Shown piece after piece: positions 1 to 64,000 of a stretch of DNA of 64,000 nt (the first letter of the stretch is position 1; every line of letters begins with the position of its first letter). Under the pieces are notes generated by a model. That model had not been told where the DNA came from. It saw only the letters and a list, made by a program, of their open reading frames with translations, and ran no database searches. The stretch is from IMG/VR virus record IMGVR_UViG_3300032299_001015, positions 20,402-84,401 of that record. One strand, written 5' to 3'. The position numbers were made by a program, and so were the translations under genes. The stretch is from a virus.

Positions 1-663
1 TGCAAATCCTGCCTGCCAATTTTTTTGAATTGAATAATCCATAGCATCTTCATCACAAAGATGACCAATCTCAAAGCCTCTTAACTCCTGGCCTGTAAGA
101 TTATATGTCTGGAAATATGCACCCATTCTATGAGAATGTCCACGGACTAAAGAAACGCCCCAGTTATTCACATCATTACGAACAGATTCTCCTGCGTGCT
201 TAGAAATAGATTCCCCGTGATGGGCATAGATATCGCCAAACCTTTTTACGGGAGGATCTTGATAAAGATGCCACTCAAATCCTACCTTAGAATACTCATA
301 AAGAGAGTCTGGGGTCACAACATCTAGAAATGCTGGAGCCTTCTTTGCAAGATAATCGCCGTGGCGAGTCCAGCCATGATTCCCATCATGAAAATGGCAG
401 TCAGCCTTCGGGACGATAGCCCGTATGTCTTTAAGGAATTTCTTTGTTCCATCGACTCCTCCATCATTAATTGATACTGACATTTCTAGGGGCTTATCTC
501 CTGCCCAACGACTAGTAGAGTCAGCGTCGTCAATATCACCCAATAGATCTACTGCATCAGGCTTCCACCATTTCATCACCTTAAGAAATAGTTCGACCTT
601 CCTAGGGTCATGTCGTGGAAAATGTACATCTGAAACCATCATCCACTTAAGATCGTTTGTCAT
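1..663 (-). CDS. Calcineurin-like metallophosphoesterase (3' end outside window)
   Basis: Reading from the ATG at 663 gives an open frame of 221 codons that runs off the left edge. It carries the metallophosphoesterase motif set in order: DVH (12-14), GDIDD (42-46), GNHG (94-97), AHHG (147-150) and GHSH (175-178). These residues bind two metal ions in the calcineurin-like family, whose members cut phosphodiesters in nucleotides, nucleic acids or other substrates; the substrate here cannot be told. It lies at the end of the late block, and its start overlaps the preceding HNH gene by 17 bases, so the two are probably co-transcribed. The family call is strong. A role in nucleic-acid or nucleotide processing during infection is inference. 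Confidence 0.85.
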   Translation of the reverse strand, partial: MTNDLKWMMVSDVHFPRHDPRKVELFLKVMKWWKPDAVDLLGDIDDADSTSRWAGDKPLEMSVSINDGGVDGTKKFLKDIRAIVPKADCHFHDGNHGWTRHGDYLAKKAPAFLDVVTPDSLYEYSKVGFEWHLYQDPPVKRFGDIYAHHGESISKHAGESVRNDVNNWGVSLVRGHSHRMGAYFQTYNLTGQELRGFEIGHLCDEDAMDYSIQKNWQAGFA

Positions 664-1108
664 TATTAGCCTTTCGTCGGCATAAGCGTGAGCAATAATC
701 CCATAGATGTTCTGTAATCACAGGGACAGTATAAATCCTATCACACCAGCCACAGATTTTGTCAACCTTTATGGCCTTGCAATTGGAACTACATTTTACT
801 CTGGTCTTCATTATGGAAGGATATCCATAAAATTCAACGCCGCAATTCTTACAGTTCTTTTTAATCCATGAAGAATGTAGTTTATACATAGATACAGTCT
901 TCATGCCATGCGCTTTGTCATGCTCGCGGCGGTGGCACACAAAAAGATTTTTTAACCTATTATCCGTTTTTATTCCATTGATATGATGAACAGACTCATA
1001 ACTTTTTAATGGTCGCTCAAGATACTCTTCCATAATAATAATATGTTCATAGTACATATTATTAATTGATTTTGGATGTTTTGACGGTATTAAATTGTAG
1101 CCAGACAT
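647..1108 (-). CDS. HNH endonuclease with C-terminal zinc-finger-like cysteines
   Basis: The 153-residue product has an HNH_3-type core near residues 38-60, with VHHINGIKTDNRLKNL as the key stretch: paired histidines, a DN and a later H at the metal site. Downstream are CxxC pairs (CKNC, CGWC) and further single cysteines, as in zinc-stabilised homing endonucleases. Such enzymes nick or cut DNA at long sites and are often free-standing mobile genes in phages. Its stop overlaps the phosphoesterase start, and its ATG overlaps the stop of the upstream gene (TAATG). That tight packing suggests either an old insertion or a gene with a phage function. Confidence 0.85.
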   Translation of the reverse strand: MSGYNLIPSKHPKSINNMYYEHIIIMEEYLERPLKSYESVHHINGIKTDNRLKNLFVCHRREHDKAHGMKTVSMYKLHSSWIKKNCKNCGVEFYGYPSIMKTRVKCSSNCKAIKVDKICGWCDRIYTVPVITEHLWDYCSRLCRRKANNDKRS

Positions 1109-1569
1109 TAACTACTTACTCTAGGTCCAGCCCCGATTGCAATATAGTGTAATTCTAGTGAAATATTTTGCTTTACTTGTTTAAGAATTTGCACTCTTGC
1201 TTCAAAGCCCGTAGTAGTAATATTAGTAATAGTAACGTTAGCCATTTGAGCCCCTCCGCCACTTTTACCAAATGCTCTATCTACAATGGAAGCAACCACT
1301 ACAATATTGTCTTTACTGAAGTTACCGCCTCTTTTAAATTTAACATCTAGGTTGACAGTAATATCTTTAGCCTTAATATCAAACTGGTGTACGTCAGATA
1401 CTACCTTGACAGTATCTTGTTCTGACATGCCAAGGCTAGGACCATATACCTCGACATTCTGACCGAAATCCTCTGGAACATCTTTGATTTTATTAACCTC
1501 AGATATAATCTGATTTAATAATTCATATGTCAGAGGCTGACCGTCAGAGATGCCATTAACTCTCGCCAT
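1108..1569 (-). CDS. Putative virion-associated protein of unknown function
   Basis: A 153-residue protein of no family I recognise with certainty. The N-terminal 40 residues look helical (YELLNQIISEVNKI). The second half is beta-rich and alternates polar and hydrophobic residues, ending in LELHYIAIGAGPR. That pattern resembles the small lectin-like (H-type) domains appended to phage tail proteins, but this is a resemblance only. It overlaps the stop of the 56-codon gene upstream by 14 bases and stands last in the run of tail genes. I infer a virion or tail-fibre accessory protein. Confidence 0.6.
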   Translation of the reverse strand: MARVNGISDGQPLTYELLNQIISEVNKIKDVPEDFGQNVEVYGPSLGMSEQDTVKVVSDVHQFDIKAKDITVNLDVKFKRGGNFSKDNIVVVASIVDRAFGKSGGGAQMANVTITNITTTGFEARVQILKQVKQNISLELHYIAIGAGPRVSS

Positions 1570-1726
1570 CTAGTTTGGCCTCTAATTCAATAATCTTCTT
1601 GTCGCGTGCCTGAATTTGCTCAGTAGCCTGAGCCTTCATTACTGCTAGTTTTGTTTCATAGTCGCTAGTCATTTGACCAATGCGCTGCTGTAGTTCCTGG
1701 ACAATAAGTTCTAGTGTATTTGACAT
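1556..1726 (-). CDS. Small coiled-coil protein, 56 aa
   Basis: Decoded from the minus strand: it starts MSNTLELIVQELQQRIGQM and ends AKLDGES. Nearly the whole protein is a charged, heptad-like helix (ELQQRIGQ, KAQATEQIQARDKKIIEL), so a short coiled coil is likely. The start codon overlaps the stop of the upstream gene by one base (TAATG), and the 3' end overlaps the next gene by 14 bases, as expected for translational coupling. Its function is unknown. A structural adaptor or oligomerisation peptide in the tail region is a guess from position. Confidence 0.65.
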   Translation of the reverse strand: MSNTLELIVQELQQRIGQMTSDYETKLAVMKAQATEQIQARDKKIIELEAKLDGES

Positions 1727-1977
1727 TAAATTTCCTCTTCTATTTCTGGGTACTGAATGTTTAATTCATTCAACTTGTTCTCTAGTACTTGCTCTTTCAA
1801 TGAGTATTGTAGCATTTCATTAGAAAATGATTCAAGTAAAATTTCTGATGGGTTAGGCAACGAATTTTCTTGAAGAATGTTTAGTTCCAGACCATATCTA
1901 TTTAATTGAATATTTTTTAATTGTGATTTAATTACCTGCTTTTTTTCTTGTACCGATAATTCTAGATATTCTGACAT
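1726..1977 (-). CDS. Small helical protein, 83 aa, function unknown
   Basis: The open frame extends upstream to a GTG at 1998, but an AAAGGAGG ribosome site lies just before the ATG at 1977, so the start MSEYLELSVQEKK is chosen. The product is rich in E, L, N and Q with long predicted helices and ends IQYPEIEEEI. No domain is recognised. It is coupled to the 56-residue coiled-coil gene through TAATG. The pair may form a small unit expressed from the TATAAT box just upstream. Confidence 0.65.
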   Translation of the reverse strand: MSEYLELSVQEKKQVIKSQLKNIQLNRYGLELNILQENSLPNPSEILLESFSNEMLQYSLKEQVLENKLNELNIQYPEIEEEI

Positions 1978-2002
1978 TTTTCCTCCTTTCAATATCACTT
2001 AT

Positions 2003-2008
2003 ATTATA
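2003..2008 (-). promoter_or_regulatory. Candidate -10 box (TATAAT) before the small-gene pair
   Basis: On the minus strand the sequence reads CTGTATAATATAAGTG, a perfect TATAAT with a TG immediately before it, overlapping the last codons of the fibronectin-repeat gene. The ATG at 1977 follows after 25 bases that include the AAAGGAGG site. No convincing -35 is visible. Confidence 0.35.
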
Positions 2009-4115
2009 CAGTAAATGTAGAAGATGTTGTCCATGCGCTGACTCCAACTGCATTTACAGATCTTACTCTAGCCTGGTGTGTACCTTCTGTAATGCCTGTG
2101 ATTGTTGTGGTAAAAGTAGAAGAAGAAAATGTTCCAACAGCAGTCCAACTAGCACCACCTATTTTCTGCCTTTCTACTTGATATCCTGTTATTGGACTTC
2201 CTCCCGTTGAAGAAGCCGCCCCCCAGTCTATTCTGAATGATGTTCTTGAAAGCCTTGTTCCGCTAACACTACTCGGTGCCCCTGGAATAGTTGGGGTAGT
2301 TTGTGAGGTGGTATTTGAATAAGAACTTGCACCAACTGCATTAAAAACCCTCATTCTGTATACATATACACTTCCTGCCGACAAACCAGAGTCTAAATAT
2401 GTGGTTGTGCCAACCGCAACATTTGTTAAAAATTGATAATTCGCAGAATTTACCGACCTCTCTATTTGTTGTGCTGTTATTGCGCTCCCACCATTAGAAC
2501 CTAAAGACCAAGATAGATTTATAGAATTTATTCCTACTAATCCAGAAGAAAGACTTGGCGCAGCGGGAACCGTTGGTATAAAAACTGATTGAGCAGTAGA
2601 GAATGGTCCCGTCCCTGCTTCATTAATTGCAGCAACCCTATGCCAATATGTAACTCCTGAGGTAAATCCAGAAAATGATATTGAATTTCCTGAAGTGTTT
2701 TGAATAAAACTGAACCCAGATGTTGAACTTGTTGTTGACCTTTCAATCCGGTATAGAGAAATTGTTCCTCCACCATCAGATGGAGTAGTCCATGATAAAT
2801 CTATTCCAGTTGTTCCGTTTAAAGTTGCAGTAAGAGATGGAGTTCCAGGAAGATTCGGCGTTGGGGTGGTAAAACTTACAGAATCTTCTGATGAACCGAA
2901 CTGGTTTCCAAGTGTGACCGTTGCGTTATAGGTTATGCCTCCAACTACAGACATGACAACTGAAGTTGCTCCAGAAGTTACTGTTCCAGTATCTACCGCA
3001 CCAAAATCTAACTGTACCCGATATGTTGTTTGATTTGTTGAGTTCCATGATATTGTTGCATTTCTAGTAGTAATACTGGTGGCAGTAACATTACTTATAG
3101 TTGGCTTATATCCAACAGTACCTAATGTAGACGGTGCTAAAACGTCGGTCCAATCTGAAAATGTTGAGGCAAGTAAAAGTCTGGCTCCAACCCTGCAAGT
3201 AACATAATATCCATTGTCGGATGCTGATAGGGTGTAGGTAGAAGATGTTGCACCTGAAATATCTGTCCAGGTAGAATTATTTAAACTTCTTACCCATTGA
3301 TACCTATAGTATAAAGTTCCTGTTCCTGACCATGTGCCATTTGTTACTGATCTAGATTCCCCAATAGCCCTTGATCCAGATATTTCTGGAAGAACAGTAT
3401 TTACTGGTGGGGGAGGTGGGTCGGTAGTAAAATCAGAACCTGTCTGTGCCGCAGTATTTCCAGTAGAAGACGCAATTATTATTTGCGGAGTGTAGGTAGT
3501 GCTTGGATCTAATCCAGTAAAAGTATATGTTCTTGCAGAAGTACTTGATATTGTCCCAGAATCTATCTGGCCTGTGCCATCGCCAGAAGGAAAATATAAA
3601 ATTATTCTATATGTTGTTTGATTTGTAGAATTCCATGAGAAAGAAGCCTGATTAAAAGTTTTAGAAGTAAGAGTAAAATTGCTAACAGTAGGAATAACAG
3701 GAATTATCGCTATTGTTGTATCCGAAGCCATAGTGTTTGTTTCTGAATACACTCTTAAAACAATAGAATATACCACTCCCGTAGACAGTCCAGTAATAGT
3801 ATATGTTTTTAAGTTTGTATACACAAGTCCTGTTTGCTGTTGGGTTCCTCCTTGCGGAGTATATAATATATTAATATATTCCTGATACTCTGAATCCCAA
3901 TTTATAGTTATGGAATTTGCTCCATAACTAATACTAGTTATAGATACTGTTGGAGTTAGGGTTCCAAATACTACCGTCCATCCAGTCATAGTGGATGCTG
4001 CTGGTTCATAAACCCATGCTACATTAACATTTCTCCAATTTGCACCATCAAAAACTGAAGGTTGATTTACTAGTCTCCAATTAGAGCCATCGAAAACACG
4101 CATTTCTTTAGCCAT
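2004..4115 (-). CDS. Tail/fibre protein with fibronectin type III repeats
   Basis: This 703-residue protein begins with two short repeats (FDGSNWRLVN and FDGANWRNVN). It continues as a chain of about 90-residue fibronectin type III-like domains with the usual features: PSSVSGT starts, YQVER strands and SWT or WxxP turns. One immunoglobulin-like domain near residues 235-330 has the signature TYTLSASDNGYYVTCRVGA. Such modules decorate the tails of many phages and are thought to aid weak binding to cell-surface sugars. It overlaps the next gene upstream by one base (ATG/stop), so it belongs to the tail-tip operon. Family call good; the receptor is unknown. Confidence 0.85.
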   Translation of the reverse strand: MAKEMRVFDGSNWRLVNQPSVFDGANWRNVNVAWVYEPAASTMTGWTVVFGTLTPTVSITSISYGANSITINWDSEYQEYINILYTPQGGTQQQTGLVYTNLKTYTITGLSTGVVYSIVLRVYSETNTMASDTTIAIIPVIPTVSNFTLTSKTFNQASFSWNSTNQTTYRIILYFPSGDGTGQIDSGTISSTSARTYTFTGLDPSTTYTPQIIIASSTGNTAAQTGSDFTTDPPPPPVNTVLPEISGSRAIGESRSVTNGTWSGTGTLYYRYQWVRSLNNSTWTDISGATSSTYTLSASDNGYYVTCRVGARLLLASTFSDWTDVLAPSTLGTVGYKPTISNVTATSITTRNATISWNSTNQTTYRVQLDFGAVDTGTVTSGATSVVMSVVGGITYNATVTLGNQFGSSEDSVSFTTPTPNLPGTPSLTATLNGTTGIDLSWTTPSDGGGTISLYRIERSTTSSTSGFSFIQNTSGNSISFSGFTSGVTYWHRVAAINEAGTGPFSTAQSVFIPTVPAAPSLSSGLVGINSINLSWSLGSNGGSAITAQQIERSVNSANYQFLTNVAVGTTTYLDSGLSAGSVYVYRMRVFNAVGASSYSNTTSQTTPTIPGAPSSVSGTRLSRTSFRIDWGAASSTGGSPITGYQVERQKIGGASWTAVGTFSSSTFTTTITGITEGTHQARVRSVNAVGVSAWTTSSTFTV

Positions 4116-5371
4116 TATGTATACCTTAAATGTATATCGCCAGTCGTTCTGCCAGAACCAGGCGGGTCTCCTGTACCAAAAGTTATTTTATTTGCTGGGG
4201 TCGGGGTAGTTATTGCATTTTTGTAAGCATTTCCCGCAGCGATATTGGTAAGTTGAGATCCATCGCCATAAAAAACTGAAGCAACAACGCTAGCGGTTGT
4301 TATCTTTCCATATACTAATAAATTTTTACTGGAGACATTAGTTCCTACAGAAGCATCACCCCCAACAACAAGAGTCGTTGAAGTGGATATAGCGTTGGTC
4401 TCTGGATCAATATCTCCTATATAAAAAGTATTTATGCCGCTAGAAATAGATTCTAAACTAATAATTGATCCGCCGTCAGTACCTATAGACATTCCAGTAT
4501 ATGTTGTCGCCCCTTGGCTATACCTGACAGCATTAGAATATGCTGTTCTAGAGTTTGTGCTGTCATACCATTCTATGCGTCCCTGTGGAAGAATTTGAAT
4601 TCTATCTACTGCTGCTCCAGGTAGTGCTGTTCTAAAGACTAAACCAGTAAATGACCCACTTGTAATAGAGTTTCCACTTATGGATGTTACATAACTATTT
4701 ACCTCTGATCCTTCAATAAACCCAGAAATATCACTATCAGTGGCATATCCACCTATCGTTACCGTTCCAGTATTTGCATTAATATTAAATGTCTGACTGC
4801 CTGATGTATTATAAGCAGTAAGACCAGAGTTATTTAAAACTAATCCTCCAGTTGTAGAAGCAGTTTCAGATGTAAGAAGCCCACCATTTACTATGAGATT
4901 TCCAGATATTTCACCCTCTGTTGCCTCAATTCTGCCTCTAACCGCCACGTTTGTAAAAATGGCATTACCGCCAGAAGTAATAGTCCAACCCTGACTACCT
5001 AAATCTTTATTATCCCAATCTTCATATCTAACATCTACTTGATCAGTAAAGTCATAAACGACCGCCGTTAATTCATTATTATCATCTATGTATCCTATAG
5101 TTATATTTGTTGACGGAGTATCTTCTAAATCTATATCATCATATGACACTGAGACAACTGCATAATAATTTTGATTATCTAATAGTATAAGCATTCCAGG
5201 CTTGATATCTTCAGCATCTATAGTTTCTTCTATTACTGGGATGGTGCCGTTGAAATTTGATGAAGACAGGTACGGAGATATAAATTTAAAACCGCCATCG
5301 TCATCTATATAATATTGGGCAGAGTTAAGATTGGAGTTAGAAATTTCTGGATTAAAATTATTTGTTGTCAT
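4115..5371 (-). CDS. Minor tail / tail-tip protein
   Basis: A 418-residue protein. Its central part (GWTITSGGNAIFTNVAVRGRIEATEG, about residues 127-155) matches the style of phage tail-tip proteins in which a layer of 'attribute' strands is followed by a trimeric beta helix rich in S, T, G and N. The C terminus (GSGRTTGDIHLRYT) resembles fibre end segments. The N-terminal 120 residues form an acidic domain (DIKPGMLILLDNQNYYAVV) that may be an OB- or SH3-like fold. Overlapping stop and start codons with both neighbours place it in the tail-tip operon. The structural role is well supported by context; the exact position in the tail is inferred. Confidence 0.7.
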   Translation of the reverse strand: MTTNNFNPEISNSNLNSAQYYIDDDGGFKFISPYLSSSNFNGTIPVIEETIDAEDIKPGMLILLDNQNYYAVVSVSYDDIDLEDTPSTNITIGYIDDNNELTAVVYDFTDQVDVRYEDWDNKDLGSQGWTITSGGNAIFTNVAVRGRIEATEGEISGNLIVNGGLLTSETASTTGGLVLNNSGLTAYNTSGSQTFNINANTGTVTIGGYATDSDISGFIEGSEVNSYVTSISGNSITSGSFTGLVFRTALPGAAVDRIQILPQGRIEWYDSTNSRTAYSNAVRYSQGATTYTGMSIGTDGGSIISLESISSGINTFYIGDIDPETNAISTSTTLVVGGDASVGTNVSSKNLLVYGKITTASVVASVFYGDGSQLTNIAAGNAYKNAITTPTPANKITFGTGDPPGSGRTTGDIHLRYT

Positions 5372-6259
5372 CTACTTATTCCCTCCTTCTTTTGCCTTGC
5401 CCCATATAGCCTCATCAGATGAGTTAGTCTGAACCCATTCTTTTTTCCATGTGTCACCATTGTATGTATATCTAGCAATGGCTACATAAAAAATAAAATT
5501 TTCTTTATCGTTAATAGTAAAGTTAGATGAGTAAGATTTCTGACCACGATATTTTATCACAGCATCTCTATTTGGGGGATTTTTGTCATTCACTTCATTA
5601 TCATCAACCATCAACTTTCTTTTAACCCCAGCGCTATTATTTCCTTTAAATCTTTTATAGGCAAATATAGGAATATCTTCCATCATCCCGCCTTTTTTTG
5701 GACCAGGAAGAACTTCAGTAACGAGTCCATCTAAAACTTCTTTTGGAATACTTACTGTATATTTTCTTGTTTTTACAGATCCAGTAATTTCTTCTAAAGA
5801 TCCTGATGCATTGCCAGAGGCTTGAGTTGGTTGAAAAGAATTACTTACCCTTAAAAATATATAGCGAGCATCTTGATTAGTATCTTTAATTACCTTAAAA
5901 TTTCTGTTATTTAATTGAGCAAGTTTGGGATCTGATGATACCAGATTTATTGTTTCTCCTGGTTGTAACTCATTGGCCTGCTTTGCATTGTTTAGTAAAA
6001 TTTTTAATTTATAGAAACTGCCGCCAATATTTGCACCTTTTGCATATTTAGAAAAACCATAGTTTCCTTTTGTTTTTTCTCTCTCTGGCCCTTTTTCATT
6101 TTTTAGAGTAATGTTTTCTATTCTACTTAATAGAGGCGCAGCATTTGGAGTATCAAAATCGAACTCCATGTTTTTTCCATATCCAAAAAATGACATTTCT
6201 ACTCTAAATGTAATTTTTTTATTAGGGTCAAGATTCTTGTCTATGCTTAGGCTGCTCAT
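5372..6259 (-). CDS. Tail-region structural protein, unknown family
   Basis: A 295-residue soluble protein, rich in lysine and asparagine, with no signal peptide or membrane segment. Recognisable features are few: a basic middle part (KGNYGFSKYAKGANIGGSF) and a C-terminal beta-rich part containing FIFYVAIARYTYNGDTWKKEW. It abuts the minor tail gene downstream and overlaps the upstream gene by four bases (ATGA), so it is translated with tail components. I do not recognise the family. A baseplate or fibre-attachment role is inferred only from position. Confidence 0.55.
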   Translation of the reverse strand: MSSLSIDKNLDPNKKITFRVEMSFFGYGKNMEFDFDTPNAAPLLSRIENITLKNEKGPEREKTKGNYGFSKYAKGANIGGSFYKLKILLNNAKQANELQPGETINLVSSDPKLAQLNNRNFKVIKDTNQDARYIFLRVSNSFQPTQASGNASGSLEEITGSVKTRKYTVSIPKEVLDGLVTEVLPGPKKGGMMEDIPIFAYKRFKGNNSAGVKRKLMVDDNEVNDKNPPNRDAVIKYRGQKSYSSNFTINDKENFIFYVAIARYTYNGDTWKKEWVQTNSSDEAIWGKAKEGGNK

Positions 6260-7212
6260 GCCACTCCATGATTAAAATCTATTGCTAAAGAATATTCTAT
6301 TGTAAGTGGTATGCCTGCTGGCTTTCTTATTGGAGATGGAAGGGTTGCCCTAGAAACCATTCCAGTAGTAGTATCAATAACATAGGAGCCGATATCTATT
6401 CTCAGTCCGTCCAAGTATATTGGACTGGCACTGTTCTGCCAAATTCTTGAAGAAGTAATAGTATTCCAAGAAGGATTGCCATTAATTACAGCCGCACCTT
6501 TCTGTATTTCAGACAGGTAATATCCTGAGGCACTAGGAATAGGAAATACTAAATCATAATAGTTTAATGAATCTGTATAAAATCTAAAGTTTACACTAGA
6601 ACTTTGAGTATTTATATCAAATCCAGCAAGCCTAAAAGTATCTTGAGAGGAATAGTTTCCTATTACTGACAAAGTATTATCTGTTGCCCCGTATGAAATA
6701 TAAGAATTTACCCCATCTGTAGTAGGTAGATAGAACAATGATGTTCCTATTCTAGCCTCCACTGCTTCTACTAAAAATGAGCCAGATGCAGTTCCAAATT
6801 TATTGAATAGATCTACTCTATCAAAATCAAATATCGTAGAACCTGCTAAACCAACATTAGCATTACGAACTTGTGAAGGGAATAGGCCCACTTCATAGAT
6901 TTGATATTGATACGGATCAGTTAGTGTGGCTGTATAGATTAAAACATCATTATTATTAGATATATCTAAGGATGAGCCTATTACTGCCGCCCTTCCTAAT
7001 TCAAACTGCAAGGACTTATCAGTTACTAATTTAGTGGTAGGATTTATTGAATTTGCTTTATCACCAATTCCATAGGCAATGCTGCCAGCAAAATTAGGAA
7101 TAATGCCAAGAAGAGATTTAATAGCGATTGTTCTGCCATTTTCGGTCAGGGCATTTTTTTGTTCGGCTATCAACTCATCATTACAATAGAATCTATATAT
7201 TCCAGTTATCAT
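6256..7212 (-). CDS. Tail-region structural protein, unknown family
   Basis: A 318-residue beta-rich protein. The first third (ENGRTIAIKSLLG, IAYGIGDKAN, QIYEVGLFPSQ) looks like the N-terminal domain of phage fibre proteins that ask for 'units' along a shaft. The middle resembles a carbohydrate-binding jelly roll (YLPTTDGVNSYISYGATD, FRFYTDSLNYYDLVFPIP). It is joined to both neighbours by four-base overlaps. Structural protein by context and composition; the exact fold is unverified. Confidence 0.55.
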   Translation of the reverse strand: MITGIYRFYCNDELIAEQKNALTENGRTIAIKSLLGIIPNFAGSIAYGIGDKANSINPTTKLVTDKSLQFELGRAAVIGSSLDISNNNDVLIYTATLTDPYQYQIYEVGLFPSQVRNANVGLAGSTIFDFDRVDLFNKFGTASGSFLVEAVEARIGTSLFYLPTTDGVNSYISYGATDNTLSVIGNYSSQDTFRLAGFDINTQSSSVNFRFYTDSLNYYDLVFPIPSASGYYLSEIQKGAAVINGNPSWNTITSSRIWQNSASPIYLDGLRIDIGSYVIDTTTGMVSRATLPSPIRKPAGIPLTIEYSLAIDFNHGVA

Positions 7213-8381
7213 GTATTATCGTTGTCGTCCTCTACTAAATAAAGCGTAAGATCATCTACTAGATCTCCAGTTAGTTCTATACTAAATCTAAAAAATGGTG
7301 TTCCTGATCCATTATACCGTAATTCAAATAGATCTAAGAACTCTAAGTAATTATAGTTGGGACTACTTTTATCACCTTTTGAAATAAGTTCATCTATTAA
7401 TGTTTTTACTGTTTCTGCCCGTTCTTCCGCCAACCCTGACTCGGACTCGGGGGGAGCATTATAATCTGGAAGTGGATAATACGGTCTACCATCTTCTCCT
7501 ATTATTTCATTTTCTGCAATATAATCAATTCCATAAAAATCTATTCCACCCTCAATAAATTCCTTAGCAAAATTAATAATTTGAAGATGTAATTTTTCTA
7601 CCTCTCTAGTAATTTTTTTATCAAGGTTGGGCATACCAAGATGTTCAGCCTTTTTTGATATGGCATAGTCGGCTCTATTGGCAGGCTTAGGTATATCTAT
7701 CTTCTTACCACCGCCTTTAACAGTAGGATCTCCTGGTGGACCCTCTGGCGCCTGTACTTCTTCAGTATCTGGGACTACATCTTCGTCATCATCTATATCG
7801 TCAACATCTGGAATTCCATCATTATCGTCATCGGGGTCTTTATTGTCTGGGATGCCATCCCCATCTGTATCCACAGGAGTAGTTGGAGTTGGGGTAGGCG
7901 TAACTTTTTTATTAACAAGTTTATTAAAAAGTTCATTTAGATGCTCTCTATCTTTTGACCCAAAACCTCCTTTTTCACTGGCTCTTTGCCTTGCTTCTTT
8001 TTTAAGGCGATCCTTGTTATCATTGGATAATTTGTCTGACTCATTGACCCTTTTAATAAATTTTTGAAGATCAGTTTCTGTTTCACCAGGCCCTTTATCG
8101 TCCTTTACAGGCTTCTTGTCCTCTTTTACTAATTTTTTATCTTCCTTGGTATCTGGTTTTGGAATACTAAAGCCACCATCTTTTTTGTCTTCTCTCCCCT
8201 TTTTATTTAAAGCGTCGTCTAACTGTTTATTGATCTTCTTTTTTTCTTCATCATTTAAAGCGCCTTTAGCATTTGCAAATTTTTTAGCACGATCTTTTAA
8301 CTCTTGCGCCTCCGACTGAGTTATGTATCCTTGAGATCTAGTAAAATTAATTTTATCCAATATTCTTTGTAGATCAGTCAT
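7209..8381 (-). CDS. Tail protein with thrombospondin type 3-like calcium repeats
   Basis: A 390-residue protein in three parts. Residues about 1-160 are lysine-rich and helical, with two similar segments (INFTRSQGYITQSEAQELKDRAK and the KRVNESDKLSNDNKDRLKKEARQ region), apparently a duplicated helical domain. Residues about 167-207 hold tandem thrombospondin type 3 repeats of the form DxDGDGIPDxxD, each with evenly spaced aspartates that bind calcium in that family. The C-terminal part is mixed alpha/beta. It lies between the 1423-residue tail protein and another tail gene, overlapping both starts. Calcium-dependent stiffening of a tail-tip component is a reasonable inference. Confidence 0.7.
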   Translation of the reverse strand: MTDLQRILDKINFTRSQGYITQSEAQELKDRAKKFANAKGALNDEEKKKINKQLDDALNKKGREDKKDGGFSIPKPDTKEDKKLVKEDKKPVKDDKGPGETETDLQKFIKRVNESDKLSNDNKDRLKKEARQRASEKGGFGSKDREHLNELFNKLVNKKVTPTPTPTTPVDTDGDGIPDNKDPDDDNDGIPDVDDIDDDEDVVPDTEEVQAPEGPPGDPTVKGGGKKIDIPKPANRADYAISKKAEHLGMPNLDKKITREVEKLHLQIINFAKEFIEGGIDFYGIDYIAENEIIGEDGRPYYPLPDYNAPPESESGLAEERAETVKTLIDELISKGDKSSPNYNYLEFLDLFELRYNGSGTPFFRFSIELTGDLVDDLTLYLVEDDNDNT

Positions 8382-11300
8382 TATGACTCACCTACTTCAA
8401 TAAGATCAATGTTAGTGGAAGGACCAGCAGGACTTACACTATGAGATATAGATGAAATAACAAAAGTCTTAGGTCCAAACTTAGTGTTAGATTCATTATA
8501 CCCGCGAGATTTATCAAATATTCTAACCTTATCTCCTAGTTCAATAATGGGGTTTGCAAATGTCTCAATGCTTAGTTTTATTCTTGGTCTATTGCAGTGT
8601 TTTGAAATCCATCTCATAAGATCTCTTGCATGAGAAATTGACTGAATGTATTGACTATCTAGTGTGAAAGATTGTGCCCCGTAGATTGATATATTTTTTT
8701 CTCTTTCTGTCACACGCTTCTTATCATCCTGAGTCATGTCATAATAATCTTTCATATTGACGGCACCAGTATTTATTTCTTCGGCAGATATACCAACAAT
8801 ATAAATAGGAAGATCGCTGCTGTCCCCCAAAGTTATAGGCCCGCCAGAACTATTAACTAGTGTAAGTTTGGCTCCAAAAGATGTTGACTCATAATTTTTA
8901 ATAAAATACTTAGGATTAATTTTTGAAATATCTAAAAGTGCTGAAACATAGGCTGGAGCAGAGAATCTAACATTATATTCCTTCACTTCTCTAGCCAATC
9001 TAGCAAAATCGTTAAAGTAAAACTGTATTCCCTTGTCAGAGTCTTTAAATAGGAAGTTTTTGTTAACAGGGATAATTCCCTTTTCTAATTGATTGTTAAA
9101 GTATTTATAGTTTTTTAGCCAATCCTTTTCATTATTCTTTGAGATAACTCCACTATATGGACGAGCAGCAGCCATCACATACTCATAAATGGCTTGCGAA
9201 TCATTTCTTACAAATAGGAATATATCTCTAGAGTTTACTCCAACTGCTTTTCCAATTGGTTCAGTGTATGAACCTATCTTTTGTCCACCGTAAAATATTG
9301 AGTATTCCATTCCATTTTCATATTTATTTATTATGATATCTAATTCAAATACGGGATCGGTTGGAACATCATCATTTTTAATAACTTCTATAGAGGTATC
9401 AAATACAGTAAACCCTGCCACTCCTGCGCGTAATAATAGTTCTGGTTCATACTCAGTCTTTCCATTGTCCTGAGATTTTAAAGATATTTTATAAAATCTT
9501 AAATTATATTTCCAGGCATTCTTTTCAACAACATTCTTGCCCGATCCAGCAGACTCTACTTCTAGGAAATACCCTTCATTATCATTATTAAGTCCAAAGC
9601 CTATTCCAGCAATAGATGAATTAGTGGACATAATATCTTGCTGATTTTTAATTTGTCTTCTTGGAGAGTAAAGCCTCATTCTTGTTGAGATAGCATTAGG
9701 CTGGAAATCTAAAGTTATCCTTTGACCATATATATTTCTTTCCCCCTGCATAAAAACGTAATCATCAAAGGACTCCCCTGGAACATCTTTATCTACTTGT
9801 TTATTCAACTCTTGCAGCCTTCTAGCAACATTTTTGTTTCTGTTAGAATCCAGGATAGATAAAAGAATATCTGTATCTTCCTTAGGAGATGTTGGTCCAG
9901 ATAGATGGAGGAATCCTAAATAACTTTGCAATGATTCTGACGGAATAGTTCCTAGATTCTTTCTAGCAGACTTATATCTCACCTTGTCTAAGAAGTTAAA
10001 TTTTGTAGTTGCTTTTAGATTTCCAGGCATACTCCTAGACTCTGATAATGATCCACCAAGCATAAGTTTAAATCTGTTACTGTCTTCTATACCATCGGAA
10101 TCCTCTGCTAAAGCAAAGTGTGTACCAGGCTTACTCTTTAATGCTGCACGACCGTCACCAATAACTTTGTACTGATATTTATCATCGCTCTTACCAACGA
10201 TTTGAGTTTTAACGTCGATAACTAATCCTCTAAACGATAACGAATCGCCCTTTCTCATAGTAGATTTCAATTGATTAAAATCATCTTTTGTAAAAATAAT
10301 TTGATATCTAGATAAATTAGATGATGTACTAGCAATATAATATAGTTTTCCGCGATACCTTATATATTCATTATCAATAAGAACAATTCCTTCAAACGGG
10401 TCCAGAGTTAATCCTTCATTAGTATCAAGATAGATGATCAAAGATCTTCTATCTAAATCATCATTTGCTGAAGTATTATATAACTGTGTTATTAAATCAT
10501 TTTCATCTACTGCTACATATGTTCCTGGAAAGGCAGTTTTTAATCTTTGTAAAGGAATATCTCTAACTAAATTAGATGCACCTAAAGCAGACTCATTATT
10601 ATCCCCAGCACTCCATAAAATAGTAGAGGTATATCCATAGTTTGAAAATGCTAAAGAGGCCATAGGAACTTCATCTATGTTTAATTGTTCAAGAACTTTT
10701 GACTTCTCTTTTTGAAGACTATCTACTAATGCACTTTTTCTTGGACCATAAGTATGATAAGTAATCTCTCCATCTGTAAGAGGGCTTATTTTTTGCTCTG
10801 ACAAAGAAGCAATATTAGCCTTGTATCCATTGATGTAAGAATATTCTGGGTCCGCCACCGAATAATCTTCATCGCCTAAAAACCAAAAGTCTGTTCCAGG
10901 AGACTGTGCTGGAACTGGATGATCCTCAGAAACCCAAAACCCATAGTAATCACTATAGGTCCACTCTGTTTCAGATGGAAGAGCGTCAGTATTCCCTCCG
11001 TAGAAGAACCAATTATTGTTGTACCAAACATATTTATATCGGTCTGGGTTTAAAATAATTATTTGTGAAGAGTCTTCTATAGTAGCATTCTCTGTTAATT
11101 TTTCTTTTGTAAGTACATTTAATCTACCAACAGCATCGTAAAACATAGAACATTGTGTAGCCAAAGCAATTTGTTCTAGCACTTCTGCAACGGTTTGTTC
11201 TTTTTTACAGAAAAAGTTTTTTATTCTAGTATCCTCTTTATCATAACTTATTTCATCAGAAGATTTTTTAAATTCCATCCCAGTAATGCCAACATTATCT

Positions 11301-12652
11301 AGTAAAATTAAAATTATTGAAGATAGGGCAGCATTAGATGAAAATAAAATGTCTGGAGCATTAGTTTCTCTAAGAAACTTCATTCCATCTTCTAGATTAA
11401 TTGATACTGAGTAATCTTCTCCAACATTCCATTCATTAGAATATAGAACCTTCATCGGTACAGTTAAAGTCTGAGATGCTGATGGAGTATATACCTTCTG
11501 ATAAAAAGAGAACTTAACATCTTGATTTAACATTTTTAATGAACTGAGTGTGCTAGATATTAAGAATTGATTATCTTCATTAGATAGACTCACCGCCCCT
11601 GCACCAGTTACAATAGATCCAACAGGTAAACCAAAACTAGTTGAGTCTCCAATAGATGAATCAAAGTTAAAAGATTCTGTATATGCACTAAGATCAATTT
11701 CTAGTCTTGGAGATATTTCAATTAACTCTAAGGACCCTGGGCTATATGTTACTACAAGGGGCTCGGCGTCAGACTTAACCAATGATAACTGTTCTACTTT
11801 AAACCTAACCCCATTTATCTTTTGTAACTCTGTAGGATTAACAGCAGTTAATTGATTTATATCATCTACTCTAGATACCGTTTTAGACCACGTTCCCGCA
11901 TTGTAATACAAGTTTAAAATTCCATTAGAAAAATCAATAGTGCTAGATGACGAATAAACTGTTGACCAACTGGATGAATTTGTTAAAATATCTACATAGA
12001 ATTTTACAGGTATAGATAGATGATTTTGTACCTTAATCGTAATTTTATTACATGGAACTCCAGATGCTGTTTCATATACGACAAAAGGATTTGCATGAGC
12101 AATCTTTCCACTTACTGCATCTGATATACCATAACTAGCCTGAGAGTACAAGTTAAAGTTTTGCTCCCCCGCCGCAACTGGGATTAAATCCATTAACTTG
12201 GCAGAATTAAAATAATCGTATAATCTATTTTTAGATCCAGGATAGTATCTAGCGCTTGAAGTTGTCATACTTGCAACTTTTATATTATCGCTTGATGGGG
12301 CAAAAGTCATATTTCCAAAATTTTGTAATAATATAATTCCTGGATCTGGCCTATCTGGTTTAAAGACTGATGCTAAGTCTGAAAAATATTCTTGTGATGG
12401 ATCTACTTGTTTAGATCCATCATCATACACTAAGTAATTTTGTCCACCAAAAATATCTGATACTGAAGAGGATGCATTATATATGTTTGATACACCAAAT
12501 CCTGGCTGATTAGTTCCAGGAAATCCTCTGTATACGCCGTATTCTTTAATAGGAATATATTTATTCATATTCCATTCAGCAATTACCTGATGTTGGCTAT
12601 TAATTCGGTCGGTGCTTTTATATAAATTTCTTATTTGACTAAAGTCTAACAT
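8381..12652 (-). CDS. Large minor tail protein (tail-tip hub candidate)
   Basis: A 1423-residue protein placed after the tape measure and the small distal tail gene, the usual position of the tail-tip hub or 'tail-associated' protein in siphoviruses. The N-terminal half is beta-rich. A segment around residues 465-520 (VAEVLEQIALATQCSMFYDAVG) resembles the helix-and-sheet region of hub proteins that precedes receptor-binding parts. The last 120 residues (ARDLMRWISKHCNRPRIKL, IIELGDKVRIFDKSRGYNE, FVISSISHSVSPAG) resemble the closing beta domain of gp27-like hub proteins. No enzymatic motif was found. It starts one base after the gene upstream ends. Confidence 0.7.
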   Translation of the reverse strand: MLDFSQIRNLYKSTDRINSQHQVIAEWNMNKYIPIKEYGVYRGFPGTNQPGFGVSNIYNASSSVSDIFGGQNYLVYDDGSKQVDPSQEYFSDLASVFKPDRPDPGIILLQNFGNMTFAPSSDNIKVASMTTSSARYYPGSKNRLYDYFNSAKLMDLIPVAAGEQNFNLYSQASYGISDAVSGKIAHANPFVVYETASGVPCNKITIKVQNHLSIPVKFYVDILTNSSSWSTVYSSSSTIDFSNGILNLYYNAGTWSKTVSRVDDINQLTAVNPTELQKINGVRFKVEQLSLVKSDAEPLVVTYSPGSLELIEISPRLEIDLSAYTESFNFDSSIGDSTSFGLPVGSIVTGAGAVSLSNEDNQFLISSTLSSLKMLNQDVKFSFYQKVYTPSASQTLTVPMKVLYSNEWNVGEDYSVSINLEDGMKFLRETNAPDILFSSNAALSSIILILLDNVGITGMEFKKSSDEISYDKEDTRIKNFFCKKEQTVAEVLEQIALATQCSMFYDAVGRLNVLTKEKLTENATIEDSSQIIILNPDRYKYVWYNNNWFFYGGNTDALPSETEWTYSDYYGFWVSEDHPVPAQSPGTDFWFLGDEDYSVADPEYSYINGYKANIASLSEQKISPLTDGEITYHTYGPRKSALVDSLQKEKSKVLEQLNIDEVPMASLAFSNYGYTSTILWSAGDNNESALGASNLVRDIPLQRLKTAFPGTYVAVDENDLITQLYNTSANDDLDRRSLIIYLDTNEGLTLDPFEGIVLIDNEYIRYRGKLYYIASTSSNLSRYQIIFTKDDFNQLKSTMRKGDSLSFRGLVIDVKTQIVGKSDDKYQYKVIGDGRAALKSKPGTHFALAEDSDGIEDSNRFKLMLGGSLSESRSMPGNLKATTKFNFLDKVRYKSARKNLGTIPSESLQSYLGFLHLSGPTSPKEDTDILLSILDSNRNKNVARRLQELNKQVDKDVPGESFDDYVFMQGERNIYGQRITLDFQPNAISTRMRLYSPRRQIKNQQDIMSTNSSIAGIGFGLNNDNEGYFLEVESAGSGKNVVEKNAWKYNLRFYKISLKSQDNGKTEYEPELLLRAGVAGFTVFDTSIEVIKNDDVPTDPVFELDIIINKYENGMEYSIFYGGQKIGSYTEPIGKAVGVNSRDIFLFVRNDSQAIYEYVMAAARPYSGVISKNNEKDWLKNYKYFNNQLEKGIIPVNKNFLFKDSDKGIQFYFNDFARLAREVKEYNVRFSAPAYVSALLDISKINPKYFIKNYESTSFGAKLTLVNSSGGPITLGDSSDLPIYIVGISAEEINTGAVNMKDYYDMTQDDKKRVTEREKNISIYGAQSFTLDSQYIQSISHARDLMRWISKHCNRPRIKLSIETFANPIIELGDKVRIFDKSRGYNESNTKFGPKTFVISSISHSVSPAGPSTNIDLIEVGES

Positions 12653-13177
12653 TTATACCTCCACCAATGTCATGGAAATATTCCAAAGATCGTGAGTCGA
12701 ACCCCTCTTTTTTATGGTATAACTAAAGTCATCAAAAAATACGTTGTAGTTTTCTAATCTATATCTTAATGGGAGGGCTGAAGCAGTTGGGGTGTCATAC
12801 ACTAAAGTAAGATAAAAACTATCTGTATTATTTTTATGCCAGTCAAGCATCTGCTGGCATGACGCCCAATTATTTCCTGTCCCAAACATAGATTCGGATA
12901 TTTCTATTTTTGCAGAAGGTAAATCTTCCCAGTTTACTGAGAAGGTTTTCTTATCGGCAACATGATACGATCTCATTCGACCATTAATCATTCGTTTCTT
13001 ATATTCTATTCTTTCTAAAGAAACTTGCATTTCTGATCTACTATCATCTGTCAGATACAGAAAACTAGATCCTAGATCCCACTGGCCTAGTTCTGAATTA
13101 ACTGCTACAGGTTGAGACTCTGAAAAAATCATCAGCGCTGGGCGCGTCCAAATTCTATCTAATGTCGTTGTTGGCAC
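12653..13177 (-). CDS. Distal tail-like minor tail protein
   Basis: A 174-residue protein directly after the tape measure, overlapping its stop by one base. It contains a long beta-rich core (SFLYLTDDSRSEMQVSLERIEYKKRM) and a C terminus DLWNISMTLVEV of the kind seen in small distal tail proteins that cap the tube and hold the hub. The order tape measure, small distal tail protein, large hub is the standard siphovirus arrangement and supports the call. No sequence motif proves it. Confidence 0.6.
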   Translation of the reverse strand: MPTTTLDRIWTRPALMIFSESQPVAVNSELGQWDLGSSFLYLTDDSRSEMQVSLERIEYKKRMINGRMRSYHVADKKTFSVNWEDLPSAKIEISESMFGTGNNWASCQQMLDWHKNNTDSFYLTLVYDTPTASALPLRYRLENYNVFFDDFSYTIKKRGSTHDLWNISMTLVEV

Positions 13178-16100
13178 TACCCAGCACTCCTACTATGATT
13201 TCTTCTACCGTTTGCTTGATTTATCATACTAATAACTTTATTAGCAATTGCGTTACTACTCTTTCCACCCGCACCATTAATAACAATATTTACTTTACTG
13301 GAATTCCTTACTGAAGAACTGTTAGATCCACCATAACTATTTGCAATGTTGGCGTTCATGCTTGAGGGGTTTATTGTCTCCACCTGGGGGACACCAAATG
13401 TTGGAGTAGCCGTAGACATAGATCCTACAAAACCACCACCAGCATATTTGGCGGGAGAAACCATTCTTGGAGCGGTAGTAGCAAGACCACCCATTCCAAA
13501 TTGTCCAGCATTAACCTGATCCATAAATCCTTTACCATATTTTGCAACAGATGATGCTTTAACTACATACTCTCCGTTAGAAAGCATTGCTGGAATCATA
13601 TCAGATCTTGGTCCGCCTGGTCCAGATACTGCTCCTCCCCCTGCGGAAAGTTTCATTATTCCGCCAGAAGCCTTATACTTCCATGAATTCCAAAAAGCAG
13701 CAGTCCTTGTTTCTGTAGCATCTGCCCAGGTTGGGCGGGGGTTATAGTAACTCCAGTCCCAAGAATAATTCCCATTATTATCCACCCTCATAGCCCACGG
13801 TAAGAAGTTTTTACCACTCTGAGATACATTCTTGTATGCAACGCTAGAGTTGTAAACTGGATCATTTAATATTTTATCATCTGATATCCACCACGGCTGG
13901 CTTCCATAACTTGGTTTATTTAATTGGAATATCCCATAATCACCTGTATCATAAATATTCCTGCCACCAGATTCTCTCATAGCAATAGACCATGCTAATC
14001 TTTGCAAGTTTGTGGGCCATCCTCCTGCACGGATATGTCCAAGAGTTCTATTAGCATCTTCTACAGTATATCCATCTGGAATATTAGAAAATTGTATATT
14101 TCCTGTTGGCTCATTAGTACTTCCGTTATTATTTGAATTAGACTGTTTATCAGAAACAGGCGTTCCAGCCATAGATAAAATTCCAAATAGTCCTTTTTTA
14201 GGAGCGGCAATCGATGGAGTTATCTGTACGGAAGAAGCGCCTGAGCCACCATTATTAGTTTCAGAAGTTTCTCCTCTATTAGTTTCAGAAGTTTCTCCTC
14301 CACCCTGCTCCCAGATTCTATCGGCATTTGATTGGTATAAACCAAGTGGGTATAAGGTGTCCCCTCTTTGTCCATTTGGCCTATTAGGTCCAGAGGCAGC
14401 AGCCCAGTCTTTATGGTTAATAATTTTTCCATCAAATGAAGGCCATCCAGCATACTCTTTAATTGCCGCACTCATTCTTGCAATGGTGTCAAACATCCCA
14501 GCGGTAAAGTCTTTTTTAAGACCTTGGGACTCTACCTCTATTTGCCAAAGTGTATTTGAGGCACCGCCTAGATTTTTAAGATCTTCTTTTAGTCCAGCGT
14601 ATTCTTTATTATTAAATATTTCTGCTGCATAAGATCCTTCTGTTCCTCCAGCGCCAGCGCCCCACCCAGTACCGCCATATGCAAGAATATGTGCTGTAGC
14701 GTCTCTACCAACCATAGCCTGGACGACGGGCTTCCCTGCTTCTGGATTTCTAGCCATCCATTCTAATACTCCTGGGCCAACACCAGCAGTATGATGCATC
14801 ATAATACCACTTGGCTTGCCCCCAGGCCATGACCCGTATTGGTCCCAACTAGAATAATATGACAGTCTATTCTTTGGTATCCATTTATCTAATGATTTCT
14901 TTAACTCTACTGGTCCACCATCAGCAAATTTTCCAGCATTGATAGTATCCATCATGTCTTTGCCGTACTTGCTTACACTAGAGGCTTGAACTACATATTC
15001 TCCGTTTGAAAGCATTGCTGGGATTACATCAGACTTGGGACCACCTGGACCAGAAATATAACCGCCATATGCTACATTTGGAAGATTTTTTTTGGGAATT
15101 GGTGGCAAGAAGGAAGAAAGTCCAAGTTTTCCTCTTAAGTCTTCATAACTACCGACTCCGCCATAGCCACTATTACTAGTAGGAGTGCCTCCAAAATATG
15201 CTGCTCCAAATAAATCATTATACATTTGTACTAATTGCTTTTCTGCATCAAGTCGCTCAATATCCCCAGCAGCAACTTGTTGTTTCAAAACTGCATCAAG
15301 TGAGGCAATTTGATTTTTAACTAAATCAGCGTATCTTTTTGCTAGTTGCTCGCCAAAAACTTTAGTTACTTCTTTGTAACTTTCAATTTCTCCGTTTTTA
15401 ATTCCATCAATTATATCTTTTGCCTCTTGATTCTTGCTAGATCTGTTTTCTAATCTTCTTTCCAACTCTTCATTATGCTTTTCAGTTTCATCGTCATAGT
15501 TCTTCATGTTGGTTTCGTGCATTTCAGATTCTTTATCCATTAAATCTTGAATTGAATCCATACGATCTTGCATCATCTTTTCATACTCTTCTTGTTCTTT
15601 TTGCTTTTCGCTTCTTGTTTCATCAATGGCTTCTAGTTCTAAATCTCTTCTTTCTTCAATTCCGCTAATTTGTTCATCATAGGAGAATTGTTGAGCATCC
15701 TGAGACATTTGTTCACGATCTTGCAGGAACCCAAATACATCTCCTGAAGCAAGTTTTTGCAAGGCTCCAAAAGCAGTATTTCTTTGTTGAGCGTAGAAAG
15801 AGTCGGCCTTCTGATTCTTTTGCAAAGATTTAATGTAAGCATCAGAAGACTTCTCAATCTTGTCAGATTTTTCATCTAACTGATCCATCTCTTCGTCAAA
15901 TGATTCCTTCTTGATATCCATCTCATCCTGCATTGCTTCAAGAGAATCCTCACGGGCCTTCTGTTCCAACTCAAAGTTCTCTTGAATAGACTCTTTCTCT
16001 TTCTCCCTAGACTTGGCATAACTTTCAATCTTATCTTGCATTTTATCCACAGATTCAGAGATATCATCCATGGCTATAGTAATTGGGGAAGAGTCTGCAA

Positions 16101-19100
16101 AATCTAACAGCGCCTGTTTTGTATCATCTAAGGCTGCATTAAGTGTTGCTAGCCTACTCGCATTTTCTATTGCTGCTCTTGCAAGAGCATCATCAAATTG
16201 TCCAGCAGCATTTTTTGCTTCTGTTAAGGGAACTCCTAGCGCAGTCATTTGAATCGCTAAGGCTTGAGTCTCTGCAGTAGAGTTTTGTAGTTGATCTAAA
16301 AGTTGATTAATTACTGGATCATCTAACTCGCCCATCATATTTTTAAATTCATCAAATGCCATCTCACGGGCAGACGTTCCCATTCCAAGAATATCACCCG
16401 CATCTTCATTTAGTGCTAAGTAAGATTCTCTAATTTTATCTAGATTTTGAGCAACTAGTTCTGGCGCAGTCTGAGATATTTCTATAGAACTCTTTAATGC
16501 TTGAACAAACTCTGGCCCACCAGCCAGAACATTCTTAAAATTACGACTAGCAACTTGAGGTGTACTTCTTCCATATAACCCAGGGTTATCAATTGCTTGC
16601 TGTCTCATTGCTTCACTTGCTGCTGTTTGTTGGCCTGCTACTGACTCTGGGCTAATATTGTCTACTGTTTGTTGATATGCCTCTTCTATTGTTTTTGCTT
16701 CTAATAAACCATTAGAGAATGCGCTAGCAAATGCAATTCCACCTTTATATCCAGCCTCTGCTGATATAGCCTTAATTGCATCCTGAGCCTCTTGTGCACT
16801 CATTCCAGAAATAATCATCTTGGTGTATGCAGCACCAAGGTCGGCTGCTCCAACAGTAGTAACTGAAGTTTTCAATTTTTCAATAAGGCCTGCATAGTCT
16901 TCACTAACAGCCATACGCAATTCAGAGTTTATTGAGGATAGTTCTTTTGATGCTCCTGCTGCCTGGATGTTTTCCAGCGCACTTCCAAGACTGTCGATAG
17001 TCTTGCCAAAGAATTCCGCAGTCTTGGCTGGTTCAGCAAAGGCGGCATTTGCTTTTTCTTTTGCTTCATCAAGAGATTTCTTATACATGTATAGGCCAGC
17101 AGCAGTAATAACTAATGGAATTGCTACTGCTGCTACCGTTCCTGCTGCTGCGGCACCGCCTCCTGCTAAAGCCCCTCCAATTCCAGTCAAGGCCTTGCCT
17201 CCTCCACCAAGTAGACCTGCTGTTAGTGCGCCTCTTCCTGCTGCTGCTGCGGTGGCGCGTGCACCAAGGCCAGCCATGCCACCACCCATTTTTTTCACAC
17301 CGCCAACAATGCCCCCGCCAATACCTGTTCCTGAAAATGCCTGTAGTGCAAAAATAGCAGTAGTTAATGCTGTTGTAAACATCATTATTTTGGAAGATGC
17401 TTCGCTGGTAGCCCCACTAAACATCGTTACAGTGCTTGCTAGCATGGAGGCCCCCATAGCCGCATTCATTGCCCCTGCACCACGCATACCCCCAGACCCC
17501 CGTGCATCAGTTAAACTTTTTCCAGGGCCTACATTATTTAAATACGCTTCTCTTCTTTGTGCAGCAAGAGCCTTTCTTTGATCCATTGATATATCGCCAA
17601 ATCTAGATGGTCTATTTGCTCCACTAGCAGCATAGGGAGACACCCCGCCCATAAGATATGATCCTGGGGTAAACATCGTTCCTTCTTGAACAGATCTTTT
17701 TACTATTGATTGATTTAATTGCTTCTCTGCTATAGCCTTAGATTCTGCTGCATTTGCAGCATTTCTTTCTGCTCTTTCTCTGATTGAAATAATATCTCTT
17801 AATTTCTTTTCCTCGGCGGCAAGTAGAGATTCTTCTTGGGCAAGTTTATCTAAAGCAGCAGCACGTTTTGTTCCTGCAACTGTTCCATCTTTATGTACCC
17901 ATCTACCAGTTTCTAGATCCTTTGTCCAGTTTGCAAGAACAATGTTATGTTGTTTTTGTTGGACAACAATTCTTTGTTTTGTATCTGCAATAAGACCAGT
18001 TTGTTGAGTTTCCTTAATTAGGGCTTTTTCTAGAAGTTTCCTAGCATTTTCTTCTCTTTGATATACGGTTGCTGTAGATCTAGATTCTAATCCTGGGCCT
18101 ATAGGTCCAGTTCTAACTTGCTTAGATGTAGCAATTCTAAGCCCTCTTTCTAGACCAATAATTGCGCCGTTACCAATATTCTTACCAGCCTTTTCTCCAA
18201 TTGAATCTGCCTTTTTTGATGGAGAAGAAGATTGAATTGCTCTAACAACTCCTTCGTCTAATGCTCTTTCAAGATCCACCGTTGACTTTCTCGCCCATGA
18301 ATCTGCTGCGAGCCTTGAACCTTTATAAGTACCAGTTCCAGATGTTGAAACTCCTAAAGCCATTCTTCCTGGTCTTTCTTTTCCTTCATTAGTTCTTAAA
18401 TATTCAACAGTCCCATATTGTTTTGATAGTGCAAGAAGTCTTTGCGCGGCAATATCTCCCGCATTTGACAGTTTAACTAATTCTGCCTCTACTAGTCTGT
18501 AAAGTTGTGGATCATTAATTAATTCACCTTCTAGTCTAGCCATTGCAGAAGTTATACCTGTAATAGTTGGTTGAAGTTGATCAAATGACAGGCCAGTCGC
18601 TTTCATCATTAATGACCATCTTTCCCGATCTTTTAGTTCAGCAGCCAGAATGCTCTTTTTTACACCCTTACCCTCTACTTCTGTGTTTAATGCATCATTG
18701 GTTGCTTTACTAAGGCTAACGACTAGGTTATTAAATAGTTTTACTTCTGTAATTCCATCTGCTAGCATTTGTTGAAGTACTCTTCTTGCTCCAGACGTAG
18801 CAGAATCCATTGCACTTGTTATGGGTACAGTTACAGATCTAGTTAAATGTGCAAGCCTAGATGTTCCTCCACCATTTTCATACCCCTTTAATGTTCCACG
18901 ATTCATCTGCATGAGGACGGGAGCATATTTTTCTGTAGCCGCACGATTAACAATAAATTCACCAGGCTCAAGCATCGCGGGAATTTTATCTCCCCGACCT
19001 GAACCAGGAACAAATTCTGGTCTGGTAGAACCAGCCTGTCTTCTAATTGGAACGGCACCCCTAGGTGCTGGAGCCACTCCAGGAACAAATAATGCTGGGT

Positions 19101-21003
19101 TAGATGTACTTAATTTTCTTAAAGAAGTTTCATATGCAGACATTACCCCAACAAGTCTCTTCATTGCTGTTTCTTGGGTTGTAAAAGATGCTGTAAGATT
19201 GTCTACTCCAAATTTTGCCGCCATAACCTCTGAGTTGAGAAGTTCAAATCTTTCAACTTTAAGGCCAGACATTCTAGCGCCAAGCCTAGTAACCATCATT
19301 CCAAATTTAAGGCCATTGGCAATTAAATTACCAAATAGACCAACCAACATAATAATTGGTCCTGCCAAAGCAGCAATAGCAACACCTAACTTGGCAAAGT
19401 TTTTAATTGGCCCTGGTAAATCTTGGAAGAATCCTGAAAATTTTTGAATGCCTTCGCCAATAAATGAAAGTATTGGAATCAATGTTTCTGTGAGGGCCTG
19501 ACCAATAGGCATGATTGCATTCTTTAAATCTTCCAAGGTTCTTTGGAATTTAACTGCGGTTGATTCTGTGAGAGTTTTAATTTCTTGATTTGCTACTGCC
19601 GCCAAATCAGTAGAACTTTTTGCCGCTAATTCTATTACTGATTGTGTCTGAGATCCTGTTCTTCCAATATTATCAAATAGAGCAGAAACTCTGGCAAACT
19701 GATACTTACCAAAAATTTGCTCAATTACTCTAGATCTTCCAAATTCATCCAGACCATCTAGAGCATTCTTCATAGCATAAATTGTGGGCATTAACTGGCC
19801 CTTATTTGCATCAACAATTCCTACTAAATCTATACCAAACTTCTTAGCCACCTCACTAGCCTGCTTTGTTGGATTAATCAGGGAGGCGAGGCCAGATTTT
19901 AATGCATTCGCTGCTTCTGCGGCTGGGATGCCACCCTCTCGCATAGCCACAAGTAGAGTTGCAAGATCTTTAACATCTCCACCTAAACTTCTAACTACTG
20001 GACCAACTTTAGGAATAGCAGTTGATAAATCTTGAAGAGTTGCAGATGTTTGGTTTTCAACAGCGTTAAGGAAGTTAATTGACTCTGCTAATTCATCTGT
20101 ATTAAGTCTGAATGCTGACTGCAGGGCAAGAGTTGCTTTCATTGCTTCTTGTCTATCTACTTCACCAAGGACCGCCAATCTAGTGGTTTGCTGGACAGAG
20201 TTAATCAGATCTTCGCCTTCTGCTCCAGTTGCAGCAATATCTGCAGCAAGAGCGGCAGTATCTTTAGCAGCGATTCCATAGGTACGAGATATTTCGTAAG
20301 CCAATTGTTGAATTTGTTCTCTCATGCGAGTAGTTGACTCACTAATTGCGCCACCAAGATCAGAACCATAAACCTTTTGGAACCTTGTCAATTCTTTGTC
20401 AAGGTCTCTGAACTGTTTAGAGGCTAAGGCTGTAAACATCGCCAAAGGAATGCTAAATCCAACCATCAGTTGGCGACCAGCCCACTGAGTATTTTTACCC
20501 CAGTTAAGCATAGATGTGGCACCGTTGTCAATTAGTTGATTGAAAATAGAAAATTTTTGAGCAGCCATTGCTGCAGAGTTTCCAGTAGCAGCAATAGATG
20601 TAGGGGTAAGCATCATCATCTGCCCACCGCCCATTGGCACAGAAACAGACTGCTGGTATCTAACTTGCTGTTGAGCAAGTTGCTTCATTAAACTATTTTG
20701 CTTTGTATATCCTGCAACTGCTTCACGGAATGACTCTCGCATAGTCAGGCGGTTGGCAGCAATTTGCTTACCAAAATTTTCTACGGCATTATGAGCCTGT
20801 ATTGTTTTAGCAGTAAATCCACCAATTTGTCCAACACCAGTAGCAAATGTTGCTGCTAGGCTTCTTTGCGCTGAAAGAGCAGATTTATCTAAGGTGTTAA
20901 AGGCAGCACTTAAAGCGCTAATCTGACCAGTAAGTGCTTTAATTTGAGCCTGGGCAGGAGAAAGGTTCGCGTTATATGTAATAACTGAATTAATATTAGC
21001 CAA
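13177..21003 (-). CDS. Tape measure protein with amidase and lysozyme-like domains
   Basis: A 2608-residue protein, the largest gene in the window. The N-terminal part has the TP901-type tape-measure look (MREQIQQLAYEISRTYGIA, LKSGLASLINPTKQASEVAKKFG). A glycine/alanine hydrophobic segment lies near 1200-1310, and a long charged coiled coil (KEKESIQENFELEQKAREDS region) near 1650-1850. Near 2060-2170 is an N-acetylmuramoyl-L-alanine amidase-like domain (GIMMHHTAGVG, TAHILAYGGTGWGAG, INHKDWAAASGP). Near 2340-2430 is a lytic-transglycosylase/lysozyme-like domain (WSIAMRESGGRNIYDTGDYGIFQLNKP). A motif of the form IPAMLxxGEFVV recurs three times, near 674, 1988 and 2464, flanking these parts. The protein sets tail length and probably opens the cell wall during DNA entry. 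Its start overlaps the end of the chaperone gene by 8 bases. Confidence 0.95.
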   Translation of the reverse strand: MANINSVITYNANLSPAQAQIKALTGQISALSAAFNTLDKSALSAQRSLAATFATGVGQIGGFTAKTIQAHNAVENFGKQIAANRLTMRESFREAVAGYTKQNSLMKQLAQQQVRYQQSVSVPMGGGQMMMLTPTSIAATGNSAAMAAQKFSIFNQLIDNGATSMLNWGKNTQWAGRQLMVGFSIPLAMFTALASKQFRDLDKELTRFQKVYGSDLGGAISESTTRMREQIQQLAYEISRTYGIAAKDTAALAADIAATGAEGEDLINSVQQTTRLAVLGEVDRQEAMKATLALQSAFRLNTDELAESINFLNAVENQTSATLQDLSTAIPKVGPVVRSLGGDVKDLATLLVAMREGGIPAAEAANALKSGLASLINPTKQASEVAKKFGIDLVGIVDANKGQLMPTIYAMKNALDGLDEFGRSRVIEQIFGKYQFARVSALFDNIGRTGSQTQSVIELAAKSSTDLAAVANQEIKTLTESTAVKFQRTLEDLKNAIMPIGQALTETLIPILSFIGEGIQKFSGFFQDLPGPIKNFAKLGVAIAALAGPIIMLVGLFGNLIANGLKFGMMVTRLGARMSGLKVERFELLNSEVMAAKFGVDNLTASFTTQETAMKRLVGVMSAYETSLRKLSTSNPALFVPGVAPAPRGAVPIRRQAGSTRPEFVPGSGRGDKIPAMLEPGEFIVNRAATEKYAPVLMQMNRGTLKGYENGGGTSRLAHLTRSVTVPITSAMDSATSGARRVLQQMLADGITEVKLFNNLVVSLSKATNDALNTEVEGKGVKKSILAAELKDRERWSLMMKATGLSFDQLQPTITGITSAMARLEGELINDPQLYRLVEAELVKLSNAGDIAAQRLLALSKQYGTVEYLRTNEGKERPGRMALGVSTSGTGTYKGSRLAADSWARKSTVDLERALDEGVVRAIQSSSPSKKADSIGEKAGKNIGNGAIIGLERGLRIATSKQVRTGPIGPGLESRSTATVYQREENARKLLEKALIKETQQTGLIADTKQRIVVQQKQHNIVLANWTKDLETGRWVHKDGTVAGTKRAAALDKLAQEESLLAAEEKKLRDIISIRERAERNAANAAESKAIAEKQLNQSIVKRSVQEGTMFTPGSYLMGGVSPYAASGANRPSRFGDISMDQRKALAAQRREAYLNNVGPGKSLTDARGSGGMRGAGAMNAAMGASMLASTVTMFSGATSEASSKIMMFTTALTTAIFALQAFSGTGIGGGIVGGVKKMGGGMAGLGARATAAAAGRGALTAGLLGGGGKALTGIGGALAGGGAAAAGTVAAVAIPLVITAAGLYMYKKSLDEAKEKANAAFAEPAKTAEFFGKTIDSLGSALENIQAAGASKELSSINSELRMAVSEDYAGLIEKLKTSVTTVGAADLGAAYTKMIISGMSAQEAQDAIKAISAEAGYKGGIAFASAFSNGLLEAKTIEEAYQQTVDNISPESVAGQQTAASEAMRQQAIDNPGLYGRSTPQVASRNFKNVLAGGPEFVQALKSSIEISQTAPELVAQNLDKIRESYLALNEDAGDILGMGTSAREMAFDEFKNMMGELDDPVINQLLDQLQNSTAETQALAIQMTALGVPLTEAKNAAGQFDDALARAAIENASRLATLNAALDDTKQALLDFADSSPITIAMDDISESVDKMQDKIESYAKSREKEKESIQENFELEQKAREDSLEAMQDEMDIKKESFDEEMDQLDEKSDKIEKSSDAYIKSLQKNQKADSFYAQQRNTAFGALQKLASGDVFGFLQDREQMSQDAQQFSYDEQISGIEERRDLELEAIDETRSEKQKEQEEYEKMMQDRMDSIQDLMDKESEMHETNMKNYDDETEKHNEELERRLENRSSKNQEAKDIIDGIKNGEIESYKEVTKVFGEQLAKRYADLVKNQIASLDAVLKQQVAAGDIERLDAEKQLVQMYNDLFGAAYFGGTPTSNSGYGGVGSYEDLRGKLGLSSFLPPIPKKNLPNVAYGGYISGPGGPKSDVIPAMLSNGEYVVQASSVSKYGKDMMDTINAGKFADGGPVELKKSLDKWIPKNRLSYYSSWDQYGSWPGGKPSGIMMHHTAGVGPGVLEWMARNPEAGKPVVQAMVGRDATAHILAYGGTGWGAGAGGTEGSYAAEIFNNKEYAGLKEDLKNLGGASNTLWQIEVESQGLKKDFTAGMFDTIARMSAAIKEYAGWPSFDGKIINHKDWAAASGPNRPNGQRGDTLYPLGLYQSNADRIWEQGGGETSETNRGETSETNNGGSGASSVQITPSIAAPKKGLFGILSMAGTPVSDKQSNSNNNGSTNEPTGNIQFSNIPDGYTVEDANRTLGHIRAGGWPTNLQRLAWSIAMRESGGRNIYDTGDYGIFQLNKPSYGSQPWWISDDKILNDPVYNSSVAYKNVSQSGKNFLPWAMRVDNNGNYSWDWSYYNPRPTWADATETRTAAFWNSWKYKASGGIMKLSAGGGAVSGPGGPRSDMIPAMLSNGEYVVKASSVAKYGKGFMDQVNAGQFGMGGLATTAPRMVSPAKYAGGGFVGSMSTATPTFGVPQVETINPSSMNANIANSYGGSNSSSVRNSSKVNIVINGAGGKSSNAIANKVISMINQANGRRNHSRSAG

Positions 21004-21681
21004 GTTCTGCGCCCTCCGCTATTTGATAAATTACTCCCATATCTGGAGTTAAACCTTGGCTTATGGCTCCCGCAGCACTTTTATCACCAGTCAACCTCTC
21101 CACCGCCCTGGCTTGAATTTCTTCAATAGTCGGTATTCTGCTTATTTCTGCATCGATATCTTCATCGATTTTTTCGTCAAGGTCTACGCCTTGAAGTGCA
21201 GCCATAAACTTTTGCCTCCTACGTTCAGATTCATATACTGCTTTTAGTGTTGCAGCAAGTTCTGGCATTGATAGCGACGATTCAAGTTCATCGTAGTCCT
21301 TCCAGTGACCCAGAAGAAATACTTCCCCTAGCATAGAGGCTAGATCTAGATCCTCCCAGCGAGTTCCTGAGCCGTCGCTACTAGGTTTGGGTCATTCAAC
21401 TTGATATCAGCAGCGACCTCAAGAATCTTGTACATGGTCTGAAGATCTACTGCTTCTTCAAGTTTTTCTGTGTCGTCTGCCAAATCTGGTGCAAACTGAC
21501 GGAATGCAATAGAGGTACATTTGATAAGAACATCAAGGAACTGATCTTCATTCTCTACCTCTGAAGCCTTCTGCCATTCCTTCATAACCTCTCTTAAATT
21601 CTTAAGGTTAAGTGGCTTGACGATAATAGTTTGACCGTCAAGAAGTTCTAGTTCGACCGTTTCAAAAACCTTAGTAGCCAT
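20996..21681 (-). CDS. Tail assembly chaperone, long form made by -1 frameshift
   Basis: This is the predicted GT-like fusion: 99 codons of the short chaperone up to CCCAAAC, then the -1 frame (PSSDGSGTRWEDLDLASML and onward) to the stop at 20996, about 228 residues in all. The second part alone would begin at an ATG at 21334 without a clear ribosome site and contains helical, acidic sequence (LDEKIDEDIDAEISRIPTIEEIQ). In many siphoviruses the gene pair just before the tape measure is expressed exactly this way. The short and long proteins bind the tape measure and help tube subunits assemble round it. The -1 frame stays open across the whole overlap. Confidence 0.85.
21346..21681 (-). CDS. 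Tail assembly chaperone, short form
   Basis: A 111-residue protein between tail tube and tape measure. An AAAGGA site seven bases before the ATG at 21681 sets the start MATKVFETVELELLDG; the open frame reaches a TTG two codons upstream, which is less likely. The sequence (VKPLNLKNLREVMKEWQKASE, FRQFAPDLADDTEKLEEAVD) is helical and acidic like the G-type chaperones of lambda-like tails. The zero frame ends LVATAQELAGRI shortly after the slippery site. The position and the shift to a longer product together make the assignment firm. Confidence 0.88.
   Translation of the reverse strand: MATKVFETVELELLDGQTIIVKPLNLKNLREVMKEWQKASEVENEDQFLDVLIKCTSIAFRQFAPDLADDTEKLEEAVDLQTMYKILEVAADIKLNDPNLVATAQELAGRI
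21385..21391 (-). promoter_or_regulatory. Programmed -1 ribosomal frameshift site CCCAAAC
   Basis: On the minus strand the zero-frame codons are GAC CCA AAC, so the heptamer C CCA AAC has the canonical X XXY YYZ phasing. Slipping one base back puts CCC and AAA under the two tRNAs and continues through CCT AGT AGC GAC into the downstream frame with no stop. The zero-frame stop TAG lies about 35 bases later. I did not establish a stimulatory structure. Confidence 0.88.
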
Positions 21682-21722
21682 TAACAAATCCTTTCGTTGT
21701 TTACAAATATTATACCGTATAA

Positions 21723-21760
21723 ATGATAAAGACGCAGCAAAAATGCTGCGTCCCTATCAT
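21723..21760 (-). terminator. Hairpin terminator/attenuator between tail tube and chaperone genes
   Basis: A perfect 9-base-pair stem (GACGCAGCA / TGCTGCGTC, 21731-21752) with a four-base loop is extended by an outer ATGATA/TATCAT pairing. On the minus-strand transcript the stem is followed by UUUAUCAUUU. It would let the abundant tube protein be made in excess over the chaperones and tape measure. Confidence 0.65.
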
Positions 21761-21776
21761 AAACTGTATTAAATTA

Positions 21777-22550
21777 TTAGAAGATACGGTCAACAATCTT
21801 GCCGTATGCAGCGTTACCGTCAGGAGCCTGGTTATCGGTTGTGGTTGAGGGAAGAACGCGGAAGTTAACAGGGAATACAGTAGCATCGTCACGACGAACG
21901 CCAACACCGACTGCTTCAACAGAAACAGCGCGGTAAACCATGTAGATTCTTTCAGCCTTCTTGCCTGCACCAGCAGATTCAGCAACTGATGTGGGAGCAG
22001 AACCAACAAAGCACATAGAACGTTCTACAGGAGAAATACCTAGAGCGCCACCGTTAAGGTGGAGAAGGTTTTGAACCTGAGCCTGTGCTGAAGCGCCAGC
22101 AAATACTGCGCTTGCACCAGCAACGCCTAATGAACTTGCAGAACCGTCAGCGACAGCGATCTGGTTGTATGATGCGCCTGCGGAGGCAGTTTGGTAATCA
22201 CCTGTAGCACCGCCTGCACCACCAATAGCAACGTAAAGATTCTCAAGTGATGCTTCAGTCAAAGATGTAGCAACGCTAACTCTTTGCTGAGTCTTGAACA
22301 GACGAGCAGTATCAAGCAACTGGTCAACCATAACGTCATTGAAGGTAGGCTCAATGTTGAGTGTGACACCCTCCATGGTGAAACCAAGGTGGTACCAATC
22401 ACCACTGGGAATGGATGTAACGTTTTGGGGATCTTGTGCGGTTGCGGTAGCAGAAGATACATTGATTCTATTATTTTCTGAACCATTCTTGCCTACATAG
22501 ACAACGGCTGCACCAACGATAATATTCTTAGCATTAAAGTCTCTTGCCAT
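21777..22550 (-). CDS. Major tail tube protein
   Basis: A 257-residue protein in the slot between tail terminator and tail chaperone, beginning MARDFNAKNIIVGAAVVYVG. The beta-rich start, the segment GFTMEGVTLNIEPTFNDVMVDQLLDTARLF and the following alanine/glycine-rich loops are typical of siphovirus tube proteins of the phage_tail_2/HK97 gp6-like type. A strong AAGGAGGTG ribosome site eight bases before the ATG and a promoter box upstream fit a very abundant protein. Codon use is more GC-rich than in neighbouring genes, like the capsid gene. Confidence 0.85.
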   Translation of the reverse strand: MARDFNAKNIIVGAAVVYVGKNGSENNRINVSSATATAQDPQNVTSIPSGDWYHLGFTMEGVTLNIEPTFNDVMVDQLLDTARLFKTQQRVSVATSLTEASLENLYVAIGGAGGATGDYQTASAGASYNQIAVADGSASSLGVAGASAVFAGASAQAQVQNLLHLNGGALGISPVERSMCFVGSAPTSVAESAGAGKKAERIYMVYRAVSVEAVGVGVRRDDATVFPVNFRVLPSTTTDNQAPDGNAAYGKIVDRIF

Positions 22551-22596
22551 TTATTTTTCACCTCCTTGGAGCGATAATATATACGCTTCCTCGTTA

Positions 22597-22602
22597 ATTA
22601 TA
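22597..22602 (-). promoter_or_regulatory. Candidate -10 box for the tail tube gene
   Basis: On the minus strand, CATGATAGTATAATTAACG holds TATAAT about 45 bases before the tube ATG, in a 67-base gap otherwise free of genes. A strong ribosome site follows (AAGGAGGTG). No clear -35 can be assigned. Confidence 0.45.
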
Positions 22603-22617
22603 CTATCATGTACAAGA

Positions 22618-23112
22618 TTATTTTGTATATTCGTAGCAGACTTTAAGGCAAGTGATAAATTTAGGTTGAAAACTATCTATCCTTCTTTCATCTGCTATAA
22701 AATTTTCTTGAAATACATTAATGTATTTAAATTTTGTTAGATATCCCTGCGAGGCTAGATGGTTATTTATATTTCTAGCACTTTCATCCCACCGTTCCAG
22801 TGATTCAACAATCCAGTTCTTGACATAAAATATTTGAGGAAGATCTCCTACAATAATATAATCTGCATCTTCTTTTTGCATAGGCCAAAATGTTCCTGAT
22901 CCTGGAACAAACATGTAGTCATAGAGAATGTATGGAAGAGTGGCTGAATCTGGAGCAAGATTCTCGCTCACTGGATAGAATGGTGTAAAAGAATAATTGT
23001 TAGTGTTCCAAACAGCACTTGCTATTGCTGGCTGACCAACAACATTTCCCTTTGCTAAATCCCATAAATAATTATTAATTAGAACTATAGGAAGTTCTGT
23101 ATAACTAGGCAT
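22618..23112 (-). CDS. Tail terminator-like protein
   Basis: A 164-residue protein between the connector genes and the tube gene, where siphoviruses place the tail terminator (lambda gpU-like) that ends the tube at the head side. It starts MPSYTELPIVLINNYLWDL and holds a central mixed alpha/beta region (YIVGDLPQIFYVKNWIVESLERWDESARNINNHL) with the small-domain length of that family (130-170 residues). Its start overlaps the previous gene's stop by eight bases. Assignment by gene order and size; no decisive motif. Confidence 0.55.
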   Translation of the reverse strand: MPSYTELPIVLINNYLWDLAKGNVVGQPAIASAVWNTNNYSFTPFYPVSENLAPDSATLPYILYDYMFVPGSGTFWPMQKEDADYIIVGDLPQIFYVKNWIVESLERWDESARNINNHLASQGYLTKFKYINVFQENFIADERRIDSFQPKFITCLKVCYEYTK

Positions 23113-23809
23113 AAATTGTTACCACTCCATCAGCAATGTTCATTGCGTCCATTTTACCACGCATAGAAGCATCTGTGACCATTCCAGAATTAATTCTAGG
23201 AATCATAAGTCGTCTTTTATTTATCATACCTTGCTCAATCTTTTTAAAGAATCCTAATCTATTAAGTATGACTGGACCTTGGCTGGCAATAAACCCTCTG
23301 AATGTTGATTCAAAACTTCCTCTGACCTGAGTGCCGCCAGGGTTATTAATAACTGATTTCTTTGAAGTTACAAACCTACCGTCTTCTAATTCATATCTTA
23401 AATATTCTGCTTTTTTAGGAGTAACAATAACTGTTTGTCCTGCCTCCATTATTTCGGCTTTGTTAGGGAAAGGAAAACCCTCTCTATTAGGCTCTTTGGC
23501 TGGAGTAAAGGAATAATTTATTATTGCTGAACCATCTGACGTATTAGAAATGACTGCATTAAATAATCTAGCAGAAGGATTTCCTGTTTTATCAAATTCA
23601 TATACATGGTGATAGGCTGATGGATTTTGCCTAGCCCTTGAGTCAATATACTGATTAAAATAATTTTTAATAAGTAGCGCAGCCCCACGATTTATTTTTT
23701 GTTTATTTATTGGGTTTACATAAAGACTTTGTAATAAAGTACCATCATATGTTGACAAGGCCAAAACTTTTTCAGAAAACTTTCCCGTATCGAATGCTTT
23801 GGTTGCCAT
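23105..23809 (-). CDS. Head-tail connector / neck protein
   Basis: A 234-residue protein in the connector cluster. It is basic with a helical start (FSEKVLALSTYDGTLLQSLYVNP), then beta-rich (AEYLRYELEDGRFVTSKKSVINNP), and ends in a loop region. The size and place (third after the capsid gene, before the terminator) fit an HK97 gp10-like neck protein that joins head and tail. The start overlaps the preceding stop by one base. Confidence 0.5.
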   Translation of the reverse strand: MATKAFDTGKFSEKVLALSTYDGTLLQSLYVNPINKQKINRGAALLIKNYFNQYIDSRARQNPSAYHHVYEFDKTGNPSARLFNAVISNTSDGSAIINYSFTPAKEPNREGFPFPNKAEIMEAGQTVIVTPKKAEYLRYELEDGRFVTSKKSVINNPGGTQVRGSFESTFRGFIASQGPVILNRLGFFKKIEQGMINKRRLMIPRINSGMVTDASMRGKMDAMNIADGVVTIYA

Positions 23810-24249
23810 TATATGAACCTTTGTATTTCTTGTCTCATAAGTACGGTTTCGTACTCAATTACTGACCCATCAAAATTAATAAGTGGAGTGCTTCCCCTGG
23901 GCTCAAATATCGTAGATTGATTGGGATATCTTTCTGATGATGGGTCTTGATTTTCTAGAAAAATTATTCCATCTTCATTTCTTACATTTGCAACTCGGCG
24001 GTCGTATGAAATGGGCGTCGTAGTTCTTAATTTAACCATTGAGTTTAATATATTTAAATAATTATTTACTTCTACAGCAGTGGAGTTTTCTCCAATTCCT
24101 TTACGAACGACTCCTCTTGCAACACAGTCAACAGTTCTTTCGTACGTCCAAACTTTTTGAACAATTCCAGAGTTAACATCTTGGGTGACGGAGGCAGAGT
24201 AAATATCTGCTTGCATAGTATAGGCTGTAGAAGTGATGCAATTAGCCAT
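23809..24249 (-). CDS. Head closure (stopper)-like protein
   Basis: A 146-residue protein following the adaptor gene. The core VQKVWTYERTVDCVARGVVRKG and the later beta strands (GSVIEYETVLMRQEIQ) are in the style of small barrel-shaped head-closure proteins (SPP1 gp16-like), which are usually 100-150 residues. It overlaps the next gene's ATG by one base and lies directly after the adaptor gene, as in the standard connector order. The call is based on order, length and fold impression. Confidence 0.5.
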   Translation of the reverse strand: MANCITSTAYTMQADIYSASVTQDVNSGIVQKVWTYERTVDCVARGVVRKGIGENSTAVEVNNYLNILNSMVKLRTTTPISYDRRVANVRNEDGIIFLENQDPSSERYPNQSTIFEPRGSTPLINFDGSVIEYETVLMRQEIQRFI

Positions 24250-25164
24250 TTAAACCACCATATAACGTGCTTCTTTATATTTAGCGATAAGGTTATCAAC
24301 CACTAAATTGCCCGTCCCTGTGGAGAAGTCTGAGCCATACTTAATATTATAGGAGTCGTTAGACAGTTGGCTAATATTTTTATTACGAATGTTAAAATCA
24401 TTACAAAGATAGTCTTCTACCAATAATGCCGTTGCAAGTTCTATATCTGATGGAACATACTCCCATCCCCAAATTCCATCAATCTTGTAGGCAAAATCTT
24501 TTCTAAAAATTCCCTCGTAATAGAAAACTGAGAACTTAGGGAATTCAAGAATTTCTTTATTATTTGTTGAAGAGTTAACAATTTTAATTCTTGTTTTTGA
24601 ACTGTCAATTTCCAAGGGGAAATCTAATTGATAATCTGGGTTATCTTTTTCATAAACAATTAGATCATCTTCATATATTTTATCAATTCTTTGAATAGGA
24701 ATTGGAGTGGTAATAATATCTGCGTTCTGCCCAAAAACTGTCAATGTTCTTTTTTCTTTATAAAAATTATCACCAATGTATGAATTTAAACTCAAGCGTG
24801 CCTTCTTCTCTAACTGTCTCAAAAGATTAGTATTGGCTGACGCAGAACTTGGGATATCTGCAAGTTCTATAATTCTATTCGGTGTTGCGTATGGTCTAAC
24901 TAGAGCAAGATATTGTATTTCTGAAAATGCTCCACCTTGACTTGTAGTAACAAATTCAATTTTTATATTTCTATCATATTCTGTAGTATCTTTATTAAGA
25001 CTAATCGTGTAATTAAAAGATGCTGTTGGCCCCGCCCCTTTGCCACCTTGTAGGTATTCATTCGTATCAAGGTCATAGACTTCATAGAAAACATTGGTAG
25101 CATATGAACTAGCAGTATAAATAAAATTATACGCAGCGCCGTCCTGTCTTAAAAGTTCTTTCAT
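24250..25164 (-). CDS. Head-tail adaptor protein with N-terminal extension
   Basis: A 304-residue protein directly downstream of the capsid gene. The C-terminal part (DIELATALLVEDYLCNDFNIRNKNIS) is a helical bundle like the head-completion adaptors that bind the portal ring. The first 110 residues form an extra beta-rich domain (FNYTISLNKDTTEYDRNIKIEF) resembling the beta-sandwich extensions phages add to connector or decoration proteins. A TATAAT box 23 bases before the ATG may give it its own promoter after the capsid terminator. Confidence 0.55.
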   Translation of the reverse strand: MKELLRQDGAAYNFIYTASSYATNVFYEVYDLDTNEYLQGGKGAGPTASFNYTISLNKDTTEYDRNIKIEFVTTSQGGAFSEIQYLALVRPYATPNRIIELADIPSSASANTNLLRQLEKKARLSLNSYIGDNFYKEKRTLTVFGQNADIITTPIPIQRIDKIYEDDLIVYEKDNPDYQLDFPLEIDSSKTRIKIVNSSTNNKEILEFPKFSVFYYEGIFRKDFAYKIDGIWGWEYVPSDIELATALLVEDYLCNDFNIRNKNISQLSNDSYNIKYGSDFSTGTGNLVVDNLIAKYKEARYMVV

Positions 25165-25187
25165 GTAACACCGCCGTTATTAGATTA

Positions 25188-25193
25188 ATTATA
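25188..25193 (-). promoter_or_regulatory. Candidate -10 box for the connector genes
   Basis: The minus strand reads AGTAAAATATAATTAATC, with TATAAT between the capsid terminator and the adaptor ATG at 25164. It would restart transcription for the connector genes after the hairpin at 25220-25241. The -35 is not evident. Confidence 0.4.
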
Positions 25194-25219
25194 TTTTACT
25201 ATATTTTGGAATATGGAAA

Positions 25220-25241
25220 GGGGGCCGCTTGCGCGACCCCC
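25220..25241 (-). terminator. Hairpin terminator after the major capsid gene
   Basis: On the minus strand GGGGGTCGC-GCAA-GCGGCCCCC forms a nine-pair stem with one G-U pair, followed by UUUCC. The U tract is short. Its position 20 bases after the capsid stop suggests termination or RNA 3'-end protection of a highly expressed message. Confidence 0.65.
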
Positions 25242-25262
25242 AAACCAAAAGATATTTAATTA

Positions 25263-26381
25263 TCAGCCAGTTACGGCGTTAGCCTTAGCCATTGCAGAAA
25301 GTTCTTCAATGTTAAGACCCATGCGGACGTAAACTGTGTACTCTACGGTGTCTTTCTTTGGCTTGAACTCACGGTGAACCGTAACGTCTCTCTGGAAGCC
25401 CCAGATTCTGTTTTGGGGGAATGTGAGATCAACGTAGTGATCTGGGTATAGTGGAACTTCCATTACGGGAATACCGTAAATAGAAGTTGTCATACCAGCA
25501 GGACCGCCTACGCGAGGGGGAGTACCACGAAGGATGCCAGAAGCGATATCCTCAGGTACACCACCTGAACCAATCTGACGGAGATCCGTAAGAAGGGTTT
25601 GAACGTTCTTTGTTGAAGCATAGAACTTCAATTCGCCACGACGAGCCTTGTACTTACGACCAAGGCTGTTGTAGAGATTCTCAAAGAAGGCAATTGCAGA
25701 ACCTGACTTCAGTTGACCTGCGGTGGTTGCTGCGGTGAAGAATGTGGATGCTGTGGTAACAGTTGCTGCGGTACCAAAGTGAGTACCACCAGCAGCGCCG
25801 TCAGCGAGTGCAACGAAACCATTAATTGTGTATGGGTAAGTTGTACCAGCGTAGGATGCAGTTCCCTGAGCAGCAAGACCGTTGATGGCAATATCTTCAA
25901 GATCGTTACCAAATTGACTAGCCATTAGGCGGACAATGTGATCTTCAAGAGCGGAGCCTTCAATGTTATCCTCAAGTGCCTCAGTTGAGAGTTCGTAGTC
26001 CAAGCGGAACTTAGTGGTGACGATTTCGACCTTGGTGAATTGGGCACCACGGTTTGCGTAACTTACTGTGCCTGCACCAGCATCAAGAATGTTATCACTT
26101 GCTTGTGATGCTCTGCGGATCAAACGTGTACCGACCTGAATCTTATCAAATTCGGCAGTATTTGAACGCATGACTTGTCTACGACCGTCATTACCTAGAA
26201 CCATTTGATCAAACACATAGTCTAGGAACTGACGGGATTGTTCTGGAAGTAGCACGCCACCGTTCTGAGTTAGTGGGTTAGTGGTCAAGTTCTCCATATC
26301 ACCGCTTGAAGCGAGATCTGAGATGATTGCACCAGTACCAACGTTTACAGCGGCAGCGGCTTTATTAATAATGTCACTCAT
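25263..26381 (-). CDS. Major capsid protein (HK97 fold)
   Basis: A 372-residue protein directly downstream of the protease/scaffold gene. Features of the HK97-type major capsid family include the N-terminal arm, then LLPEQSRQFLDYVFDQMVLG (about 45-64), the E-loop region with TRLIRRASQASDNILDAG, the spine helix (ALEDHIVRLMASQFGNDLEDIAING) and a C-terminal A-domain ending KPKKDTVEYTVYVRMGLNIEEL. The gene has clearly more GC-rich codons than most late genes, and a hairpin follows it. Self-assembles into the icosahedral shell. Confidence 0.93.
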   Translation of the reverse strand: MSDIINKAAAAVNVGTGAIISDLASSGDMENLTTNPLTQNGGVLLPEQSRQFLDYVFDQMVLGNDGRRQVMRSNTAEFDKIQVGTRLIRRASQASDNILDAGAGTVSYANRGAQFTKVEIVTTKFRLDYELSTEALEDNIEGSALEDHIVRLMASQFGNDLEDIAINGLAAQGTASYAGTTYPYTINGFVALADGAAGGTHFGTAATVTTASTFFTAATTAGQLKSGSAIAFFENLYNSLGRKYKARRGELKFYASTKNVQTLLTDLRQIGSGGVPEDIASGILRGTPPRVGGPAGMTTSIYGIPVMEVPLYPDHYVDLTFPQNRIWGFQRDVTVHREFKPKKDTVEYTVYVRMGLNIEELSAMAKANAVTG

Positions 26382-26413
26382 GCTTTTCTTTACACCTCTC
26401 TTTCTTATTTTAA

Positions 26414-26944
26414 TTAGTTAAATAATTCTGCGGAACTGAGGAAGCGTCCGCCCCATAATGATTTCTTCATTACGGGTTGCTCTGGGATACTGGATTCCAG
26501 TTCACCAGACTTCTTCATGGCCGTCTCTTCCTCAACGGACTCTACGCGGGTAGCGATTTCAGTCGCGGCGGAATTGAGATCGGATAAACTTTTGGTAACC
26601 TCTTCATACTTGGCTTGTAGTTGTCCAATTTTTTCATCGACTGCTTTAGCAAGTTCGACTACTGCACTGGAAATCTTGTCAAGTGATTCAGTATTTGTTT
26701 CAGTGGACTTGGTAATTGTCTCTTCTACGAAGGACTTAACCTCGCCAAGGGCCTTTTCCATATCGAAAACGTCAGAGGTGGTGTCCTCGGAAACTTCAGC
26801 CTCAACACCATCGGACTTAGCCATTGCAAGGGCTTCCGTAACTACGTCCTCTACAGTTTCTTCTACCTCAAACGTAACTTCTTCAGAAGCCTCGTTTGCA
26901 GCCTCGGCGGTGTCAAGTTCTTCATGGCTTGTATTTTCAGCCAT
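26414..26944 (-). CDS. Nested capsid scaffold protein (internal start)
   Basis: Inside the protease gene, and in the same frame, the minus strand reads GAAGGAGGTGTTGAAATGGC: an AAGGAGGT site six bases before an ATG at 26944. Translation from it yields a 176-residue protein, acidic and alpha-helical (TFEVEETVEDVVTEALAMAK, LGEVKSFVEETITKS, IGQLQAKYEEVTKSLSDLN), ending in a basic FLSSAELFN tail that could bind the capsid protein. Lambda Nu3 within gene C is the precedent. Product exists by inference from a very strong ribosome site. Confidence 0.75.
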   Translation of the reverse strand: MAENTSHEELDTAEAANEASEEVTFEVEETVEDVVTEALAMAKSDGVEAEVSEDTTSDVFDMEKALGEVKSFVEETITKSTETNTESLDKISSAVVELAKAVDEKIGQLQAKYEEVTKSLSDLNSAATEIATRVESVEEETAMKKSGELESSIPEQPVMKKSLWGGRFLSSAELFN

Positions 26945-28654
26945 TTCAACACCTCCTTCTCTTTTTTGTACAGTCAAACTGTTTTCCTCTATTTCGTCTG
27001 ACTTTTCCGTTGACAATGGGTGACCCTTTGGCAACAAATCTGTGTCATATGGTCTATTCTTGAATTTCCCTGTTCTTACCGCCTGCAAGAAAGCATTTAC
27101 TCTTGCATACGCCCATTGTTCAGGGGAGTACTCATTTGATTTATTCATCATGGGATTGCTTTTAAATGCAGCAACCCCTCTTTCAAAAACCTGACGAATG
27201 GCATCAAACGTGACACTCTTAAAAATAACATTACCATATTTTTCATTATGCTGAGAAACTAAGGCATTTAGATGTTCTTCATCTTCTGCCGCAAGTGATT
27301 TAATAACTACTTTACTGGCTACCTTAATTTTTGTTAAGTCTGAAATATTTTTTGTTACTAGTGTATCTGTCGGACGGAATTTGTTGTCTGACTCATTGTT
27401 ATACACTCTTACTGCCGCCATAGTATTTTCTAATACATCGACACGACCCTTTACTAATTTATTATTTTCTGTAAAGGCAACATAGTCTCCAGAAACAATA
27501 TCTCCTGCTTCTTTCTTGTATTTAATCTTTTTCTTTTTAGATGGACGGGGGATACCACTAGGAAGACCCTGTTGGGCATTACGATTAGGAGTTACTTCAT
27601 TAGTAACAGTTTCTTTTCTTACGCCCTCATCATCCATATCATCTTCTACATCATCTTCCATGTCTTCATGATGCATTTTATCAAGGGAGGATATTCTTCT
27701 AAGAGTACTCATTTTGTGACCGACGCGAGTGTCTGATGCCGCCCAGCCTTCTGCACCTTTACGATAAACTCTAATAAGTACCGCTGGATCTCCCTCTTCT
27801 GCATTAATAGTAAAATCTGAGTCGGGGACATTAATGGAGCCAGAACGGGCAATTCTTTCTACTTTACCTCTAGCCGTTCCGCCGCTTGAATTCCATGAAA
27901 CAAAGTCTCCTACACTTAAAGATTCTGCTTTAATGAGGGCATCAACAAGTTTACCCATCTCTTGATTTTTATTAACGTCTGATGATTCTACCCAACCAAT
28001 TTCAATCATTTCTGACTTACATACTGGACATTTGAATGTGTCTGATTTTTCAGTTAATGCAATTTTATCTGTGCTGCACCAGAATACATTTTCAGTAGAG
28101 AATTCAGTAGCAATGCCTGAGGTGATAAGTTCATCCCCAAGTTTTTGAATAGAAAGAATATTAGCAAATTGATTGGCGGGGGAATCGACTAAGGATAGTT
28201 CCATAAGTTCGTATTCTTTTACAACTCTTACCCCTGGATATTCTTTACCGTCATCCATTTTTGTTTCGTAGTCTACAATTCTGCCACCGATTGAAAATCC
28301 TGTAAGTGTGCCGTCTAGAACCATTTGCCAGATATTTTCAGCACCTTTAGAAATATATGCATCAACAAAGATTCCGCTGTACATTTTTCCAGATTCCTTG
28401 TCATAGAAAGTATTCTCTCTAAATGAAACCACTTTTCCAGCAGGAATTGGTTGGTGCATTAAACGCACATTTCCTCGGAAATTTTCAAATGCTTTACGAG
28501 AAGCCTCTGTTAATAAAACATCACCCTGGCGATCTACATTGTCCAGGGTGGCAAATCCACTAACTATTCTACGCTCTTCATCGATTTTAGCGATGGGCAT
28601 AGTGAGACGAACATTGTCTCCGTCTACGTCAAAATGTGCTTTATTAATAATCAT
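26414..28654 (-). CDS. Prohead protease fused to tudor-like domains and scaffold
   Basis: A 746-residue protein. Residues about 1-180 are an S78-type prohead protease: RRIVSGFATLDNVDRQGDVL, then VRLMHQPIPAGKVV with the catalytic histidine, and YELMELSLVDSPAN with the serine. A CxnC pair of zinc-finger type follows (CSTD...CPVC, about 205-230). Two DUF2945/tudor-like modules follow (DFVSWNSSGGTARGKVERI near 260 and DYVAFTENNKLVKGRVDVL near 390). After a helical region, the last 176 residues are an acidic coiled-coil scaffold. The gene has no ribosome site; a TATAAT lies nine bases before the ATG. It processes the capsid precursor inside the prohead. Confidence 0.92.
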   Translation of the reverse strand: MIINKAHFDVDGDNVRLTMPIAKIDEERRIVSGFATLDNVDRQGDVLLTEASRKAFENFRGNVRLMHQPIPAGKVVSFRENTFYDKESGKMYSGIFVDAYISKGAENIWQMVLDGTLTGFSIGGRIVDYETKMDDGKEYPGVRVVKEYELMELSLVDSPANQFANILSIQKLGDELITSGIATEFSTENVFWCSTDKIALTEKSDTFKCPVCKSEMIEIGWVESSDVNKNQEMGKLVDALIKAESLSVGDFVSWNSSGGTARGKVERIARSGSINVPDSDFTINAEEGDPAVLIRVYRKGAEGWAASDTRVGHKMSTLRRISSLDKMHHEDMEDDVEDDMDDEGVRKETVTNEVTPNRNAQQGLPSGIPRPSKKKKIKYKKEAGDIVSGDYVAFTENNKLVKGRVDVLENTMAAVRVYNNESDNKFRPTDTLVTKNISDLTKIKVASKVVIKSLAAEDEEHLNALVSQHNEKYGNVIFKSVTFDAIRQVFERGVAAFKSNPMMNKSNEYSPEQWAYARVNAFLQAVRTGKFKNRPYDTDLLPKGHPLSTEKSDEIEENSLTVQKREGGVEMAENTSHEELDTAEAANEASEEVTFEVEETVEDVVTEALAMAKSDGVEAEVSEDTTSDVFDMEKALGEVKSFVEETITKSTETNTESLDKISSAVVELAKAVDEKIGQLQAKYEEVTKSLSDLNSAATEIATRVESVEEETAMKKSGELESSIPEQPVMKKSLWGGRFLSSAELFN

Positions 28655-28663
28655 AACAATTAA

Positions 28664-28669
28664 ATTATA
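28664..28669 (-). promoter_or_regulatory. Candidate -10 box for the protease gene, short or no leader
   Basis: The minus strand reads ATATAATATAATTTAATTG just before the ATG at 28654. Two overlapping TATAAT boxes occur; the nearer ends nine bases before the ATG, and no ribosome site lies between. This suggests a very short leader. Confidence 0.45.
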
Positions 28670-28684
28670 TTATATATAGTCTTA

Positions 28685-30310
28685 TTAATTTTGCTGCCTA
28701 CCTTCTCCTTGTGTCGCCCGTCCTGTTTCATCTATGTCTGGGGCGTTAGAAGATCTATTTTGGTCTCTTACTCTATTGCGAGTTGTCTGAGCCGTTTGCT
28801 CTGCTCTTTGTTGAGCATTAAGAACAACTGGCTCATCACCACTAGGAAGTGTAGACATTCCTAGTCTTTCTCTTACTTCATTGGGAACAATTACTTGCAT
28901 TCTCAAATAGCGCTCGTCAATCTTAGATCTAGTTTCTTCATCAGTAAGAGTAAGTTCATTAAATTCAAATTTGAATGCGTCTGTTTTTTCAGCAATGATC
29001 CTATTGATTTTCTTTTCAAGGGCATCCTGTGCTGGGCGACATACTTGCTCCTTGAATGTTCTATCTGATTCTCTTGCTGCCGCCAAACCAATACCGTCCG
29101 TAGCACCAACCTTTGAGGCAGGAACGCGGTGAGCCATAAGGATTTCATCCTTATTCATCTTCTTATAGTTATTGAATGATGAGTCTTGAATATTAGTTTC
29201 AATTGGCTCCATCTTCATTTCTACCTTATTATCTGGTGTATCTCCAGGGATAGGAATGATAGCGGTTCTATGGGACTGTCCGCGCAGATTACCTTGAAAA
29301 AATTCAAATAATCTTTCTTCCGCTGCGCGGCTCATCTTTGCACCCTTAAGCCAGAAAATATAGCGGGGGACAGCCTTGTTCTCAAAATACTCTAGATTAA
29401 AGCGAGAGGCAAATTCATTTCCTGCCATTGCATTCTTTGCCGCCACAATTGCAGGTAGTCCATAGTAAGTATTTGTTGGAGTGTAATTCTTAATATGAAT
29501 TATTTCGTTTGGTCTAGGGTCGGTGGTAATAGGATTCTTTTCTTCACCTTGGAAATTACGGAAGAATACAGCCTTACCGTTAACAATTTGAACAAATCCG
29601 TCACGGAGGCGACGTACTCTCATCGTAGGAGCAGGGATATGACCAATGTAACCAATTTCTCCAGTTGTCTTTCTACCTATTTCAATGTACCCGTTTCCTG
29701 TTGATTCAGCATCAATATAGGCTTTCATAAGTGTCATAGTAAAGGTATCATCGTCATTTCTTGTTTCTAGCCAGTCAACAATGCGGTGCTTTTGACGAGC
29801 AAGGTTTCTTCTTACTCTCCCAAGTTCTTCTTCACTACTAATAGACTCAAGTCTCTCCATAACGTTAATTGTTGGAACAAGATCGTACCCAAGTCCAACA
29901 ATATTTGCTACTTTAGCGTTGATGGCTGAATAGTTTGCAGCGGAAAGTTCATAAATTTTAGCAAGTGCCGCCTGATTGTAAAGAGGCTCAACAACATCAA
30001 AGATGCCGTAACCGTACTTATCTGGAATGATTTGCTTAGAGGTAGCCCCATCACCAGAGTACATATTGTCTTCAGCGGTTACTATTTCTCCGCCAGCAGT
30101 AATTAATGACTTGCTAATTTTTCTACGAGCAGAACGCTTAAAGTTTTGAGAGAGTCCGTTTAACGACAAAATATCGTCAGCATCCTGACGAAAGTCATCT
30201 TTTTCTGAAGCAATAAAGGATTCTTGACCTATAGACTTGCTAAGGTTTACTTCATTGATCCAAAGATCTTCTGGTTCTTGCTGCATCTTTCCATGCTCCC
30301 GTATCTCCAT
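28685..30310 (-). CDS. Portal protein (PBSX-like family)
   Basis: A 541-residue portal protein, starting at an ATG at 30310, or at the in-frame ATG at 30286 (MQQEPEDLW), which has a GGGAG nine bases ahead. Typical features include FDVVEPLYNQAALAKIYELS, the wing region TFTMTLMKAYIDAESTGNGYIEIGR, and the clip and crown segments (ITTDPRPNEIIHIKNYTPTN, YYGLPAIVAAKNAMAGNEFAS, DEILMAHRVPASKVG). The tail of the protein is Q/R-rich and disordered. Portals form the twelve-membered DNA gate and bind the terminase. The gene overlaps the one upstream by 59 bases at the longer start. Confidence 0.92.
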   Translation of the reverse strand: MEIREHGKMQQEPEDLWINEVNLSKSIGQESFIASEKDDFRQDADDILSLNGLSQNFKRSARRKISKSLITAGGEIVTAEDNMYSGDGATSKQIIPDKYGYGIFDVVEPLYNQAALAKIYELSAANYSAINAKVANIVGLGYDLVPTINVMERLESISSEEELGRVRRNLARQKHRIVDWLETRNDDDTFTMTLMKAYIDAESTGNGYIEIGRKTTGEIGYIGHIPAPTMRVRRLRDGFVQIVNGKAVFFRNFQGEEKNPITTDPRPNEIIHIKNYTPTNTYYGLPAIVAAKNAMAGNEFASRFNLEYFENKAVPRYIFWLKGAKMSRAAEERLFEFFQGNLRGQSHRTAIIPIPGDTPDNKVEMKMEPIETNIQDSSFNNYKKMNKDEILMAHRVPASKVGATDGIGLAAARESDRTFKEQVCRPAQDALEKKINRIIAEKTDAFKFEFNELTLTDEETRSKIDERYLRMQVIVPNEVRERLGMSTLPSGDEPVVLNAQQRAEQTAQTTRNRVRDQNRSSNAPDIDETGRATQGEGRQQN

Positions 30311-30578
30311 AAGATAGAAGGCCGTTTTCCATTCTATACTTGTCTTCTTGGTATTCTTCTTCTGTTACCCGACCAATTCCAGGAATGAATACTGCTTGTC
30401 CTTCTGGCTGTCCATAATGAGCGGCGGCTTTACGAATTTCCGCCATCTTTGTGATATCTCCTCTTTCAGAAGGAATATTAAGAACGTTGTTATCATCATC
30501 CTTAAAGACTCCGCCTTCTGGCAGAAGCCATACATATATACCGTAACTGCTCTTATCTCTTACTACTTGTAGTCCCAT
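30252..30578 (-). CDS. Small protein encoded before the portal, function unknown
   Basis: A 108-residue protein starting MGLQVVRDKSSYGIYVWLLP, with a central IPGIGRVTEEEYQEDKYRMENG and a charged C terminus. Not recognised as any named family. No terminase gene is found next to it, so it is the first gene of the head cluster in this window. The ATG at 30578 sits seven bases after an extended -10 box with no ribosome site, a layout expected for a leaderless message. A head-assembly or packaging helper role is inferred from position. Confidence 0.6.
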   Translation of the reverse strand: MGLQVVRDKSSYGIYVWLLPEGGVFKDDDNNVLNIPSERGDITKMAEIRKAAAHYGQPEGQAVFIPGIGRVTEEEYQEDKYRMENGLLSYGDTGAWKDAARTRRSLDQ

Positions 30579-30585
30579 GTACCTG

Positions 30586-30594
30586 ATAATATCA
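30586..30594 (-). promoter_or_regulatory. Extended -10 promoter, leaderless placement (head genes)
   Basis: The minus strand reads TGATATTAT then CAGGTAC then ATG, i.e. TG-N-TATTAT with seven bases to the start codon at 30578. No ribosome site fits in the gap. The same layout recurs in the early region. Confidence 0.5.
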
Positions 30595-30596
30595 TA

Positions 30597-31445
30597 TTAA
30601 GTGTTATTTGGCTGTATTCTGTTCACATATGAAGCAATTTTTACCCTAGCAGGGCTAATTGTGAACGACGCACTAGACTTTGCAAAGAATGTATTTGACA
30701 AATACTGACCATAGAGAACTTTAAATATATCTCCAACAGATGCACTTACTATAGATAAATTAGATGATGCTGTAAGTTCATACACCTGATTATCTGCTAG
30801 AGATAAAACTTTAGACCCTGGAATTAGTCCAACGGTGTCTACATAAAGATTATCATTAGTCATCAAAGACGCTGAAACAAATCTAGATAGACTGTCTTCC
30901 GTCGCTGCGTATAGATCAAAGGCGTACCTATTTTGATTCTTCAATGGCTGATAGATGACATTTGTTGATGCTGAAATAAAATTAGTTTCTATCGCATCAG
31001 TAATATTAAAAGAATAAGATGCTGAGTCAGATACACGGACCTTCATGCTGGTCCCGCCCGTAAATTCTTCATGTAAGAACGCAGCGGCAGAGGAACTAAA
31101 TGAATTATCTAAAATATAAACATTTTGTAGGTTGAAATTACTTGAACCAGAATGACCAAATCTAATAAGGAAATTATTATTGTCATAGGTCCATAACTTA
31201 TTGTCAAAGGATAATGTCAAGTGCGCCCATTGTTGGGACGGCAGAACTGATGCAGTATATCCATTGACATATATAGATGTTGAGGCGGTATTGATTCTTA
31301 CCGATCCGTTCAAATTATTGACACTTGCAGAAAATAGCAATTCAGAAGCGGCGGAGGAAGAAAAAATTTCCAATAACTTATACGTCTTATTTTCACTATC
31401 ATTAAGACGTATAAAAGCACCGACTGATCCTAAATATTTAAGCAT
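30597..31445 (-). CDS. LamG-like virion or fibre protein
   Basis: A 282-residue protein with a concanavalin/LamG-like sandwich near residues 40-135 (ASTSIYVNGYTASVLPSQQWAHLTLSF and FLIRFGHSGSSNFNLQNVYILDN, with the family's W-x-H-L-x-L strand and the final LQNVYILD strand). The second half is Ser/Ala-rich beta structure. Proteins of this kind bind surface glycans, and a related but much longer one is encoded at 45983-49198. Its place between SSB and the portal cluster is unusual for a fibre gene. Confidence 0.6.
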   Translation of the reverse strand: MLKYLGSVGAFIRLNDSENKTYKLLEIFSSSAASELLFSASVNNLNGSVRINTASTSIYVNGYTASVLPSQQWAHLTLSFDNKLWTYDNNNFLIRFGHSGSSNFNLQNVYILDNSFSSSAAAFLHEEFTGGTSMKVRVSDSASYSFNITDAIETNFISASTNVIYQPLKNQNRYAFDLYAATEDSLSRFVSASLMTNDNLYVDTVGLIPGSKVLSLADNQVYELTASSNLSIVSASVGDIFKVLYGQYLSNTFFAKSSASFTISPARVKIASYVNRIQPNNT

Positions 31446-31458
31446 ACTTAATTATAGA

Positions 31459-31839
31459 TCAATTCCAGTCAATATCTGATCCAGACTTAGCATATGATTT
31501 TGATGATAGTAATAGGTCTTTACCAATATGTTGAGCCTTTACCTCAAAAGAATATTTTCTTTCCCCGCTATTTGTATCTATCCATGAAGTTTCTTTAATA
31601 ACTCCATTAACAATTACTTGCTCCCCGCGATTAAATTCACCAGCAATATTTTCTGCCAGCCGATCCCAAGCAGTAATATTCCAGCCAGATGTATCATGGT
31701 CTTCCCACTCACCAAAGGCATTCTTACGGCGGTCATTAGTAATTAGTCTAAATCTTGCTACTGACGTTCCACTCGGCAGAGTCTTAAACTCTACATCATT
31801 TGCCACTCTACCAATTAAAGTAATATTAGGGTTAGACAT
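31459..31839 (-). CDS. ssb: Single-stranded DNA-binding protein
   Basis: A 126-residue OB-fold protein. It has the SSB family pattern: MSNPNITLIGRVANDVEFK, then SVARFRLITNDRRKN, SGWNITAWDRLAENIAGEF and GEQVIVNGVIKETSW, followed by a short acidic tail ending SDIDWN instead of the usual DDIPF-type tip. It covers single-stranded DNA during replication and repair. An early-type gene in the late block is odd; its ATG overlaps the stop of the glycosyltransferase gene, so it is co-transcribed with the glycan-modification genes. Confidence 0.93.
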   Translation of the reverse strand: MSNPNITLIGRVANDVEFKTLPSGTSVARFRLITNDRRKNAFGEWEDHDTSGWNITAWDRLAENIAGEFNRGEQVIVNGVIKETSWIDTNSGERKYSFEVKAQHIGKDLLLSSKSYAKSGSDIDWN

Positions 31840-32801
31840 TATTCTCCTTCCGTTAAAATTTCAAAAAGTCTATTCCATTCTTTTGCTCTACGCTCCCAGT
31901 TATAATACTTATTGAAGTAGTCTGACTGTTCGCGTATTAATTCTTGATTATCTTTTGTCCAGTAATTATCTATTTGTTCGTTAAGAAGTTCTGCATATGT
32001 ATTAGCGATTTGCTCTTCATTTGGTTTAATTATACACATTTTTGCATATGCTGCACCAGTTTCTGGTAAAGCCCCGACATCAGTAGTAACTAAGTTACAT
32101 CCTGCTGCGCCTGCCTCAATCATTGACAAGCAGGCGGTTTCTTCAAAAATGCTAGGGTAGGCAAATATGTGAGCATCTTGTACTGCTTTATGAATTTCAT
32201 TATTTTCGGCGTACCCAATGTAATTGACACCTTTTGTCTCACGGGCGCGATTGAATAGATCTTCATATACCCCATAATAATGTGCCTCGTAGCCTGATCC
32301 ATATACAGAAGTTGATGAATATACATCTAACTCAATATCATCGCGGTCAAGTTGCTCCATAACATCTAGCAAAATGCTAAGACCCCTAAATGGAGTTGAT
32401 GTGTAAATTAACTTTAACTTGCCACCTTTTGATTTTGGTTTAAATTCTATTGGTTCTATGGCATTACGAATAACATATGCATTATGAAGCGGAACCTGAA
32501 AGAGATACCTAAATTTCTCTAGTTGCCAATGTGACACATAAACTGTTGCATCAATAGACTTCATAAAAGCATTATCCTTCATTGGAGCAAGAGACTCATC
32601 TGAATAGTTTAGATGCTGCCATAAAATATTCTTTTTAGTAAATCTAACTTTAGATGGGTCTGGAGTTGCAACTAATAAATTTAAATTATCATACTCTGAA
32701 AATTTAGAATGTTTTATCATTCCGTCTTTTAGTAATTCCGTCCCGCCTCGTGCAGGCTTTACGTTGCTGTCATTAGAAATTCTTTGTAACCAATCAGCCA
32801 T
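31839..32801 (-). CDS. Glycosyltransferase, family 4-like (GT-B)
   Basis: About 320 residues. The open frame reaches a TTG at 32873, but a GGAG site precedes the ATGs at 32804 and 32801, so 32801 (MADWLQRISNDSN) is chosen. The GT-B nucleotide-sugar half is clear: KLKLIYTSTPFRGLSILLDV (first strand of the C-terminal domain), FAYPSIFEETACLSMIEAGAAG with the E-x7-E motif, and GCNLVTTDVGALPETG. It transfers a sugar from an activated donor; the acceptor is unknown. Lies first among three sugar-handling genes with a sulfotransferase, between SSB and a DUF6065 gene. Confidence 0.85.
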   Translation of the reverse strand: MADWLQRISNDSNVKPARGGTELLKDGMIKHSKFSEYDNLNLLVATPDPSKVRFTKKNILWQHLNYSDESLAPMKDNAFMKSIDATVYVSHWQLEKFRYLFQVPLHNAYVIRNAIEPIEFKPKSKGGKLKLIYTSTPFRGLSILLDVMEQLDRDDIELDVYSSTSVYGSGYEAHYYGVYEDLFNRARETKGVNYIGYAENNEIHKAVQDAHIFAYPSIFEETACLSMIEAGAAGCNLVTTDVGALPETGAAYAKMCIIKPNEEQIANTYAELLNEQIDNYWTKDNQELIREQSDYFNKYYNWERRAKEWNRLFEILTEGE

Positions 32802-32823
32802 CATCTTCTCCAAATTTTTGCAC

Positions 32824-33543
32824 TCACAGGTAACTCTTCTTACTCCAGAATTGACTCTTATATGATCTAACAATTTTAGACTTTAACTTAAAACCATTTT
32901 TTTTATTGGCATCCTCATCAAACTCTACCTGTGATGATCTCCAGTCCTCTCTTTTGAAAGGAATCATTTGACATATGGGAGTCCCTGCTTCAAGAACAAA
33001 AATCTCTTCTTTGATTGTGTTAAGAAGTTGGAAGGGAAATTCGACTCCTAGTTCATAGGAGTCTGTATCTACCACCCCAGAAAAAGTTCTGAATGGAAGG
33101 TCGTGTCTATTAAGTGGGTGAGTGAATAAACAACTATAGCCCTTGGGGGTTATTGCCCTCCAGCCAGGACTCCATTTAAGTAAATCCATTCCGCCACCTA
33201 CTGGAGCAGGCAGCCCAGGAGCCTGATCTGGACCGTGAGAGCCTATAAAATTAACATTGGTTGCCCACCGCACATTAATTCCTTTTCCTGGATGATTTCT
33301 AAATTCTAGGTCGAATGGCAGAACAAACATATATCCAGATGTGAGTGCATCAAGGAACGGGGAGCATCCCTTAAGAGTAAGATTGCTTACCGCTACTCCG
33401 TTTTTTGATAACCCAGTTATTTTTTCGCCGTCCATATGAACAGGCATCTTTTTATACCAGCCTGGGATAGACTGTGCTGCTGGCTGCGGCCTTTCAAACA
33501 GAAGTTCTGCCTCATGACTGAATGGCTCAAATTTTATCTTCAT
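32824..33543 (-). CDS. DUF6065-like protein
   Basis: About 239 residues from ATG 33543 (MKIKFEPFSHEAELLFERP). It contains the features I associate with DUF6065, a family common in phages: ERPQPAAQSIPGWYKKMP, then LKGCSPFLDALTSGYMFVLP, then WATNVNFIGSHGPDQ and a C-terminal LEAGTPICQMIPFKRE. The last strand-helix strand resembles a cupin-like or jelly-roll fold. The enzymatic role, if any, is not known. It overlaps the upstream glycosyltransferase gene and precedes the GT4 gene, so the four genes look like one pathway. Confidence 0.7.
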   Translation of the reverse strand: MKIKFEPFSHEAELLFERPQPAAQSIPGWYKKMPVHMDGEKITGLSKNGVAVSNLTLKGCSPFLDALTSGYMFVLPFDLEFRNHPGKGINVRWATNVNFIGSHGPDQAPGLPAPVGGGMDLLKWSPGWRAITPKGYSCLFTHPLNRHDLPFRTFSGVVDTDSYELGVEFPFQLLNTIKEEIFVLEAGTPICQMIPFKREDWRSSQVEFDEDANKKNGFKLKSKIVRSYKSQFWSKKSYL

Positions 33544-34211
33544 GGCTTTACCCAATTCAACTTAAATGTCTTTTGATGTAGAACTCTTACAGATGGGTCT
33601 ACCCAAATGTCAAATCCTGACTTGATCGCTTTTGTACACCATGAAAGGTCTTCTCCAATAAGAAGGAAATCTTCAGTTGTTTCCCCTGTTTCTTCATCTA
33701 CACTAGGAACGCTTTCTGGTCCAAACCAGGGTCTGGGCATATTCTCAAATACCCCTGATTTTACTGCAAGGAATCCAAATCCACATCCTGCTACTTTAAA
33801 AGGCTTATGATACTGATCAAGAAGTTCTTCTGGCATCATACCGCCGCGAGGTTGTTGATAAATCGGAATGTGTCTGTCTTCCATGAGATAGCATCCAGAA
33901 ATAATTTTCTTATCAGACTTATATAGTCTAAAAACGTCGGCGGGACTCCATGCAATATCTGAATCAATCCACATAATCATGTCATAGGTAAATTCACCGC
34001 TACATGGCTGAGTCATTTTTACATTATTTGTATCGTATCCACCAATGGTTGACTCTCTAGCCATGGCAACAAGTGACCCCCCCTGACTAAGAAAATTCCA
34101 ACTTACCCCCTCTTGATTCAGGGCATTAGTAGTAATAAGCAGACTTCTTAGATAGTCTGGAGTAAAAGAATTTGCTGGAGTAGCAAATACTATATTAAAA
34201 TGCGGTTTCAT
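33540..34211 (-). CDS. GT-A type glycosyltransferase-like protein, copy 1
   Basis: A 223-residue protein starting MKPHFNIVFATPANSF. A DxD-like metal motif lies in the sequence MIMWIDSDIAW (about 72-82), followed by a conserved GCGFGFLAVKSGVFE block, the GEDLSWCTKA signature and a closing RVLHQK. This resembles the Anp1/GT-A type transferases found in many phages. It is paralogous to the next gene (about one third identical by eye, same motif order). The sugar and acceptor are unknown. It is joined to its neighbours by overlaps. Confidence 0.75.
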   Translation of the reverse strand: MKPHFNIVFATPANSFTPDYLRSLLITTNALNQEGVSWNFLSQGGSLVAMARESTIGGYDTNNVKMTQPCSGEFTYDMIMWIDSDIAWSPADVFRLYKSDKKIISGCYLMEDRHIPIYQQPRGGMMPEELLDQYHKPFKVAGCGFGFLAVKSGVFENMPRPWFGPESVPSVDEETGETTEDFLLIGEDLSWCTKAIKSGFDIWVDPSVRVLHQKTFKLNWVKP

Positions 34212-34871
34212 TTATCCCCTTATAGCGATCTTCTTATGATGACATACTTTTATGCTGGGGTCAAGATAAATTTTATATCCTGCTTCCCCCGCTTTTTTGC
34301 ACCAGGAAAAATCTTCTCCCCAAGGTATATACATCTCTTTAGTTTTATCTTCATTCTCTATTTTTTGAAATACTACGTCGAACCATGGGCGAGGAATATT
34401 TTCAAATACCCCAGATTTCATTGAAACAAATCCGAATCCTACTGCAAAGACCTCAAACGGGTATTCTTTTCTTTTTAATAAGTCGTGGTCAAAATAAATA
34501 TCGTCTTCTTTGAAACTAAAGAGCGGTACGTTTTCTTCATTATAGTAGACTCCAGAAACTACATCGTATGACGATTCGTACAACTTCATAAATTGATCTG
34601 GTTCCCAAGAAATATCTGAGTCTATCCAAACTATTTTGTCATACGTTACCTGACTGTTTACTGGTTCTGTGGCAAAAGCATGAAGAAAACGTGATCCCAT
34701 TATTGTTGCTTCCCGCGCTGCATTTACTTGAGAGGAATACTCATTTAGATATAAATAAGATATGCCTATTTTTTCTAAATGGGAAATAGTTGCAACAAGA
34801 CTTCTTACATATTCTGCCTCCATCATTCTTCCAGGAGTGCAAATTAATACATTATAGTGGGGCTTCAACAT
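34212..34871 (-). CDS. GT-A type glycosyltransferase-like protein, copy 2
   Basis: A 219-residue paralog of the neighbouring gene: MLKPHYNVLICTPGRMM start, KIVWIDSDISWEP metal motif, FAVGFGFVSMKSGVFE and WGEDFSWCKKAGEAGY, ending CHHKKIAI. The duplication suggests two successive transfers or two acceptors. It directly abuts copy 1 and overlaps the sulfotransferase gene by 20 bases, so sugar addition and sulfation are probably coupled. Virion or cell-surface glycan modification is inference. Confidence 0.75.
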   Translation of the reverse strand: MLKPHYNVLICTPGRMMEAEYVRSLVATISHLEKIGISYLYLNEYSSQVNAAREATIMGSRFLHAFATEPVNSQVTYDKIVWIDSDISWEPDQFMKLYESSYDVVSGVYYNEENVPLFSFKEDDIYFDHDLLKRKEYPFEVFAVGFGFVSMKSGVFENIPRPWFDVVFQKIENEDKTKEMYIPWGEDFSWCKKAGEAGYKIYLDPSIKVCHHKKIAIRG

Positions 34872-35682
34872 TCCTCCAAAACTCTAATCCATTATATTTA
34901 TTAAGAATATAAGGTGAAAGATATTCACCAATATTTATTCTACGATGCTCAATTGATTGGCGAACGTTGTGTAACCCTTCAATACCGTAGATTCTATCAT
35001 CTTCTGGGGTTATATTAACTATTTTATTATAGTTATGATCAAAGTATTCTAGGCCAAGGAAGTCATAGATGCCCTTGATAGTTTCATCTGTCCTGCCAAC
35101 CAAATTGTCATACTCAACAATGTGAAAATATTGTCTATTTTCTTCTAGCATCGCATAGGCAATTCCATACAAACACTCATCAATAAGTCCTTTTGGACGC
35201 ATCAAATGGTCACATCTAATTTCATCAGGATGGCGGTAGTAATAAAACTCCTGCCTTGCTTCTATTTCCTGATCAATAAATGAAGTCTTCTGTGGATTTT
35301 GATTAATCATATAGATAAAAGAGGCAAGAATTTCATTTATGTTTCTCACCGTCAAAATTACCTTAGGGTCATAGGGGAGATTTCTTAGTAGTGTTCCAAA
35401 GTTTTCTTTTGTTGACCATGATCGTGACTTATCAATAATATTAGGCTTATTTATATCTGAATAATAATTTTCTAGTACCCCATAAACCGTGGGAGAAATG
35501 ACATGAGGTTTTGGGTATGCATTATATTGTTCAGACGCTAAAATACTACGTTCAAGATTAACCATCATCCCACACATGGGGGAGTTTGGTCCTGAATAAA
35601 TTTCTGGGTTTTGATTTAAAATTGATGATAAAAGTGTGCTTCCAGACCTTGGAAGGCCGGAAAGAAAATAAAACTTACTCAA
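34852..35682 (-). CDS. Sulfotransferase (PAPS-dependent)
   Basis: A 276-residue protein that starts at a TTG (MSKFYFLSGLPRSGSTLL). The first segment is the PAPS-binding P-loop (residues 9-17, GLPRSGSTL) and a later VRNINEILASFIYMI is the second phosphate-binding helix of sulfotransferases. The length matches the family. It moves a sulfate from PAPS to a hydroxyl or amine on a sugar, peptide or lipid. Grouped with glycosyltransferases, so a sulfated glycan is a plausible product. No other sulfur genes are visible, so the donor must come from the host. Confidence 0.88.
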   Translation of the reverse strand: MSKFYFLSGLPRSGSTLLSSILNQNPEIYSGPNSPMCGMMVNLERSILASEQYNAYPKPHVISPTVYGVLENYYSDINKPNIIDKSRSWSTKENFGTLLRNLPYDPKVILTVRNINEILASFIYMINQNPQKTSFIDQEIEARQEFYYYRHPDEIRCDHLMRPKGLIDECLYGIAYAMLEENRQYFHIVEYDNLVGRTDETIKGIYDFLGLEYFDHNYNKIVNITPEDDRIYGIEGLHNVRQSIEHRRINIGEYLSPYILNKYNGLEFWRNVEAPL

Positions 35683-35695
35683 TGGTTTTTCCTAT

Positions 35696-38600
35696 CTACT
35701 CTAGGCCAATTATATCATTTACAGTTGATGCAGATACAGGAATTGTGACGGTAGTCCATATAGTTAAATCAGTAGACGAATATACAGCATTAGTTCCTTG
35801 AATTTGATAGGTGCTGCCAAATTTTGCCATTTTTTGTAGGGAATCATTAATTAAAGAATAGGGCAAAGAAGTTCTTAATTTTCCTGTGTTTCCTCCTGCA
35901 ATCCATAGGCCGTTGCCGTAGGCTACGGAGCGGATTAAGGTAGTTCCAAAGTTAGAAGTTTGGGTTGTCCAGGTCACGCCATCGGTGGAGGTGCGAAGTT
36001 GCCCTTGCTCTGCTGATGCTATCCATATGCCATTGCCATAGGCTATGGAGTGGATGGTGGTGTTGCCAAAGTTAGAGTTTTGGGTGGTCCAGGCAACACC
36101 ATTAGTGGAGGTTCTTAGTTGTCCTGCAACGCCTCCTGCTATCCATAGGCCGTTGCCGTAGGCTACGGAGCGGATGCTGGTGCTACCAAAGTTAGAGGTT
36201 TGGGTTGCCCAGGTTATGGTGTCGGTGGACGTACGGATTTGGCCTGTGTATCCGCCTGCTATCCATAGACCGTTGCCATAGGCTACGGATTGGATTTGGG
36301 TGTTGCCAAAGTTAGAAACTACTGATACCCAGGTTGTATTATCTGTAGATGTTGAAATATTTCCTAAAGTAGTTACTATCACCCACCTATTACTATTATG
36401 TGACACAGATGTAATACCGTTTGTAGTTAATCTATCTTCTCCGTCCCAGGTTACGCCATCGGGGGAGGTACGGAGTTGACCTGTGTAGCCTCCTGCAATC
36501 CATAGGCCGTTGCCGTAGGCGACGGAGAGGATCATGCTGTTGCCAAAGTTAGAAGTTCGGGTAGTCCAGGTCACGCCATCGGTGGAGGTGCGGATTTGGC
36601 CCGTTAATCCGCCTGCTATCCATAAGCCGTTGCCATAGGCTACGGAGCGGATGTTGGTGTTGCCAAAGTTAGAAGTTCGGGTTGTCCAGGTAGTGCCATT
36701 GGTGGAGGTACGGAGGGTGCCTGTGTATCCTCCTGCAATCCATAGGCCGTTGCCATAGGCTACGGAGAGGATAGCGGTACCGCCAAAGTTAGAAGTTCGG
36801 GTAGTCCAGGTCACGCCATCGGTGGAGGTTCTCATTTGGCTATCGCTGCCTGACACTATCCATAGGCCGTTGCCATAGGCTACGGAGAAAATGGTGTTGG
36901 TAGAGCCAAAGTTAGAGGTTCGGCTAGTCCAGGTAGTGCCATCGGTGGAGGTTCTCAATTGGCCTCCGCTACTTCCTGCTATCCATAGGCCGTTGCCATA
37001 GGCTACGGAGTAGATAGGATTGCTCCCAATAAAGCCAGAAGTTTGGGTAGTCCAAGTAACGCCATTGGTGGAAGTGCGGATTTGGGCACCTTCCCCTACT
37101 GCTATCCATAGGCCGTTGCCATAGGCTACGGAGCGGATGTTGGTAGCGCCAAAGTTGGAGGTTTGGGTAGTCCAGGTTGTGCCATTAGTGGAGGTGCGGA
37201 TTTGGCCTGTTAATCCGCCTGCTATCCATAGACCGTTGCCATAGGCTACGGAGTAGATTGCGGTGGTACCAAAGTTAGATGCTATTCCACTAGTTCCAAT
37301 ATTAAAGTTTACTGTATTCCAAGTAATGGTGTCTGTGGAAGTTCTACCCTGACCACTATACGCACCTGCTATCCATATGCCATTGCCATAGGCTACGGAG
37401 TAGACGCTGACGCTGCCAAAGTTAGAGTTTTGCGTAGTCCAGGTTACGGTATCGGTGGAGGTGCGGATTTGACCTGCACTTCCTACTGCTACCCATAGAC
37501 CGTTGTTATATCCTACGGAGAATATTACACTATTTCCAAAGTTAGAGGTTTGCTCTTTCCAAGTAGCACCTTGAATTCCCCCAGATGAAGAACTAGCGAA
37601 TACTTGAGTGACCCATGTACTTCCATCTGTTGACCGCCAAAATGTTCCAGAATTTACAACGGCAAAAGCGGTGGAAGCAGTAGAAAACATTCCATTTACC
37701 GCCGTTGGTCCAGATACTGTTGTCCAAGTTTCTGCATTTGTTGAACTTAAAGTAGATGATGCTGATGAAAAGGCGTAAAAAGAATTATTGAAAGAATGTA
37801 ATTTATAGTTATTTGGCAATATTGATGAGTTTTCAGAGGTGCGGAGTTGTCCGGTGCTGCCTCCTGCTATCCATAGGCCGTTGCCATAGGCTACGGAGTT
37901 GATGTTAGTGGCACCAAAGTTGGAGGTTTGGGTAGTCCAGGTTACGCCATCGGTGGAGGTACGGATTTGTCCTGTGTATCCGCCTGCTATCCATAGGCCG
38001 TTGCCATAGGCGACGGAGAGGATGTTAGTGCTGCCAAAGTTGGAGGTTTGGGTGGTCCAGGTTGTGCCATTGGTGGACGTACGGATTTGTCCTGCGTAGC
38101 CCCCTGCAATCCATAAACCGTTGCCGTAGGCTACGGAGGCGATGGTGGTGTTTAAGTTAGAGGTTTGCGTGGTCCAAGTGACGCCATTGGTGGAGGTTCT
38201 TAATTGGCCTGCGTTACCTCCTGCTATCCATAAGCCGCTGCTATAGGCTACGGAGCGGATGATATTGAAACCAAAGTTAGAGGTTTGTGTTGTCCAGGTT
38301 ACGCCATTGGTGGAGGTGCGGATTTCTCCGTCGCCTCCTCCTGCAATCCATAGGCCGTTGCCATAGGCTACGGAAAAGATTCCGAGGATGTTGGTGATAC
38401 TAAAGTTAGAGGTTTGGGTAGTCCAGGTTACGCCATCGGTGGAGGTTCTCAATTGGCCGCCGGAGGCTCCTGCAATCCATAGGCCATTGCCATAGGCTAA
38501 GGAGCGGATGGTGGTGTTGCCAAAGTTGGAGGTTTGGGTTGTCCAGGTGACGCCATTGGTAGAGGTTCTCAGTTGTCCTGAAAGACCTCCTGCAATCCAT

Positions 38601-38920
38601 AGGCCATTGCCATAGGCTACGGAGTTGATGGTGGTGCTACCAAAGTTAGAGTTTTGGGTGGTCCAGGAAACTCCTAATCTATTATATATAGTATTAAATG
38701 TTCCTAAAGATTGTGTTGCTTGAAGTGATCTTAGAACTACTCCATTACTCAATACAGCCGACCAAATGTTATTAGCATAAGCAATAGAAGAAATACTTCC
38801 ACTAGTAACGGCGGGGGAAATAAAGGTAGTGCTATTGGTAGCATCTGGATCAAGGTTTATTGTTGCACTTGACCAAGTAATGCTATTTGTAGAATATCTA
38901 ATTTCTGTCATTTTAATCAC
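35696..38920 (-). CDS. Giant beta-propeller repeat protein 1
   Basis: A 1074-residue protein consisting largely of about 20 copies of a repeat of roughly 38-40 residues, of the form RTSTNGVTWTTQTSNFG followed by an IRSVAYGNGLWIAGG strand. TSTDGVTWTT is a variant Asp-box (SxDGxTW) of the sialidase/BNR type, one per blade. Copies fall into groups of about 7, 9 and 4, separated by degenerate spacers, consistent with stacked seven-bladed propellers. No signal peptide. Lies in the fibre block, so a receptor-binding or adhesion role is inferred. Confidence 0.8.
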   Translation of the reverse strand: MIKMTEIRYSTNSITWSSATINLDPDATNSTTFISPAVTSGSISSIAYANNIWSAVLSNGVVLRSLQATQSLGTFNTIYNRLGVSWTTQNSNFGSTTINSVAYGNGLWIAGGLSGQLRTSTNGVTWTTQTSNFGNTTIRSLAYGNGLWIAGASGGQLRTSTDGVTWTTQTSNFSITNILGIFSVAYGNGLWIAGGGDGEIRTSTNGVTWTTQTSNFGFNIIRSVAYSSGLWIAGGNAGQLRTSTNGVTWTTQTSNLNTTIASVAYGNGLWIAGGYAGQIRTSTNGTTWTTQTSNFGSTNILSVAYGNGLWIAGGYTGQIRTSTDGVTWTTQTSNFGATNINSVAYGNGLWIAGGSTGQLRTSENSSILPNNYKLHSFNNSFYAFSSASSTLSSTNAETWTTVSGPTAVNGMFSTASTAFAVVNSGTFWRSTDGSTWVTQVFASSSSGGIQGATWKEQTSNFGNSVIFSVGYNNGLWVAVGSAGQIRTSTDTVTWTTQNSNFGSVSVYSVAYGNGIWIAGAYSGQGRTSTDTITWNTVNFNIGTSGIASNFGTTAIYSVAYGNGLWIAGGLTGQIRTSTNGTTWTTQTSNFGATNIRSVAYGNGLWIAVGEGAQIRTSTNGVTWTTQTSGFIGSNPIYSVAYGNGLWIAGSSGGQLRTSTDGTTWTSRTSNFGSTNTIFSVAYGNGLWIVSGSDSQMRTSTDGVTWTTRTSNFGGTAILSVAYGNGLWIAGGYTGTLRTSTNGTTWTTRTSNFGNTNIRSVAYGNGLWIAGGLTGQIRTSTDGVTWTTRTSNFGNSMILSVAYGNGLWIAGGYTGQLRTSPDGVTWDGEDRLTTNGITSVSHNSNRWVIVTTLGNISTSTDNTTWVSVVSNFGNTQIQSVAYGNGLWIAGGYTGQIRTSTDTITWATQTSNFGSTSIRSVAYGNGLWIAGGVAGQLRTSTNGVAWTTQNSNFGNTTIHSIAYGNGIWIASAEQGQLRTSTDGVTWTTQTSNFGTTLIRSVAYGNGLWIAGGNTGKLRTSLPYSLINDSLQKMAKFGSTYQIQGTNAVYSSTDLTIWTTVTIPVSASTVNDIIGLE

Positions 38921-40830
38921 CGCCTACAAAATATGAAATAAAAGAACCTGCTGATGCAGAGGTTCTCAGTTGGCCTGCGTTACCTACTGCTATCCATAGA
39001 CCGTTGCCATAGGCTACGGAGTTGATGTTAGTGGCACCAAAGTTAGAGGTTTGGGTGGTCCAGGTGACGCCATTGGTGGAGGTGCGAAGTTGCCCTTGCT
39101 CTGCTCCTGCCATCCATAGACCGTTGCCATAGGCTACGGAGCGGATGGTGGTGTTGCCAAAGTTGGAGGTTTGGGTAGTCCAGGTTACGCCATCGGTGGA
39201 GGTACGGATTTGTCCTGTGTATCCGCCTGCTATCCATAGGCTATTGCCATAGGCTACGGATCGGATGTTGGTGCTACCAAAGTTGGAGGTTTGGGTGGTC
39301 CAGGTTACGCCATTGGTGGAAGTGCGGATTTCTGTGTATCCGCCTGCTATCCATAGGCTATTGCCATAGGCTACGGAGCGGATGGTGGTGTTGCCAAAGT
39401 TGGAAGTTTGGGTGGTCCAGGTTGTGCCATTGGTGGACGTACGTAGTTGGCCTGTGTTTCCTCCTGCTATCCATAGGCCGTTGCCATAGGCTACGGAGCG
39501 GATGGGGGTAGCGCCAAAGTTAGAGGTTTGTGTGGTCCAGGTAACGCCATTGGTAGAGGTGCGTATTTCTCCTGTGTTACCTACTGCTATCCATAGACCA
39601 TTGCCATAGGCTATGGAGAATATGTTGGTAGCGCCAAAGTTAGAGGTTTGGGTTGCCCAGGTTATGGTGTCGGTAGAGGTACGGATTTGTCCGGCGTAGC
39701 CTCCTGCAATCCATAGGCCATTGCCATAGGCTACGGGGAAGATATTGGTATTGCCAAAGTTAGAGTTTTGAGTAACCCAAAAAACTCCAGCAGGTTGAGT
39801 ATCACCTCCACCATATTCTACAACTTTAATATTTCCTGTCATTCCTGTATTTACTGAAGTCCAAGATGTTAAATTGGTGGAGGAGAATAATTTTCCATCG
39901 TCCGCCGCCACAAATGTAGTAGATGCTGATGGGATATATTCTATGTCGTTTATTGGGGAATATGCTGATGTATATGTCTGAGGTGAAGTTATAATTTGGC
40001 CTGCGAATCCTCCTGCAATCCATAGGCCGTTGCCATAGGCGACGGAGAGGATACGGGTCGCCCCAAAGTTAGAGTTTCGGGTTGTCCAGGTAACGCCATC
40101 GGTGGAGGTACGGATTTGGCCTGTGTATCCGCCTGCTATCCATAGGCCGTTGCCATAGGCGACGGAGAGGATGGTAGTGCTGCCAAAGTTGGAGGTTTGG
40201 GTGGTCCAGGTGACGCCATTGGTGGACGTGCGGATTTGTCCAGACCGTCCTCCTGCTATCCATAGGCCGTTGCCATAGGCTACGGAGTTTATGTTGGTGC
40301 TACCAAAGTTGGAGGTTTGGGTGGTCCAGGTAGTGCCATCGGTGGAGGTACGGAGTTGTCCGTATTCGCCTCCTGCAATCCATAGGCCGTTGCCATAGGC
40401 GACGGAGAGAATGGCGCTTTCGAAGTTGGAGGTTCGCGTGGTCCAGGTAGTGCCATCGGTGGAAGTGCGGATAGCGATGGACAAAAATTCTGGGGTGCCT
40501 CCTCCTGCAATCCATAGGCCGTTGCCATAGGCTACGGAGTTGATTTGGGTGTTGCCAAAGTTAGACGTTCGGGTTGTCCAGGTAGTGCCATCGGTGGAGG
40601 TGCGGATTTGTCCTGTGTATCCGCCTGCTATCCATAGGCCGTTGCCATAGGCTATGGAGTTGATGGTGGTGTTGCCAAAGTTAGACGTTCGGGTTGTCCA
40701 GGTAGTGCCATTGGTGGACGTACGTAGTTGGCCTGTGGTTCCTCCTGCTATCCATAGGCCGTTGCCATAGGCTACTGAGCGGATGATGGTGGTACCAAAA
40801 TTAGAGTTTTGTGTGGTCCAGGTAACGCCA
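35880..40830 (-). repeat. About 34 tandem DNA repeats of roughly 115-120 bp
   Basis: The coding repeats of both propeller genes are nearly identical at the DNA level, each holding a core such as ATCCATAGGCCGTTGCCAT and CCAAAGTT on the plus strand. Units are more GC-rich than the spacers and the flanking genes. Their sameness, despite encoding long proteins, points to recent duplication and possible gene conversion. Unit count was made by eye and may be off by one or two. Confidence 0.85.
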
Positions 40831-41006
40831 GTATTTGCGGGGTCTGGAGTAGTTCCCTGTCCAGTATTAAATCCAGATATTTGAGCGGTAGTGTTAGTTG
40901 AATCAATAGAATAAAGAAGGCCAGATGAGGTGCCAAAGAGGAACTGTCTTACCCCCGCCGATATTTTTTTAGAACTAGAAAGAATACCTACCCAAATACC
41001 ACTCAT
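38913..41006 (-). CDS. Giant beta-propeller repeat protein 2
   Basis: A 697-residue protein with about 14 copies of the same repeat as its neighbour, in two runs of seven separated by a diverged unit. Seven repeats of about 40 residues fit a seven-bladed propeller, so two complete propellers are predicted. It begins MSGIWVGILSSSKKISAGV. The overlap with the next gene is eight bases upstream of it and four bases with the fibre gene, so the three genes are one operon. Possibly a paralog produced by recombination across repeats. Confidence 0.8.
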   Translation of the reverse strand: MSGIWVGILSSSKKISAGVRQFLFGTSSGLLYSIDSTNTTAQISGFNTGQGTTPDPANTGVTWTTQNSNFGTTIIRSVAYGNGLWIAGGTTGQLRTSTNGTTWTTRTSNFGNTTINSIAYGNGLWIAGGYTGQIRTSTDGTTWTTRTSNFGNTQINSVAYGNGLWIAGGGTPEFLSIAIRTSTDGTTWTTRTSNFESAILSVAYGNGLWIAGGEYGQLRTSTDGTTWTTQTSNFGSTNINSVAYGNGLWIAGGRSGQIRTSTNGVTWTTQTSNFGSTTILSVAYGNGLWIAGGYTGQIRTSTDGVTWTTRNSNFGATRILSVAYGNGLWIAGGFAGQIITSPQTYTSAYSPINDIEYIPSASTTFVAADDGKLFSSTNLTSWTSVNTGMTGNIKVVEYGGGDTQPAGVFWVTQNSNFGNTNIFPVAYGNGLWIAGGYAGQIRTSTDTITWATQTSNFGATNIFSIAYGNGLWIAVGNTGEIRTSTNGVTWTTQTSNFGATPIRSVAYGNGLWIAGGNTGQLRTSTNGTTWTTQTSNFGNTTIRSVAYGNSLWIAGGYTEIRTSTNGVTWTTQTSNFGSTNIRSVAYGNSLWIAGGYTGQIRTSTDGVTWTTQTSNFGNTTIRSVAYGNGLWMAGAEQGQLRTSTNGVTWTTQTSNFGATNINSVAYGNGLWIAVGNAGQLRTSASAGSFISYFVGGD

Positions 41007-43708
41007 ACTGTTAAATCACCTATAGCAACCCAAGTATCTGTTCCACGTTTTATTAACGTAGCAGCAGACCATTGACCAACAAGTTTTGTCGCACCTCCGC
41101 TAGAGTTTAGGGTGACACCAGAAACATATGATGCTGTTACTTGTCCTGCACCAGTCTGAAGTATATCAATTTTAGTTCCTGTTGGAAATGCTTGAGTTGA
41201 ATTAAGTGGAATAACTAATGTTATTGGGCTAGCGTTATTTAATTCAACCAAGTCTCCAGCATCACTTAATACTAATGAATAAGATGTTCCAGACTGAGCA
41301 TTAGTAATAATATTCATTGCAGTAGTTATAGAGATCTGACCATTTTGTAAATCGGTTAGTGTAGCGCTTGCCGCACCAGTTACAATTCCTGTTAAATTAA
41401 TTCCAATAATAGGATCGGGTTTATTTGTAACTCCATCCCAATTAATACTAGAGGCACTTGTTGAAAAACTAGTATTTGTTACAATAGATATTTGTCCATT
41501 TGCTAAGTCAGTAAGCGTTGCTGAAGCAGCGCCAGTAGTATTTCCAGTAAGTGAAACCCCTATTACTGGATCTGGTATATCTGTGACTCTGCTCCAATTT
41601 ATAGAAGATGCAGTATTAGCATTTCCTAAAAGAGCGCCTGTAAATGTTTGAGCAGATGCATTACCACTTATAATTGCTGATCCAATTACATGCAGTTCAG
41701 TAACGGGACTAAAAGTACCTATACCAACCCTTTTACTGCTAGTAAGATTTAATACTGGAGTTGGACTTCCTACTGAATCTCCTGTATAAAAAGACATATT
41801 AGATGGAATACCACTAGCAGAACTATTTGCAACTGATTCTACAGTTATATATGAAGAATTTTTTACTACTCCATTAATGTCAGGTCCTTGGAAAATAATT
41901 GTTCCAAGATCCATTCCAATTAGGGCTGCAGATGCACCAGGAGATTTAGAAAATATTAAATACCCTGAATTATCTAAAGCATTAGTATTTCTAATAACAA
42001 GTTGTGGGCTAAATTCAGTTGCCTGAGATAAAATTAAATTACCGCTTAATGTTCCTAAACTTGTTAAACTTGAGTTAACAATAGATGAGGGAAGAGTTGT
42101 TCCTGTAATTAATGAAGAATTAATGGATGATGCTGTGTTAGCATGATTAGCCGTACTTCCAATAGACATATATAATGTAGAGGCAGTGGTTCTAGTTAGA
42201 TATGCCTGAGATGCAGATACAGGAATATATCCAGAAACTATTGCAGCAGATGATGTGACTCTAATATATGCTGATGCTGCATCTGATTGTTTAAGATATG
42301 TAGCGCTTGCTCCAGCGGCATTTTGATAGTATAATCCATGTTGACCATCAAGCATATCTGCGTTAAAGTTAGTGACGGTTACACTTGAAGAAACTTCTAA
42401 TGCTGCTATCTGTAGTACCCCAAATTCTACAGATGGATCTGAATAGTTAATAGTATTATTGACTGCTGCTGGCCCTTTTGAAAGAAGTTTCCATTTATTT
42501 TGTGAAGCATCTCTTGCAAAAGATGTATGATAATGATTTGCAGAAGATGTTGTACCATCGCCATAAGATCCAACTATACCAATATCTACAGCATCTGTTG
42601 TATATTGTTCATGTGCCAGTTGAATAAGTGAGTCTGTAAGTGCTAAGTTTGTTGAAGTAATTGTTGTAGCACTTCCTGTAATAACTAAGTTATTAATATT
42701 AACGGTTCCATGGAACGTTGTTGTTCCCGTTCTTTCTTGGGTTGCACTAGAAGTATTAAGAAAATATGATGCATGTTGACCATCAAGTAAATCGGCATCT
42801 ATTCCTGATCCCGCTCCGTCAACCTCTGTAATAGCCGTTGCAAGATTTTGATTAAACCATACACTAGATGACGCATTGTATGAAATAATGTCATTGTTTG
42901 TAACACTATTTATTAAAACGTCATGTAGTTCACCTAACTCATAACCGTTCTGAACATTAACAAAAAGTTGACCATTTCCAGCATTTGCTCTTTCTACAAC
43001 ACCAATAAAAACTGTATGTTTTGGAGCAGAAGGTTTAACGCTAGTAAATTTACCAGCAGAAGCAGATAACCATAAAGTATCTCCAGGTGAATATGCACTT
43101 AAGTTAAGTTTATCGACAACGCCAAATATAGTAACAAAACCTTGACCTCCTGTTGTTATTGCCTCTGCTACCACCCCTAAACTTTTAGCAGATGTGGAAT
43201 CTGATGTGTTAATTGCTTTTTTAACAGATGCTCTATCTCCTGACGCTCCAAATAAATAAACAACATCACCTTTAACAAGAGGGGAACCTTCAGCATTTGT
43301 TACATATGCATGAACATGCTGTCCGATATGAGCAGTAATGTTACCGCCGATTAAACCAATTTCGGGAGTTCCAAAAGAAGAATTCCATTGGAATCTACCT
43401 ACGCCTAGAGGTACTGTTCCAGAAAGATCAAGGTCTATACCGCCAATAGAAAATATTCCAGAAGCACTTCTAGAAACTAATGTGTTAGGTATATTTAGAG
43501 GAGTTCCAGAGGCTGATCCACCTCCGCGACCGTCACCAACTAGAACCCATGTAGACGCTGAAGACCATGCATATAGGCTACTTGCACTAATCCATAGTTG
43601 TCCAATAAAAGGATTTGATGGTGATGAGGAGGAATAGTTAACAAGGTTAGTAGAATCGCCAACAATAAGGCCGTTCTTAACTTTAAAGTCTTTATCAATG
43701 CTAGCCAA
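41003..43708 (-). CDS. Long tail fibre protein
   Basis: A 901-residue fibre-like protein. The start MASIDKDFKVKNGLIVGD is shared with the next gene and probably attaches to the tail. DADLLDGQHASYF and ADMLDGQHGLYY repeats are signatures of phage shaft proteins (T4 gp34/36 style). S/T/A-rich beta-helix sequence fills the centre. The last 110 residues (NIITNAQSGTSYSLVLSDAGDLVELNNA, TLIKRGTDTWVAIGDLTV) form a widespread fibre tip domain. It overlaps the propeller gene by four bases. Receptor binding is likely. Confidence 0.8.
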   Translation of the reverse strand: MASIDKDFKVKNGLIVGDSTNLVNYSSSSPSNPFIGQLWISASSLYAWSSASTWVLVGDGRGGGSASGTPLNIPNTLVSRSASGIFSIGGIDLDLSGTVPLGVGRFQWNSSFGTPEIGLIGGNITAHIGQHVHAYVTNAEGSPLVKGDVVYLFGASGDRASVKKAINTSDSTSAKSLGVVAEAITTGGQGFVTIFGVVDKLNLSAYSPGDTLWLSASAGKFTSVKPSAPKHTVFIGVVERANAGNGQLFVNVQNGYELGELHDVLINSVTNNDIISYNASSSVWFNQNLATAITEVDGAGSGIDADLLDGQHASYFLNTSSATQERTGTTTFHGTVNINNLVITGSATTITSTNLALTDSLIQLAHEQYTTDAVDIGIVGSYGDGTTSSANHYHTSFARDASQNKWKLLSKGPAAVNNTINYSDPSVEFGVLQIAALEVSSSVTVTNFNADMLDGQHGLYYQNAAGASATYLKQSDAASAYIRVTSSAAIVSGYIPVSASQAYLTRTTASTLYMSIGSTANHANTASSINSSLITGTTLPSSIVNSSLTSLGTLSGNLILSQATEFSPQLVIRNTNALDNSGYLIFSKSPGASAALIGMDLGTIIFQGPDINGVVKNSSYITVESVANSSASGIPSNMSFYTGDSVGSPTPVLNLTSSKRVGIGTFSPVTELHVIGSAIISGNASAQTFTGALLGNANTASSINWSRVTDIPDPVIGVSLTGNTTGAASATLTDLANGQISIVTNTSFSTSASSINWDGVTNKPDPIIGINLTGIVTGAASATLTDLQNGQISITTAMNIITNAQSGTSYSLVLSDAGDLVELNNASPITLVIPLNSTQAFPTGTKIDILQTGAGQVTASYVSGVTLNSSGGATKLVGQWSAATLIKRGTDTWVAIGDLTV

Positions 43709-43733
43709 GGTTCCCTATCCCCTCGTTTTATTA

Positions 43734-45422
43734 TTATGCATCTATTGCAGTACGGACTGCCTTAATTATAATATTTGTAGATGCAGCATCTGGAGATGAA
43801 CCCGTTAATGATACTGTTCCGCCAGATTCGGTAGCGCTAAATGTTAGATTGGCAGCACCTGTTGCAGCATCCATTATTGAGTATTCTGATAGTGAAACAT
43901 CTGTTCCATCCCACATAACAAGAATCTTTTCTACTGTCATTTTTGTACCCTGCTTTGCTCTTATCGTATATTCAGCGGTGGTGAATGAAGAGACAGCAAA
44001 AGTATCAATTGTTGTTGGGGTACTATTTGCTGTTATTGTGGCGGAAGAAGAAGTAATTCTGCCTTCTGGTAGGTCTACACCAGCAAATGTAGGAGTTGAT
44101 GTAGTAGCAATATTTTGTGGAAGGCTAAGTACAACAGATGCACTTTCTACACCAGATCCTGCGACCAAAATTTGGCTTGGCGTGCCATATATGCCATCAA
44201 CATAGTTGCCTGTGGTATCTGTTCCAAGAGCAATAGAATTTGCAGCAATAGTAAGAGCAATACTTGCACTATCAAGATTGGATACAGTTCCTGTACCAGT
44301 AACATCACCTGTAAAAACAAGATTAAAATCTTTTTCTACAGTTGCAGTCAGTGTACCAGAACCTAGATCTGTTAACGTTACATTGCCTGAAAGGTCTCCA
44401 CCTAGAGTTATTGTTGGACTTGGCTTGCTAAGAATATCTGCCCATTCGACATTGGCATCAATCGTTCCTTTAGTTCCACTAAAAACTTCAGATGAATTAG
44501 TAGCATCTGGAATAAAGGTAAACTTGCCACTAGAATCGTCAAAACCAAAGAATCCAACTTTTGCAGAAGTTCCATTATGGTATCTAAATTCAATGCCGCG
44601 ATCTTTATTGTCATCTAAAGTTGGAGCGGTATCTCCACCAAGAGTAAAGATTGGATCATCAATAGTAACTACTGTTGAATTAATAACTACTGTAGATCCT
44701 GAAATAACAAGATTTTCACCAACAGTTAGTGATCCCGCAATAGTTACATTATCTGGAAGACCAATTTGAATATTTCCAGTTGAGGCTGATACAGTAATTT
44801 CATTAGCCGTTCCAGAAACAGATTGAACTCCAGACATTCCAAGAAGTTCAAGTACTGAGTAACCACCTAGATATTGTGAGTTAAGGTTATTAACCTGTAC
44901 AGATGATGAAACTACTAGTGGTGCGCCTGTAAGAGCAGTTGAAGTAATGGTATTGAAGGATACATTTGCTGAAGTGGCTACGTCCTGACCAATTGATATT
45001 GCTGATACAGCACCTTCTCCTGCTGAAGAAGATACAGAAACACCTGTTCCTGCAGAAATTCCAGCAATATAGTTTCCAGTTGTATCTGTACCTAATGCAA
45101 TAGAATTTCCTGCAATTGTAGTAGCAATAGAAATTTGACCATTTCCAAGATTTGTAAGTGTGGCACTAGCAGCACCAGTAATGTCTCCAGTTAATTCAAC
45201 ACCAATTACTGGATCAGGGACATTAGTAATATTATTGAAATCTAGGTAGTAAGAACCATGATTACCGTCTAAAAGATCGGCAGAAAGGTTGCCAACGTTT
45301 GCAGAAGATGTAACAGTAAACGGTGGAAGTGAAGATGTAGTGGATACAATCTGGACGCCTTGAACATTAGCGCCAGCCACCACACCATTCTTAACAACAA
45401 AGTCTTTATTTACAGTAGCCAT
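43734..45422 (-). CDS. Tail fibre protein with exchange-prone C-terminal domain
   Basis: A 562-residue protein with the same start motif as the previous gene (VNKDFVVKNGVVAGAN), an LLDGNHGSYY fibre signature and a central S/T/G-rich shaft. The last 105 residues (TPTTIDTFAVSSFTTAEYTIRAKQGTK, VMWDGTDVSLSEY, IKAVRTAIDA) form a domain also found as the second half of the 158-residue gene upstream. I recognise this domain from T4-like cyanophage virion proteins. It is thus a portable receptor-binding or capping domain. Confidence 0.8.
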   Translation of the reverse strand: MATVNKDFVVKNGVVAGANVQGVQIVSTTSSLPPFTVTSSANVGNLSADLLDGNHGSYYLDFNNITNVPDPVIGVELTGDITGAASATLTNLGNGQISIATTIAGNSIALGTDTTGNYIAGISAGTGVSVSSSAGEGAVSAISIGQDVATSANVSFNTITSTALTGAPLVVSSSVQVNNLNSQYLGGYSVLELLGMSGVQSVSGTANEITVSASTGNIQIGLPDNVTIAGSLTVGENLVISGSTVVINSTVVTIDDPIFTLGGDTAPTLDDNKDRGIEFRYHNGTSAKVGFFGFDDSSGKFTFIPDATNSSEVFSGTKGTIDANVEWADILSKPSPTITLGGDLSGNVTLTDLGSGTLTATVEKDFNLVFTGDVTGTGTVSNLDSASIALTIAANSIALGTDTTGNYVDGIYGTPSQILVAGSGVESASVVLSLPQNIATTSTPTFAGVDLPEGRITSSSATITANSTPTTIDTFAVSSFTTAEYTIRAKQGTKMTVEKILVMWDGTDVSLSEYSIMDAATGAANLTFSATESGGTVSLTGSSPDAASTNIIIKAVRTAIDA

Positions 45423-45461
45423 ACGAACCTCACAAAAGATGAATTTAATAAAATTATATCA

Positions 45462-45938
45462 TTATAAGTTTATTATTGTTCTGAAAAATTTGACAACTGC
45501 GGAAGAAGTATCTCCATCCGATATCAAGCATGACAATAGTGTATTGGGACCAGAAATATCAGCAGAGAGAACATAAGCAATGCTTCCACCCATCTCCACC
45601 TTGCCGTATTCTGATATCCCCGCATTTGTACCATCATGCAGAACAGTAGATTTTACATTTGTATACTTAGCCCCTTGGCTAATTTGTATATTATACTCTG
45701 CACTTCTATAGGCACTGGCAGAAAAAGAGTCTATTGTGGTTGAAAGATTAGTATTGATATTAATTACGGCAGAAGAATGAGATGTTTGACCAAACTTAAC
45801 TCCACCAAAAATAGGAGAATCAGTAGTCTTAACCCCTTGGTCCAAATAACCATCATGAACCGACAACGTATCTCTAAGATCATTGTGATCTTGTAAATGT
45901 CCAGATTGTCCATGGTCCCTAATGGGAGGGATAGCCAT
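45462..45938 (-). CDS. Short fibre-like protein sharing a C-terminal domain
   Basis: A 158-residue protein. The first half (PPIRDHGQSGHLQDHNDLRDTL) is helical and charged; the second (TTIDSFSASAYRSAEYNIQISQGAK, VLHDGTNAGISEYGKVEM, VKFFRTIINL) is homologous to the C-terminal domain of the adjacent 562-residue fibre. A GAGGAG ribosome site precedes the ATG. It could be a trimming or capping subunit that completes fibre tips. Function is inferred. Confidence 0.7.
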   Translation of the reverse strand: MAIPPIRDHGQSGHLQDHNDLRDTLSVHDGYLDQGVKTTDSPIFGGVKFGQTSHSSAVININTNLSTTIDSFSASAYRSAEYNIQISQGAKYTNVKSTVLHDGTNAGISEYGKVEMGGSIAYVLSADISGPNTLLSCLISDGDTSSAVVKFFRTIINL

Positions 45939-45982
45939 AAAAACTCCTCATATTTATTTATTTAATATTAACATAAAAACGA

Positions 45983-48900
45983 TCAGTACATGGGGAACGA
46001 TTCATTAAGCCACCGTTCAATTCTTTCTCTGTCTTTTATAGAATTGATACCTTCATATAGAACCACTGCTGAAATATCTCCTCTAAGTTGTCTTCCTATA
46101 AATAATCTATTTATACTTACAGAACCACTATTTGCTGATCCAGCAAAATTTCCATTAATAAATACTGACGCGCTTGTTCCATTATTTAATATCGAAAATA
46201 GTTTAAATTTGTTATCTGACAAAGAATACCTTTGGGGGCTTCCATACGATACAAAATAACTAGCACTATTAGAATAAAGTATTGATGCAGTGGTTGATTG
46301 TATTAGTATAGAATTTCCAAAATTTCTTGCAACTACATATAAAGAATTACTATTTATTGAAGATGCAGATGACTGAACAAATGTTGTAGTTCCATTAAAT
46401 TTTATTGTGGGAAAGTCGTTTAAACTTAGTGGCTTAATCCATTGTGAGATATAAGATCCTGATGTTACTGGGTATAACCCTAAATTATCCCATGATACAT
46501 AATCTCTTGAGTCATTAGACCCGTTATAAAATCTTACTATTGATCTAGTAGTAGATGAAGCAGTAGTAAATATAGCGGAAAGAGAGTATATTCCTTTTGA
46601 ATTATTAGATGCTATAGATGATGCAGAAAATACTTCAGTACCTCCGCGTTCTTCAAATATAATTATTTTTCTTGCATTAATATTAAGGCTAGATGCAGTT
46701 TGAGGTTTATCTAATTTTATAGAACCTATTACAGTATAACTTTGACTAGAAAATGTGCCTATTGAAGCAGTATTAAATGTTAAATCTATATATGAATTGT
46801 TAGATAAATTATTTGGTGTAACCTTTAACCCTTTATTACCGTTTATGGCAGAAGATACAGAAGATTCTACTGTTGAGTTTATAGGTATTATAAAATTCAA
46901 TGAATCTGTATCTGATCCATTTAACTGATTACTTGTAAAAAGATTCAAGGACTGCGATCTATATATTGGTGATAAAGAACTAGTAGTTTGTGTAGCATGA
47001 AAATTATTTCCTGATAAATCTTGCCATATTAATACCCTTGAATCATCTTCTGGTAGAGCAGCATTTAAACCATTAATAAATCTTGCATCCAACCACAACT
47101 TTAATCCATTAATAACTCTTGGGTCTAAAGGCTTAGACATAATATTTTCAGAAAAGTCAGATATTGTTCTATTCATGCTAATACCAGAATTATCAGTCAT
47201 AAAAATTGTTGGAGTATATCTTATTTCAGGAAGAAATACGGTTGATGATGTTGGATAAAGTTTATAGTCTGGACCAGCATCGTCTCTCATTGATAAATAT
47301 TGTTCAGTTGACTTAAATGTCTGCATTTGGAAGTATTTAATTTTAGGTGGATAGTTAATGCAATCTTCTGAGTACACTTCAAAGTCAAACTTAAGATACG
47401 AGTCTGAAAGGTTTTTATTGTTTATAAATGATAAATAATTTTCATGAGAGAGTAAGGTTTTTGGATAAATGACGCTTCCGCTATAAGATAAATGTGTTAC
47501 ATAAAAGTATACCTGTGAAGCAGAATTAATATCTGGGTAACCAACCTTTATTACATTAGCAAAAAGTTTCTGCTCACTGTCTGAGATATACTCCGAAAAA
47601 TTAATAGAATGAATATTAAAACTACCGTACCCGTATGATGAAACTTTAAATCTATTTTTTTCAGAGTCGTAGACGAATCTATATCTATCTTTTCTATATG
47701 AATTTAAATGTTGAAATGTTGATGAGGCGGAAAAATCTTTTTGAACAACTAAAAACTCTTCAAACGATCCATTGAATTGACTAACGTCATAAACGCTGTC
47801 AGTAAAACTGAATTCATTATAGTTTAATGAACTTCCTATTCTTAAAGATATATCGGCGGACGGGGGAAAGTATGGTGTCAGAGGGTCTATACCATACCCG
47901 CCCGAACTAACATAATTAAAAGATGCGGATTGAATAGATTGATTTTCTTGTGCAAAAAATACTGTAGTGTTTCCAGAAAACTTCATACCAATATAAAATG
48001 ACGGGCTTGAACTTATATTAGATACAGGAAAAGAAATAGAAGATGAGCCAGGTACATTGGCTACAACCCTATAAGTGTTTTGATCATTATATAAATCAAA
48101 GTTAATTATCTCATTCTCAGGAAACTTTCCATAGGACACTAATCTTTGAGATAGGTATGGGAATGGAAGTTGTCCATTGAGTTTAAATTTAACAAAAAAA
48201 GGATATTCTCCTCCGCCAATTTTGTTATATAGTTTGTCAATTTCTATATATGAAGCCTGAGTAGCACTGCTAGATCGATAAAATGAAATTCTTCCTGATG
48301 CAGTGTTTATATTGTTATCAAATGAATATAGTTTCGGATTAGAGTATTGTGCTGATTTTATTCCGTCATTTTCTAGAGAAAGGTCAAGTAGTTCTGTTAA
48401 TTTCCACTCGTTTTTATAATCCCAGTTAATATCAATAATTTTTTCAGTCGGTAATGTAGATAAGTTATACAGGTTGCCACCTCTTGTATAAAATACATCA
48501 TCAGTGACTGTCTTACCTAATCCATAAACATAATGTCTTTTGGCAACAGAAGTATTGATTGCGTTTGGATAAAATGCAATAGAATCTACCACCCAAGATT
48601 TTTGCGGAGGACCATAAAAATCAATGTAGTCATTTGCGGTATGCTGTAGGTCTATATCCAATGCAGGGATATTATCAAACGTATTAAACTGTGCGCCATT
48701 TATTGTAAGAGATAGACCAGAGAATGTTTTAGAAACTACAATATGTGTTGGCTCGGATAAGTCTACTACATCAGCAGATACTTCTGCGTAACTAGCAGTT
48801 GTGCCGTACCTAAATATTAAATAATTGTCTTTAATAAATAAACCTATATTTTTATAGTTGCGTTTTTTAAATATAGGATATTCTGTTGGAAATAAATTAT

Positions 48901-49198
48901 TTGACTGGAACCATAAAGATATAGATGAATCTTTACTAGAATAAAGTTCTGAGAATTTTCCAAGGGCTGGAATAGATAGTCCCACGGCGGAACTTGAAAG
49001 GCTTAATGCTAGACCTCCGCCAAAAACTATGGGGTTATTCATAACATCTGTATTAGAAATATTTATAGAAGCACTATATGAATTCTGGTTGCTATTAAAA
49101 AAATTTATAGGCTTAGATATTGATGAGGAGTTGGTAATATCATCTAAAGGCCAAACAATTTCTGCAGAGTCTCGTAAAATAAGTTTACTGTAAGACAC
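45983..49198 (-). CDS. LamG/concanavalin-like fibre protein, 1071 aa
   Basis: Begins at a GTG (MSYSKLILRDSAEIVWPLDD) just after GGAGGG. Residues about 1-230 are one LamG-like sandwich (SISLWFQSNNLFPTEYPIF, PTHIVVSKTFSGLSLTINGAQF, WVVDSIAFYPNAI). A large central beta region follows. The C-terminal third contains a second sandwich introduced by LKLWLDARFINGL and WQDLSGNNFHATQTT and closed by RLFIGRQLRGDISAVVLYEG, with the RERIERWLNE helix typical of such domains. Such proteins bind surface polysaccharides. Lies between nrdJ and the fibres. Confidence 0.75.
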   Translation of the reverse strand: MSYSKLILRDSAEIVWPLDDITNSSSISKPINFFNSNQNSYSASINISNTDVMNNPIVFGGGLALSLSSSAVGLSIPALGKFSELYSSKDSSISLWFQSNNLFPTEYPIFKKRNYKNIGLFIKDNYLIFRYGTTASYAEVSADVVDLSEPTHIVVSKTFSGLSLTINGAQFNTFDNIPALDIDLQHTANDYIDFYGPPQKSWVVDSIAFYPNAINTSVAKRHYVYGLGKTVTDDVFYTRGGNLYNLSTLPTEKIIDINWDYKNEWKLTELLDLSLENDGIKSAQYSNPKLYSFDNNINTASGRISFYRSSSATQASYIEIDKLYNKIGGGEYPFFVKFKLNGQLPFPYLSQRLVSYGKFPENEIINFDLYNDQNTYRVVANVPGSSSISFPVSNISSSPSFYIGMKFSGNTTVFFAQENQSIQSASFNYVSSGGYGIDPLTPYFPPSADISLRIGSSLNYNEFSFTDSVYDVSQFNGSFEEFLVVQKDFSASSTFQHLNSYRKDRYRFVYDSEKNRFKVSSYGYGSFNIHSINFSEYISDSEQKLFANVIKVGYPDINSASQVYFYVTHLSYSGSVIYPKTLLSHENYLSFINNKNLSDSYLKFDFEVYSEDCINYPPKIKYFQMQTFKSTEQYLSMRDDAGPDYKLYPTSSTVFLPEIRYTPTIFMTDNSGISMNRTISDFSENIMSKPLDPRVINGLKLWLDARFINGLNAALPEDDSRVLIWQDLSGNNFHATQTTSSLSPIYRSQSLNLFTSNQLNGSDTDSLNFIIPINSTVESSVSSAINGNKGLKVTPNNLSNNSYIDLTFNTASIGTFSSQSYTVIGSIKLDKPQTASSLNINARKIIIFEERGGTEVFSASSIASNNSKGIYSLSAIFTTASSTTRSIVRFYNGSNDSRDYVSWDNLGLYPVTSGSYISQWIKPLSLNDFPTIKFNGTTTFVQSSASSINSNSLYVVARNFGNSILIQSTTASILYSNSASYFVSYGSPQRYSLSDNKFKLFSILNNGTSASVFINGNFAGSANSGSVSINRLFIGRQLRGDISAVVLYEGINSIKDRERIERWLNESFPMY

Positions 49199-49208
49199 TT
49201 ACCCTCCA

Positions 49209-51143
49209 CTATGCCGAATTAATATCTACCGTTTCACAATACCCTGCGGCACAGGCTAAGTCCTGGCTCCCAGTAGTACCATCTGATGATTCATAGTAAC
49301 TCAGCCATGCCCAGTCAATATTATTCGGAGTTTTTTCTAATAATTCATTATACTCTACATCGGTTATATCCTGGTATGGGGCCTGCTGATAAGTATGGTC
49401 TGAGTATGGTAAGAATGAGACTCCAGATAATTCATCCATATGTTCATATACCCATGCCCCAACAGCCATCCATTCATTTTCTTTTACAGAAATAGTGATT
49501 GATGGTTTATGCTCTGACCAGTGTCTTTGATACATTAGCCAAAGTTCTAGATGTTGTATAGCAGTAAGATCTTTTCTTGTAAGAGAACCTTTTGGAGCCT
49601 TAATAGGAAATGTAAACACTGTTGTCTCTGAAGGTTTCATTACATCTGGCTCAGAGATAATTCCAAAATCTTTTAGCATAGTGGTAATGGGGTCTTTATT
49701 GTCTCCACGGATAGTACGGGCGTAGAATTCATTGTGCCAAGGATGCATTCCTGATGAGCAGCCGACCAACTGAGATACCGTTCCAGAAGGCTTTACACAG
49801 GTAATAGCAGCGGCAGGATTAATATCTAGTGTCTTTGCCCACTCTGCATTTACTTCAACAGCCTTCTCTCTCATGGCATTAAGCCAGTCAATAAGTTTCG
49901 CCTCTCCTTTACTACCATTAAGAATTTTATGCCCAAGTTGACCAGTTAATGATACTCCAAGCAATCTTTCCTCTTCACAATTTTTTTGCCATTGCTTGCG
50001 TAGATATTTAAATCTTGTGAATGTAGACTGGAATGTTCCAAGAATAGTTGCCACCTCAACTTTTTCTAAAAGGTCTTCTAATGTGTCATCCTCTCTCACA
50101 ACAATTTCTGTAAGATTACAAAATTCAAACGGTTTAAGAATAATTTCGCTGCATGGATTAGTGCCAAATTCTGCTGTTGCATCCCTGCGACCATTTACTG
50201 CTGCTACTTTACGAGCGGCATCTCTAGAAAAAATACCTCTTTCTCCACTCTTAGAGTCATACAATGATTTCCATTCAGCCATGAATACTTCCATGCTTGG
50301 CTTTGATTCATATACGGCAGAGTTATTAGCAAGAGCGCGTTGTCCGTTATATTCCCACCATGAGCCAGACTTAGATGATGCCATATTACGGTCTTCAAGA
50401 TCAGAGAGGGAGATCATCGCAGAGCGTCGAACGCCACCGACAACTACAACTTCTGCAATCTTACACATAATGTCATGAGCCTCTAATGGAGTAAGTTTTC
50501 TTCCAGCAGCACTTTTAACTGTTTCAACGGTGAATTTAAAAAGACGTTCTAAAGGTTCTGGTCCTGATGCTCTTCCACCAAAAGTTTTAAGTCTTGCGCC
50601 TGCGGGACGAACATTAGAAACATCCCATGATGGAACCTGTCCCTGATAAAGAAGAGCGATAAGTTCTCTTAGGGCTTTAGCCCACCCAGCCTTAGAATCA
50701 TCTACAACAATGGATGTTGATGAATTCTCAAAGTGTTCATTGATGACAGGGAGTTGGTTAATGTATTTTGATTCTACTGAATACCCGACACCAGTTCCAC
50801 ACATAAGGATGTACATTGCTTCATCAAACGAGCGAAGTGAATCAACAGGGAGATAGGAGCAATTATATAAACATGTGCTATCTCTTTCTAATGCTGGTCC
50901 AGCGGTCATAAGACCACGCATAGAAGGCATTACGTTAGTATGAAGTATTGATTGCTCTATTCTTTCTTTTACTTCATCTGATACTTGATAATCATTATGT
51001 TTATCAAGAGTTTCGACTATATAGTTTACAAATCTTCTAACAGTTTCATGCCAGTCCTCTCTACGGTTTTCTTCTTCTATCCATCTTGCATATCGTGTTT
51101 TATGGATAACCTGTTGGTAGGCGGTTGGTAATGAAACTGTCAT
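49209..51143 (-). CDS. nrdJ: Class II (B12-dependent) ribonucleotide reductase
   Basis: A 644-residue monomeric class II reductase of the RTPR type. The catalytic cysteines are all present: C95 in YNCSYLP, C331 in GTNPCSE, C342 in FCNLTE (the pair 11 residues apart as in RTPR C408/C419), and the C-terminal C631/C636 pair in ACAAGYC that re-reduces the active site. The radical comes from adenosylcobalamin, so no metal-radical subunit is needed and the enzyme works with or without oxygen. It supplies deoxynucleotides for phage replication and pairs with ThyX on the other strand. An AGGAG site precedes the ATG. Confidence 0.95.
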   Translation of the reverse strand: MTVSLPTAYQQVIHKTRYARWIEEENRREDWHETVRRFVNYIVETLDKHNDYQVSDEVKERIEQSILHTNVMPSMRGLMTAGPALERDSTCLYNCSYLPVDSLRSFDEAMYILMCGTGVGYSVESKYINQLPVINEHFENSSTSIVVDDSKAGWAKALRELIALLYQGQVPSWDVSNVRPAGARLKTFGGRASGPEPLERLFKFTVETVKSAAGRKLTPLEAHDIMCKIAEVVVVGGVRRSAMISLSDLEDRNMASSKSGSWWEYNGQRALANNSAVYESKPSMEVFMAEWKSLYDSKSGERGIFSRDAARKVAAVNGRRDATAEFGTNPCSEIILKPFEFCNLTEIVVREDDTLEDLLEKVEVATILGTFQSTFTRFKYLRKQWQKNCEEERLLGVSLTGQLGHKILNGSKGEAKLIDWLNAMREKAVEVNAEWAKTLDINPAAAITCVKPSGTVSQLVGCSSGMHPWHNEFYARTIRGDNKDPITTMLKDFGIISEPDVMKPSETTVFTFPIKAPKGSLTRKDLTAIQHLELWLMYQRHWSEHKPSITISVKENEWMAVGAWVYEHMDELSGVSFLPYSDHTYQQAPYQDITDVEYNELLEKTPNNIDWAWLSYYESSDGTTGSQDLACAAGYCETVDINSA

Positions 51144-51168
51144 TTTTACTCCTATTAAAATATAAATT

Positions 51169-51193
51169 GGTCGCCAGCACTAGTATGGCGACC
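51169..51193 (-). terminator. Hairpin terminator or attenuator before nrdJ
   Basis: GGTCGCCA and TGGCGACC pair perfectly over eight bases around a nine-base loop. On the minus strand the stem is followed by AATTTATATTTT, a loose U-rich tract. It could end transcripts from the small virion genes or moderate nrdJ. Because the stem is symmetric, it may also serve the plus-strand transcript of the neighbouring gene. Confidence 0.5.
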
Positions 51194-51241
51194 TTAATTA
51201 TTCTACTACGTCTAGCATCTAAAAGATATCATTTTAGTCTG

Positions 51242-51250
51242 TGATATTAT
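51242..51250 (+). promoter_or_regulatory. Extended -10 promoter for the lone plus-strand gene
   Basis: TGATATTAT (TG-N-TATTAT) at 51242-51250 is followed by six bases and then the ATG at 51257. The layout equals that of several early genes and would give a leaderless message. No ribosome site is present. Confidence 0.65.
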
Positions 51251-51256
51251 ATCGAC

Positions 51257-51469
51257 ATGATTACAATCCAAGAACTTCATGCGTACAAAAAATTATCTGA
51301 ATTGGGTCTAGTTCCATCTTTAGTTTGCCCAGTAGATGTATTTCATACAGAAGTGTTTCCATGGATAGATGAAGAGGACAAAATATGTTTATGGTGCATA
51401 TTTTGTAATGCAAAAGTTTATCTAGGTGAATTTAAAGAAGACTATATTAAAGGGTTACTTCATCGGTAA
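51257..51469 (+). CDS. Small cysteine-containing protein on the plus strand
   Basis: A 70-residue protein, MITIQELHAYKKLSELGLVP..., with a CLWCIFCNAKVYLGEF segment (about 43-58) that could be a zinc knuckle. It is the only plus-strand gene within the late minus-strand block and overlaps the 3' end of the gene on the other strand by 23 bases. The ATG follows an extended -10 box by six bases, so it should be leaderless. It is not recognised; a small early regulator is a guess from its promoter. Confidence 0.65.
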   Translation: MITIQELHAYKKLSELGLVPSLVCPVDVFHTEVFPWIDEEDKICLWCIFCNAKVYLGEFKEDYIKGLLHR

Positions 51470-51788
51470 CAAAAATGTTACCAGTCATTAGTGTTGTAAC
51501 TACACTAGAAGAAGAAATCATTTGAACATCGTATACCCAGTTTTTACTTGCATCTAATAATGTAGAATTTATTGAATTTAATGTAAACAGAACTCTTCCT
51601 GATGATGCAGATGTTATGCTGCTATCGAAACTGGCTGTAGGGGTAGCAGTTCCTTTTTTCTTTACTGCTCCAGAAAAAGTTGTTCCACTAGGAATTAAGT
51701 ATGCGCTACCACTAGTTTGTAATGTAAGTGAAAACCTTAAAGTATCACCTTTATACAATTCAAAAGAGTTATATGCTGGCATTGTCAT
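51447..51788 (-). CDS. Fibre-tip-like protein, N-terminal-domain style
   Basis: A 113-residue protein (MTMPAYNSFELYKGDTLRFSLTLQ) ending TTLMTGNIFVTDEVTL. The sequence resembles the immunoglobulin-like N-terminal domain of phage baseplate or fibre proteins (BppU-type), with a repeated GTATPTASFDSSITSASSG run. It overlaps the 122-residue gene by four bases. A tail-fibre attachment role is inferred. Confidence 0.55.
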   Translation of the reverse strand: MTMPAYNSFELYKGDTLRFSLTLQTSGSAYLIPSGTTFSGAVKKKGTATPTASFDSSITSASSGRVLFTLNSINSTLLDASKNWVYDVQMISSSSVVTTLMTGNIFVTDEVTL

Positions 51789-52153
51789 TTTTGTACAACC
51801 ACCTTATATCCATTGAGATCTATTACAGACTTAATTTTAACACTATTGGCATTAAGCACTTCTAGATCTGATATAACTAAGTTATTATTCAAATTATATA
51901 AAGAAATAATCGGTGTACTTTGCTGAAGATTGTGATTGATGGTGTAGGAATAAATTCCTAATGAGGCGGAAACAGATGGAAGGGTGGCGCTGGCGGTAAG
52001 TACAACATTTCCAGTTAATCCATTAACGGAAAAAACACTTTGAGCATCTGCTCCTAATGATAAGACAATTGTATCTATTTCATTTGTATATTCTATATCG
52101 ATGGCGTCAATAGAGTTGCTATAGTTAATAGTTATATTATCGATATCAGACAT
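51785..52153 (-). CDS. Small beta-rich virion-associated protein, 122 aa
   Basis: Begins MSDIDNITINYSNSIDAIDI and continues with DIEYTNEIDTIVLSLG and the strongly fibre-like SVFSVNGLTGNVVLTASAT, which is a common GLTGxV motif of tail fibre proteins. The remaining half is beta-strand rich. Overlaps its neighbours by a few bases. Probably a small fibre or fibre-attachment subunit. Confidence 0.6.
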   Translation of the reverse strand: MSDIDNITINYSNSIDAIDIEYTNEIDTIVLSLGADAQSVFSVNGLTGNVVLTASATLPSVSASLGIYSYTINHNLQQSTPIISLYNLNNNLVISDLEVLNANSVKIKSVIDLNGYKVVVQK

Positions 52154-52508
52154 TTGTATCTCCAGATTCTAAAGCATGTACTCTTTTTTCTATTCTATTG
52201 ACAGCATCTCTTAAAGACATTCCAGAGTTGGGTCGAAGTTCATAGTCTATTCTGTCTAGTTTATACTCTATTGCAGAAAATCTTTCAGTTCCTACTTCTA
52301 AACTTTTTTCTATACTAGAAATTCTTTGAGAAATTCCTGGTCTAGGTGGAACTCCTGGCCTTTCTTCTTCTCCAAGAAAGTCATCAAAGAAGTGAACTGT
52401 TCTCTTTATAAATTTACTTGTTTTAATTGTGGCAATGATAATTACTGTTGCTGCTGTAAGAAGTGCAGCAATTGCAATTATATTTTCTGCAATCAGCCAG
52501 TTGTTCAT
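52146..52508 (-). CDS. Membrane-anchored coiled-coil protein near lysis genes
   Basis: A 120-residue protein with one membrane segment at about residues 8-28 (ENIIAIAALLTAATVIIIATI), followed by a loop and a helix with the motif LRPNSGMSLRDAVNRIEKRV (about 90-110). This resembles the DUF2746-like membrane proteins of actinobacterial phages found in the lysis region. It may modify holin timing or anchor a wall-acting complex. The ribosome site is GGGAGATAACTAAAT before ATG 52508. Confidence 0.65.
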   Translation of the reverse strand: MNNWLIAENIIAIAALLTAATVIIIATIKTSKFIKRTVHFFDDFLGEEERPGVPPRPGISQRISSIEKSLEVGTERFSAIEYKLDRIDYELRPNSGMSLRDAVNRIEKRVHALESGDTNV

Positions 52509-52530
52509 ATTTAGTTATCTCCCGATTAAA

Positions 52531-53415
52531 CTATGGTTTATCCTTTCCAAATAATTTAATCCAGGTTGTCTTATTGGGAAGACCATCACGACGATCTTCC
52601 TTGATTCCAATGGACTGTTGGAAAGACTTAAGTGCTGCTGTTGGGAATGTTTGCTTACCAATGGCAAGAGGTTTTTGCTTTCTAAAACCTAGATCATACA
52701 GCCTGCAAGCAACTCTCCACGCAGCCTTATTATTAATCTTTTGAGTAGCGGATTGAGTTGAAATAGCACGGGAAGGAATTGTGCCATCCCATGTAGCAGC
52801 CTTGAGGCGATACTTCTTTGCCTCATTACGCCAGAAGTTTTGATCATAGAACTGCCGCAAGGTGTCATTTTTACGGTATCGGAATGGGCCATAATTCTTT
52901 TCACCTAGGAATGGTCCAGAGTCAGTCCAGTCCCCGTGTGTAACGATTCGTGAACCATCTTCAGGCCATTCATTGAGATCCCAAAGAGCGGCAAGTGTTC
53001 TTGCCACTTGTTCAATCTGGTACTTGTTAATAGTTTTTGACTGGCCTGGATCATCGATTTCAATACCCCATGCACGCCAATGTAGAACATTGCCTGTACC
53101 TACACCTACTGCACTCCAGGGGCCACCGTCTCCAGAGTGATAAGTTGCTCCTGCACTAAGGTACCAGTTTGTGCCTGGATCTTTTCCTACAAGTTGATTA
53201 GCAACAGCCATAGGAGCATATGCAGTAACAGCCCAGTAAAGTGAAGGTGCGCCATTACCATCTACAGCAGATTGAGTAGAAGTGTGGTGAACTACACAGG
53301 CTTGCATACCGTTAGACCAAGGGTTACCTTTTTTGTCCCAGTCTTTATAGTATTGAGCGTCAACACCGTGATCGACGAGGGCTTGACGAATTTGAGCGGG
53401 AGTAGGATTAACCAT
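52531..53415 (-). CDS. Endolysin (N-acetylmuramoyl-L-alanine amidase)
   Basis: 294 residues from ATG 53415, chosen because GAGGA lies five bases ahead; a longer reading frame upstream would overlap the next gene. Amidase_2/PGRP fold: CVVHHTSTQSA (H43/H44), GIEIDDPGQ and VTHGDWTDSGPF with the third zinc ligand and the general base region. The last ~90 residues (AAWRVACRLYDLGFRKQ, LKSFQQSIGIKEDRRDGLP) resemble a peptidoglycan-binding or cell-wall-binding unit. Cuts the amide between muramic acid and the peptide. Lies beside the holin genes. Confidence 0.9.
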   Translation of the reverse strand: MVNPTPAQIRQALVDHGVDAQYYKDWDKKGNPWSNGMQACVVHHTSTQSAVDGNGAPSLYWAVTAYAPMAVANQLVGKDPGTNWYLSAGATYHSGDGGPWSAVGVGTGNVLHWRAWGIEIDDPGQSKTINKYQIEQVARTLAALWDLNEWPEDGSRIVTHGDWTDSGPFLGEKNYGPFRYRKNDTLRQFYDQNFWRNEAKKYRLKAATWDGTIPSRAISTQSATQKINNKAAWRVACRLYDLGFRKQKPLAIGKQTFPTAALKSFQQSIGIKEDRRDGLPNKTTWIKLFGKDKP

Positions 53416-53539
53416 TGGGGTCCTCATTCTTGTCAGATGCTGGGAAGGGTAGTTCATCTTGCTCTGGAACCCATCCAGCGGGAACAGGTTGATTGGTATC
53501 AATATCTGCTAGATCTAAGTCTCCATTAACTTCAGGCAT
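53408..53539 (-). CDS. Small lysis-cassette peptide, 43 aa
   Basis: Decoded from the minus strand: MPEVNGDLDLADIDTNQPV, then PAGWVPEQDEL, ending SDKNEDPNG. It is acidic, has no membrane segment and overlaps the holin stop and the endolysin start by eight bases each. A GAGGTGG ribosome site precedes the ATG. Its role is unknown; the translational overlaps suggest coupling between holin and endolysin. Confidence 0.65.
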   Translation of the reverse strand: MPEVNGDLDLADIDTNQPVPAGWVPEQDELPFPASDKNEDPNG

Positions 53540-53771
53540 CTTTAGCCACCTCTGAAGCAACTAAACTGGGGCTATGTTCTTTAGTTATCCCAGCAGAAAC
53601 AATTGATGTAGCATAAGAAAGAAGTGCGCCCCCTAGGGCTAGCCCAATATTTGTCTTCCAATCGACAGTGAAGACATTAAGGGCTCCTGCGGAACCAAGA
53701 ACAATAATAAATTGAGCAAGTGTCTTTAATGCTCTTTCGGTGGACTGTATCCAGAAAACTTTATTAAACAT
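53532..53771 (-). CDS. Holin (r1t-like family)
   Basis: A 79-residue protein with the r1t-holin pattern: FWIQSTERALKTLAQFIIVL (first membrane helix, about 7-27), the turn NVFTVDWKTNIGLALGGAL and a second helix, LLSYATSIVSAG (about 48-62). A charged tail ends VAKDA. Holins open the membrane at the set time to let endolysin reach the wall. It overlaps the second membrane gene by eight bases. Confidence 0.85.
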   Translation of the reverse strand: MFNKVFWIQSTERALKTLAQFIIVLGSAGALNVFTVDWKTNIGLALGGALLSYATSIVSAGITKEHSPSLVASEVAKDA

Positions 53772-54030
53772 TTAATTCTCCATTTCTAGTAGGTAACGAT
53801 TGTGCATCAGTTTGATATGTTCTTACATCTTCATACGCTGCGCCACCGATATATGCTGCCACAACTGTTCCTATCAGTGCAAAAGAAGAAAGAACTAAAG
53901 TCTGAGCAAGAGATGTATCATTCCATCGAACCAATGTATAAACAATTACTGCCATGGCAAACAGCATTGAGCCAAAGACTGCGCGGCGGCGCAGTTTCCA
54001 AGATGGTTTCATTAACGTCTCTTGGTTCAT
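53764..54030 (-). CDS. Holin-associated membrane protein
   Basis: An 88-residue protein with two predicted membrane helices (AVFGSMLFAMAVIVYTLV, about 17-34, and TLVLSSFALIGTVVAAYIGG, about 44-63) and a C-terminal AAYEDVRTYQT helix. Such proteins often accompany the r1t-type holins of actinobacterial phages and may act as a second holin or antiholin. The ATG at 54030 follows AAGGAAAG. First gene of the minus-strand late block from the right. Confidence 0.75.
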   Translation of the reverse strand: MNQETLMKPSWKLRRRAVFGSMLFAMAVIVYTLVRWNDTSLAQTLVLSSFALIGTVVAAYIGGAAYEDVRTYQTDAQSLPTRNGELNV

Positions 54031-54058
54031 CTTTCCTTGACTCCCTCATTTACTCATG

Positions 54059-54064
54059 ATTATA
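54059..54064 (-). promoter_or_regulatory. Candidate -10 box for the lysis/late block
   Basis: On the minus strand GAACATTATAATCATGAG puts TATAAT 28 bases before the first membrane gene. The 186-base divergent gap (54031-54216) must hold the rightmost late promoter. No -35 at standard spacing is certain. Confidence 0.5.
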
Positions 54065-54185
54065 ATGTTCTTACAGATTCAAATATATCAAATATATTTA
54101 ACATTTGAATATCTTTAATAATTATACTTCTTTAATGTTATTAAAAACACAAGCACCAAATCGAAATCCGAAACCGAAAACAGAA

Positions 54186-54191
54186 TATAAT
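54186..54191 (+). promoter_or_regulatory. Candidate -10 box for the first rightward gene
   Basis: AGAATATAATAAACC on the plus strand gives a TATAAT 25 bases before ATG 54217, with a TGAGGAG ribosome site between. No convincing -35 is seen. Confidence 0.5.
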
Positions 54192-54216
54192 AAACCTACC
54201 ACCTCTGAGGAGAAAA

Positions 54217-54453
54217 ATGCCTACGGCAACTGATAACATGACAGCATCTGCAACTACCGTTGATTTATTTTTGAATAAGCAAGATCGTTGTGATACTGGG
54301 AACTGTCCCGCCCAAGCCTGGGTATTGGTTAAATTTCTTACGGGGGAACTCTTGTTTTGCTCCCACCACTTTGATACATTTGAAGCCGCACTGATTAAGG
54401 ACGCCTACGAAGTTATTGATGAAAGGCATCGAATAAACTCTAAGTCCGAATAA
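54217..54453 (+). CDS. DUF7455-like zinc protein
   Basis: A 78-residue protein with NKQDRCDTGNCPAQAWVLV (about 20-38) and ELLFCSHHFDTFEAAL (about 44-59). The CD-x-C / CSHH pattern is that of the DUF7455-like small zinc proteins typical of actinobacteria and their phages. The function is unknown. TGAGGAG precedes the ATG, and an AT-rich promoter lies ahead. First gene of the rightward block. Confidence 0.75.
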   Translation: MPTATDNMTASATTVDLFLNKQDRCDTGNCPAQAWVLVKFLTGELLFCSHHFDTFEAALIKDAYEVIDERHRINSKSE

Positions 54454-54473
54454 TCTGCCTAACTTAATAGCGA

Positions 54474-54555
54474 GCGGCGGTATCGGTCTCGTCTTATAAG
54501 CGAGGGATTATAATGCCGTAATTGGTCCATGTGGGTTCAATTCCCACCCGCCGTA
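54474..54555 (+). tRNA. tRNA-like gene, anticodon UAU (Ile), lacking a D-arm
   Basis: A seven-pair acceptor (GCGGCGG / CCGCCGT), an anticodon arm CTCGT-CTTATAA-GCGAG with a classical CUNNNAA loop, and a perfect T-arm (GTGGG TTCAATT CCCAC) are clear. However, only seven bases (TATCGGT) separate acceptor and anticodon stem, so no D-arm can form, and 26 bases lie between anticodon and T arms. The anticodon UAU would read AUA. It may be a rare type of tRNA, a degenerate one or a tRNA-like regulator. Confidence 0.55.
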
Positions 54556-54561
54556 CAACAC

Positions 54562-54634
54562 GCCTCAGTAACTCAGGGGATAGAGTAACGCACTTCTAAT
54601 GCGTAAGTCGTAGGTTCGATTCCTACCTGGGGCA
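54562..54634 (+). tRNA. tRNA-Arg (anticodon UCU)
   Basis: A full cloverleaf of 73 bases: acceptor GCCTCAG/CTGGGGC, D-arm ACTC/GAGT, anticodon arm ACGCA-CTTCTAA-TGCGT with anticodon TCT, T-arm GTAGG TTCGATT CCTAC, discriminator A. Reads AGA/AGG arginine codons, common in the AT-rich late genes. No CCA is encoded. Confidence 0.93.
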
Positions 54635-54666
54635 CAAAGCGAAAGTCGAAAATAGAAAAGGCAACC

Positions 54667-55356
54667 ATGAACATTCTTGATAAAGGTTATATTAAATTAG
54701 TTAGTACTATGGGCTCTGATGTAGAAGTAGTTAATTCTGCAAGAGTCTCTTTTGATAAATCTATTACTACTCTAGGTAGAAGAGACTATTCACTTCTTGA
54801 TTATTTAATCTCTCACCGCCATGATTCTGTTTTGAGACATTGTGCTATGAGTTTTGAGATTTATGCTCCACTATTTGTAGCCAGACAATGGTGGAAGCAC
54901 CATATTGCTGCTACCGCATCGGAAGCACAAGACGGCTGGAATGAGTCCTCTCGCAGATATGTCACAGAGGAGCCAGAGTTCTATGTACCTGGCCCTTGGA
55001 GGGCCGCTAGCGATAATAAAAAACAAGGCAGCAGCGGAGAGATGTCAGAAGATATTTCTGGAAAGTATTCGAAGACTTTAGAGTACTTTATAGAAACAGG
55101 AATCAACATGTACGAGCAGGCCATGGCAGATGGTGTGGCACCAGAACAGGCTCGTTTGTTTCTTCCCGCCTACAGTATGTATATTCGGTGGCGGTGGACG
55201 GCTAGCCTTAATGCCATCCTTCATTTCTGTGACCTAAGACTAGATGAACATGCACAATGGGAAATACAACAATACGCTCATGAGGTATACTCTTTAGTTC
55301 AGGATAAATTTCCTGCAACTGTGACAAGTTGGGAAAAGTTTAGGAGAAGTCGTTGA
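54667..55356 (+). CDS. thyX: Flavin-dependent thymidylate synthase (ThyX)
   Basis: A 229-residue protein with ThyX features: KSITTLGRRDYSLLDYLISHRHDSVLRH, the FAD/dUMP-binding RQWWKHH (73-79) and NESSRRY (92-98). The normal RHRxxSxNExSxRY signature is interrupted by about eight extra residues (AATASEAQ region). A conserved QARLFLPAYSMYIRWRWTASL and a C-terminal helix complete it. It methylates dUMP to dTMP using FAD and folate. It follows two tRNA genes and starts at ATG 54667; the next gene begins with TTG, overlapping its stop. Confidence 0.9.
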   Translation: MNILDKGYIKLVSTMGSDVEVVNSARVSFDKSITTLGRRDYSLLDYLISHRHDSVLRHCAMSFEIYAPLFVARQWWKHHIAATASEAQDGWNESSRRYVTEEPEFYVPGPWRAASDNKKQGSSGEMSEDISGKYSKTLEYFIETGINMYEQAMADGVAPEQARLFLPAYSMYIRWRWTASLNAILHFCDLRLDEHAQWEIQQYAHEVYSLVQDKFPATVTSWEKFRRSR

Positions 55357-55580
55357 GTTCAGATAAATTTGCAGAAGATATCAACGAAAACCTGGGAGCA
55401 GTGCTTTATATTATGCTTGGTCGTATATACGACATGCTGATTCTTCTTGCAGATGCATCAGGTAAAGGTGAGGATGCTCTGCAATTAATCAATCTGCACT
55501 CACAGGGGCAATTAATGTCTCCCCCGCCCAGTTTGATGTTAGAAGATGATACATCAGAGGACGATGATGACAAGGAATGA
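55353..55580 (+). CDS. Acidic small protein, 75 aa
   Basis: Starts at a TTG (MSSDKFAEDINENLGAVLYIML) that overlaps the thyX stop. The first 50 residues are amphipathic or moderately hydrophobic helix (GAVLYIMLGRIYDMLILLA), the last 20 an acidic tail (EDDTSEDDDDKE). A helix-plus-acidic-tail shape suits a small protein-interaction peptide, but the family is not recognised. It overlaps the HNH gene by 17 bases. Confidence 0.6.
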   Translation: MSSDKFAEDINENLGAVLYIMLGRIYDMLILLADASGKGEDALQLINLHSQGQLMSPPPSLMLEDDTSEDDDDKE

Positions 55581-55923
55581 GAAAAGAAATTTAGAACGTA
55601 AACGTAAATGGGCTATATCTGGTCTTATTAAGACTTCAAGAGGATGTGAAAGTGGCAGTTGCCCCCTTCCGTCCGATTTTTTATTTGAATCTGTAGATTT
55701 AGATTTTGATCATGTCGATCCTAATGATAAAAAAGCCAATGTGTCTGATTTAATCCGCTCCGATTATGCATGGCCTACTATTCAAAATGAAATCAATAAG
55801 TGTCGTGTTATTTGTAAATTATGTCATGCACGACATTCCCGTGATACCCGCGCTTCTTATAATCAACATAAGACCGATATTTGTGATGAGCCGACCAGTA
55901 TTTCACATTTCCTTGGTATCTGA
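55564..55923 (+). CDS. HNH endonuclease-like protein
   Basis: About 119 residues from ATG 55564 (MMTRNEKRNLERKRKW); the ATG three bases later is equally possible. It has an HNH core (DLDFDHVDPNDKKANVSDLI, then NKCRVICKLCHARHSRDTR) and an upstream cysteine pair (CESGSCP). It is the style of the small HNH enzymes typical of actinobacterial phages. It overlaps the end of the preceding acidic gene. A cut-site or packaging role is possible but not shown; mobile is also possible. Confidence 0.85.
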   Translation: MMTRNEKRNLERKRKWAISGLIKTSRGCESGSCPLPSDFLFESVDLDFDHVDPNDKKANVSDLIRSDYAWPTIQNEINKCRVICKLCHARHSRDTRASYNQHKTDICDEPTSISHFLGI

Positions 55924-55937
55924 CCGTTATCAAATTG

Positions 55938-56363
55938 TTACCTTTTAAGGTAATCTATAGCGCTTTGCAAAAATTTTATATTGTCTTTAAACTGACCCAA
56001 TCCATTATTGCAATGTCTACAAAGAAGTCCACGAATCTTTCCTGTGGCATGACAATGATCAACATGTGCAGATTTATTAATGTCAGAATTACATATAGCA
56101 CAAGAATAACTTTGAGTCTCTAATAAGTTAAAAAATTCTTCCTTAGTTATTCCATAGAATAACTTTCTTCTTGTCCATAAAGATGAGTCTTTAGATGCCT
56201 GGGGATTTAACTCCCGCCACTTTTTATTCCTACTGAGCGAACATTCTTTGCAATATGCAGACATAAGATCTTTTCTTCCTTTATCTTGGTAGAAATCATT
56301 TCTATTTTTTACAGAGTTGCATAAACTACATTTCTTACTTTGCCTATTTGGATTAATTGTCAT
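55938..56363 (-). CDS. Recombination endonuclease VII-like protein
   Basis: About 141 residues from the ATG at 56363 (MTINPNRQSKKC); the reading frame continues five codons further. It has zinc cysteines (CSLC, CKEC) and the diagnostic YSCAICNSDINKSAHVDHCHATG with GKIRGLLCRHCNNGL (endonuclease VII type). Such enzymes cut branched DNA or act as homing nucleases. It is transcribed against its neighbours, and its ATG sits six bases after a TATAAT with no ribosome site. An inserted mobile gene is likely. Confidence 0.88.
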   Translation of the reverse strand: MTINPNRQSKKCSLCNSVKNRNDFYQDKGRKDLMSAYCKECSLSRNKKWRELNPQASKDSSLWTRRKLFYGITKEEFFNLLETQSYSCAICNSDINKSAHVDHCHATGKIRGLLCRHCNNGLGQFKDNIKFLQSAIDYLKR

Positions 56364-56369
56364 ATAACT

Positions 56370-56375
56370 ATTATA
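56370..56375 (-). promoter_or_regulatory. -10 box for the endonuclease VII gene, leaderless placement
   Basis: On the minus strand TGTATAATAGTTATATG has TATAAT then six bases then ATG 56363, with TG directly ahead of the -10. No ribosome site. Confidence 0.55.
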
Positions 56376-56620
56376 CACAAAAAGATTAACACTTTTATTT
56401 TGAACAAATGTTAGTGGCTAGCGAATTTGTATAATACACGATTTTAAGTAAGATTTTCCCAATTAAGTAGTGCGCCCATACGTCATGGCATATGTCAAGC
56501 CGACACGCCGACATTATGCGGATTGTTATAAAGGTGTCTCATTCCAGCATAATGCGGATTCTATAGTTATCATCCTGTTACCTAGGCATGTCCGATTTGT
56601 ATGCGTTTCTAGCGTCTCAA
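56376..56620. other. Intergenic regulatory stretch before the small-gene array
   Basis: This and the following 100 bases up to 56726 hold no gene I can support. It contains a rightward TATAAT (56430-56435), two near-copies of ATTATGCGGATT about 50 bases apart (near 56512 and 56550), and a TGTCCG-(A/T)TTTGTAT element at 56589 that recurs at 57457, in both cases exactly 32 bases before a TGTCAG copy. The base composition changes here from AT-rich to more GC-rich. Confidence 0.5.
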
Positions 56621-56642
56621 TGTCAGACCCCCATGCTAGGAT
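56621..56642 (+). promoter_or_regulatory. TGTCAGACC promoter-like element, copy A
   Basis: TGTCAGACCC at 56621, then TGCTAGGAT; the -10 (TAGGAT, 56637-56642) begins 16 bases after the first T. The gene at 56727 follows with a ribosome site, so here a leader of about 80 bases is expected. Confidence 0.7.
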
Positions 56643-56726
56643 CTACCTATAACTGAATATCTCCTAGGCAAATAAGCCCCATGAGGGATGAGCCCTAGGC
56701 CACACCGTAAGATAGAAAGGCTAGAC

Positions 56727-56921
56727 ATGAATACTCAGGCATACAAGGGTATTGCCCCTCGCACTACCGCCGCGCTTCGTGCGCGTCGCTCATTGGTCGC
56801 TCGTATTGGAAGCGATGCTGTCGCTGCACAGGATGCGGAGCGTGTGGACTACTACCGTGCGCTGATCGCGCAGGCTAAGGCTGCAGAGCGTAGACTGTCA
56901 GACCCTAGTGATAAGGTGTAA
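56727..56921 (+). CDS. Small basic/alanine-rich protein, 64 aa
   Basis: From ATG 56727 (MNTQAYKGIAPRTTAALR) after AAAGG; upstream codons in the same frame lack a start signal. The body is Arg/Ala-rich and helical (ALRARRSLVARIGSDAVAAQ, YRALIAQAKAAERRL) and ends LSDPSDKV. The final residues are coded by the next promoter element (copy B), so the C terminus LSDPSDKV is partly dictated by that element. Function unknown. Confidence 0.65.
   Translation: MNTQAYKGIAPRTTAALRARRSLVARIGSDAVAAQDAERVDYYRALIAQAKAAERRLSDPSDKV
56896..56917 (+). promoter_or_regulatory. TGTCAGACC promoter-like element, copy B, leaderless
   Basis: TGTCAGACCC at 56896 and TAAGGT at 56912-56917 overlap the end of the previous gene. 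ATG 56924 lies exactly six bases after the -10, so the transcript would start at the ATG. Confidence 0.75.
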
Positions 56922-56923
56922 TC

Positions 56924-57019
56924 ATGAGAACATTCCTGCAGCACGTTACTTCATTCGTCATCATTAGCGGTATCCTTACCGCTATGGCTATCGTTGGTGG
57001 AATAGAGGGAGGCTTCTAA
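56924..57019 (+). CDS. Small membrane peptide, 31 aa
   Basis: MRTFLQHVTSFVIISGIL, TAMAIVGG, ending IEGGF. One likely membrane helix. It begins six bases after the -10 of copy B without any ribosome site, so it should be a leaderless product. The ATG of the next gene overlaps its stop (TAATG). Membrane-acting early peptide is inference. Confidence 0.55.
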   Translation: MRTFLQHVTSFVIISGILTAMAIVGGIEGGF

Positions 57020-57276
57020 TGATTACCCGCGCAGAAGGTATCGTCAATGCTAAGGCTAAGATCGCGCATCCTATGGCCGATGAGGTTTCTATCGCTATGG
57101 GGCAGGGAGCGTATGCACGCTTTCCCTATTCCGTCGAACTTGCATTCTTCAAGAATGGAGATTGGGTAACTGAGCCTCTGCCAGAGTTTGCTGCACTCTA
57201 CTCTAATGAGGTCTACCCCTATGTCCCGCTGATCTACTTCGCACAGTTCCTTGAGAACTACGGCGCGGGAGGGTAG
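57019..57276 (+). CDS. Small protein of unknown function, 85 aa
   Basis: MITRAEGIVNAKAKIAH..., with a beta-strand-rich end (FPYSVELAFFKNGDWVTEPLPEF, YVPLIYFAQFLENYGAGG). Preceded by GGAGGC within the previous gene. Not a family I recognise. Followed by a terminator hairpin at 57282. Confidence 0.65.
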   Translation: MITRAEGIVNAKAKIAHPMADEVSIAMGQGAYARFPYSVELAFFKNGDWVTEPLPEFAALYSNEVYPYVPLIYFAQFLENYGAGG

Positions 57277-57281
57277 TAGCC

Positions 57282-57308
57282 AAAAACCCTTATAAATAAA
57301 GGGTTTTT
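57282..57308. terminator. Bidirectional hairpin terminator
   Basis: AAAAACCCTT and AAGGGTTTTT pair perfectly around ATAAATA. With A and U runs on both sides it can act in either direction. It ends the first small-gene transcript. Confidence 0.8.
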
Positions 57309-57313
57309 CAGTA

Positions 57314-57345
57314 CTTGACAAATCGCTTCTGCGGGGCCGGGCCGC
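57314..57345 (+). repeat. TTGACAA / GGGCCGGGCCGC module, copy 1
   Basis: CTTGACAAAT at 57314 and GGGGCCGGGCCGC at 57333-57345. The same two blocks recur at 58323, 59507, 60485 and 61804, each in the gap after a gene. Followed by TTACGATTACGTTACGA. Role unknown. Confidence 0.7.
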
Positions 57346-57488
57346 GAATCGGACATATCACCTAGGTTACGATTACGTTACGATGATCACGAATTACGGC
57401 ATGTCGATTTGACAGACATATTGGACATATCACCGTTACCAACCTGTTATGAAAGTTGTCCGTTTTGTATACATTCTGGATTAGGTAA

Positions 57489-57510
57489 TGTCAGACCCCT
57501 AGTGTAGAGT
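57489..57510 (+). promoter_or_regulatory. TGTCAGACC promoter-like element, copy C, leaderless
   Basis: TGTCAGACCCC at 57489, TAGAGT at 57505-57510, then seven bases to ATG 57518. A TGTCCGTTTTGTAT element lies 32 bases ahead of it, as before copy A. Confidence 0.72.
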
Positions 57511-57517
57511 CAGAGAC

Positions 57518-57676
57518 ATGAACAAGCAAAGAGTATGGAAGTACCAAGTAACCCTTACCGATCACCGCTCCTTCGTGGTGTCTGTCTTCTCCGCTGACCG
57601 TGATCCTTCCACGGTTGTCCGTCCCGAATTGCGGGACATGATCCTTGACGTAACTACCCTTGAGAGTGTAGGTTAG
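57518..57676 (+). CDS. Small protein, 52 aa
   Basis: MNKQRVWKYQVTLTDHRSF, VVSVFSADRDPSTVV, ending TTLESVG. Four or five beta strands are likely, a compact single domain. Not recognised. The ATG seven bases after the -10 indicates a leaderless message. Confidence 0.6.
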   Translation: MNKQRVWKYQVTLTDHRSFVVSVFSADRDPSTVVRPELRDMILDVTTLESVG

Positions 57677-57680
57677 TACC

Positions 57681-57965
57681 ATGATTGATTCAGTAGATCG
57701 TATCGTCACCACTCCGATTAGAGAGTGCCCTCCACTAGTTGAGGCCGTTGTCCTTACGGATAGCCCTATCCTAAATACTTTTTGGGTCACCATCGAACAA
57801 GATGGGCCTACCGATTACTTTGTAATCACTGAGGTAATTAGTGGATATGAGGAGATTGTATCTGGCTCTACTGTAGTAAAGTGGCTCAAGCCTGAGGACA
57901 TGAATGACCCCGTGATTCAGGCGGAATTGGTAGCGGGACTGGCTTCTATGGGATTGGAATTCTAA
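57681..57965 (+). CDS. Small protein, 94 aa
   Basis: MIDSVDRIVTTPIRECPP..., with beta-rich centre (FWVTIEQDGPTDYFVITEVIS) and an acidic helical end. Follows the previous gene by four bases. Not recognised. Coupled to the next gene by TAATG. Confidence 0.6.
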   Translation: MIDSVDRIVTTPIRECPPLVEAVVLTDSPILNTFWVTIEQDGPTDYFVITEVISGYEEIVSGSTVVKWLKPEDMNDPVIQAELVAGLASMGLEF

Positions 57966-58147
57966 TGTTTGATCTTCACGACTCCCGCTCAGGATTGACG
58001 TATCGCTGGAATCAATCCCACGGCGTGAGTATCTATAACCGCGAATGGGAAGAGATCGACTACTTCGAATTTGGATACATGGCAGATGGATCGCGCCCTA
58101 CCTTTGTAGAGTTTTGCGCGGCGGTTTCTAGGAGGACTAGTGAGTAA
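57965..58147 (+). CDS. Small protein, 60 aa
   Basis: MFDLHDSRSGLTYRWNQSH..., aromatic-rich, beta-strand pattern (GVSIYNREWEEIDYFEF), small alpha/beta. It starts on the stop of the previous gene and overlaps the next GTG. Unknown function. Confidence 0.55.
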   Translation: MFDLHDSRSGLTYRWNQSHGVSIYNREWEEIDYFEFGYMADGSRPTFVEFCAAVSRRTSE

Positions 58148-58337
58148 AGTAATAGAACGCCGTCCATTCGATATCAATATGACAATGCAATGGAATGACA
58201 TTCAGGAATTGCTCACACGATGCAAGCGCATGTGGGCATGTGCTGAGAATCCTGGCGACTTCCAAACTTTGGAAGAATTGGAGAAGTCTCTACACATTCT
58301 TGCGGAGAATATTCGAACTAGACTTGACAAATCCTGA
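58140..58337 (+). CDS. Small helical protein, 65 aa
   Basis: GTG start at 58140 behind TAGGAGGACTA. MSKVIERRPFDINMTMQW..., then helix DIQELLTRCKRMWACAEN and a second helix ELEKSLHILAENIRTRL. Its last codons overlap the next TTGACAA module. Unknown; a small helical-bundle protein. Confidence 0.55.
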   Translation: MSKVIERRPFDINMTMQWNDIQELLTRCKRMWACAENPGDFQTLEELEKSLHILAENIRTRLDKS

Positions 58338-58354
58338 AAGACGGGCCGGGCCGC
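58323..58354 (+). repeat. TTGACAA / GGGCCGGGCCGC module, copy 2
   Basis: CTTGACAAAT at 58323 and GGGCCGGGCCGC at 58343-58354, overlapping the end of the preceding gene, then ATTACGTTACGA and the promoter at 58391. Confidence 0.7.
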
Positions 58355-58390
58355 GTTTTGAAAATGTTATATAAATAATTACGTTACGAC

Positions 58391-58419
58391 TTGACAAGTA
58401 ACGGGAATTTTGATAGGTT
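58391..58419 (+). promoter_or_regulatory. Sigma70-like promoter with extended -10
   Basis: TTGACA (58391-58396), 17-base spacer, TAGGTT (58414-58419) preceded by TGA, i.e. TG-N-TAGGTT. The ATG at 58442 follows with AAAGGAG. The most canonical promoter in the window. Confidence 0.8.
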
Positions 58420-58441
58420 CGACCTGTCGAAAGGAGATATC

Positions 58442-58567
58442 ATGGGTTCTGTCATTATTCCCGTCGCGTGTGACTGGCACGCAGTCTACTCCATCCATGA
58501 GGATGGCGTATGGTATGGCCTCTACTGCGAGGAGTGTGATGAAACCTACCCGCCTGTGGCGGAGTAG
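58442..58567 (+). CDS. Small cysteine-containing protein, 41 aa
   Basis: MGSVIIPVACDWHAVYSIH, then YGLYCEECDETYPPVAE. A C10 ... CEEC arrangement could form a zinc site. An AAAGGAG ribosome site lies ahead. Unknown function. Confidence 0.6.
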   Translation: MGSVIIPVACDWHAVYSIHEDGVWYGLYCEECDETYPPVAE

Positions 58568-58579
58568 GCCCCGGCTCGC

Positions 58580-58601
58580 TGTCAGACCCCTGTGCTAGTC
58601 T
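58580..58601 (+). promoter_or_regulatory. TGTCAGACC promoter-like element, copy D
   Basis: TGTCAGACCCC at 58580 and TAGTCT at 58596-58601. The ATG at 58630 follows with a GAAAGGAC site, so a leader of about 20-25 bases is predicted. Confidence 0.7.
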
Positions 58602-58629
58602 TACGATACACATACGAAAGGACACGAAA

Positions 58630-58761
58630 ATGGCTCGCTGTGAAGATTACCCGTGCTGTGGACACACCGATGGCCTTGGCTGCAACTATGCCCCCGATAT
58701 GGAGGCAATCTATGCCTCTGTCCAGCGCCGTCTTGATGACGACTACTACGACTACTACTGA
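58630..58761 (+). CDS. Small CEDYPCCGH-type protein, 43 aa
   Basis: MARCEDYPCCGHTDGLGCNY, then APDMEAIYASVQRRL, ending in a D/Y-rich tail (DDDYYDYY). C and H residues (C4, C9, C10, H12, C18) look like a zinc or metal site. The CEDYPCCGH motif is common in actinobacteria and their phages, typically beside small metabolism genes; its role is not known. Confidence 0.7.
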   Translation: MARCEDYPCCGHTDGLGCNYAPDMEAIYASVQRRLDDDYYDYY

Positions 58762-58846
58762 AAGGCCCGGCCTGAAAATCTTCACATTGTCAAGTCTTAC
58801 GATGTGAAATACGACACACACGAAAACGGTCACGGGGATGCCTGAG

Positions 58847-58868
58847 TGTCAGACCCCTATGATAAAGT
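58847..58868 (+). promoter_or_regulatory. TGTCAGACC promoter-like element, copy E, leaderless
   Basis: TGTCAGACCCC at 58847, TAAAGT at 58863-58868, six bases, then ATG 58875. The 86 bases before it (58762-58846) carry a CCCGGCC core and TTGTCAAG but no gene. Confidence 0.75.
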
Positions 58869-58874
58869 CATCCT

Positions 58875-59021
58875 ATGAGTGAAAGTACAGAGATGCATTA
58901 TTACCCCGCCGACGAGGATTGGTTCGCTCGTCACCATGACGAGATGGAGGCTATGAAGTTGGGCCTTGACCTTGACCCTAACCCTTGGCTGTCAGACCCC
59001 CATGATAAGGTGAAGCCATGA
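58875..59021 (+). CDS. Small protein, 48 aa, ending in LSDPHDKVKP
   Basis: MSESTEMHYYPADEDWFAR, HHDEMEAMKLGLDLD, ending WLSDPHDKVKP. The last ten codons are the next promoter element (copy F), giving the same LSDPxDKV end as the 64-residue protein at 56727. Unknown; helical start. No ribosome site is present. Confidence 0.6.
   Translation: MSESTEMHYYPADEDWFARHHDEMEAMKLGLDLDPNPWLSDPHDKVKP
58990..59011 (+). promoter_or_regulatory. TGTCAGACC promoter-like element, copy F, leaderless
   Basis: TGTCAGACCCC at 58990, TAAGGT at 59006-59011, six bases, then ATG 59018. The element lies inside the coding end of the previous gene. Confidence 0.75.
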
Positions 59022-59155
59022 CCAACTACTACCGCGTGTTCTACTTGAACCGATTCAAGAAGGCATTCAATACCCGCGATAAGGCTCTGAAGTATGTTTC
59101 CTCTCAGGACGTACCTGAAGACTATGAGATTCTAGATTGGAGTGATGAACTGTGA
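59018..59155 (+). CDS. Small protein, 45 aa
   Basis: MTNYYRVFYLNRFKKAFNT, then RDKALKYVSSQDVPEDYE, ending LDWSDEL. It looks like a compact beta-hairpin plus helix. The start overlaps the preceding stop (CCATGA), and the next gene begins at a GTG inside its own stop (TGTGA). Unknown function. Confidence 0.6.
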   Translation: MTNYYRVFYLNRFKKAFNTRDKALKYVSSQDVPEDYEILDWSDEL

Positions 59156-59307
59156 AGTGCAATAAGTTTGGCGTAGAGTTTGAGAAGGCATGGCTAGATA
59201 ACTACTACATGCTTGGCGACCATGCTTTCGACTATGCGCGATGCATGTATCTGGATGACGGCACTCTGATTGTCGATGGGGTGCGCTATGAGGAGGTGCC
59301 TTTCTGA
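59152..59307 (+). CDS. Small protein, 51 aa
   Basis: Starts at GTG: MKCNKFGVEFEKAWLDNY, then MLGDHAFDYARCMYLDDGT, ending GVRYEEVPF. Small alpha/beta domain of unknown function. A GAGGAGGTG site in its last codons serves the WhiB-like gene that overlaps its stop. Confidence 0.6.
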   Translation: MKCNKFGVEFEKAWLDNYYMLGDHAFDYARCMYLDDGTLIVDGVRYEEVPF

Positions 59308-59522
59308 TGTGGCAGGATGGTGCAGCGTGCAAGGATGCGGATAGCAATCTTTTTCTTAGTGGTGTGACCTCGCGTGTAGAACAGGCTAAGAAGATTTGTG
59401 CAACGTGCAGCGTTGTGCAGGAGTGTCTAGAGTTTGCAATTCGCAATGAGGATTTTGAGCCTCATGTCTATGGTGGAATGACAGGTCAAGAAAGACGGCG
59501 TGTTTCCTTGACAAATGCCTGA
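59307..59522 (+). CDS. WhiB-like iron-sulfur transcription factor
   Basis: A 71-residue protein of the WhiB family, the iron-sulfur regulators confined to actinobacteria and their phages. Cysteines C8, C31, C34 and C40 bind the cluster (C-Xn-C-X2-C-X5-C). The GGMTGQERR segment at 56-64 matches the conserved G-G-x-T/W turn and basic end. WhiB proteins bind the housekeeping sigma factor and change promoter choice. It sits in the middle of the TGTCAGACC promoter array, so it may regulate the array; this is a hypothesis. Preceded by GAGGAGGTG. Confidence 0.9.
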   Translation: MWQDGAACKDADSNLFLSGVTSRVEQAKKICATCSVVQECLEFAIRNEDFEPHVYGGMTGQERRRVSLTNA

Positions 59523-59538
59523 AAGTGGGCCGGGCTGC
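59507..59538 (+). repeat. TTGACAA / GGGCCGGGCTGC module, copy 3
   Basis: CTTGACAAAT at 59507 and GGGCCGGGCTGC at 59527-59538; it overlaps the end of the WhiB-like gene and is followed by TTTACGA and TTACGA, then a promoter at 59578. Confidence 0.65.
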
Positions 59539-59577
59539 AATTCCAAGAATACTCATAGATTTACGACCTCTTACGAT

Positions 59578-59607
59578 TTGACACGGGGATCACGGTCATG
59601 ATAGGAT
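59578..59607 (+). promoter_or_regulatory. Sigma70-like promoter, leaderless placement
   Basis: TTGACA (59578-59583), 18-base spacer, TAGGAT (59602-59607) preceded by TGA, then six bases to ATG 59614. Both -35 and extended -10 elements are present. Confidence 0.8.
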
Positions 59608-59613
59608 CACTCT

Positions 59614-59760
59614 ATGAGTAATCGTGTCAGCCCCCGCCGTAGCACGGAGCATAATCGTATCGTTGTTGAGCGTCGTCGCTCTAATGCCGCGCAGCCTCAT
59701 AAGAATAAGGCCAAGTATTCGCGCAAGGACAAGCATCGTAACCGTTTCGTTACCGACTGA
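59614..59760 (+). CDS. Small highly basic protein, 48 aa
   Basis: MSNRVSPRRSTEHNRIVVE, then RRRSNAAQPHKNKAKYS, ending DKHRNRFVTD. It has about 18 lysine/arginine residues, so binding of RNA or DNA is likely. The ATG follows the -10 by six bases, so it should be leaderless. No family recognised. Confidence 0.65.
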   Translation: MSNRVSPRRSTEHNRIVVERRRSNAAQPHKNKAKYSRKDKHRNRFVTD

Positions 59761-59781
59761 TCCCAATATTCCCCCTTTCAA

Positions 59782-59803
59782 TGTCAGACCCTAGTGCTAG
59801 GAT
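59782..59803 (+). promoter_or_regulatory. TGTCAGACC promoter-like element, copy G, leaderless
   Basis: TGTCAGACCC at 59782, TAGGAT at 59798-59803, six bases, then ATG 59810. Confidence 0.75.
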
Positions 59804-59809
59804 CATTCC

Positions 59810-60367
59810 ATGATTACAGTTACCGCCCCTGAGGGCACACTCGCATACGCTACCTACGCCGCTCGCTTTGAGAGCCTTATCATGACCGCCACCCTTTCGC
59901 AGACTGAGGCTGCTAGCGTCTGGTACCATGACGCCGCTGCCGTTGCCTCTGAGGTTGCTCGTAACCTTGGCACCTCGCTTGAGGTTGGCGCGTCTATCGT
60001 TGCAGCATTCTCCCCGCGTGAGCGCTGGTCCACTAACGTCGCTAAGGCTATCGCGTACTCGCTTGGCTCGCGTCCCGCTGGCCTTGGCAATAATCTCCGC
60101 ATGGCTGACGCATCCGTAGCGGCAGGCTTTGATGCGCTCAAGGGTCAGAAGACTAACGCTTTCGCTCGCGCTATCGCAGGCGACACTAACGCGGTTGTCA
60201 TTGACGTTTGGATGATGCGTGCGGCAGGCATGGAGACTGACTCTCCTAATAAGACTCAATACGCTCTACTGTCTGAGGCTGTTGAGTCCGTTGCTGCACA
60301 GTTTGGAATCACACCGCGCACCGCGCAGGCTCTTATTTGGATCATCGTGCGAGGGGGTGCGGCGTGA
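59810..60367 (+). CDS. HhH-GPD-like / DUF7178-like protein
   Basis: A 185-residue protein, helical and Ala-rich. A central VAAFSPRERWSTNVAKAIAY segment resembles the LSPxxxWxxN region of phage proteins related to helix-hairpin-helix DNA glycosylases. GQKTNAFARAIAGDTNAVVIDVW follows and agrees with the conserved KxxxF and D-x-W ends. It may bind or repair DNA. The catalytic Lys/Asp cannot be confirmed. Leaderless start; GC-rich codons. Confidence 0.6.
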   Translation: MITVTAPEGTLAYATYAARFESLIMTATLSQTEAASVWYHDAAAVASEVARNLGTSLEVGASIVAAFSPRERWSTNVAKAIAYSLGSRPAGLGNNLRMADASVAAGFDALKGQKTNAFARAIAGDTNAVVIDVWMMRAAGMETDSPNKTQYALLSEAVESVAAQFGITPRTAQALIWIIVRGGAA

Positions 60368-60424
60368 ACGATATCACGCTAGAGAACTTTCGGGAGATGC
60401 TGCGCGATTTTGTGGGAGTGTGAT

Positions 60425-60502
60425 ATGGAGATTTTTCTCGTAACTATTGCGCTATTTCTAGGTATTGGAATCCTGATAGGCCTACTTGACAAAAGGCCCT
60501 AA
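60425..60502 (+). CDS. Possible membrane peptide, 25 aa
   Basis: MEIFLVTIALFLGIGILIG, LLDKRP. One membrane helix, no ribosome site clear (a very short GTG frame, 60364-60423, precedes it). Its end overlaps the next TTGACAA module. Low-confidence. Confidence 0.3.
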   Translation: MEIFLVTIALFLGIGILIGLLDKRP

Positions 60503-60516
60503 AGGGCCCGGCCCGC
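60485..60516 (+). repeat. TTGACAA / GGGCCCGGCCCGC module, copy 4
   Basis: CTTGACAAAA at 60485, GGGCCCGGCCCGC at 60504-60516, with GGCCC-TAAA-GGGCC able to fold, and a TTGTCAA close by on the right (inverted form of TTGACAA). TTTACGA follows. Confidence 0.65.
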
Positions 60517-60615
60517 AAATCCTAATCTTGTCAAGTATTTACGACGACATTTAAGAAGTCACTGGAAATTGTCACTGAAATGTTATCTAAATAATCTAAT
60601 AGAAATCCTTGAGAC

Positions 60616-60637
60616 TGTCAGACCTAGAGTGTATAGT
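60616..60637 (+). promoter_or_regulatory. TGTCAGACC promoter-like element, copy H
   Basis: TGTCAGACC at 60616 and TATAGT at 60632-60637; ATG 60672 follows about 34 bases later with AAGGAG. Upstream GTCACTGGAAAT and GTCACTGAAAT repeats occur (60560-60590). Confidence 0.7.
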
Positions 60638-60671
60638 TCTTCTATAAGTTCAATCAACTAAGGAGATACAT

Positions 60672-61667
60672 ATGGCACACGCAGTAGAGGTTGGCGCTAA
60701 CGGCGAGCAGGCTTTTGCTTCCTTCCGCGAACCCGCATGGCATGGTCTTGGTACCGTGTTCTTTGAGGAGAAGTCCACCCGCGAGATGCTGGATGCGGCT
60801 TACCTTTCCAACTGGAACGTCCGCCTTGAGGCCGTTCCTTACCCTTCCACCTACAATGTCATCACGCCTTCCTACATGGTACTGCGTGACAATCCCTTTG
60901 ACCAGGGTACTGACGTTCTCGCTACCGTTGGCGAGCGTTACCACGTTCTTCAGAACGAGGATCTTTTCGACTTTGGTGATGCGCTGCTTGACGGTGGTCG
61001 CTGGGAGACTGCTGGCTCTATTCGTCAGGGTCGCGTTGTGTTCGGTTCGCTTGCGCTTGAGCGTAAGACTGTTCTTGATCCCAAGGGCGTGTCGGATGTT
61101 GTGAAGTCCTACCTTCTTGTCCACACCTCGCATGACGGTTCTACCGCTGTGCAGGCTTCCATCACTCCCGTCCGCGTTGTGTGCCAGAACACTCTCAACA
61201 TGGCTCTTCAGGGTGTGAAGCAGTCCTTCAAGATTCGTCACACGCAGACCGTAGGCGGTAAGGTCATGGCTGCACGCGAGGCTCTTTCTCTCGCCAATCA
61301 GTACCTCGACACCTTCGACAAGGAGGCTCAGGCTCTCATCGCCAAGGAGATCACCAAGGCTAAGTTCGATGCCATTCTTGAGGCTGTCTACCCGCGTCCT
61401 GAGGCTGATGCTAAGGGTGCTGTCAAGAAGTGGGAGACTAAGGTCGATCTGCTGGAGGAGATTTACTCTTCCGATACCACCAACATGATCGCAGGCACCG
61501 CGTGGGGTGCGTTCAATGCTCTCACGGAGCGTCTGGACTGGTTCCGCAAGGGTCGTGGCGAGCGGGGTGCTGAGAATGTTCTCGCTGCCGCTAGCGGTTT
61601 CGATCCTGTCACCAATGCGGAGAAGGGTCGCATCCTGAAGGCTGTCAAGGAGATCGCCTTCGCGTAA
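60672..61667 (+). CDS. DUF932 / TIGR03299 phage protein
   Basis: A 331-residue protein with DUF932 features: REPAWHGLGTVFFEEKST, MLDAAYLSNWNVRLEAVP, then LENRGRWETAGSIRQGRVVFGSL-like strands and RVVCQNTLNMALQ near 175. Widespread in phages and plasmids of unknown biochemical role; possibly DNA-binding or modification-related. It has a strong AAGGAG site and a GC-rich, high-expression codon set, suggesting one of the more abundant early proteins. Confidence 0.9.
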   Translation: MAHAVEVGANGEQAFASFREPAWHGLGTVFFEEKSTREMLDAAYLSNWNVRLEAVPYPSTYNVITPSYMVLRDNPFDQGTDVLATVGERYHVLQNEDLFDFGDALLDGGRWETAGSIRQGRVVFGSLALERKTVLDPKGVSDVVKSYLLVHTSHDGSTAVQASITPVRVVCQNTLNMALQGVKQSFKIRHTQTVGGKVMAAREALSLANQYLDTFDKEAQALIAKEITKAKFDAILEAVYPRPEADAKGAVKKWETKVDLLEEIYSSDTTNMIAGTAWGAFNALTERLDWFRKGRGERGAENVLAAASGFDPVTNAEKGRILKAVKEIAFA

Positions 61668-61676
61668 GGCTATCCT

Positions 61677-61693
61677 GACATGGATGCCATGTC
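61677..61693 (+). terminator. Perfect hairpin GACATGG/CCATGTC
   Basis: A seven-pair perfect stem with loop ATG right after the DUF932 stop. No U run follows. Possible terminator or 3'-end stabiliser. Confidence 0.4.
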
Positions 61694-61735
61694 GTGGTAT
61701 CCTAACATCCTGGGCATGATGTAAAACTGCCCCGA

Positions 61736-61803
61736 TCCACCCGCGCTGGGCGCAGACGGGCCTCCAAAACCTGTCGGGCAGAGTTCGATCCTCTGGGGTG
61801 GGG
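61736..61803 (+). tRNA. tRNA-Trp-like gene (anticodon CCA), short D-arm
   Basis: Acceptor TCCACCC / GGGTGGG, anticodon arm CGGGC-CTCCAAA-ACCTG with anticodon CCA, T-arm CAGAG TTCGATC CTCTG. The D-arm region is only 14 bases (GCGCTGGGCGCAGA), and could form GCGC-TGG-GCGC with a three-base loop; one mismatch lies in the anticodon stem. Total 68 bases. Reads UGG, or is degenerate. Confidence 0.6.
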
Positions 61804-61832
61804 CTTGACAAATCTAATAAAAACGGGCCGGG
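61804..61832 (+). repeat. TTGACAA / GGGCCGGG module, copy 5
   Basis: CTTGACAAAT at 61804 and GGGCCGGG at 61825-61832, then TTGTCAA (inverted form) and TTTACGATTACGA, followed by two TCACAGGAAT copies. Confidence 0.65.
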
Positions 61833-61915
61833 ATAAATAATTCATTTTGTCAATATTTACGATTACGATTAAGAAATCACAGGAATATTTCACAGGAATT
61901 TTTAAGAATGCACCC

Positions 61916-61944
61916 TTGACGATCACGGCAATATCGTGTACTTT
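61916..61944 (+). promoter_or_regulatory. Sigma70-like promoter for 61975 gene
   Basis: TTGACG (61916-61921), 17-base spacer, TACTTT (61939-61944) preceded by TG. A GAGGGGAGGAAATAG leader with a strong ribosome site precedes ATG 61975. Confidence 0.65.
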
Positions 61945-61974
61945 AGAGGCATAACTGAAGAGGGGAGGAAATAG

Positions 61975-62184
61975 ATGGGTGAATACCTAGTTGTTGATAA
62001 GTTATATGGGTTCTCTATAGAACATAATGATATTCTCCGCACCGCCGACGGAAATGAGATAGTCGTTTCCTTTGTAGATTCGGTGGAAGGAGGGTATGAT
62101 ATTCACTATAAAGACCTTGACGGAGAGGAAGATATCTACCACCTCCCCGAAGATGACATGATCGACCTACTCATTCTAGAATAA
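61975..62184 (+). CDS. Small acidic protein, 69 aa
   Basis: MGEYLVVDKLYGFSIEHND..., beta-rich small domain (ILRTADGNEIVVSFVDSVEGG, YDIHYKDLDGEEDIYHL) with an acidic end. Might be an SH3- or tudor-like small barrel. Unknown function. A strong ribosome site precedes it; AAGGAG serves the next gene. Confidence 0.65.
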   Translation: MGEYLVVDKLYGFSIEHNDILRTADGNEIVVSFVDSVEGGYDIHYKDLDGEEDIYHLPEDDMIDLLILE

Positions 62185-62194
62185 GGAGAAACAA

Positions 62195-62350
62195 ATGGCT
62201 AAGAAGAAGGAAAACAAGTTCTCATATCTTGAGACTTGGAACACTCGCTACGGGGTTCAGACTCGTATTGTCACCCGCATTGATGGCAAGTTCGTTGATT
62301 CAACACCCGCACTTGAGACACTCCGCAAGGGCGTCCCTGCTGGTCGCTGA
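62195..62350 (+). CDS. Small basic protein, 51 aa
   Basis: MAKKKENKFSYLETWNTRY, then GVQTRIVTRIDGKFVDST, ending RKGVPAGR. Basic, beta-strand-rich; a small nucleic-acid-binding or ribosomal-like fold is possible. Starts 10 bases after the previous stop with AAGGAG. Confidence 0.6.
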   Translation: MAKKKENKFSYLETWNTRYGVQTRIVTRIDGKFVDSTPALETLRKGVPAGR

Positions 62351-62354
62351 CCAG

Positions 62355-62391
62355 TTGGGCGAACCTGGGCATGTTCGCTAAAACTGCCCAA
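62355..62391 (+). other. Structured inverted repeat between gene and tRNA-Leu
   Basis: TTGGGC (62355-62360) pairs with GCCCAA (62386-62391), and GCGAAC with GTTCGC inside it, giving two alternative stems. The stretch resembles TGGGCATG...AAAACTGCCC at 61710-61732. Possibly a terminator or RNA processing signal. Nothing else is seen from 62392 to 62467. Confidence 0.35.
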
Positions 62392-62467
62392 TGCGGTTGA
62401 GATCCTAGTAAGTTGTGGGATAGGTTATGTAGAGGATCTGCGATGACACTCCCCACACACCGCATAA

Positions 62468-62548
62468 GCCTGAGTGGTGGAATTGGCAGACACGCACGAC
62501 TCAAAATCGTGTTCCATTGGAGTGTGGGTTCAAGTCCCACCTTAGGCA
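62468..62548 (+). tRNA. tRNA-Leu (anticodon CAA)
   Basis: Acceptor GCCTGAG / CTTAGGC, anticodon arm CACGA-CTCAAAA-TCGTG (anticodon CAA), long variable arm as in type II tRNAs, T-arm GTGGG TTCAAGT CCCAC. Reads UUG codons, common in the AT-rich late genes. No CCA encoded. Confidence 0.93.
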
Positions 62549-62557
62549 CATAAAGTC

Positions 62558-62587
62558 TTGACTAATGTCAGACCCTCATGATAGAGT
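62558..62587 (+). promoter_or_regulatory. TGTCAGACC promoter-like element, copy I, with -35
   Basis: TTGACT at 62558-62563, TGTCAGACCC at 62566, TAGAGT at 62582-62587 (18-base spacer from the -35). ATG 62617 follows with AGAAAGG. The only copy with a near-consensus -35. Confidence 0.72.
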
Positions 62588-62616
62588 TTCACTACCTACT
62601 ACAGAAAGGCACTCTC

Positions 62617-63006
62617 ATGGGTGACCGCGCTAATTTCGGACTTCGACAGGTCGATGGCAACATCATCTACGTCTACGGACATTGGGCAGGCGAGGGTATG
62701 CTTGCTAGGTTTGCTAATGCTCTTGACCGTGTTCAGGATGCTGGACGCATTGACGACCAGGCTTATGCTAATCGCATCATCATTTCACGTTTGGTTGGCG
62801 ATGCATGGTCTAGTGACTATAACTGGGGTGTTACCGTCAATTACCTTACAGACAACGAGCATAAGGTTCCTGTCTTTGACTTTGCATTCAAGACCGTTAC
62901 TCTCTATGACTATGACTGGACGGCGGGAGTGCTGACTGATATCATTGTAGAGTTCTCGCTGAACGAGTTCATCAACAAGTACGCTAATACCTTGATGGAG
63001 GTGTGA
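62617..63006 (+). CDS. Conserved phage hypothetical (MGDRANFG family)
   Basis: 129 residues from ATG 62617 (MGDRANFGLRQVDGNIIYVY). The motif GHWAGEGMLARFANALDRV and LTDNEHKVPVFDFAFKTVTLY are typical of a small family seen in many phages, including actinophages. Its biochemical role is unknown. The promoter copy I and AGAAAGG lie ahead. Followed directly by a coiled-coil gene. Confidence 0.75.
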   Translation: MGDRANFGLRQVDGNIIYVYGHWAGEGMLARFANALDRVQDAGRIDDQAYANRIIISRLVGDAWSSDYNWGVTVNYLTDNEHKVPVFDFAFKTVTLYDYDWTAGVLTDIIVEFSLNEFINKYANTLMEV

Positions 63007-63007
63007 C

Positions 63008-63430
63008 ATGATTGATCCTAGTATGACTGACATTCATCCATTCCCGCCCACGATGCAGGAATTGGAGCGGCAGGTCATCGAACTTCAGAGCAATCTGGAT
63101 TCTATGACCGCTGACCGTGATTTCTGGCAGGGTAAGGCCCATGAGCGGAAGTTGATGATTGACAACCTTGAGGAATACATCAAGGATCAGTTTGACTACA
63201 TTGATGAGAATGTATCTCAGAGCATTGTCGATATCTTTGGTTTCAATATCACCAAGGACTACGATGTGACAATTACCGTCACATTCTCTGGTATTGTGAC
63301 TGCTCCTCTCAATTTCGACATGGATAGCCTTGAGGATTCTCTGAATGCTAGTCTTGATGTGTCCTACTACAGCGATCTAGAGTCTGATTTCTCAGAGGAT
63401 CATATGGAGATTGACTGGACAAAGAGTTAG
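63008..63430 (+). CDS. Coiled-coil protein, 140 aa
   Basis: MIDPSMTDIHPFPPTMQEL..., a heptad-type helix (about 15-60, RQVIELQSNLDSMTADRDFW) followed by a beta-rich and acidic second half (YDVTITVTFSGIV, YYSDLESDFSEDHMEI). Unknown. Ribosome site GGAGGTG overlaps the previous gene's stop region. Followed at once by tRNA-Glu. Confidence 0.65.
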   Translation: MIDPSMTDIHPFPPTMQELERQVIELQSNLDSMTADRDFWQGKAHERKLMIDNLEEYIKDQFDYIDENVSQSIVDIFGFNITKDYDVTITVTFSGIVTAPLNFDMDSLEDSLNASLDVSYYSDLESDFSEDHMEIDWTKS

Positions 63431-63437
63431 TAAGGCC

Positions 63438-63510
63438 GCTCCCATCGTCTAGAGGCCAAGGACGCCGCCCTTTCAAGGCGGTAGCACGGGTTCGAATCCC
63501 GTTGGGAGTA
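63438..63510 (+). tRNA. tRNA-Glu (anticodon UUC)
   Basis: Full cloverleaf: acceptor GCTCCCA / TGGGAGT, anticodon arm CCGCC-CTTTCAA-GGCGG (anticodon TTC), T-arm ACGGG TTCGAAT CCCGT. CCA follows directly (63511-63513), so the 3' end may be encoded. 73 bases plus CCA. Confidence 0.94.
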
Positions 63511-63513
63511 CCA

Positions 63514-63572
63514 CCCTAGGGGGAATGTGCGGCACCCGCCACCAACCCCACCATGCCGCGCGCCCCCTAGGG
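63514..63572 (+). terminator. Long hairpin CCCTAGGGGG / CCCCCTAGGG
   Basis: A 10-pair perfect outer stem, with an inner GCGGCA/TGCCGC stem and a C/A-rich loop, right after tRNA-Glu. GC-rich, no U run. Possible terminator or RNA processing element. Confidence 0.5.
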
Positions 63573-63581
63573 TCCATCTGG

Positions 63582-63613
63582 GCGGAGGAGAGTGACGGTC
63601 TCCTCTCCTCCGC
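63582..63613 (+). terminator. Second hairpin GCGGAGGAGAG / CTCTCCTCCGC
   Basis: An 11-pair perfect stem with a 10-base loop directly downstream of the first hairpin. Tandem GC-rich hairpins often end actinobacterial transcripts. Then CCCGGCC and TTTGTCAAATC, a half of the recurrent module, with TTTACGA and TCACAGGAAT following. Confidence 0.5.
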
Positions 63614-63701
63614 TCTCCCAATACCCGGCCCCAAACTACCCTATTTGTCAAATCATATTTACGATCATCTTACGAAAGTCACAGGAATTTTCGCTGGAAT
63701 A

Positions 63702-63723
63702 TGTCAGACCCCTCTGCTACGAT
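63702..63723 (+). promoter_or_regulatory. TGTCAGACC promoter-like element, copy J
   Basis: TGTCAGACCCC at 63702, TACGAT at 63718-63723; ATG 63748 follows with AGGAGGAG, leader about 18 bases. Confidence 0.7.
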
Positions 63724-63747
63724 TTATCTATACATCTAGGAGGAGAT

Positions 63748-63888
63748 ATGAGCAATCCATACGTTGTAGAGGTAACGTGCATGGTTCTTGTCCATGCCGA
63801 AGACCTTGATTCTGCCACCGACTCTGCTATCGCAGAGTTGGAGGAGATCGCCTTTGACATTGACGTTCTTTCCACTAAGCCCTGGTAG
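63748..63888 (+). CDS. Small acidic protein, 46 aa
   Basis: MSNPYVVEVTCMVLVHAED, then LDSATDSAIAELEEIAF, ending LSTKPW. Acidic helical second half. ATG 63748 chosen for AGGAGGAG just ahead. Unknown function. Confidence 0.6.
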   Translation: MSNPYVVEVTCMVLVHAEDLDSATDSAIAELEEIAFDIDVLSTKPW

Positions 63889-63896
63889 GAGTAAAC

Positions 63897-64000
63897 ATGG
63901 CAACCATCACATTCTCAGTAGAACTTATCTACGAGGGAACTGGTCACTTTATGGATTTTGAATATGACTATGAGACTTGGGATGATATGACCCAAGAGGA
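63897..64000 (+). CDS. Start of a small gene cut by the window edge
   Basis: MATITFSVELIYEGTGHFM, then DFEYDYETWDDM, continuing past the edge. Beta-strand pattern resembles the previous gene's first half. Follows GGAGTAAAC. No assignment. Confidence 0.5.
   Translation, partial: MATITFSVELIYEGTGHFMDFEYDYETWDDMTQE

Follow-up and report, generated by a model that had tools for sequence, protein, structure and literature searches.

Adjacent phage genes carry seven-repeat propeller modules that appear to be inserted into one framework propeller split between two chains

Two adjacent genes carry arrays of propeller repeats

The window, a 64,000-nucleotide stretch of viral DNA, contains two adjacent open reading frames (ORFs) built largely of propeller repeats, which sit in a tail and fibre gene block, as the initial annotation had placed them.

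38913-41006, minus strand: small-protein ORF, 697 aa, with 14 regular repeats at 40-aa spacing in two runs of 7
35696-38920, minus strand: large-protein ORF, 1074 aa, with 20 regular repeats grouped as 7, 9 and 4
34852..35682, minus strand: sulfotransferase-family gene, directly downstream (Pfam PF13469, E 4e-15)
45462..45938, minus strand: fibre-block ORF, an uninterrupted beta-domain (domain comparison with L013, L004 and L022)

The roughly 34 repeats first reported at this locus were recovered in full (7 + 7 in the small ORF; 7, 9 and 4 in the large), and Tandem Repeats Finder detects the arrays with scores of 491-1122, far above chance. A looser repeat search places a further, diverged blade between the groups of 9 and 4, which brings this region to 14 blades, and the orthologous region of L001/L036 scores as a single run of 14. 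Consecutive blades are highly alike, which places them among the highly repetitive beta-propellers. The description of the repeats as near-identical is apt for the protein but not for the DNA, where non-corresponding repeats of the window and L036 average 76.5% nucleotide identity and codons of conserved residues have diverged synonymously. An assembly artefact is unlikely, as the longest exact repeat in the arrays is 85 nt, below ordinary read length, and the array of a related phage occurs with 100% identity in four contigs from different metagenome records.

The most likely start of the large ORF is an ATG at 38911 (TAA-A-ATG, with GGCGGTGAT just before it) rather than the GTG chosen by the ORF caller. 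The Shine-Dalgarno-like GGCGGTGAT doubles as the codons for GGD at the end of the small gene. We considered and rejected a programmed frameshift joining the two ORFs; with its own ATG and GGCGGTGAT in place, re-initiation is the simpler reading. Scans for promoters and terminators gave a signal no greater than in shuffled sequence. L036 and L108 likewise keep the sulfotransferase-family gene next to their propeller genes.

The repeats are predicted to form seven-bladed propellers

The AF2 model of the second run of the small protein, which we call module B, has a mean pLDDT of 82.5 (mostly 84-97 over the blades) and strands in a 7 x 4 pattern. Its best structural matches by VIA include the seven-bladed designed propeller 7big (Z 32.5, 271 residues, rmsd 2.2), virginiamycin B lyase (Z 32.2) and 2ymu (Z 31.7), while the best natural match by Foldseek is Ycf48 (TM 0.64/0.73). 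We are confident that module B, as modelled, is a seven-bladed beta-propeller whose four-stranded blades close in a ring. This agrees with the initial annotation, which had proposed variant Asp-box propellers, had read the two runs of seven in the smaller protein as two such propellers, and had named structure prediction as the check. In sequence, four further modules (A, C, D and D') have repeats that match those of B in kind and number. A model of the entire small protein, made with relatives aligned end to end, reached a pLDDT of 37, probably because the repeats were misaligned, and was discarded.

The blade motif in the window is SxDGxTW or SxNGxTW, one residue short of the Asp-box SxDxGxTW, and the eight-residue form is present in the relatives L016 and L045. 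When 41 modules and segments were scanned against Pfam, the matches were chiefly to DUF6242 and kelch models, with BNR in one member and WD40_like in one. We regard the Pfam kelch, PaaD and XtrA matches and the NCBIfam fosX match as repeat-composition noise. Such an array had been taken to be unusual in a phage fibre block, but modules of this kind are not uncommon in phages, since one IMG/VR scan returned 308 related stretches. Seven is the commonest run length (62 of 100 non-redundant complete runs in viral contigs); the others include runs of 14, 14, 21 and 21, and some related proteins have runs of 5, 6, 8 or 9, which are only partly explained.

Diverged blades point to one framework split between two genes

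Between the modules lie diverged pieces, and the two ORFs can be divided as follows.

40830..41006, minus strand: framework blade 1, strands b-c-d, at the small-protein N-terminus (alignment with the single-ORF framework of L005; empty-site comparison with L036)
39978..40829, minus strand: module A, seven repeats, linkers PDPANTGV...ITSPQ (repeat search; missing in L036)
39795..39977, minus strand: framework blade 2 and strand a of blade 3 (framework alignment; AF2 strands at 10-41 and 51-54 of the segment, with low to middling pLDDT across it)
38952..39794, minus strand: module B, seven repeats in the a-b hairpin of framework blade 3 (AF2 model; VIA)
38913..38951, minus strand: stop codon, preceded by strand b (SFISYFVGGD) of framework blade 3 (arranged likewise in L036)
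38681..38911, minus strand: large-protein start (ATG), framework blade 3 strands c-d and blade 4 (framework alignment)
37835..38680, minus strand: module C, seven repeats after framework blade 4 (repeat search; same-site module replaced between L005 and L006)
37580..37834, minus strand: framework blades 5 and 6 (alignment; 95-100% nucleotide identity to L036 in most 60-nt steps)
37310..37579, minus strand: module D, first two blades of a stable propeller (positional orthologues in L036, 97-98% nucleotide identity)
36446..37285, minus strand: module D', a run of seven repeats that separates blades 2 and 3 of module D (D blades on either side; about 83% positional identity with L036)
35867..36445, minus strand: module D, other five blades, one diverged and four regular (positional orthologues in L036, 91-98% nucleotide identity)
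35696..35866, minus strand: framework blade 7 and the closing strand a of blade 1 (comparison with L036; site F vacant in the window)

Each leftover piece shows a blade-like strand pattern, and the two ORFs, joined and with their modules removed, align with the framework that L005 encodes in a single ORF (25-29% identity, E 3e-10 for one comparison). From the order and count of blades in that alignment, seven framework blades are split between the two ORFs, with the cut inside blade 3, and blade 1 is deduced to be closed by the strand a 'VNDIIGLE' at the large-protein C-terminus. We deduce from these alignments that the two genes encode halves of one protein that would share a seven-blade framework ring; closure of this ring across two chains, and the nesting of D' in D, are suggested by sequence logic and conservation. 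The two adjacent propeller genes of the initial annotation do both contain propeller repeats, but they are probably not independent strings, as their diverged blades align with the one L005 framework. Similarly, its groups of 7, 9 and 4 in the larger protein are correct as counts, but the 9 and 4 together are better read as module D (2 + 1 + 4) interrupted by the seven-repeat D'. With modules excluded, the window framework finds L036 as its sole match among viral contigs, the L005 framework finds 11 loci there, and a search with the framework alone in annotated phages gave no match.

A plain tandem string is an alternative, in which independent seven-repeat domains follow one another on a linear stalk, the framework pieces are linkers or decayed blades, and no ring is nested. 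Un-nested strings of propellers do seem to exist (L037 has eight consecutive groups of six kelch-like repeats), and the confident model covers module B only. We nevertheless think this explanation unlikely, because the leftover pieces match a single-ORF homologue in the same order and have the strand pattern of blades, some modules lie inside a blade (B in the window; within blade 7 in L005 and L108), and D is divided by D' while both of its parts are conserved as one unit.

Modules turn over between related phages and vary on one face

Flanking genes of L036 are about 95-98% identical to those of the window (97-100% in most flanking steps), and yet the arrays differ: L036 lacks module A and has an additional seven-repeat module at site F. 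Compared by position, the blades of D are 91-98% identical and the framework is conserved, whereas B, C and D' reach 81-83%, against 76.5% between non-corresponding repeats. In another clade, a single propeller was replaced: between L005 and L006, all pieces of the gene are 97-100% identical except module C, at 83%. The proposal that the arrays change by repeat gain and loss thus holds in that they vary between related phages, but what changes is whole propellers and the content of modules, not single repeats. Linkers of the form PDxxNTG...TSPQ recur around modules of three phages, at three distinct sites of the framework, and module F of L036 resembles L108/L110 slightly more than it does the window modules. 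In a mosaic test, concordant runs were longer than in permuted data (P 0.003 and 0.005), a modest effect. We infer that recombination is the source of module variation.

Amino-acid variation is concentrated at five of the 40 repeat positions (15, 17, 19, 33 and 34), which are located in the d-a loop and the b-c turn and hence on one face of the propeller. Position 4 is variable too (mainly V/T) and lies outside both. For the window and L036 repeats, pN/pS is 1.26 at the five positions (bootstrap 1.13-1.45) and 0.26 elsewhere; as an uncorrected pairwise measure on recombining repeats, this hints at positive selection without proving it. The same five positions are prominent, approximately, in three other phage groups.

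Neutral repeat instability, whereby arrays expand, shrink and homogenise by recombination without adaptive variation, would also produce differences of whole modules such as those between L036 and the window, and repeats of high identity recombine spontaneously. It is rather improbable, given that amino-acid change clusters at five of 40 positions, which share one face, and that variation at conserved positions is synonymous, that the same positions recur, approximately, in other phage groups, and that the reading frame and the count of seven are maintained.

Glycosidases are found among Asp-box propellers. The modules could accordingly be enzymes that break down the surface of the host, either glycan-cleaving (sialidase-like) domains or lyases, and the match to virginiamycin B lyase, a seven-bladed enzyme, fits this idea, with the caveat that fold alone proves no function. 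We consider an enzyme improbable, since seven near-identical blades varying on a single face leave no evident place for one asymmetric active site, BNR was matched in only 1 of 41 members, and the best natural Foldseek match, Ycf48, is a binding protein. Mutation of the variable codons by the reverse transcriptase of a diversity-generating retroelement (DGR), which likewise targets few codons of fibre-block proteins, is very unlikely: no RVT_1 match was found in the 84 kb record (which may be incomplete), the codons at variable sites form no clean adenine-derived set, and the variation is spread across 35 copies with synonymous divergence.

Discussion

We think it probable that the two genes encode one two-chain virion surface protein, made of a framework plus modules, that likely serves in receptor recognition (or adhesion) and is diversified by recombination and propeller turnover. 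The diverged blades, 1 to part of 3 in the small protein and the rest of 3 to 7 in the large, would form one framework propeller, with self-contained seven-bladed propellers set into its loops and a further one set into one of these insertions. Each inserted propeller would consist of 28 strands, with strand d first and strands a-b-c last to close the ring, so that both of its ends lie together, and would display a hypervariable face formed by the d-a loop and b-c turn. The copies resemble one another closely enough for recombination, and module diversity could arise in this way, as repeats are reshuffled and homogenised inside modules and entire propellers are gained, lost or replaced. Ring closure would hold the count at seven, and selection would keep the strands while diversifying the face. 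Location on the virion and binding of a host glycan or protein by the two-gene product are suggested by the gene neighbourhood and by domain sharing with fibre-block proteins: in L013, L004 and L022, homologues of the 45462..45938 domain contain a module of seven repeats, located at the loop SEYGKVEMGG^SIAYVLSADISG.

A broader reading, to which we give slightly less than even weight, is that propeller cassettes moving between framework loops, fibre domains and phages, and recombining as they do so, constitute a diversity generator that works without reverse transcriptase and builds, around a split ring, a combinatorial two-chain receptor-recognition protein with hypervariable faces. Phages would then vary surface recognition by swapping and reshuffling entire protein rings rather than single residues. 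The locus would also offer a natural series of propeller-in-propeller insertions together with a framework divided between two genes. Since each module is self-contained and a single module can be what separates close relatives, the link between propeller and host recognition is directly testable.

Several known systems share features with these proteins. Asp-box propellers make up about 5% of the highly repetitive propellers collected by Pereira and Lupas 2022 (PMC9218822), who found viral members and, for WD40-type propellers, blade counts that peak at 7 and 14. Like the phage modules, the proteins of that set have recently amplified, near-identical blades; the phage modules differ in sitting in loops of another propeller or fibre domain and in turning over whole between close relatives. 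A word search of that paper finds no mention of phages, 'inserted', 'nested' or 'recombination', and a text search for propeller-in-propeller insertions gave no match, which carries little weight. Ycf48 is seven-bladed and, beyond the Foldseek match, the propeller repeats have a weak profile match to Ycf48/photosystem II assembly factor (E 0.001); however, it is a single propeller with diverged blades and a photosynthetic function, of which the phage proteins give no sign. A homologue in the DSL-LC01 phage is annotated as Ycf48/photosystem II assembly factor. 2ymu and the designed WRAP, Tako and Ika propellers have the same fold and high internal symmetry, but are WD40-type or designed and lack the insertion architecture. 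Phage tail proteins with BACON repeats or DGR diversification (crAss-like phages; tentaclins) are likewise fast-diversifying phage surface proteins, with other folds and, for DGRs, a different, reverse transcriptase-based mutational mechanism.

A further parallel is the HNWD family of Podospora anserina (HET-D/HET-E/HET-R), in which near-identical WD40 repeats undergo concerted evolution within and between genes and diversification affects top-face positions of the d-a loop and b-c turn (PMC1805685, PMC2873952). Positions 15, 17, 19 and 33, 34 of the phage repeat correspond to this same loop and turn. HNWD proteins are fungal NLR-type receptors with WD40 repeats, whereas the phage repeats are Asp-box-type and come as seven-blade cassettes in a framework. 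Homology would entail WD40 repeats together with NACHT, and the Pfam matches of the two window proteins include no NACHT model; we therefore treat the resemblance as an analogy. If our broader reading is correct, the way in which phages vary surface recognition would parallel that of the fungal HNWD receptors.

Modular organization of the propeller genes

The structural genes of the 84,401-base IMG/VR virus record that includes the window are of siphovirus type (portal, protease, capsid, tape measure and tail proteins), and its portal is 52% identical to those of Streptomyces phages such as Karimac, which on sequence grounds makes an actinobacterial host plausible. On the minus strand upstream of the portal lie, in order, a block of fibre-like ORFs and the two propeller genes, after which come a sulfotransferase-family gene and sugar-transferase-like genes.

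43734-45422 and 45462-45938: fibre-block ORFs with a common C-terminal beta-domain
38913-41006, minus strand: small propeller gene, 697 aa, modules A and B
35696-38920, minus strand: large propeller gene, 1074 aa, modules C, D and D'
31839-35682: sulfotransferase and glycosyltransferase-like genes, kept in the close relative L036 and in the related contig L108
14253-14300: perfect 24-base tandem repeat, two copies, in the tape-measure gene

The initial annotation described 14 repeats in the small gene (two runs of seven) and about 20 in the large gene (groups of about 7, 9 and 4). Our counts, 14 (7+7) and 20 (7, 9 and 4), agree, and we extend its propeller interpretation with module anatomy, nesting, a framework and turnover. 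The assembly artefact that it considered is argued against by the longest exact repeats, which reach 85 nt in the window and 97 nt in L036, and by an array of the L006 type that is exactly alike in four contigs from different metagenome records.

When viral contigs were searched with a repeat HMM, 62 of the 100 complete, non-redundant runs contained seven repeats, two contained 14 and two 21. L005 and L006 each have one run of eight, composed of a module and an adjoining framework blade; runs of 4–6, 8–10 and 18–20 were also seen, only some of which are explained. A 2986-aa open frame in L136 has scattered runs of 4–8 repeats and fits the seven rule poorly. Weaker relatives of the modules occur in bacterial and archaeal contigs (L057–L090; best identity 44%), where the phage HMM, whose sensitivity to diverged blades may be limited, scored only 2 of 15 runs as seven.

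In the large gene, the runs of nine and four together with one diverged blade make 14. Blades 8, 9 and 17–21 have clear positional partners in L036 (91–98% nucleotide identity) and blades 10–16 do not, and therefore the 2+1+4 blades form one stable seven-blade propeller (D) that is split by the nested module D'.

The anatomy of the modules is strongly indicated. Each follows the strand order d-(abcd)x6-abc, which comprises seven a-b-c groups and as many d strands; the first strand thereby completes the last blade and both ends are adjacent. An AF2 model of small-protein residues 345–697, built from 41 in-register rows, shows seven four-stranded blades (mean pLDDT 82.5; module mostly 84–97). 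VIA-align matches it to a seven-bladed designed protein (Z 32.5) and to the repetitive propeller 2ymu (Z 31.7). The top Foldseek matches are Ycf48 and designed propellers and, among viral models, phage BNR-repeat, tail-fibre, baseplate and outer-capsid proteins; likeness of fold is no proof of function.

With the modules removed, the remaining pieces resemble single blades. Joining them across both genes gives a sequence that aligns, in unchanged order, with the leftovers of a single 1731-aa ORF in L005–L010 (29% in a MAFFT alignment; 25% over 291 columns, E 3e-10, in one BLASTP comparison), and the framework blades then number seven. Strand a of framework blade 1 (VNDIIGLE) ends the large protein and its strands b-c-d open the small one, while the gene boundary falls inside blade 3, between strands b and c (...FISYFVGGD and stop, then MTEIRYSTNSITW...); in the large gene, GGCGGTGAT precedes the ATG. 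L036 has the same split. The framework is likely a seven-blade ring assembled from two chains, as judged from these sequences; blade 2, the sole part modelled, has low to middling pLDDT.

Module turnover between phages

Around the array, the window and L036 are mostly 97–100% identical. L036 lacks the window's module A and carries a module F that the window does not have. Compared by position, B, C and D' are 81–83% identical, against 76.5% for non-corresponding repeats and 91–98% for D. L005/L009 and L006/L007/L008/L010 are 97–100% identical in all gene pieces but module C (83%). Three distinct framework sites, one each in the window (module A), L036 (module F) and L108, hold modules flanked by common linkers, PDxxNTG on the leading side and TSPQ on the trailing side; F resembles L108/L110 (71.3%) a little more than it does the window (70.0%). 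In L013, L004 and L022, a like seven-repeat module is inserted in one loop of the fibre-block beta-domain, which is unbroken in ORF 45462-45938. From these presences, replacements, shared linkers and insertions, the modules behave as cassettes; the case for turnover is strong, and recombination would most simply account for their movement. In one contig (L013:3-12094), six genes carry one or two seven-repeat modules each, eight in total.

A variable face

In the hypervariable modules of the window and L036, repeats differ in amino acid mainly at positions 15, 17, 19, 33 and 34, with further V/T change at 4, N/D at 2 and I/L at 37. In the AF2 model, the first five map to the residues that precede or begin strand a and to the b-c turn, regions that share one face of a propeller. 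Their pN/pS is 1.26 (bootstrap 1.13–1.45), compared with 0.26 elsewhere, and they are also prominent in an approximate comparison of three other phage groups that kept any D-type blades in. Receptor recognition, as initially proposed, is plausible for the propeller protein. Concordant runs exceed the lengths obtained by permuting columns (P 0.003 and 0.005), which modestly suggests exchange between repeats.

Comparison with known systems

Two giant genes in another phage contig, L037 (4778-8776 and 10835-14719), hold eight groups of six kelch-like repeats (YGWFAGG...DRIDFSNDSP), about 48 in all; they adjoin a homologous sulfotransferase gene, and window-type repeats are absent. This is an analogous multi-propeller array of another blade type. 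Highly repetitive propellers, Asp-box and viral members among them, are already known; a limited literature search found neither modules inserted in another propeller nor phage turnover of such modules. The HNWD genes of Podospora have near-identical WD40 repeats that undergo concerted evolution, and the four codons that diversify in them map to the d-a loop and b-c turn; these genes share a common principle with the window propellers, although the families are unrelated.

Follow-up and report, generated by a model that had tools for sequence, protein, structure and literature searches.

Putative leaderless genes behind PafBC-like promoters in a gene block of actinobacterial phages

A block of small genes in the viral record IMGVR_UViG_3300032299_001015 appears to be expressed from leaderless mRNAs, with transcription predicted to start on the A of the ATG codon. 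Such mRNAs would begin with AUG, and 70S ribosomes would initiate on them whole, without a Shine-Dalgarno site. Comparison with related phages strongly supports the leaderless starts, on the basis of a bimodal distribution of promoter-to-ATG distances, an A located independently at the start sites of leadered promoters, and the conservation of a 6- to 7-base gap. Most of the promoters appear to have the PafBC (RecA-independent DNA-damage) architecture, with TGTCAG at about -28 to -23 and an extended -10, and their probable reader would be host RNA polymerase with sigma A and the host WYL heterodimer PafBC. A farther-reaching reading, at a probability of roughly 0.45, is that these actinophages run a takeover gene block from a phage-preferred ACCC form of the host's single-stranded DNA-sensing PafBC promoter class, as leaderless mRNAs; the PafBC step taken by itself has slightly better than even odds. 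If the full reading is correct, expression would rise upon host DNA damage or in the presence of single-stranded phage DNA, and the Shine-Dalgarno step would be unneeded.

RESULTS

Predicted leaderless and leadered genes share a promoter

The window is the whole 64,000-nucleotide stretch of DNA analyzed, taken from a viral record of 84,401 bases (positions 20402-84401). Its hosts are probably actinobacteria, judging from a WhiB gene and the named relatives of its DUF932 and DUF7178 proteins. The gap is defined as the number of bases from the end of the -10 hexamer (its last base excluded) to the ATG. The first-pass annotation had proposed that six clustered ATGs, between 56924 and 59810, begin six or seven bases after a -10 hexamer, and that the same layout recurs at three other sites. 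All nine gaps are as it described, and 6 to 7 nt make a ribosome site between the hexamer and the ATG impossible. The promoters and the genes that they are predicted to serve are as follows (window positions).

56896..56917, plus strand: TGTCAG (-26)/TAAGGT (-10) promoter for 56924, gap 6
56924..57019, plus strand: leaderless ORF predicted from the gap, 31 aa, hydrophobic
57489..57510, plus strand: TGTCAG/TAGAGT promoter for 57518, gap 7
57518..57676, plus strand: predicted leaderless ORF, 52 aa; identical protein and same layout in locus L249
58847..58868, plus strand: TGTCAG/TAAAGT promoter for 58875, gap 6
58875..59021, plus strand: predicted leaderless ORF, 48 aa; gap 6 also in L243 and L110
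58990..59011, plus strand: TGTCAG/TAAGGT promoter for 59018, gap 6, within the 3' end of the 58875 ORF
59018..59155, plus strand: predicted leaderless ORF, 45 aa, with a 4-nt overlap with the upstream stop (ATGA)
59578..59607, plus strand: TTGACA-N18-TAGGAT promoter (other class) for 59614, gap 6; same in L244 and L245
59614..59760, plus strand: predicted leaderless ORF, 48-aa basic protein
59782..59803, plus strand: TGTCAG/TAGGAT promoter for 59810, gap 6
59810..60367, plus strand: predicted leaderless DUF7178 protein, 185 aa (Pfam 4e-32)
51242..51250, plus strand: extended -10 TGATATTAT (TATTAT), without TGTCAG, for 51257, gap 6
51257..51469, plus strand: leaderless ORF predicted from the gap, 70 aa, cysteine-bearing
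56370..56375, minus strand: TATAAT for 56363, an endonuclease VII-like gene (PF02945, 1.4e-25), gap 6
30586..30591, minus strand: TATTAT for 30578, a 108-codon ORF, gap 7

Across the full record (84,401 bases), the long motif TGTCAGACC-N7-TAnnnT has 10 perfect matches, all on the plus strand between 56621 and 63723, and its reversed form has none. Five of the six main-cluster ATGs carry it, the exception being 59614. Half of the copies (5/10) have an ATG at gap 6 to 7, for which the probability by chance is 9.5e-7 given the local frequency of ATGs opening ORFs of at least 25 codons. The remaining five precede leadered genes, in agreement with the earlier suggestion that other copies of the promoter drive genes with ribosome sites.

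56621..56642, plus strand: long-motif promoter, leadered gene at 56727, leader of ~80 nt with GAAAGG
58580..58601, plus strand: long-motif promoter, Shine-Dalgarno-led gene at 58630
60616..60637, plus strand: long-motif promoter, Shine-Dalgarno-led DUF932 gene at 60672
62566..62587, plus strand: long-motif promoter, Shine-Dalgarno-led gene at 62617
63702..63723, plus strand: long-motif promoter, Shine-Dalgarno-led gene at 63748

The last four were assigned to the Shine-Dalgarno class automatically and start at a gap of 24, 28, 29, or 34, while the leader of the gene at 56727 exceeds the search range of that classification. Taken across the window, bare TAnnnT hexamers have no ATG peak at gap 6; the signal is thus a property of full or extended promoters rather than of bare hexamers, and the sites at 51257, 56363, and 30578 are weakened as evidence when taken alone.

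The gap distribution in related phages is bimodal

A set of 44 related viral loci (411 kb, not all independent of each other) was collected through protein similarity to the product of the 59810 gene (DUF7178), a choice blind to promoters. The loose motif TGTCNG-N10-TAnnnT was found at 362 sites in these loci and its reverse at 12. ATGs followed by an open frame of 25 codons or more lie at gap 6 in 81 cases and at gap 7 in 16, fall to between 0 and 4 at most positions from gap 8 to gap 20 (with 8 at gap 10), and peak again at gaps of 21 to 40, where Shine-Dalgarno sites lie upstream. The distribution is bimodal: one promoter, two layouts, and little in between. Complete scans of viral contigs gave the promoter with an ATG at gap 6 in 91 stretches and at gap 12 in 15. 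In a broader motif scan blind to ATGs, leadered genes dominate and gap 6 to 7 forms a minor peak, which indicates that leaderless use characterizes this group more than it does motif-bearing phages generally. Among the matches listed, metagenomic phage contigs (L128-L202 and others) very often carry TGTCAGACCC promoters, mostly with GAAAGG-bearing leaders.

The leadered genes also allow the transcription start to be located. The related loci contain 225 Shine-Dalgarno-led promoters, of which 92% have an A at gap 6 and 90% a C or T at gap 5. A pyrimidine followed by a purine is the usual transcription start signal, so gap 6 is the probable +1, a position obtained independently of ATGs because Shine-Dalgarno-led promoters need no ATG there. 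The A of the ATG in the leaderless genes falls on this same position. In addition, the base after the ATG is an A in 90% of leaderless genes versus 41% of Shine-Dalgarno-led ones (sites in L243-L286). Part of this preference belongs to the initially transcribed bases, as leadered promoters likewise have an A at gap 9 in 62% of cases. In mycobacterial reporters, no base preference was seen downstream of the start codon (PMC4633059), and the A after the ATG may set these phages apart from mycobacteria.

The promoters resemble PafBC sites

The RecA-independent damage promoter of mycobacteria reads tTGTCRgtg-8nt-TannnT (PMC5656591). It is recognized by way of PafBC, which, once single-stranded DNA has activated it, lies between the DNA and domain 4 of sigma A; PafB contacts the motif at -26 (PMC11804915). 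If +1 is taken as gap 6, TGTCAG occupies -28 to -23 with exactly the spacing of the PafBC consensus; all 10 window sites have the TGTCRG core at the fixed distance from TAnnnT (8 nt after TGTCRGnn). The published core ends in gtg, given in lowercase as less conserved; the window copies lack it and read ACC after TGTCAG. Among related phages, the ACCC and GTGG forms both occur, and A and G are not the only bases at core position 5 (T makes up 9-19% there in the related loci). The TGTCAG promoters have a strong TG extended -10 and no evident -35.

Counterparts are found in actinobacterial chromosomes. The sequence TTGTCAGTGGC..TGnTACCTT precedes recA in four actinobacterial genomes of 1.3 to 1.4 Mb, and adjacent WYL pairs are present in 3/3 of those tested. 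The leaderless pattern with the ACCCC form occurs seven times in bacterial chromosomes, always in actinobacteria, before genes for DprA, a RadA-like protein (a name read from the sequence, Pfam showing ATPase and Lon-like domains only), DUF222, DUF2779, two mycothiol-S-transferases, and an ADP-ribosyltransferase. The looser TGTCRG form precedes apparent YcaQ-type and DUF222 genes, named by eye. At five chromosomal loci (L333, L345, L323, L342, and L325), actinobacterial genes, apparently for YcaQ-type and DUF222 proteins, start at gap 6 to 7 after TGTCRG promoters. Host damage-response genes may, from these chromosomal loci, often be leaderless themselves. Host chromosomes rarely have the ACC form, which was present in 1 of 79 genomes of the class, namely, the seed. 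The phage elements therefore do not simply copy the PafBC sites of hosts; their optimum may be particular to the phages, or another factor may read the ACC form.

Candidate activators were sought in the phage and 20 related records (21 in total). None of the 21 contains a WYL domain, so that no phage-coded WYL activator was found in them, and none contains sigma-70 region 2 (PF04542), although the phage record is possibly incomplete; a phage-encoded sigma factor was accordingly rejected as the promoter reader. Any PafBC-type activator would thus putatively be the host's. One possible phage regulator, and rival activator, is encoded in the window.

59307..59522, plus strand: WhiB-like protein (PF02467, 6.5e-17)

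The most serious alternative accepts leaderless expression but has TGTCAG read by a factor other than PafBC: a phage WhiB-like protein that works through region 4 of sigma A, some other host activator, or the polymerase alone through the extended -10. Jointly, these candidates fall somewhat short of an even chance. WhiB-like genes are found in 20 of the 21 records, the host-rare ACC in place of GTG and the strong TG extended -10 are both compatible with a different reader, and some leaderless promoters have TTGACA without TGTCAG. Against these points, the activator of the first genes must predate phage protein synthesis, the core and spacing equal those of the recA promoter of small actinobacterial genomes, and sigma-70 region 2 is absent from the 21 records. 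The description of the genes as early, made in the first-pass annotation, is a timing suggested by their position and gene content.

The gap is conserved while promoters and proteins change

In the close clade of the DUF7178 gene, the element varies, with TGTCAGACC giving way to TGTCGGACC, TGTCAGTCC, TGTCTGACT, and others, yet gap 6 is retained. Another branch is leadered, with starts at gap 24 to 33 and a Shine-Dalgarno site; for the homologue in a cluster A mycobacteriophage, a leaderless layout was rejected, as it has a Shine-Dalgarno leader. In the family of the 59614 protein, a -10 lies at gap 6 or 7 in 25 of 25 relatives, under TGTCNG or TTGACA promoters, and the counterpart in L243 uses TATGCT as its -10. 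The 59614 protein has no match in named phages. Altogether, members with the leaderless layout occur in 37 protein families, and nine of these families have Shine-Dalgarno-led members as well. Within the sequences compared, then, homologous genes keep the 6- to 7-base gap even as their promoters and proteins diverge.

The earlier proposal that leaderless starts are the rule for a group of genes holds for some families, of which that of 59614 is the clearest, and fails for others: DUF7178 and 56924 have relatives that are also Shine-Dalgarno led. Relatives of 56924 include leaderless genes, Shine-Dalgarno-led genes (L125 and L079), and coupled GTG starts (L252, L249, L067, and L044). The 59018 ORF has Shine-Dalgarno leaders in its relatives L021 and L117. 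Of the sites outside the cluster, 51257 retains gap 6 to 7 in five loci (L067, L119, L082, L317, and L106), and 56363 and 30578 have one relative each (L145 and L112, respectively), both at gap 6. In the stretch examined of Streptomyces phage Riptide, which covers early genes, no TGTCNG promoter precedes a gene.

Clear coding constraint is seen at 59810, 56924, and 59018. The 56924 protein is 100% identical in L244 and has a purifying pattern of change in L251 and L125, and 59018 has a pS of 0.6 versus a pN of 0.25 to 0.28 against L021 and L117. For 59614 the direction is right, with few changes, and for 58875 the constraint is weak (few close pairs). The promoters at 56896-56917 and 58990-59011 overlap coding sequence, and the upstream ORFs end in SDPSDKV or SDPHDKVKP.

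The ATG of 56924 directly follows an upstream stop and that of 59018 overlaps one, so that coupled translation is also possible for these two genes. Extended to the whole set, this would mean translation from a longer polycistronic mRNA by coupling or internal starts, with the adjacent promoter yielding little mRNA, and the coupled GTG relatives of 56924, which have no promoter, would fit. We consider it improbable: 57518, 58875, 59614, and 59810 come after intergenic sequence, and the exact 6- to 7-nt gap is conserved without a Shine-Dalgarno site, whereas coupling would not fix the distance to the -10. That ATGs lie near -10-like hexamers by chance, as the missing gap-6 peak for bare TAnnnT in the window might suggest, can be dismissed for practical purposes given the full motif (P of ~1e-6 in the window), the excess at gap 6 (81 versus a few per position in relatives; 91 versus 15 collection-wide), and the conservation that already contradicts it for the six clustered sites.

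Relation to known systems

Leaderless genes and PafBC promoters are each known; their combination appears to be new, as neither it nor its conservation in a phage group was found in the literature searched, which covered few subscription papers. In T4, sigma appropriation by MotA/AsiA relies on an adaptor that substitutes for the contact of sigma region 4 with the -35. That adaptor is a phage protein, whereas here it would be a host stress factor.

In mycobacteria, any 5' ATG or GTG can start translation (PMC4633059). The phage genes share with mycobacterial and other actinobacterial leaderless mRNAs an ATG at the (predicted) transcript start, the lack of a Shine-Dalgarno site, and many small proteins, and differ from them in using nearly only ATG, not GTG, in the prevalence of A after it, and in forming a phage gene block, known here from sequence alone. 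Phage genes that start at +1 have precedents in gene 90 of mycobacteriophage Adephagia, which is predicted to be leaderless (PMC11373665), and in the lambda and P2 genes named in PMC4633059; the present case, itself a prediction, involves several genes of a single block and 37 families in related phages, mostly with one promoter type. With PafBC, or RecA-NDp, promoters (PMC5656591, PMC11804915) the phage promoters share TGTCRG at -26, the 8-nt spacing, and TAnnnT. Unlike them, most phage copies have ACC rather than GTG, they serve phage genes, and the phage records encode no WYL activator.

With one promoter type serving matched leaderless and leadered genes, these phages provide a large natural comparison set, and the clear cases in which the same gene switches mode make it testable why a gene is leaderless. 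They also point to a possible link between actinobacterial phage gene expression and the host DNA-damage response, and correct gene starts that Shine-Dalgarno-based gene callers may miss.

A DNA similarity search against named phages gave no match, nor did a short promoter query, which probably falls below BLAST sensitivity; a literature search with the motif string returned unrelated sequences only, among the matches listed. Five tRNA genes (Ile-TAT, Arg-TCT, Trp, Leu-CAA, and Glu) are interspersed with small genes at 54467-63513 of the window, and a thymidylate synthase-like gene (phrog_85, 54667-55356) adjoins them.
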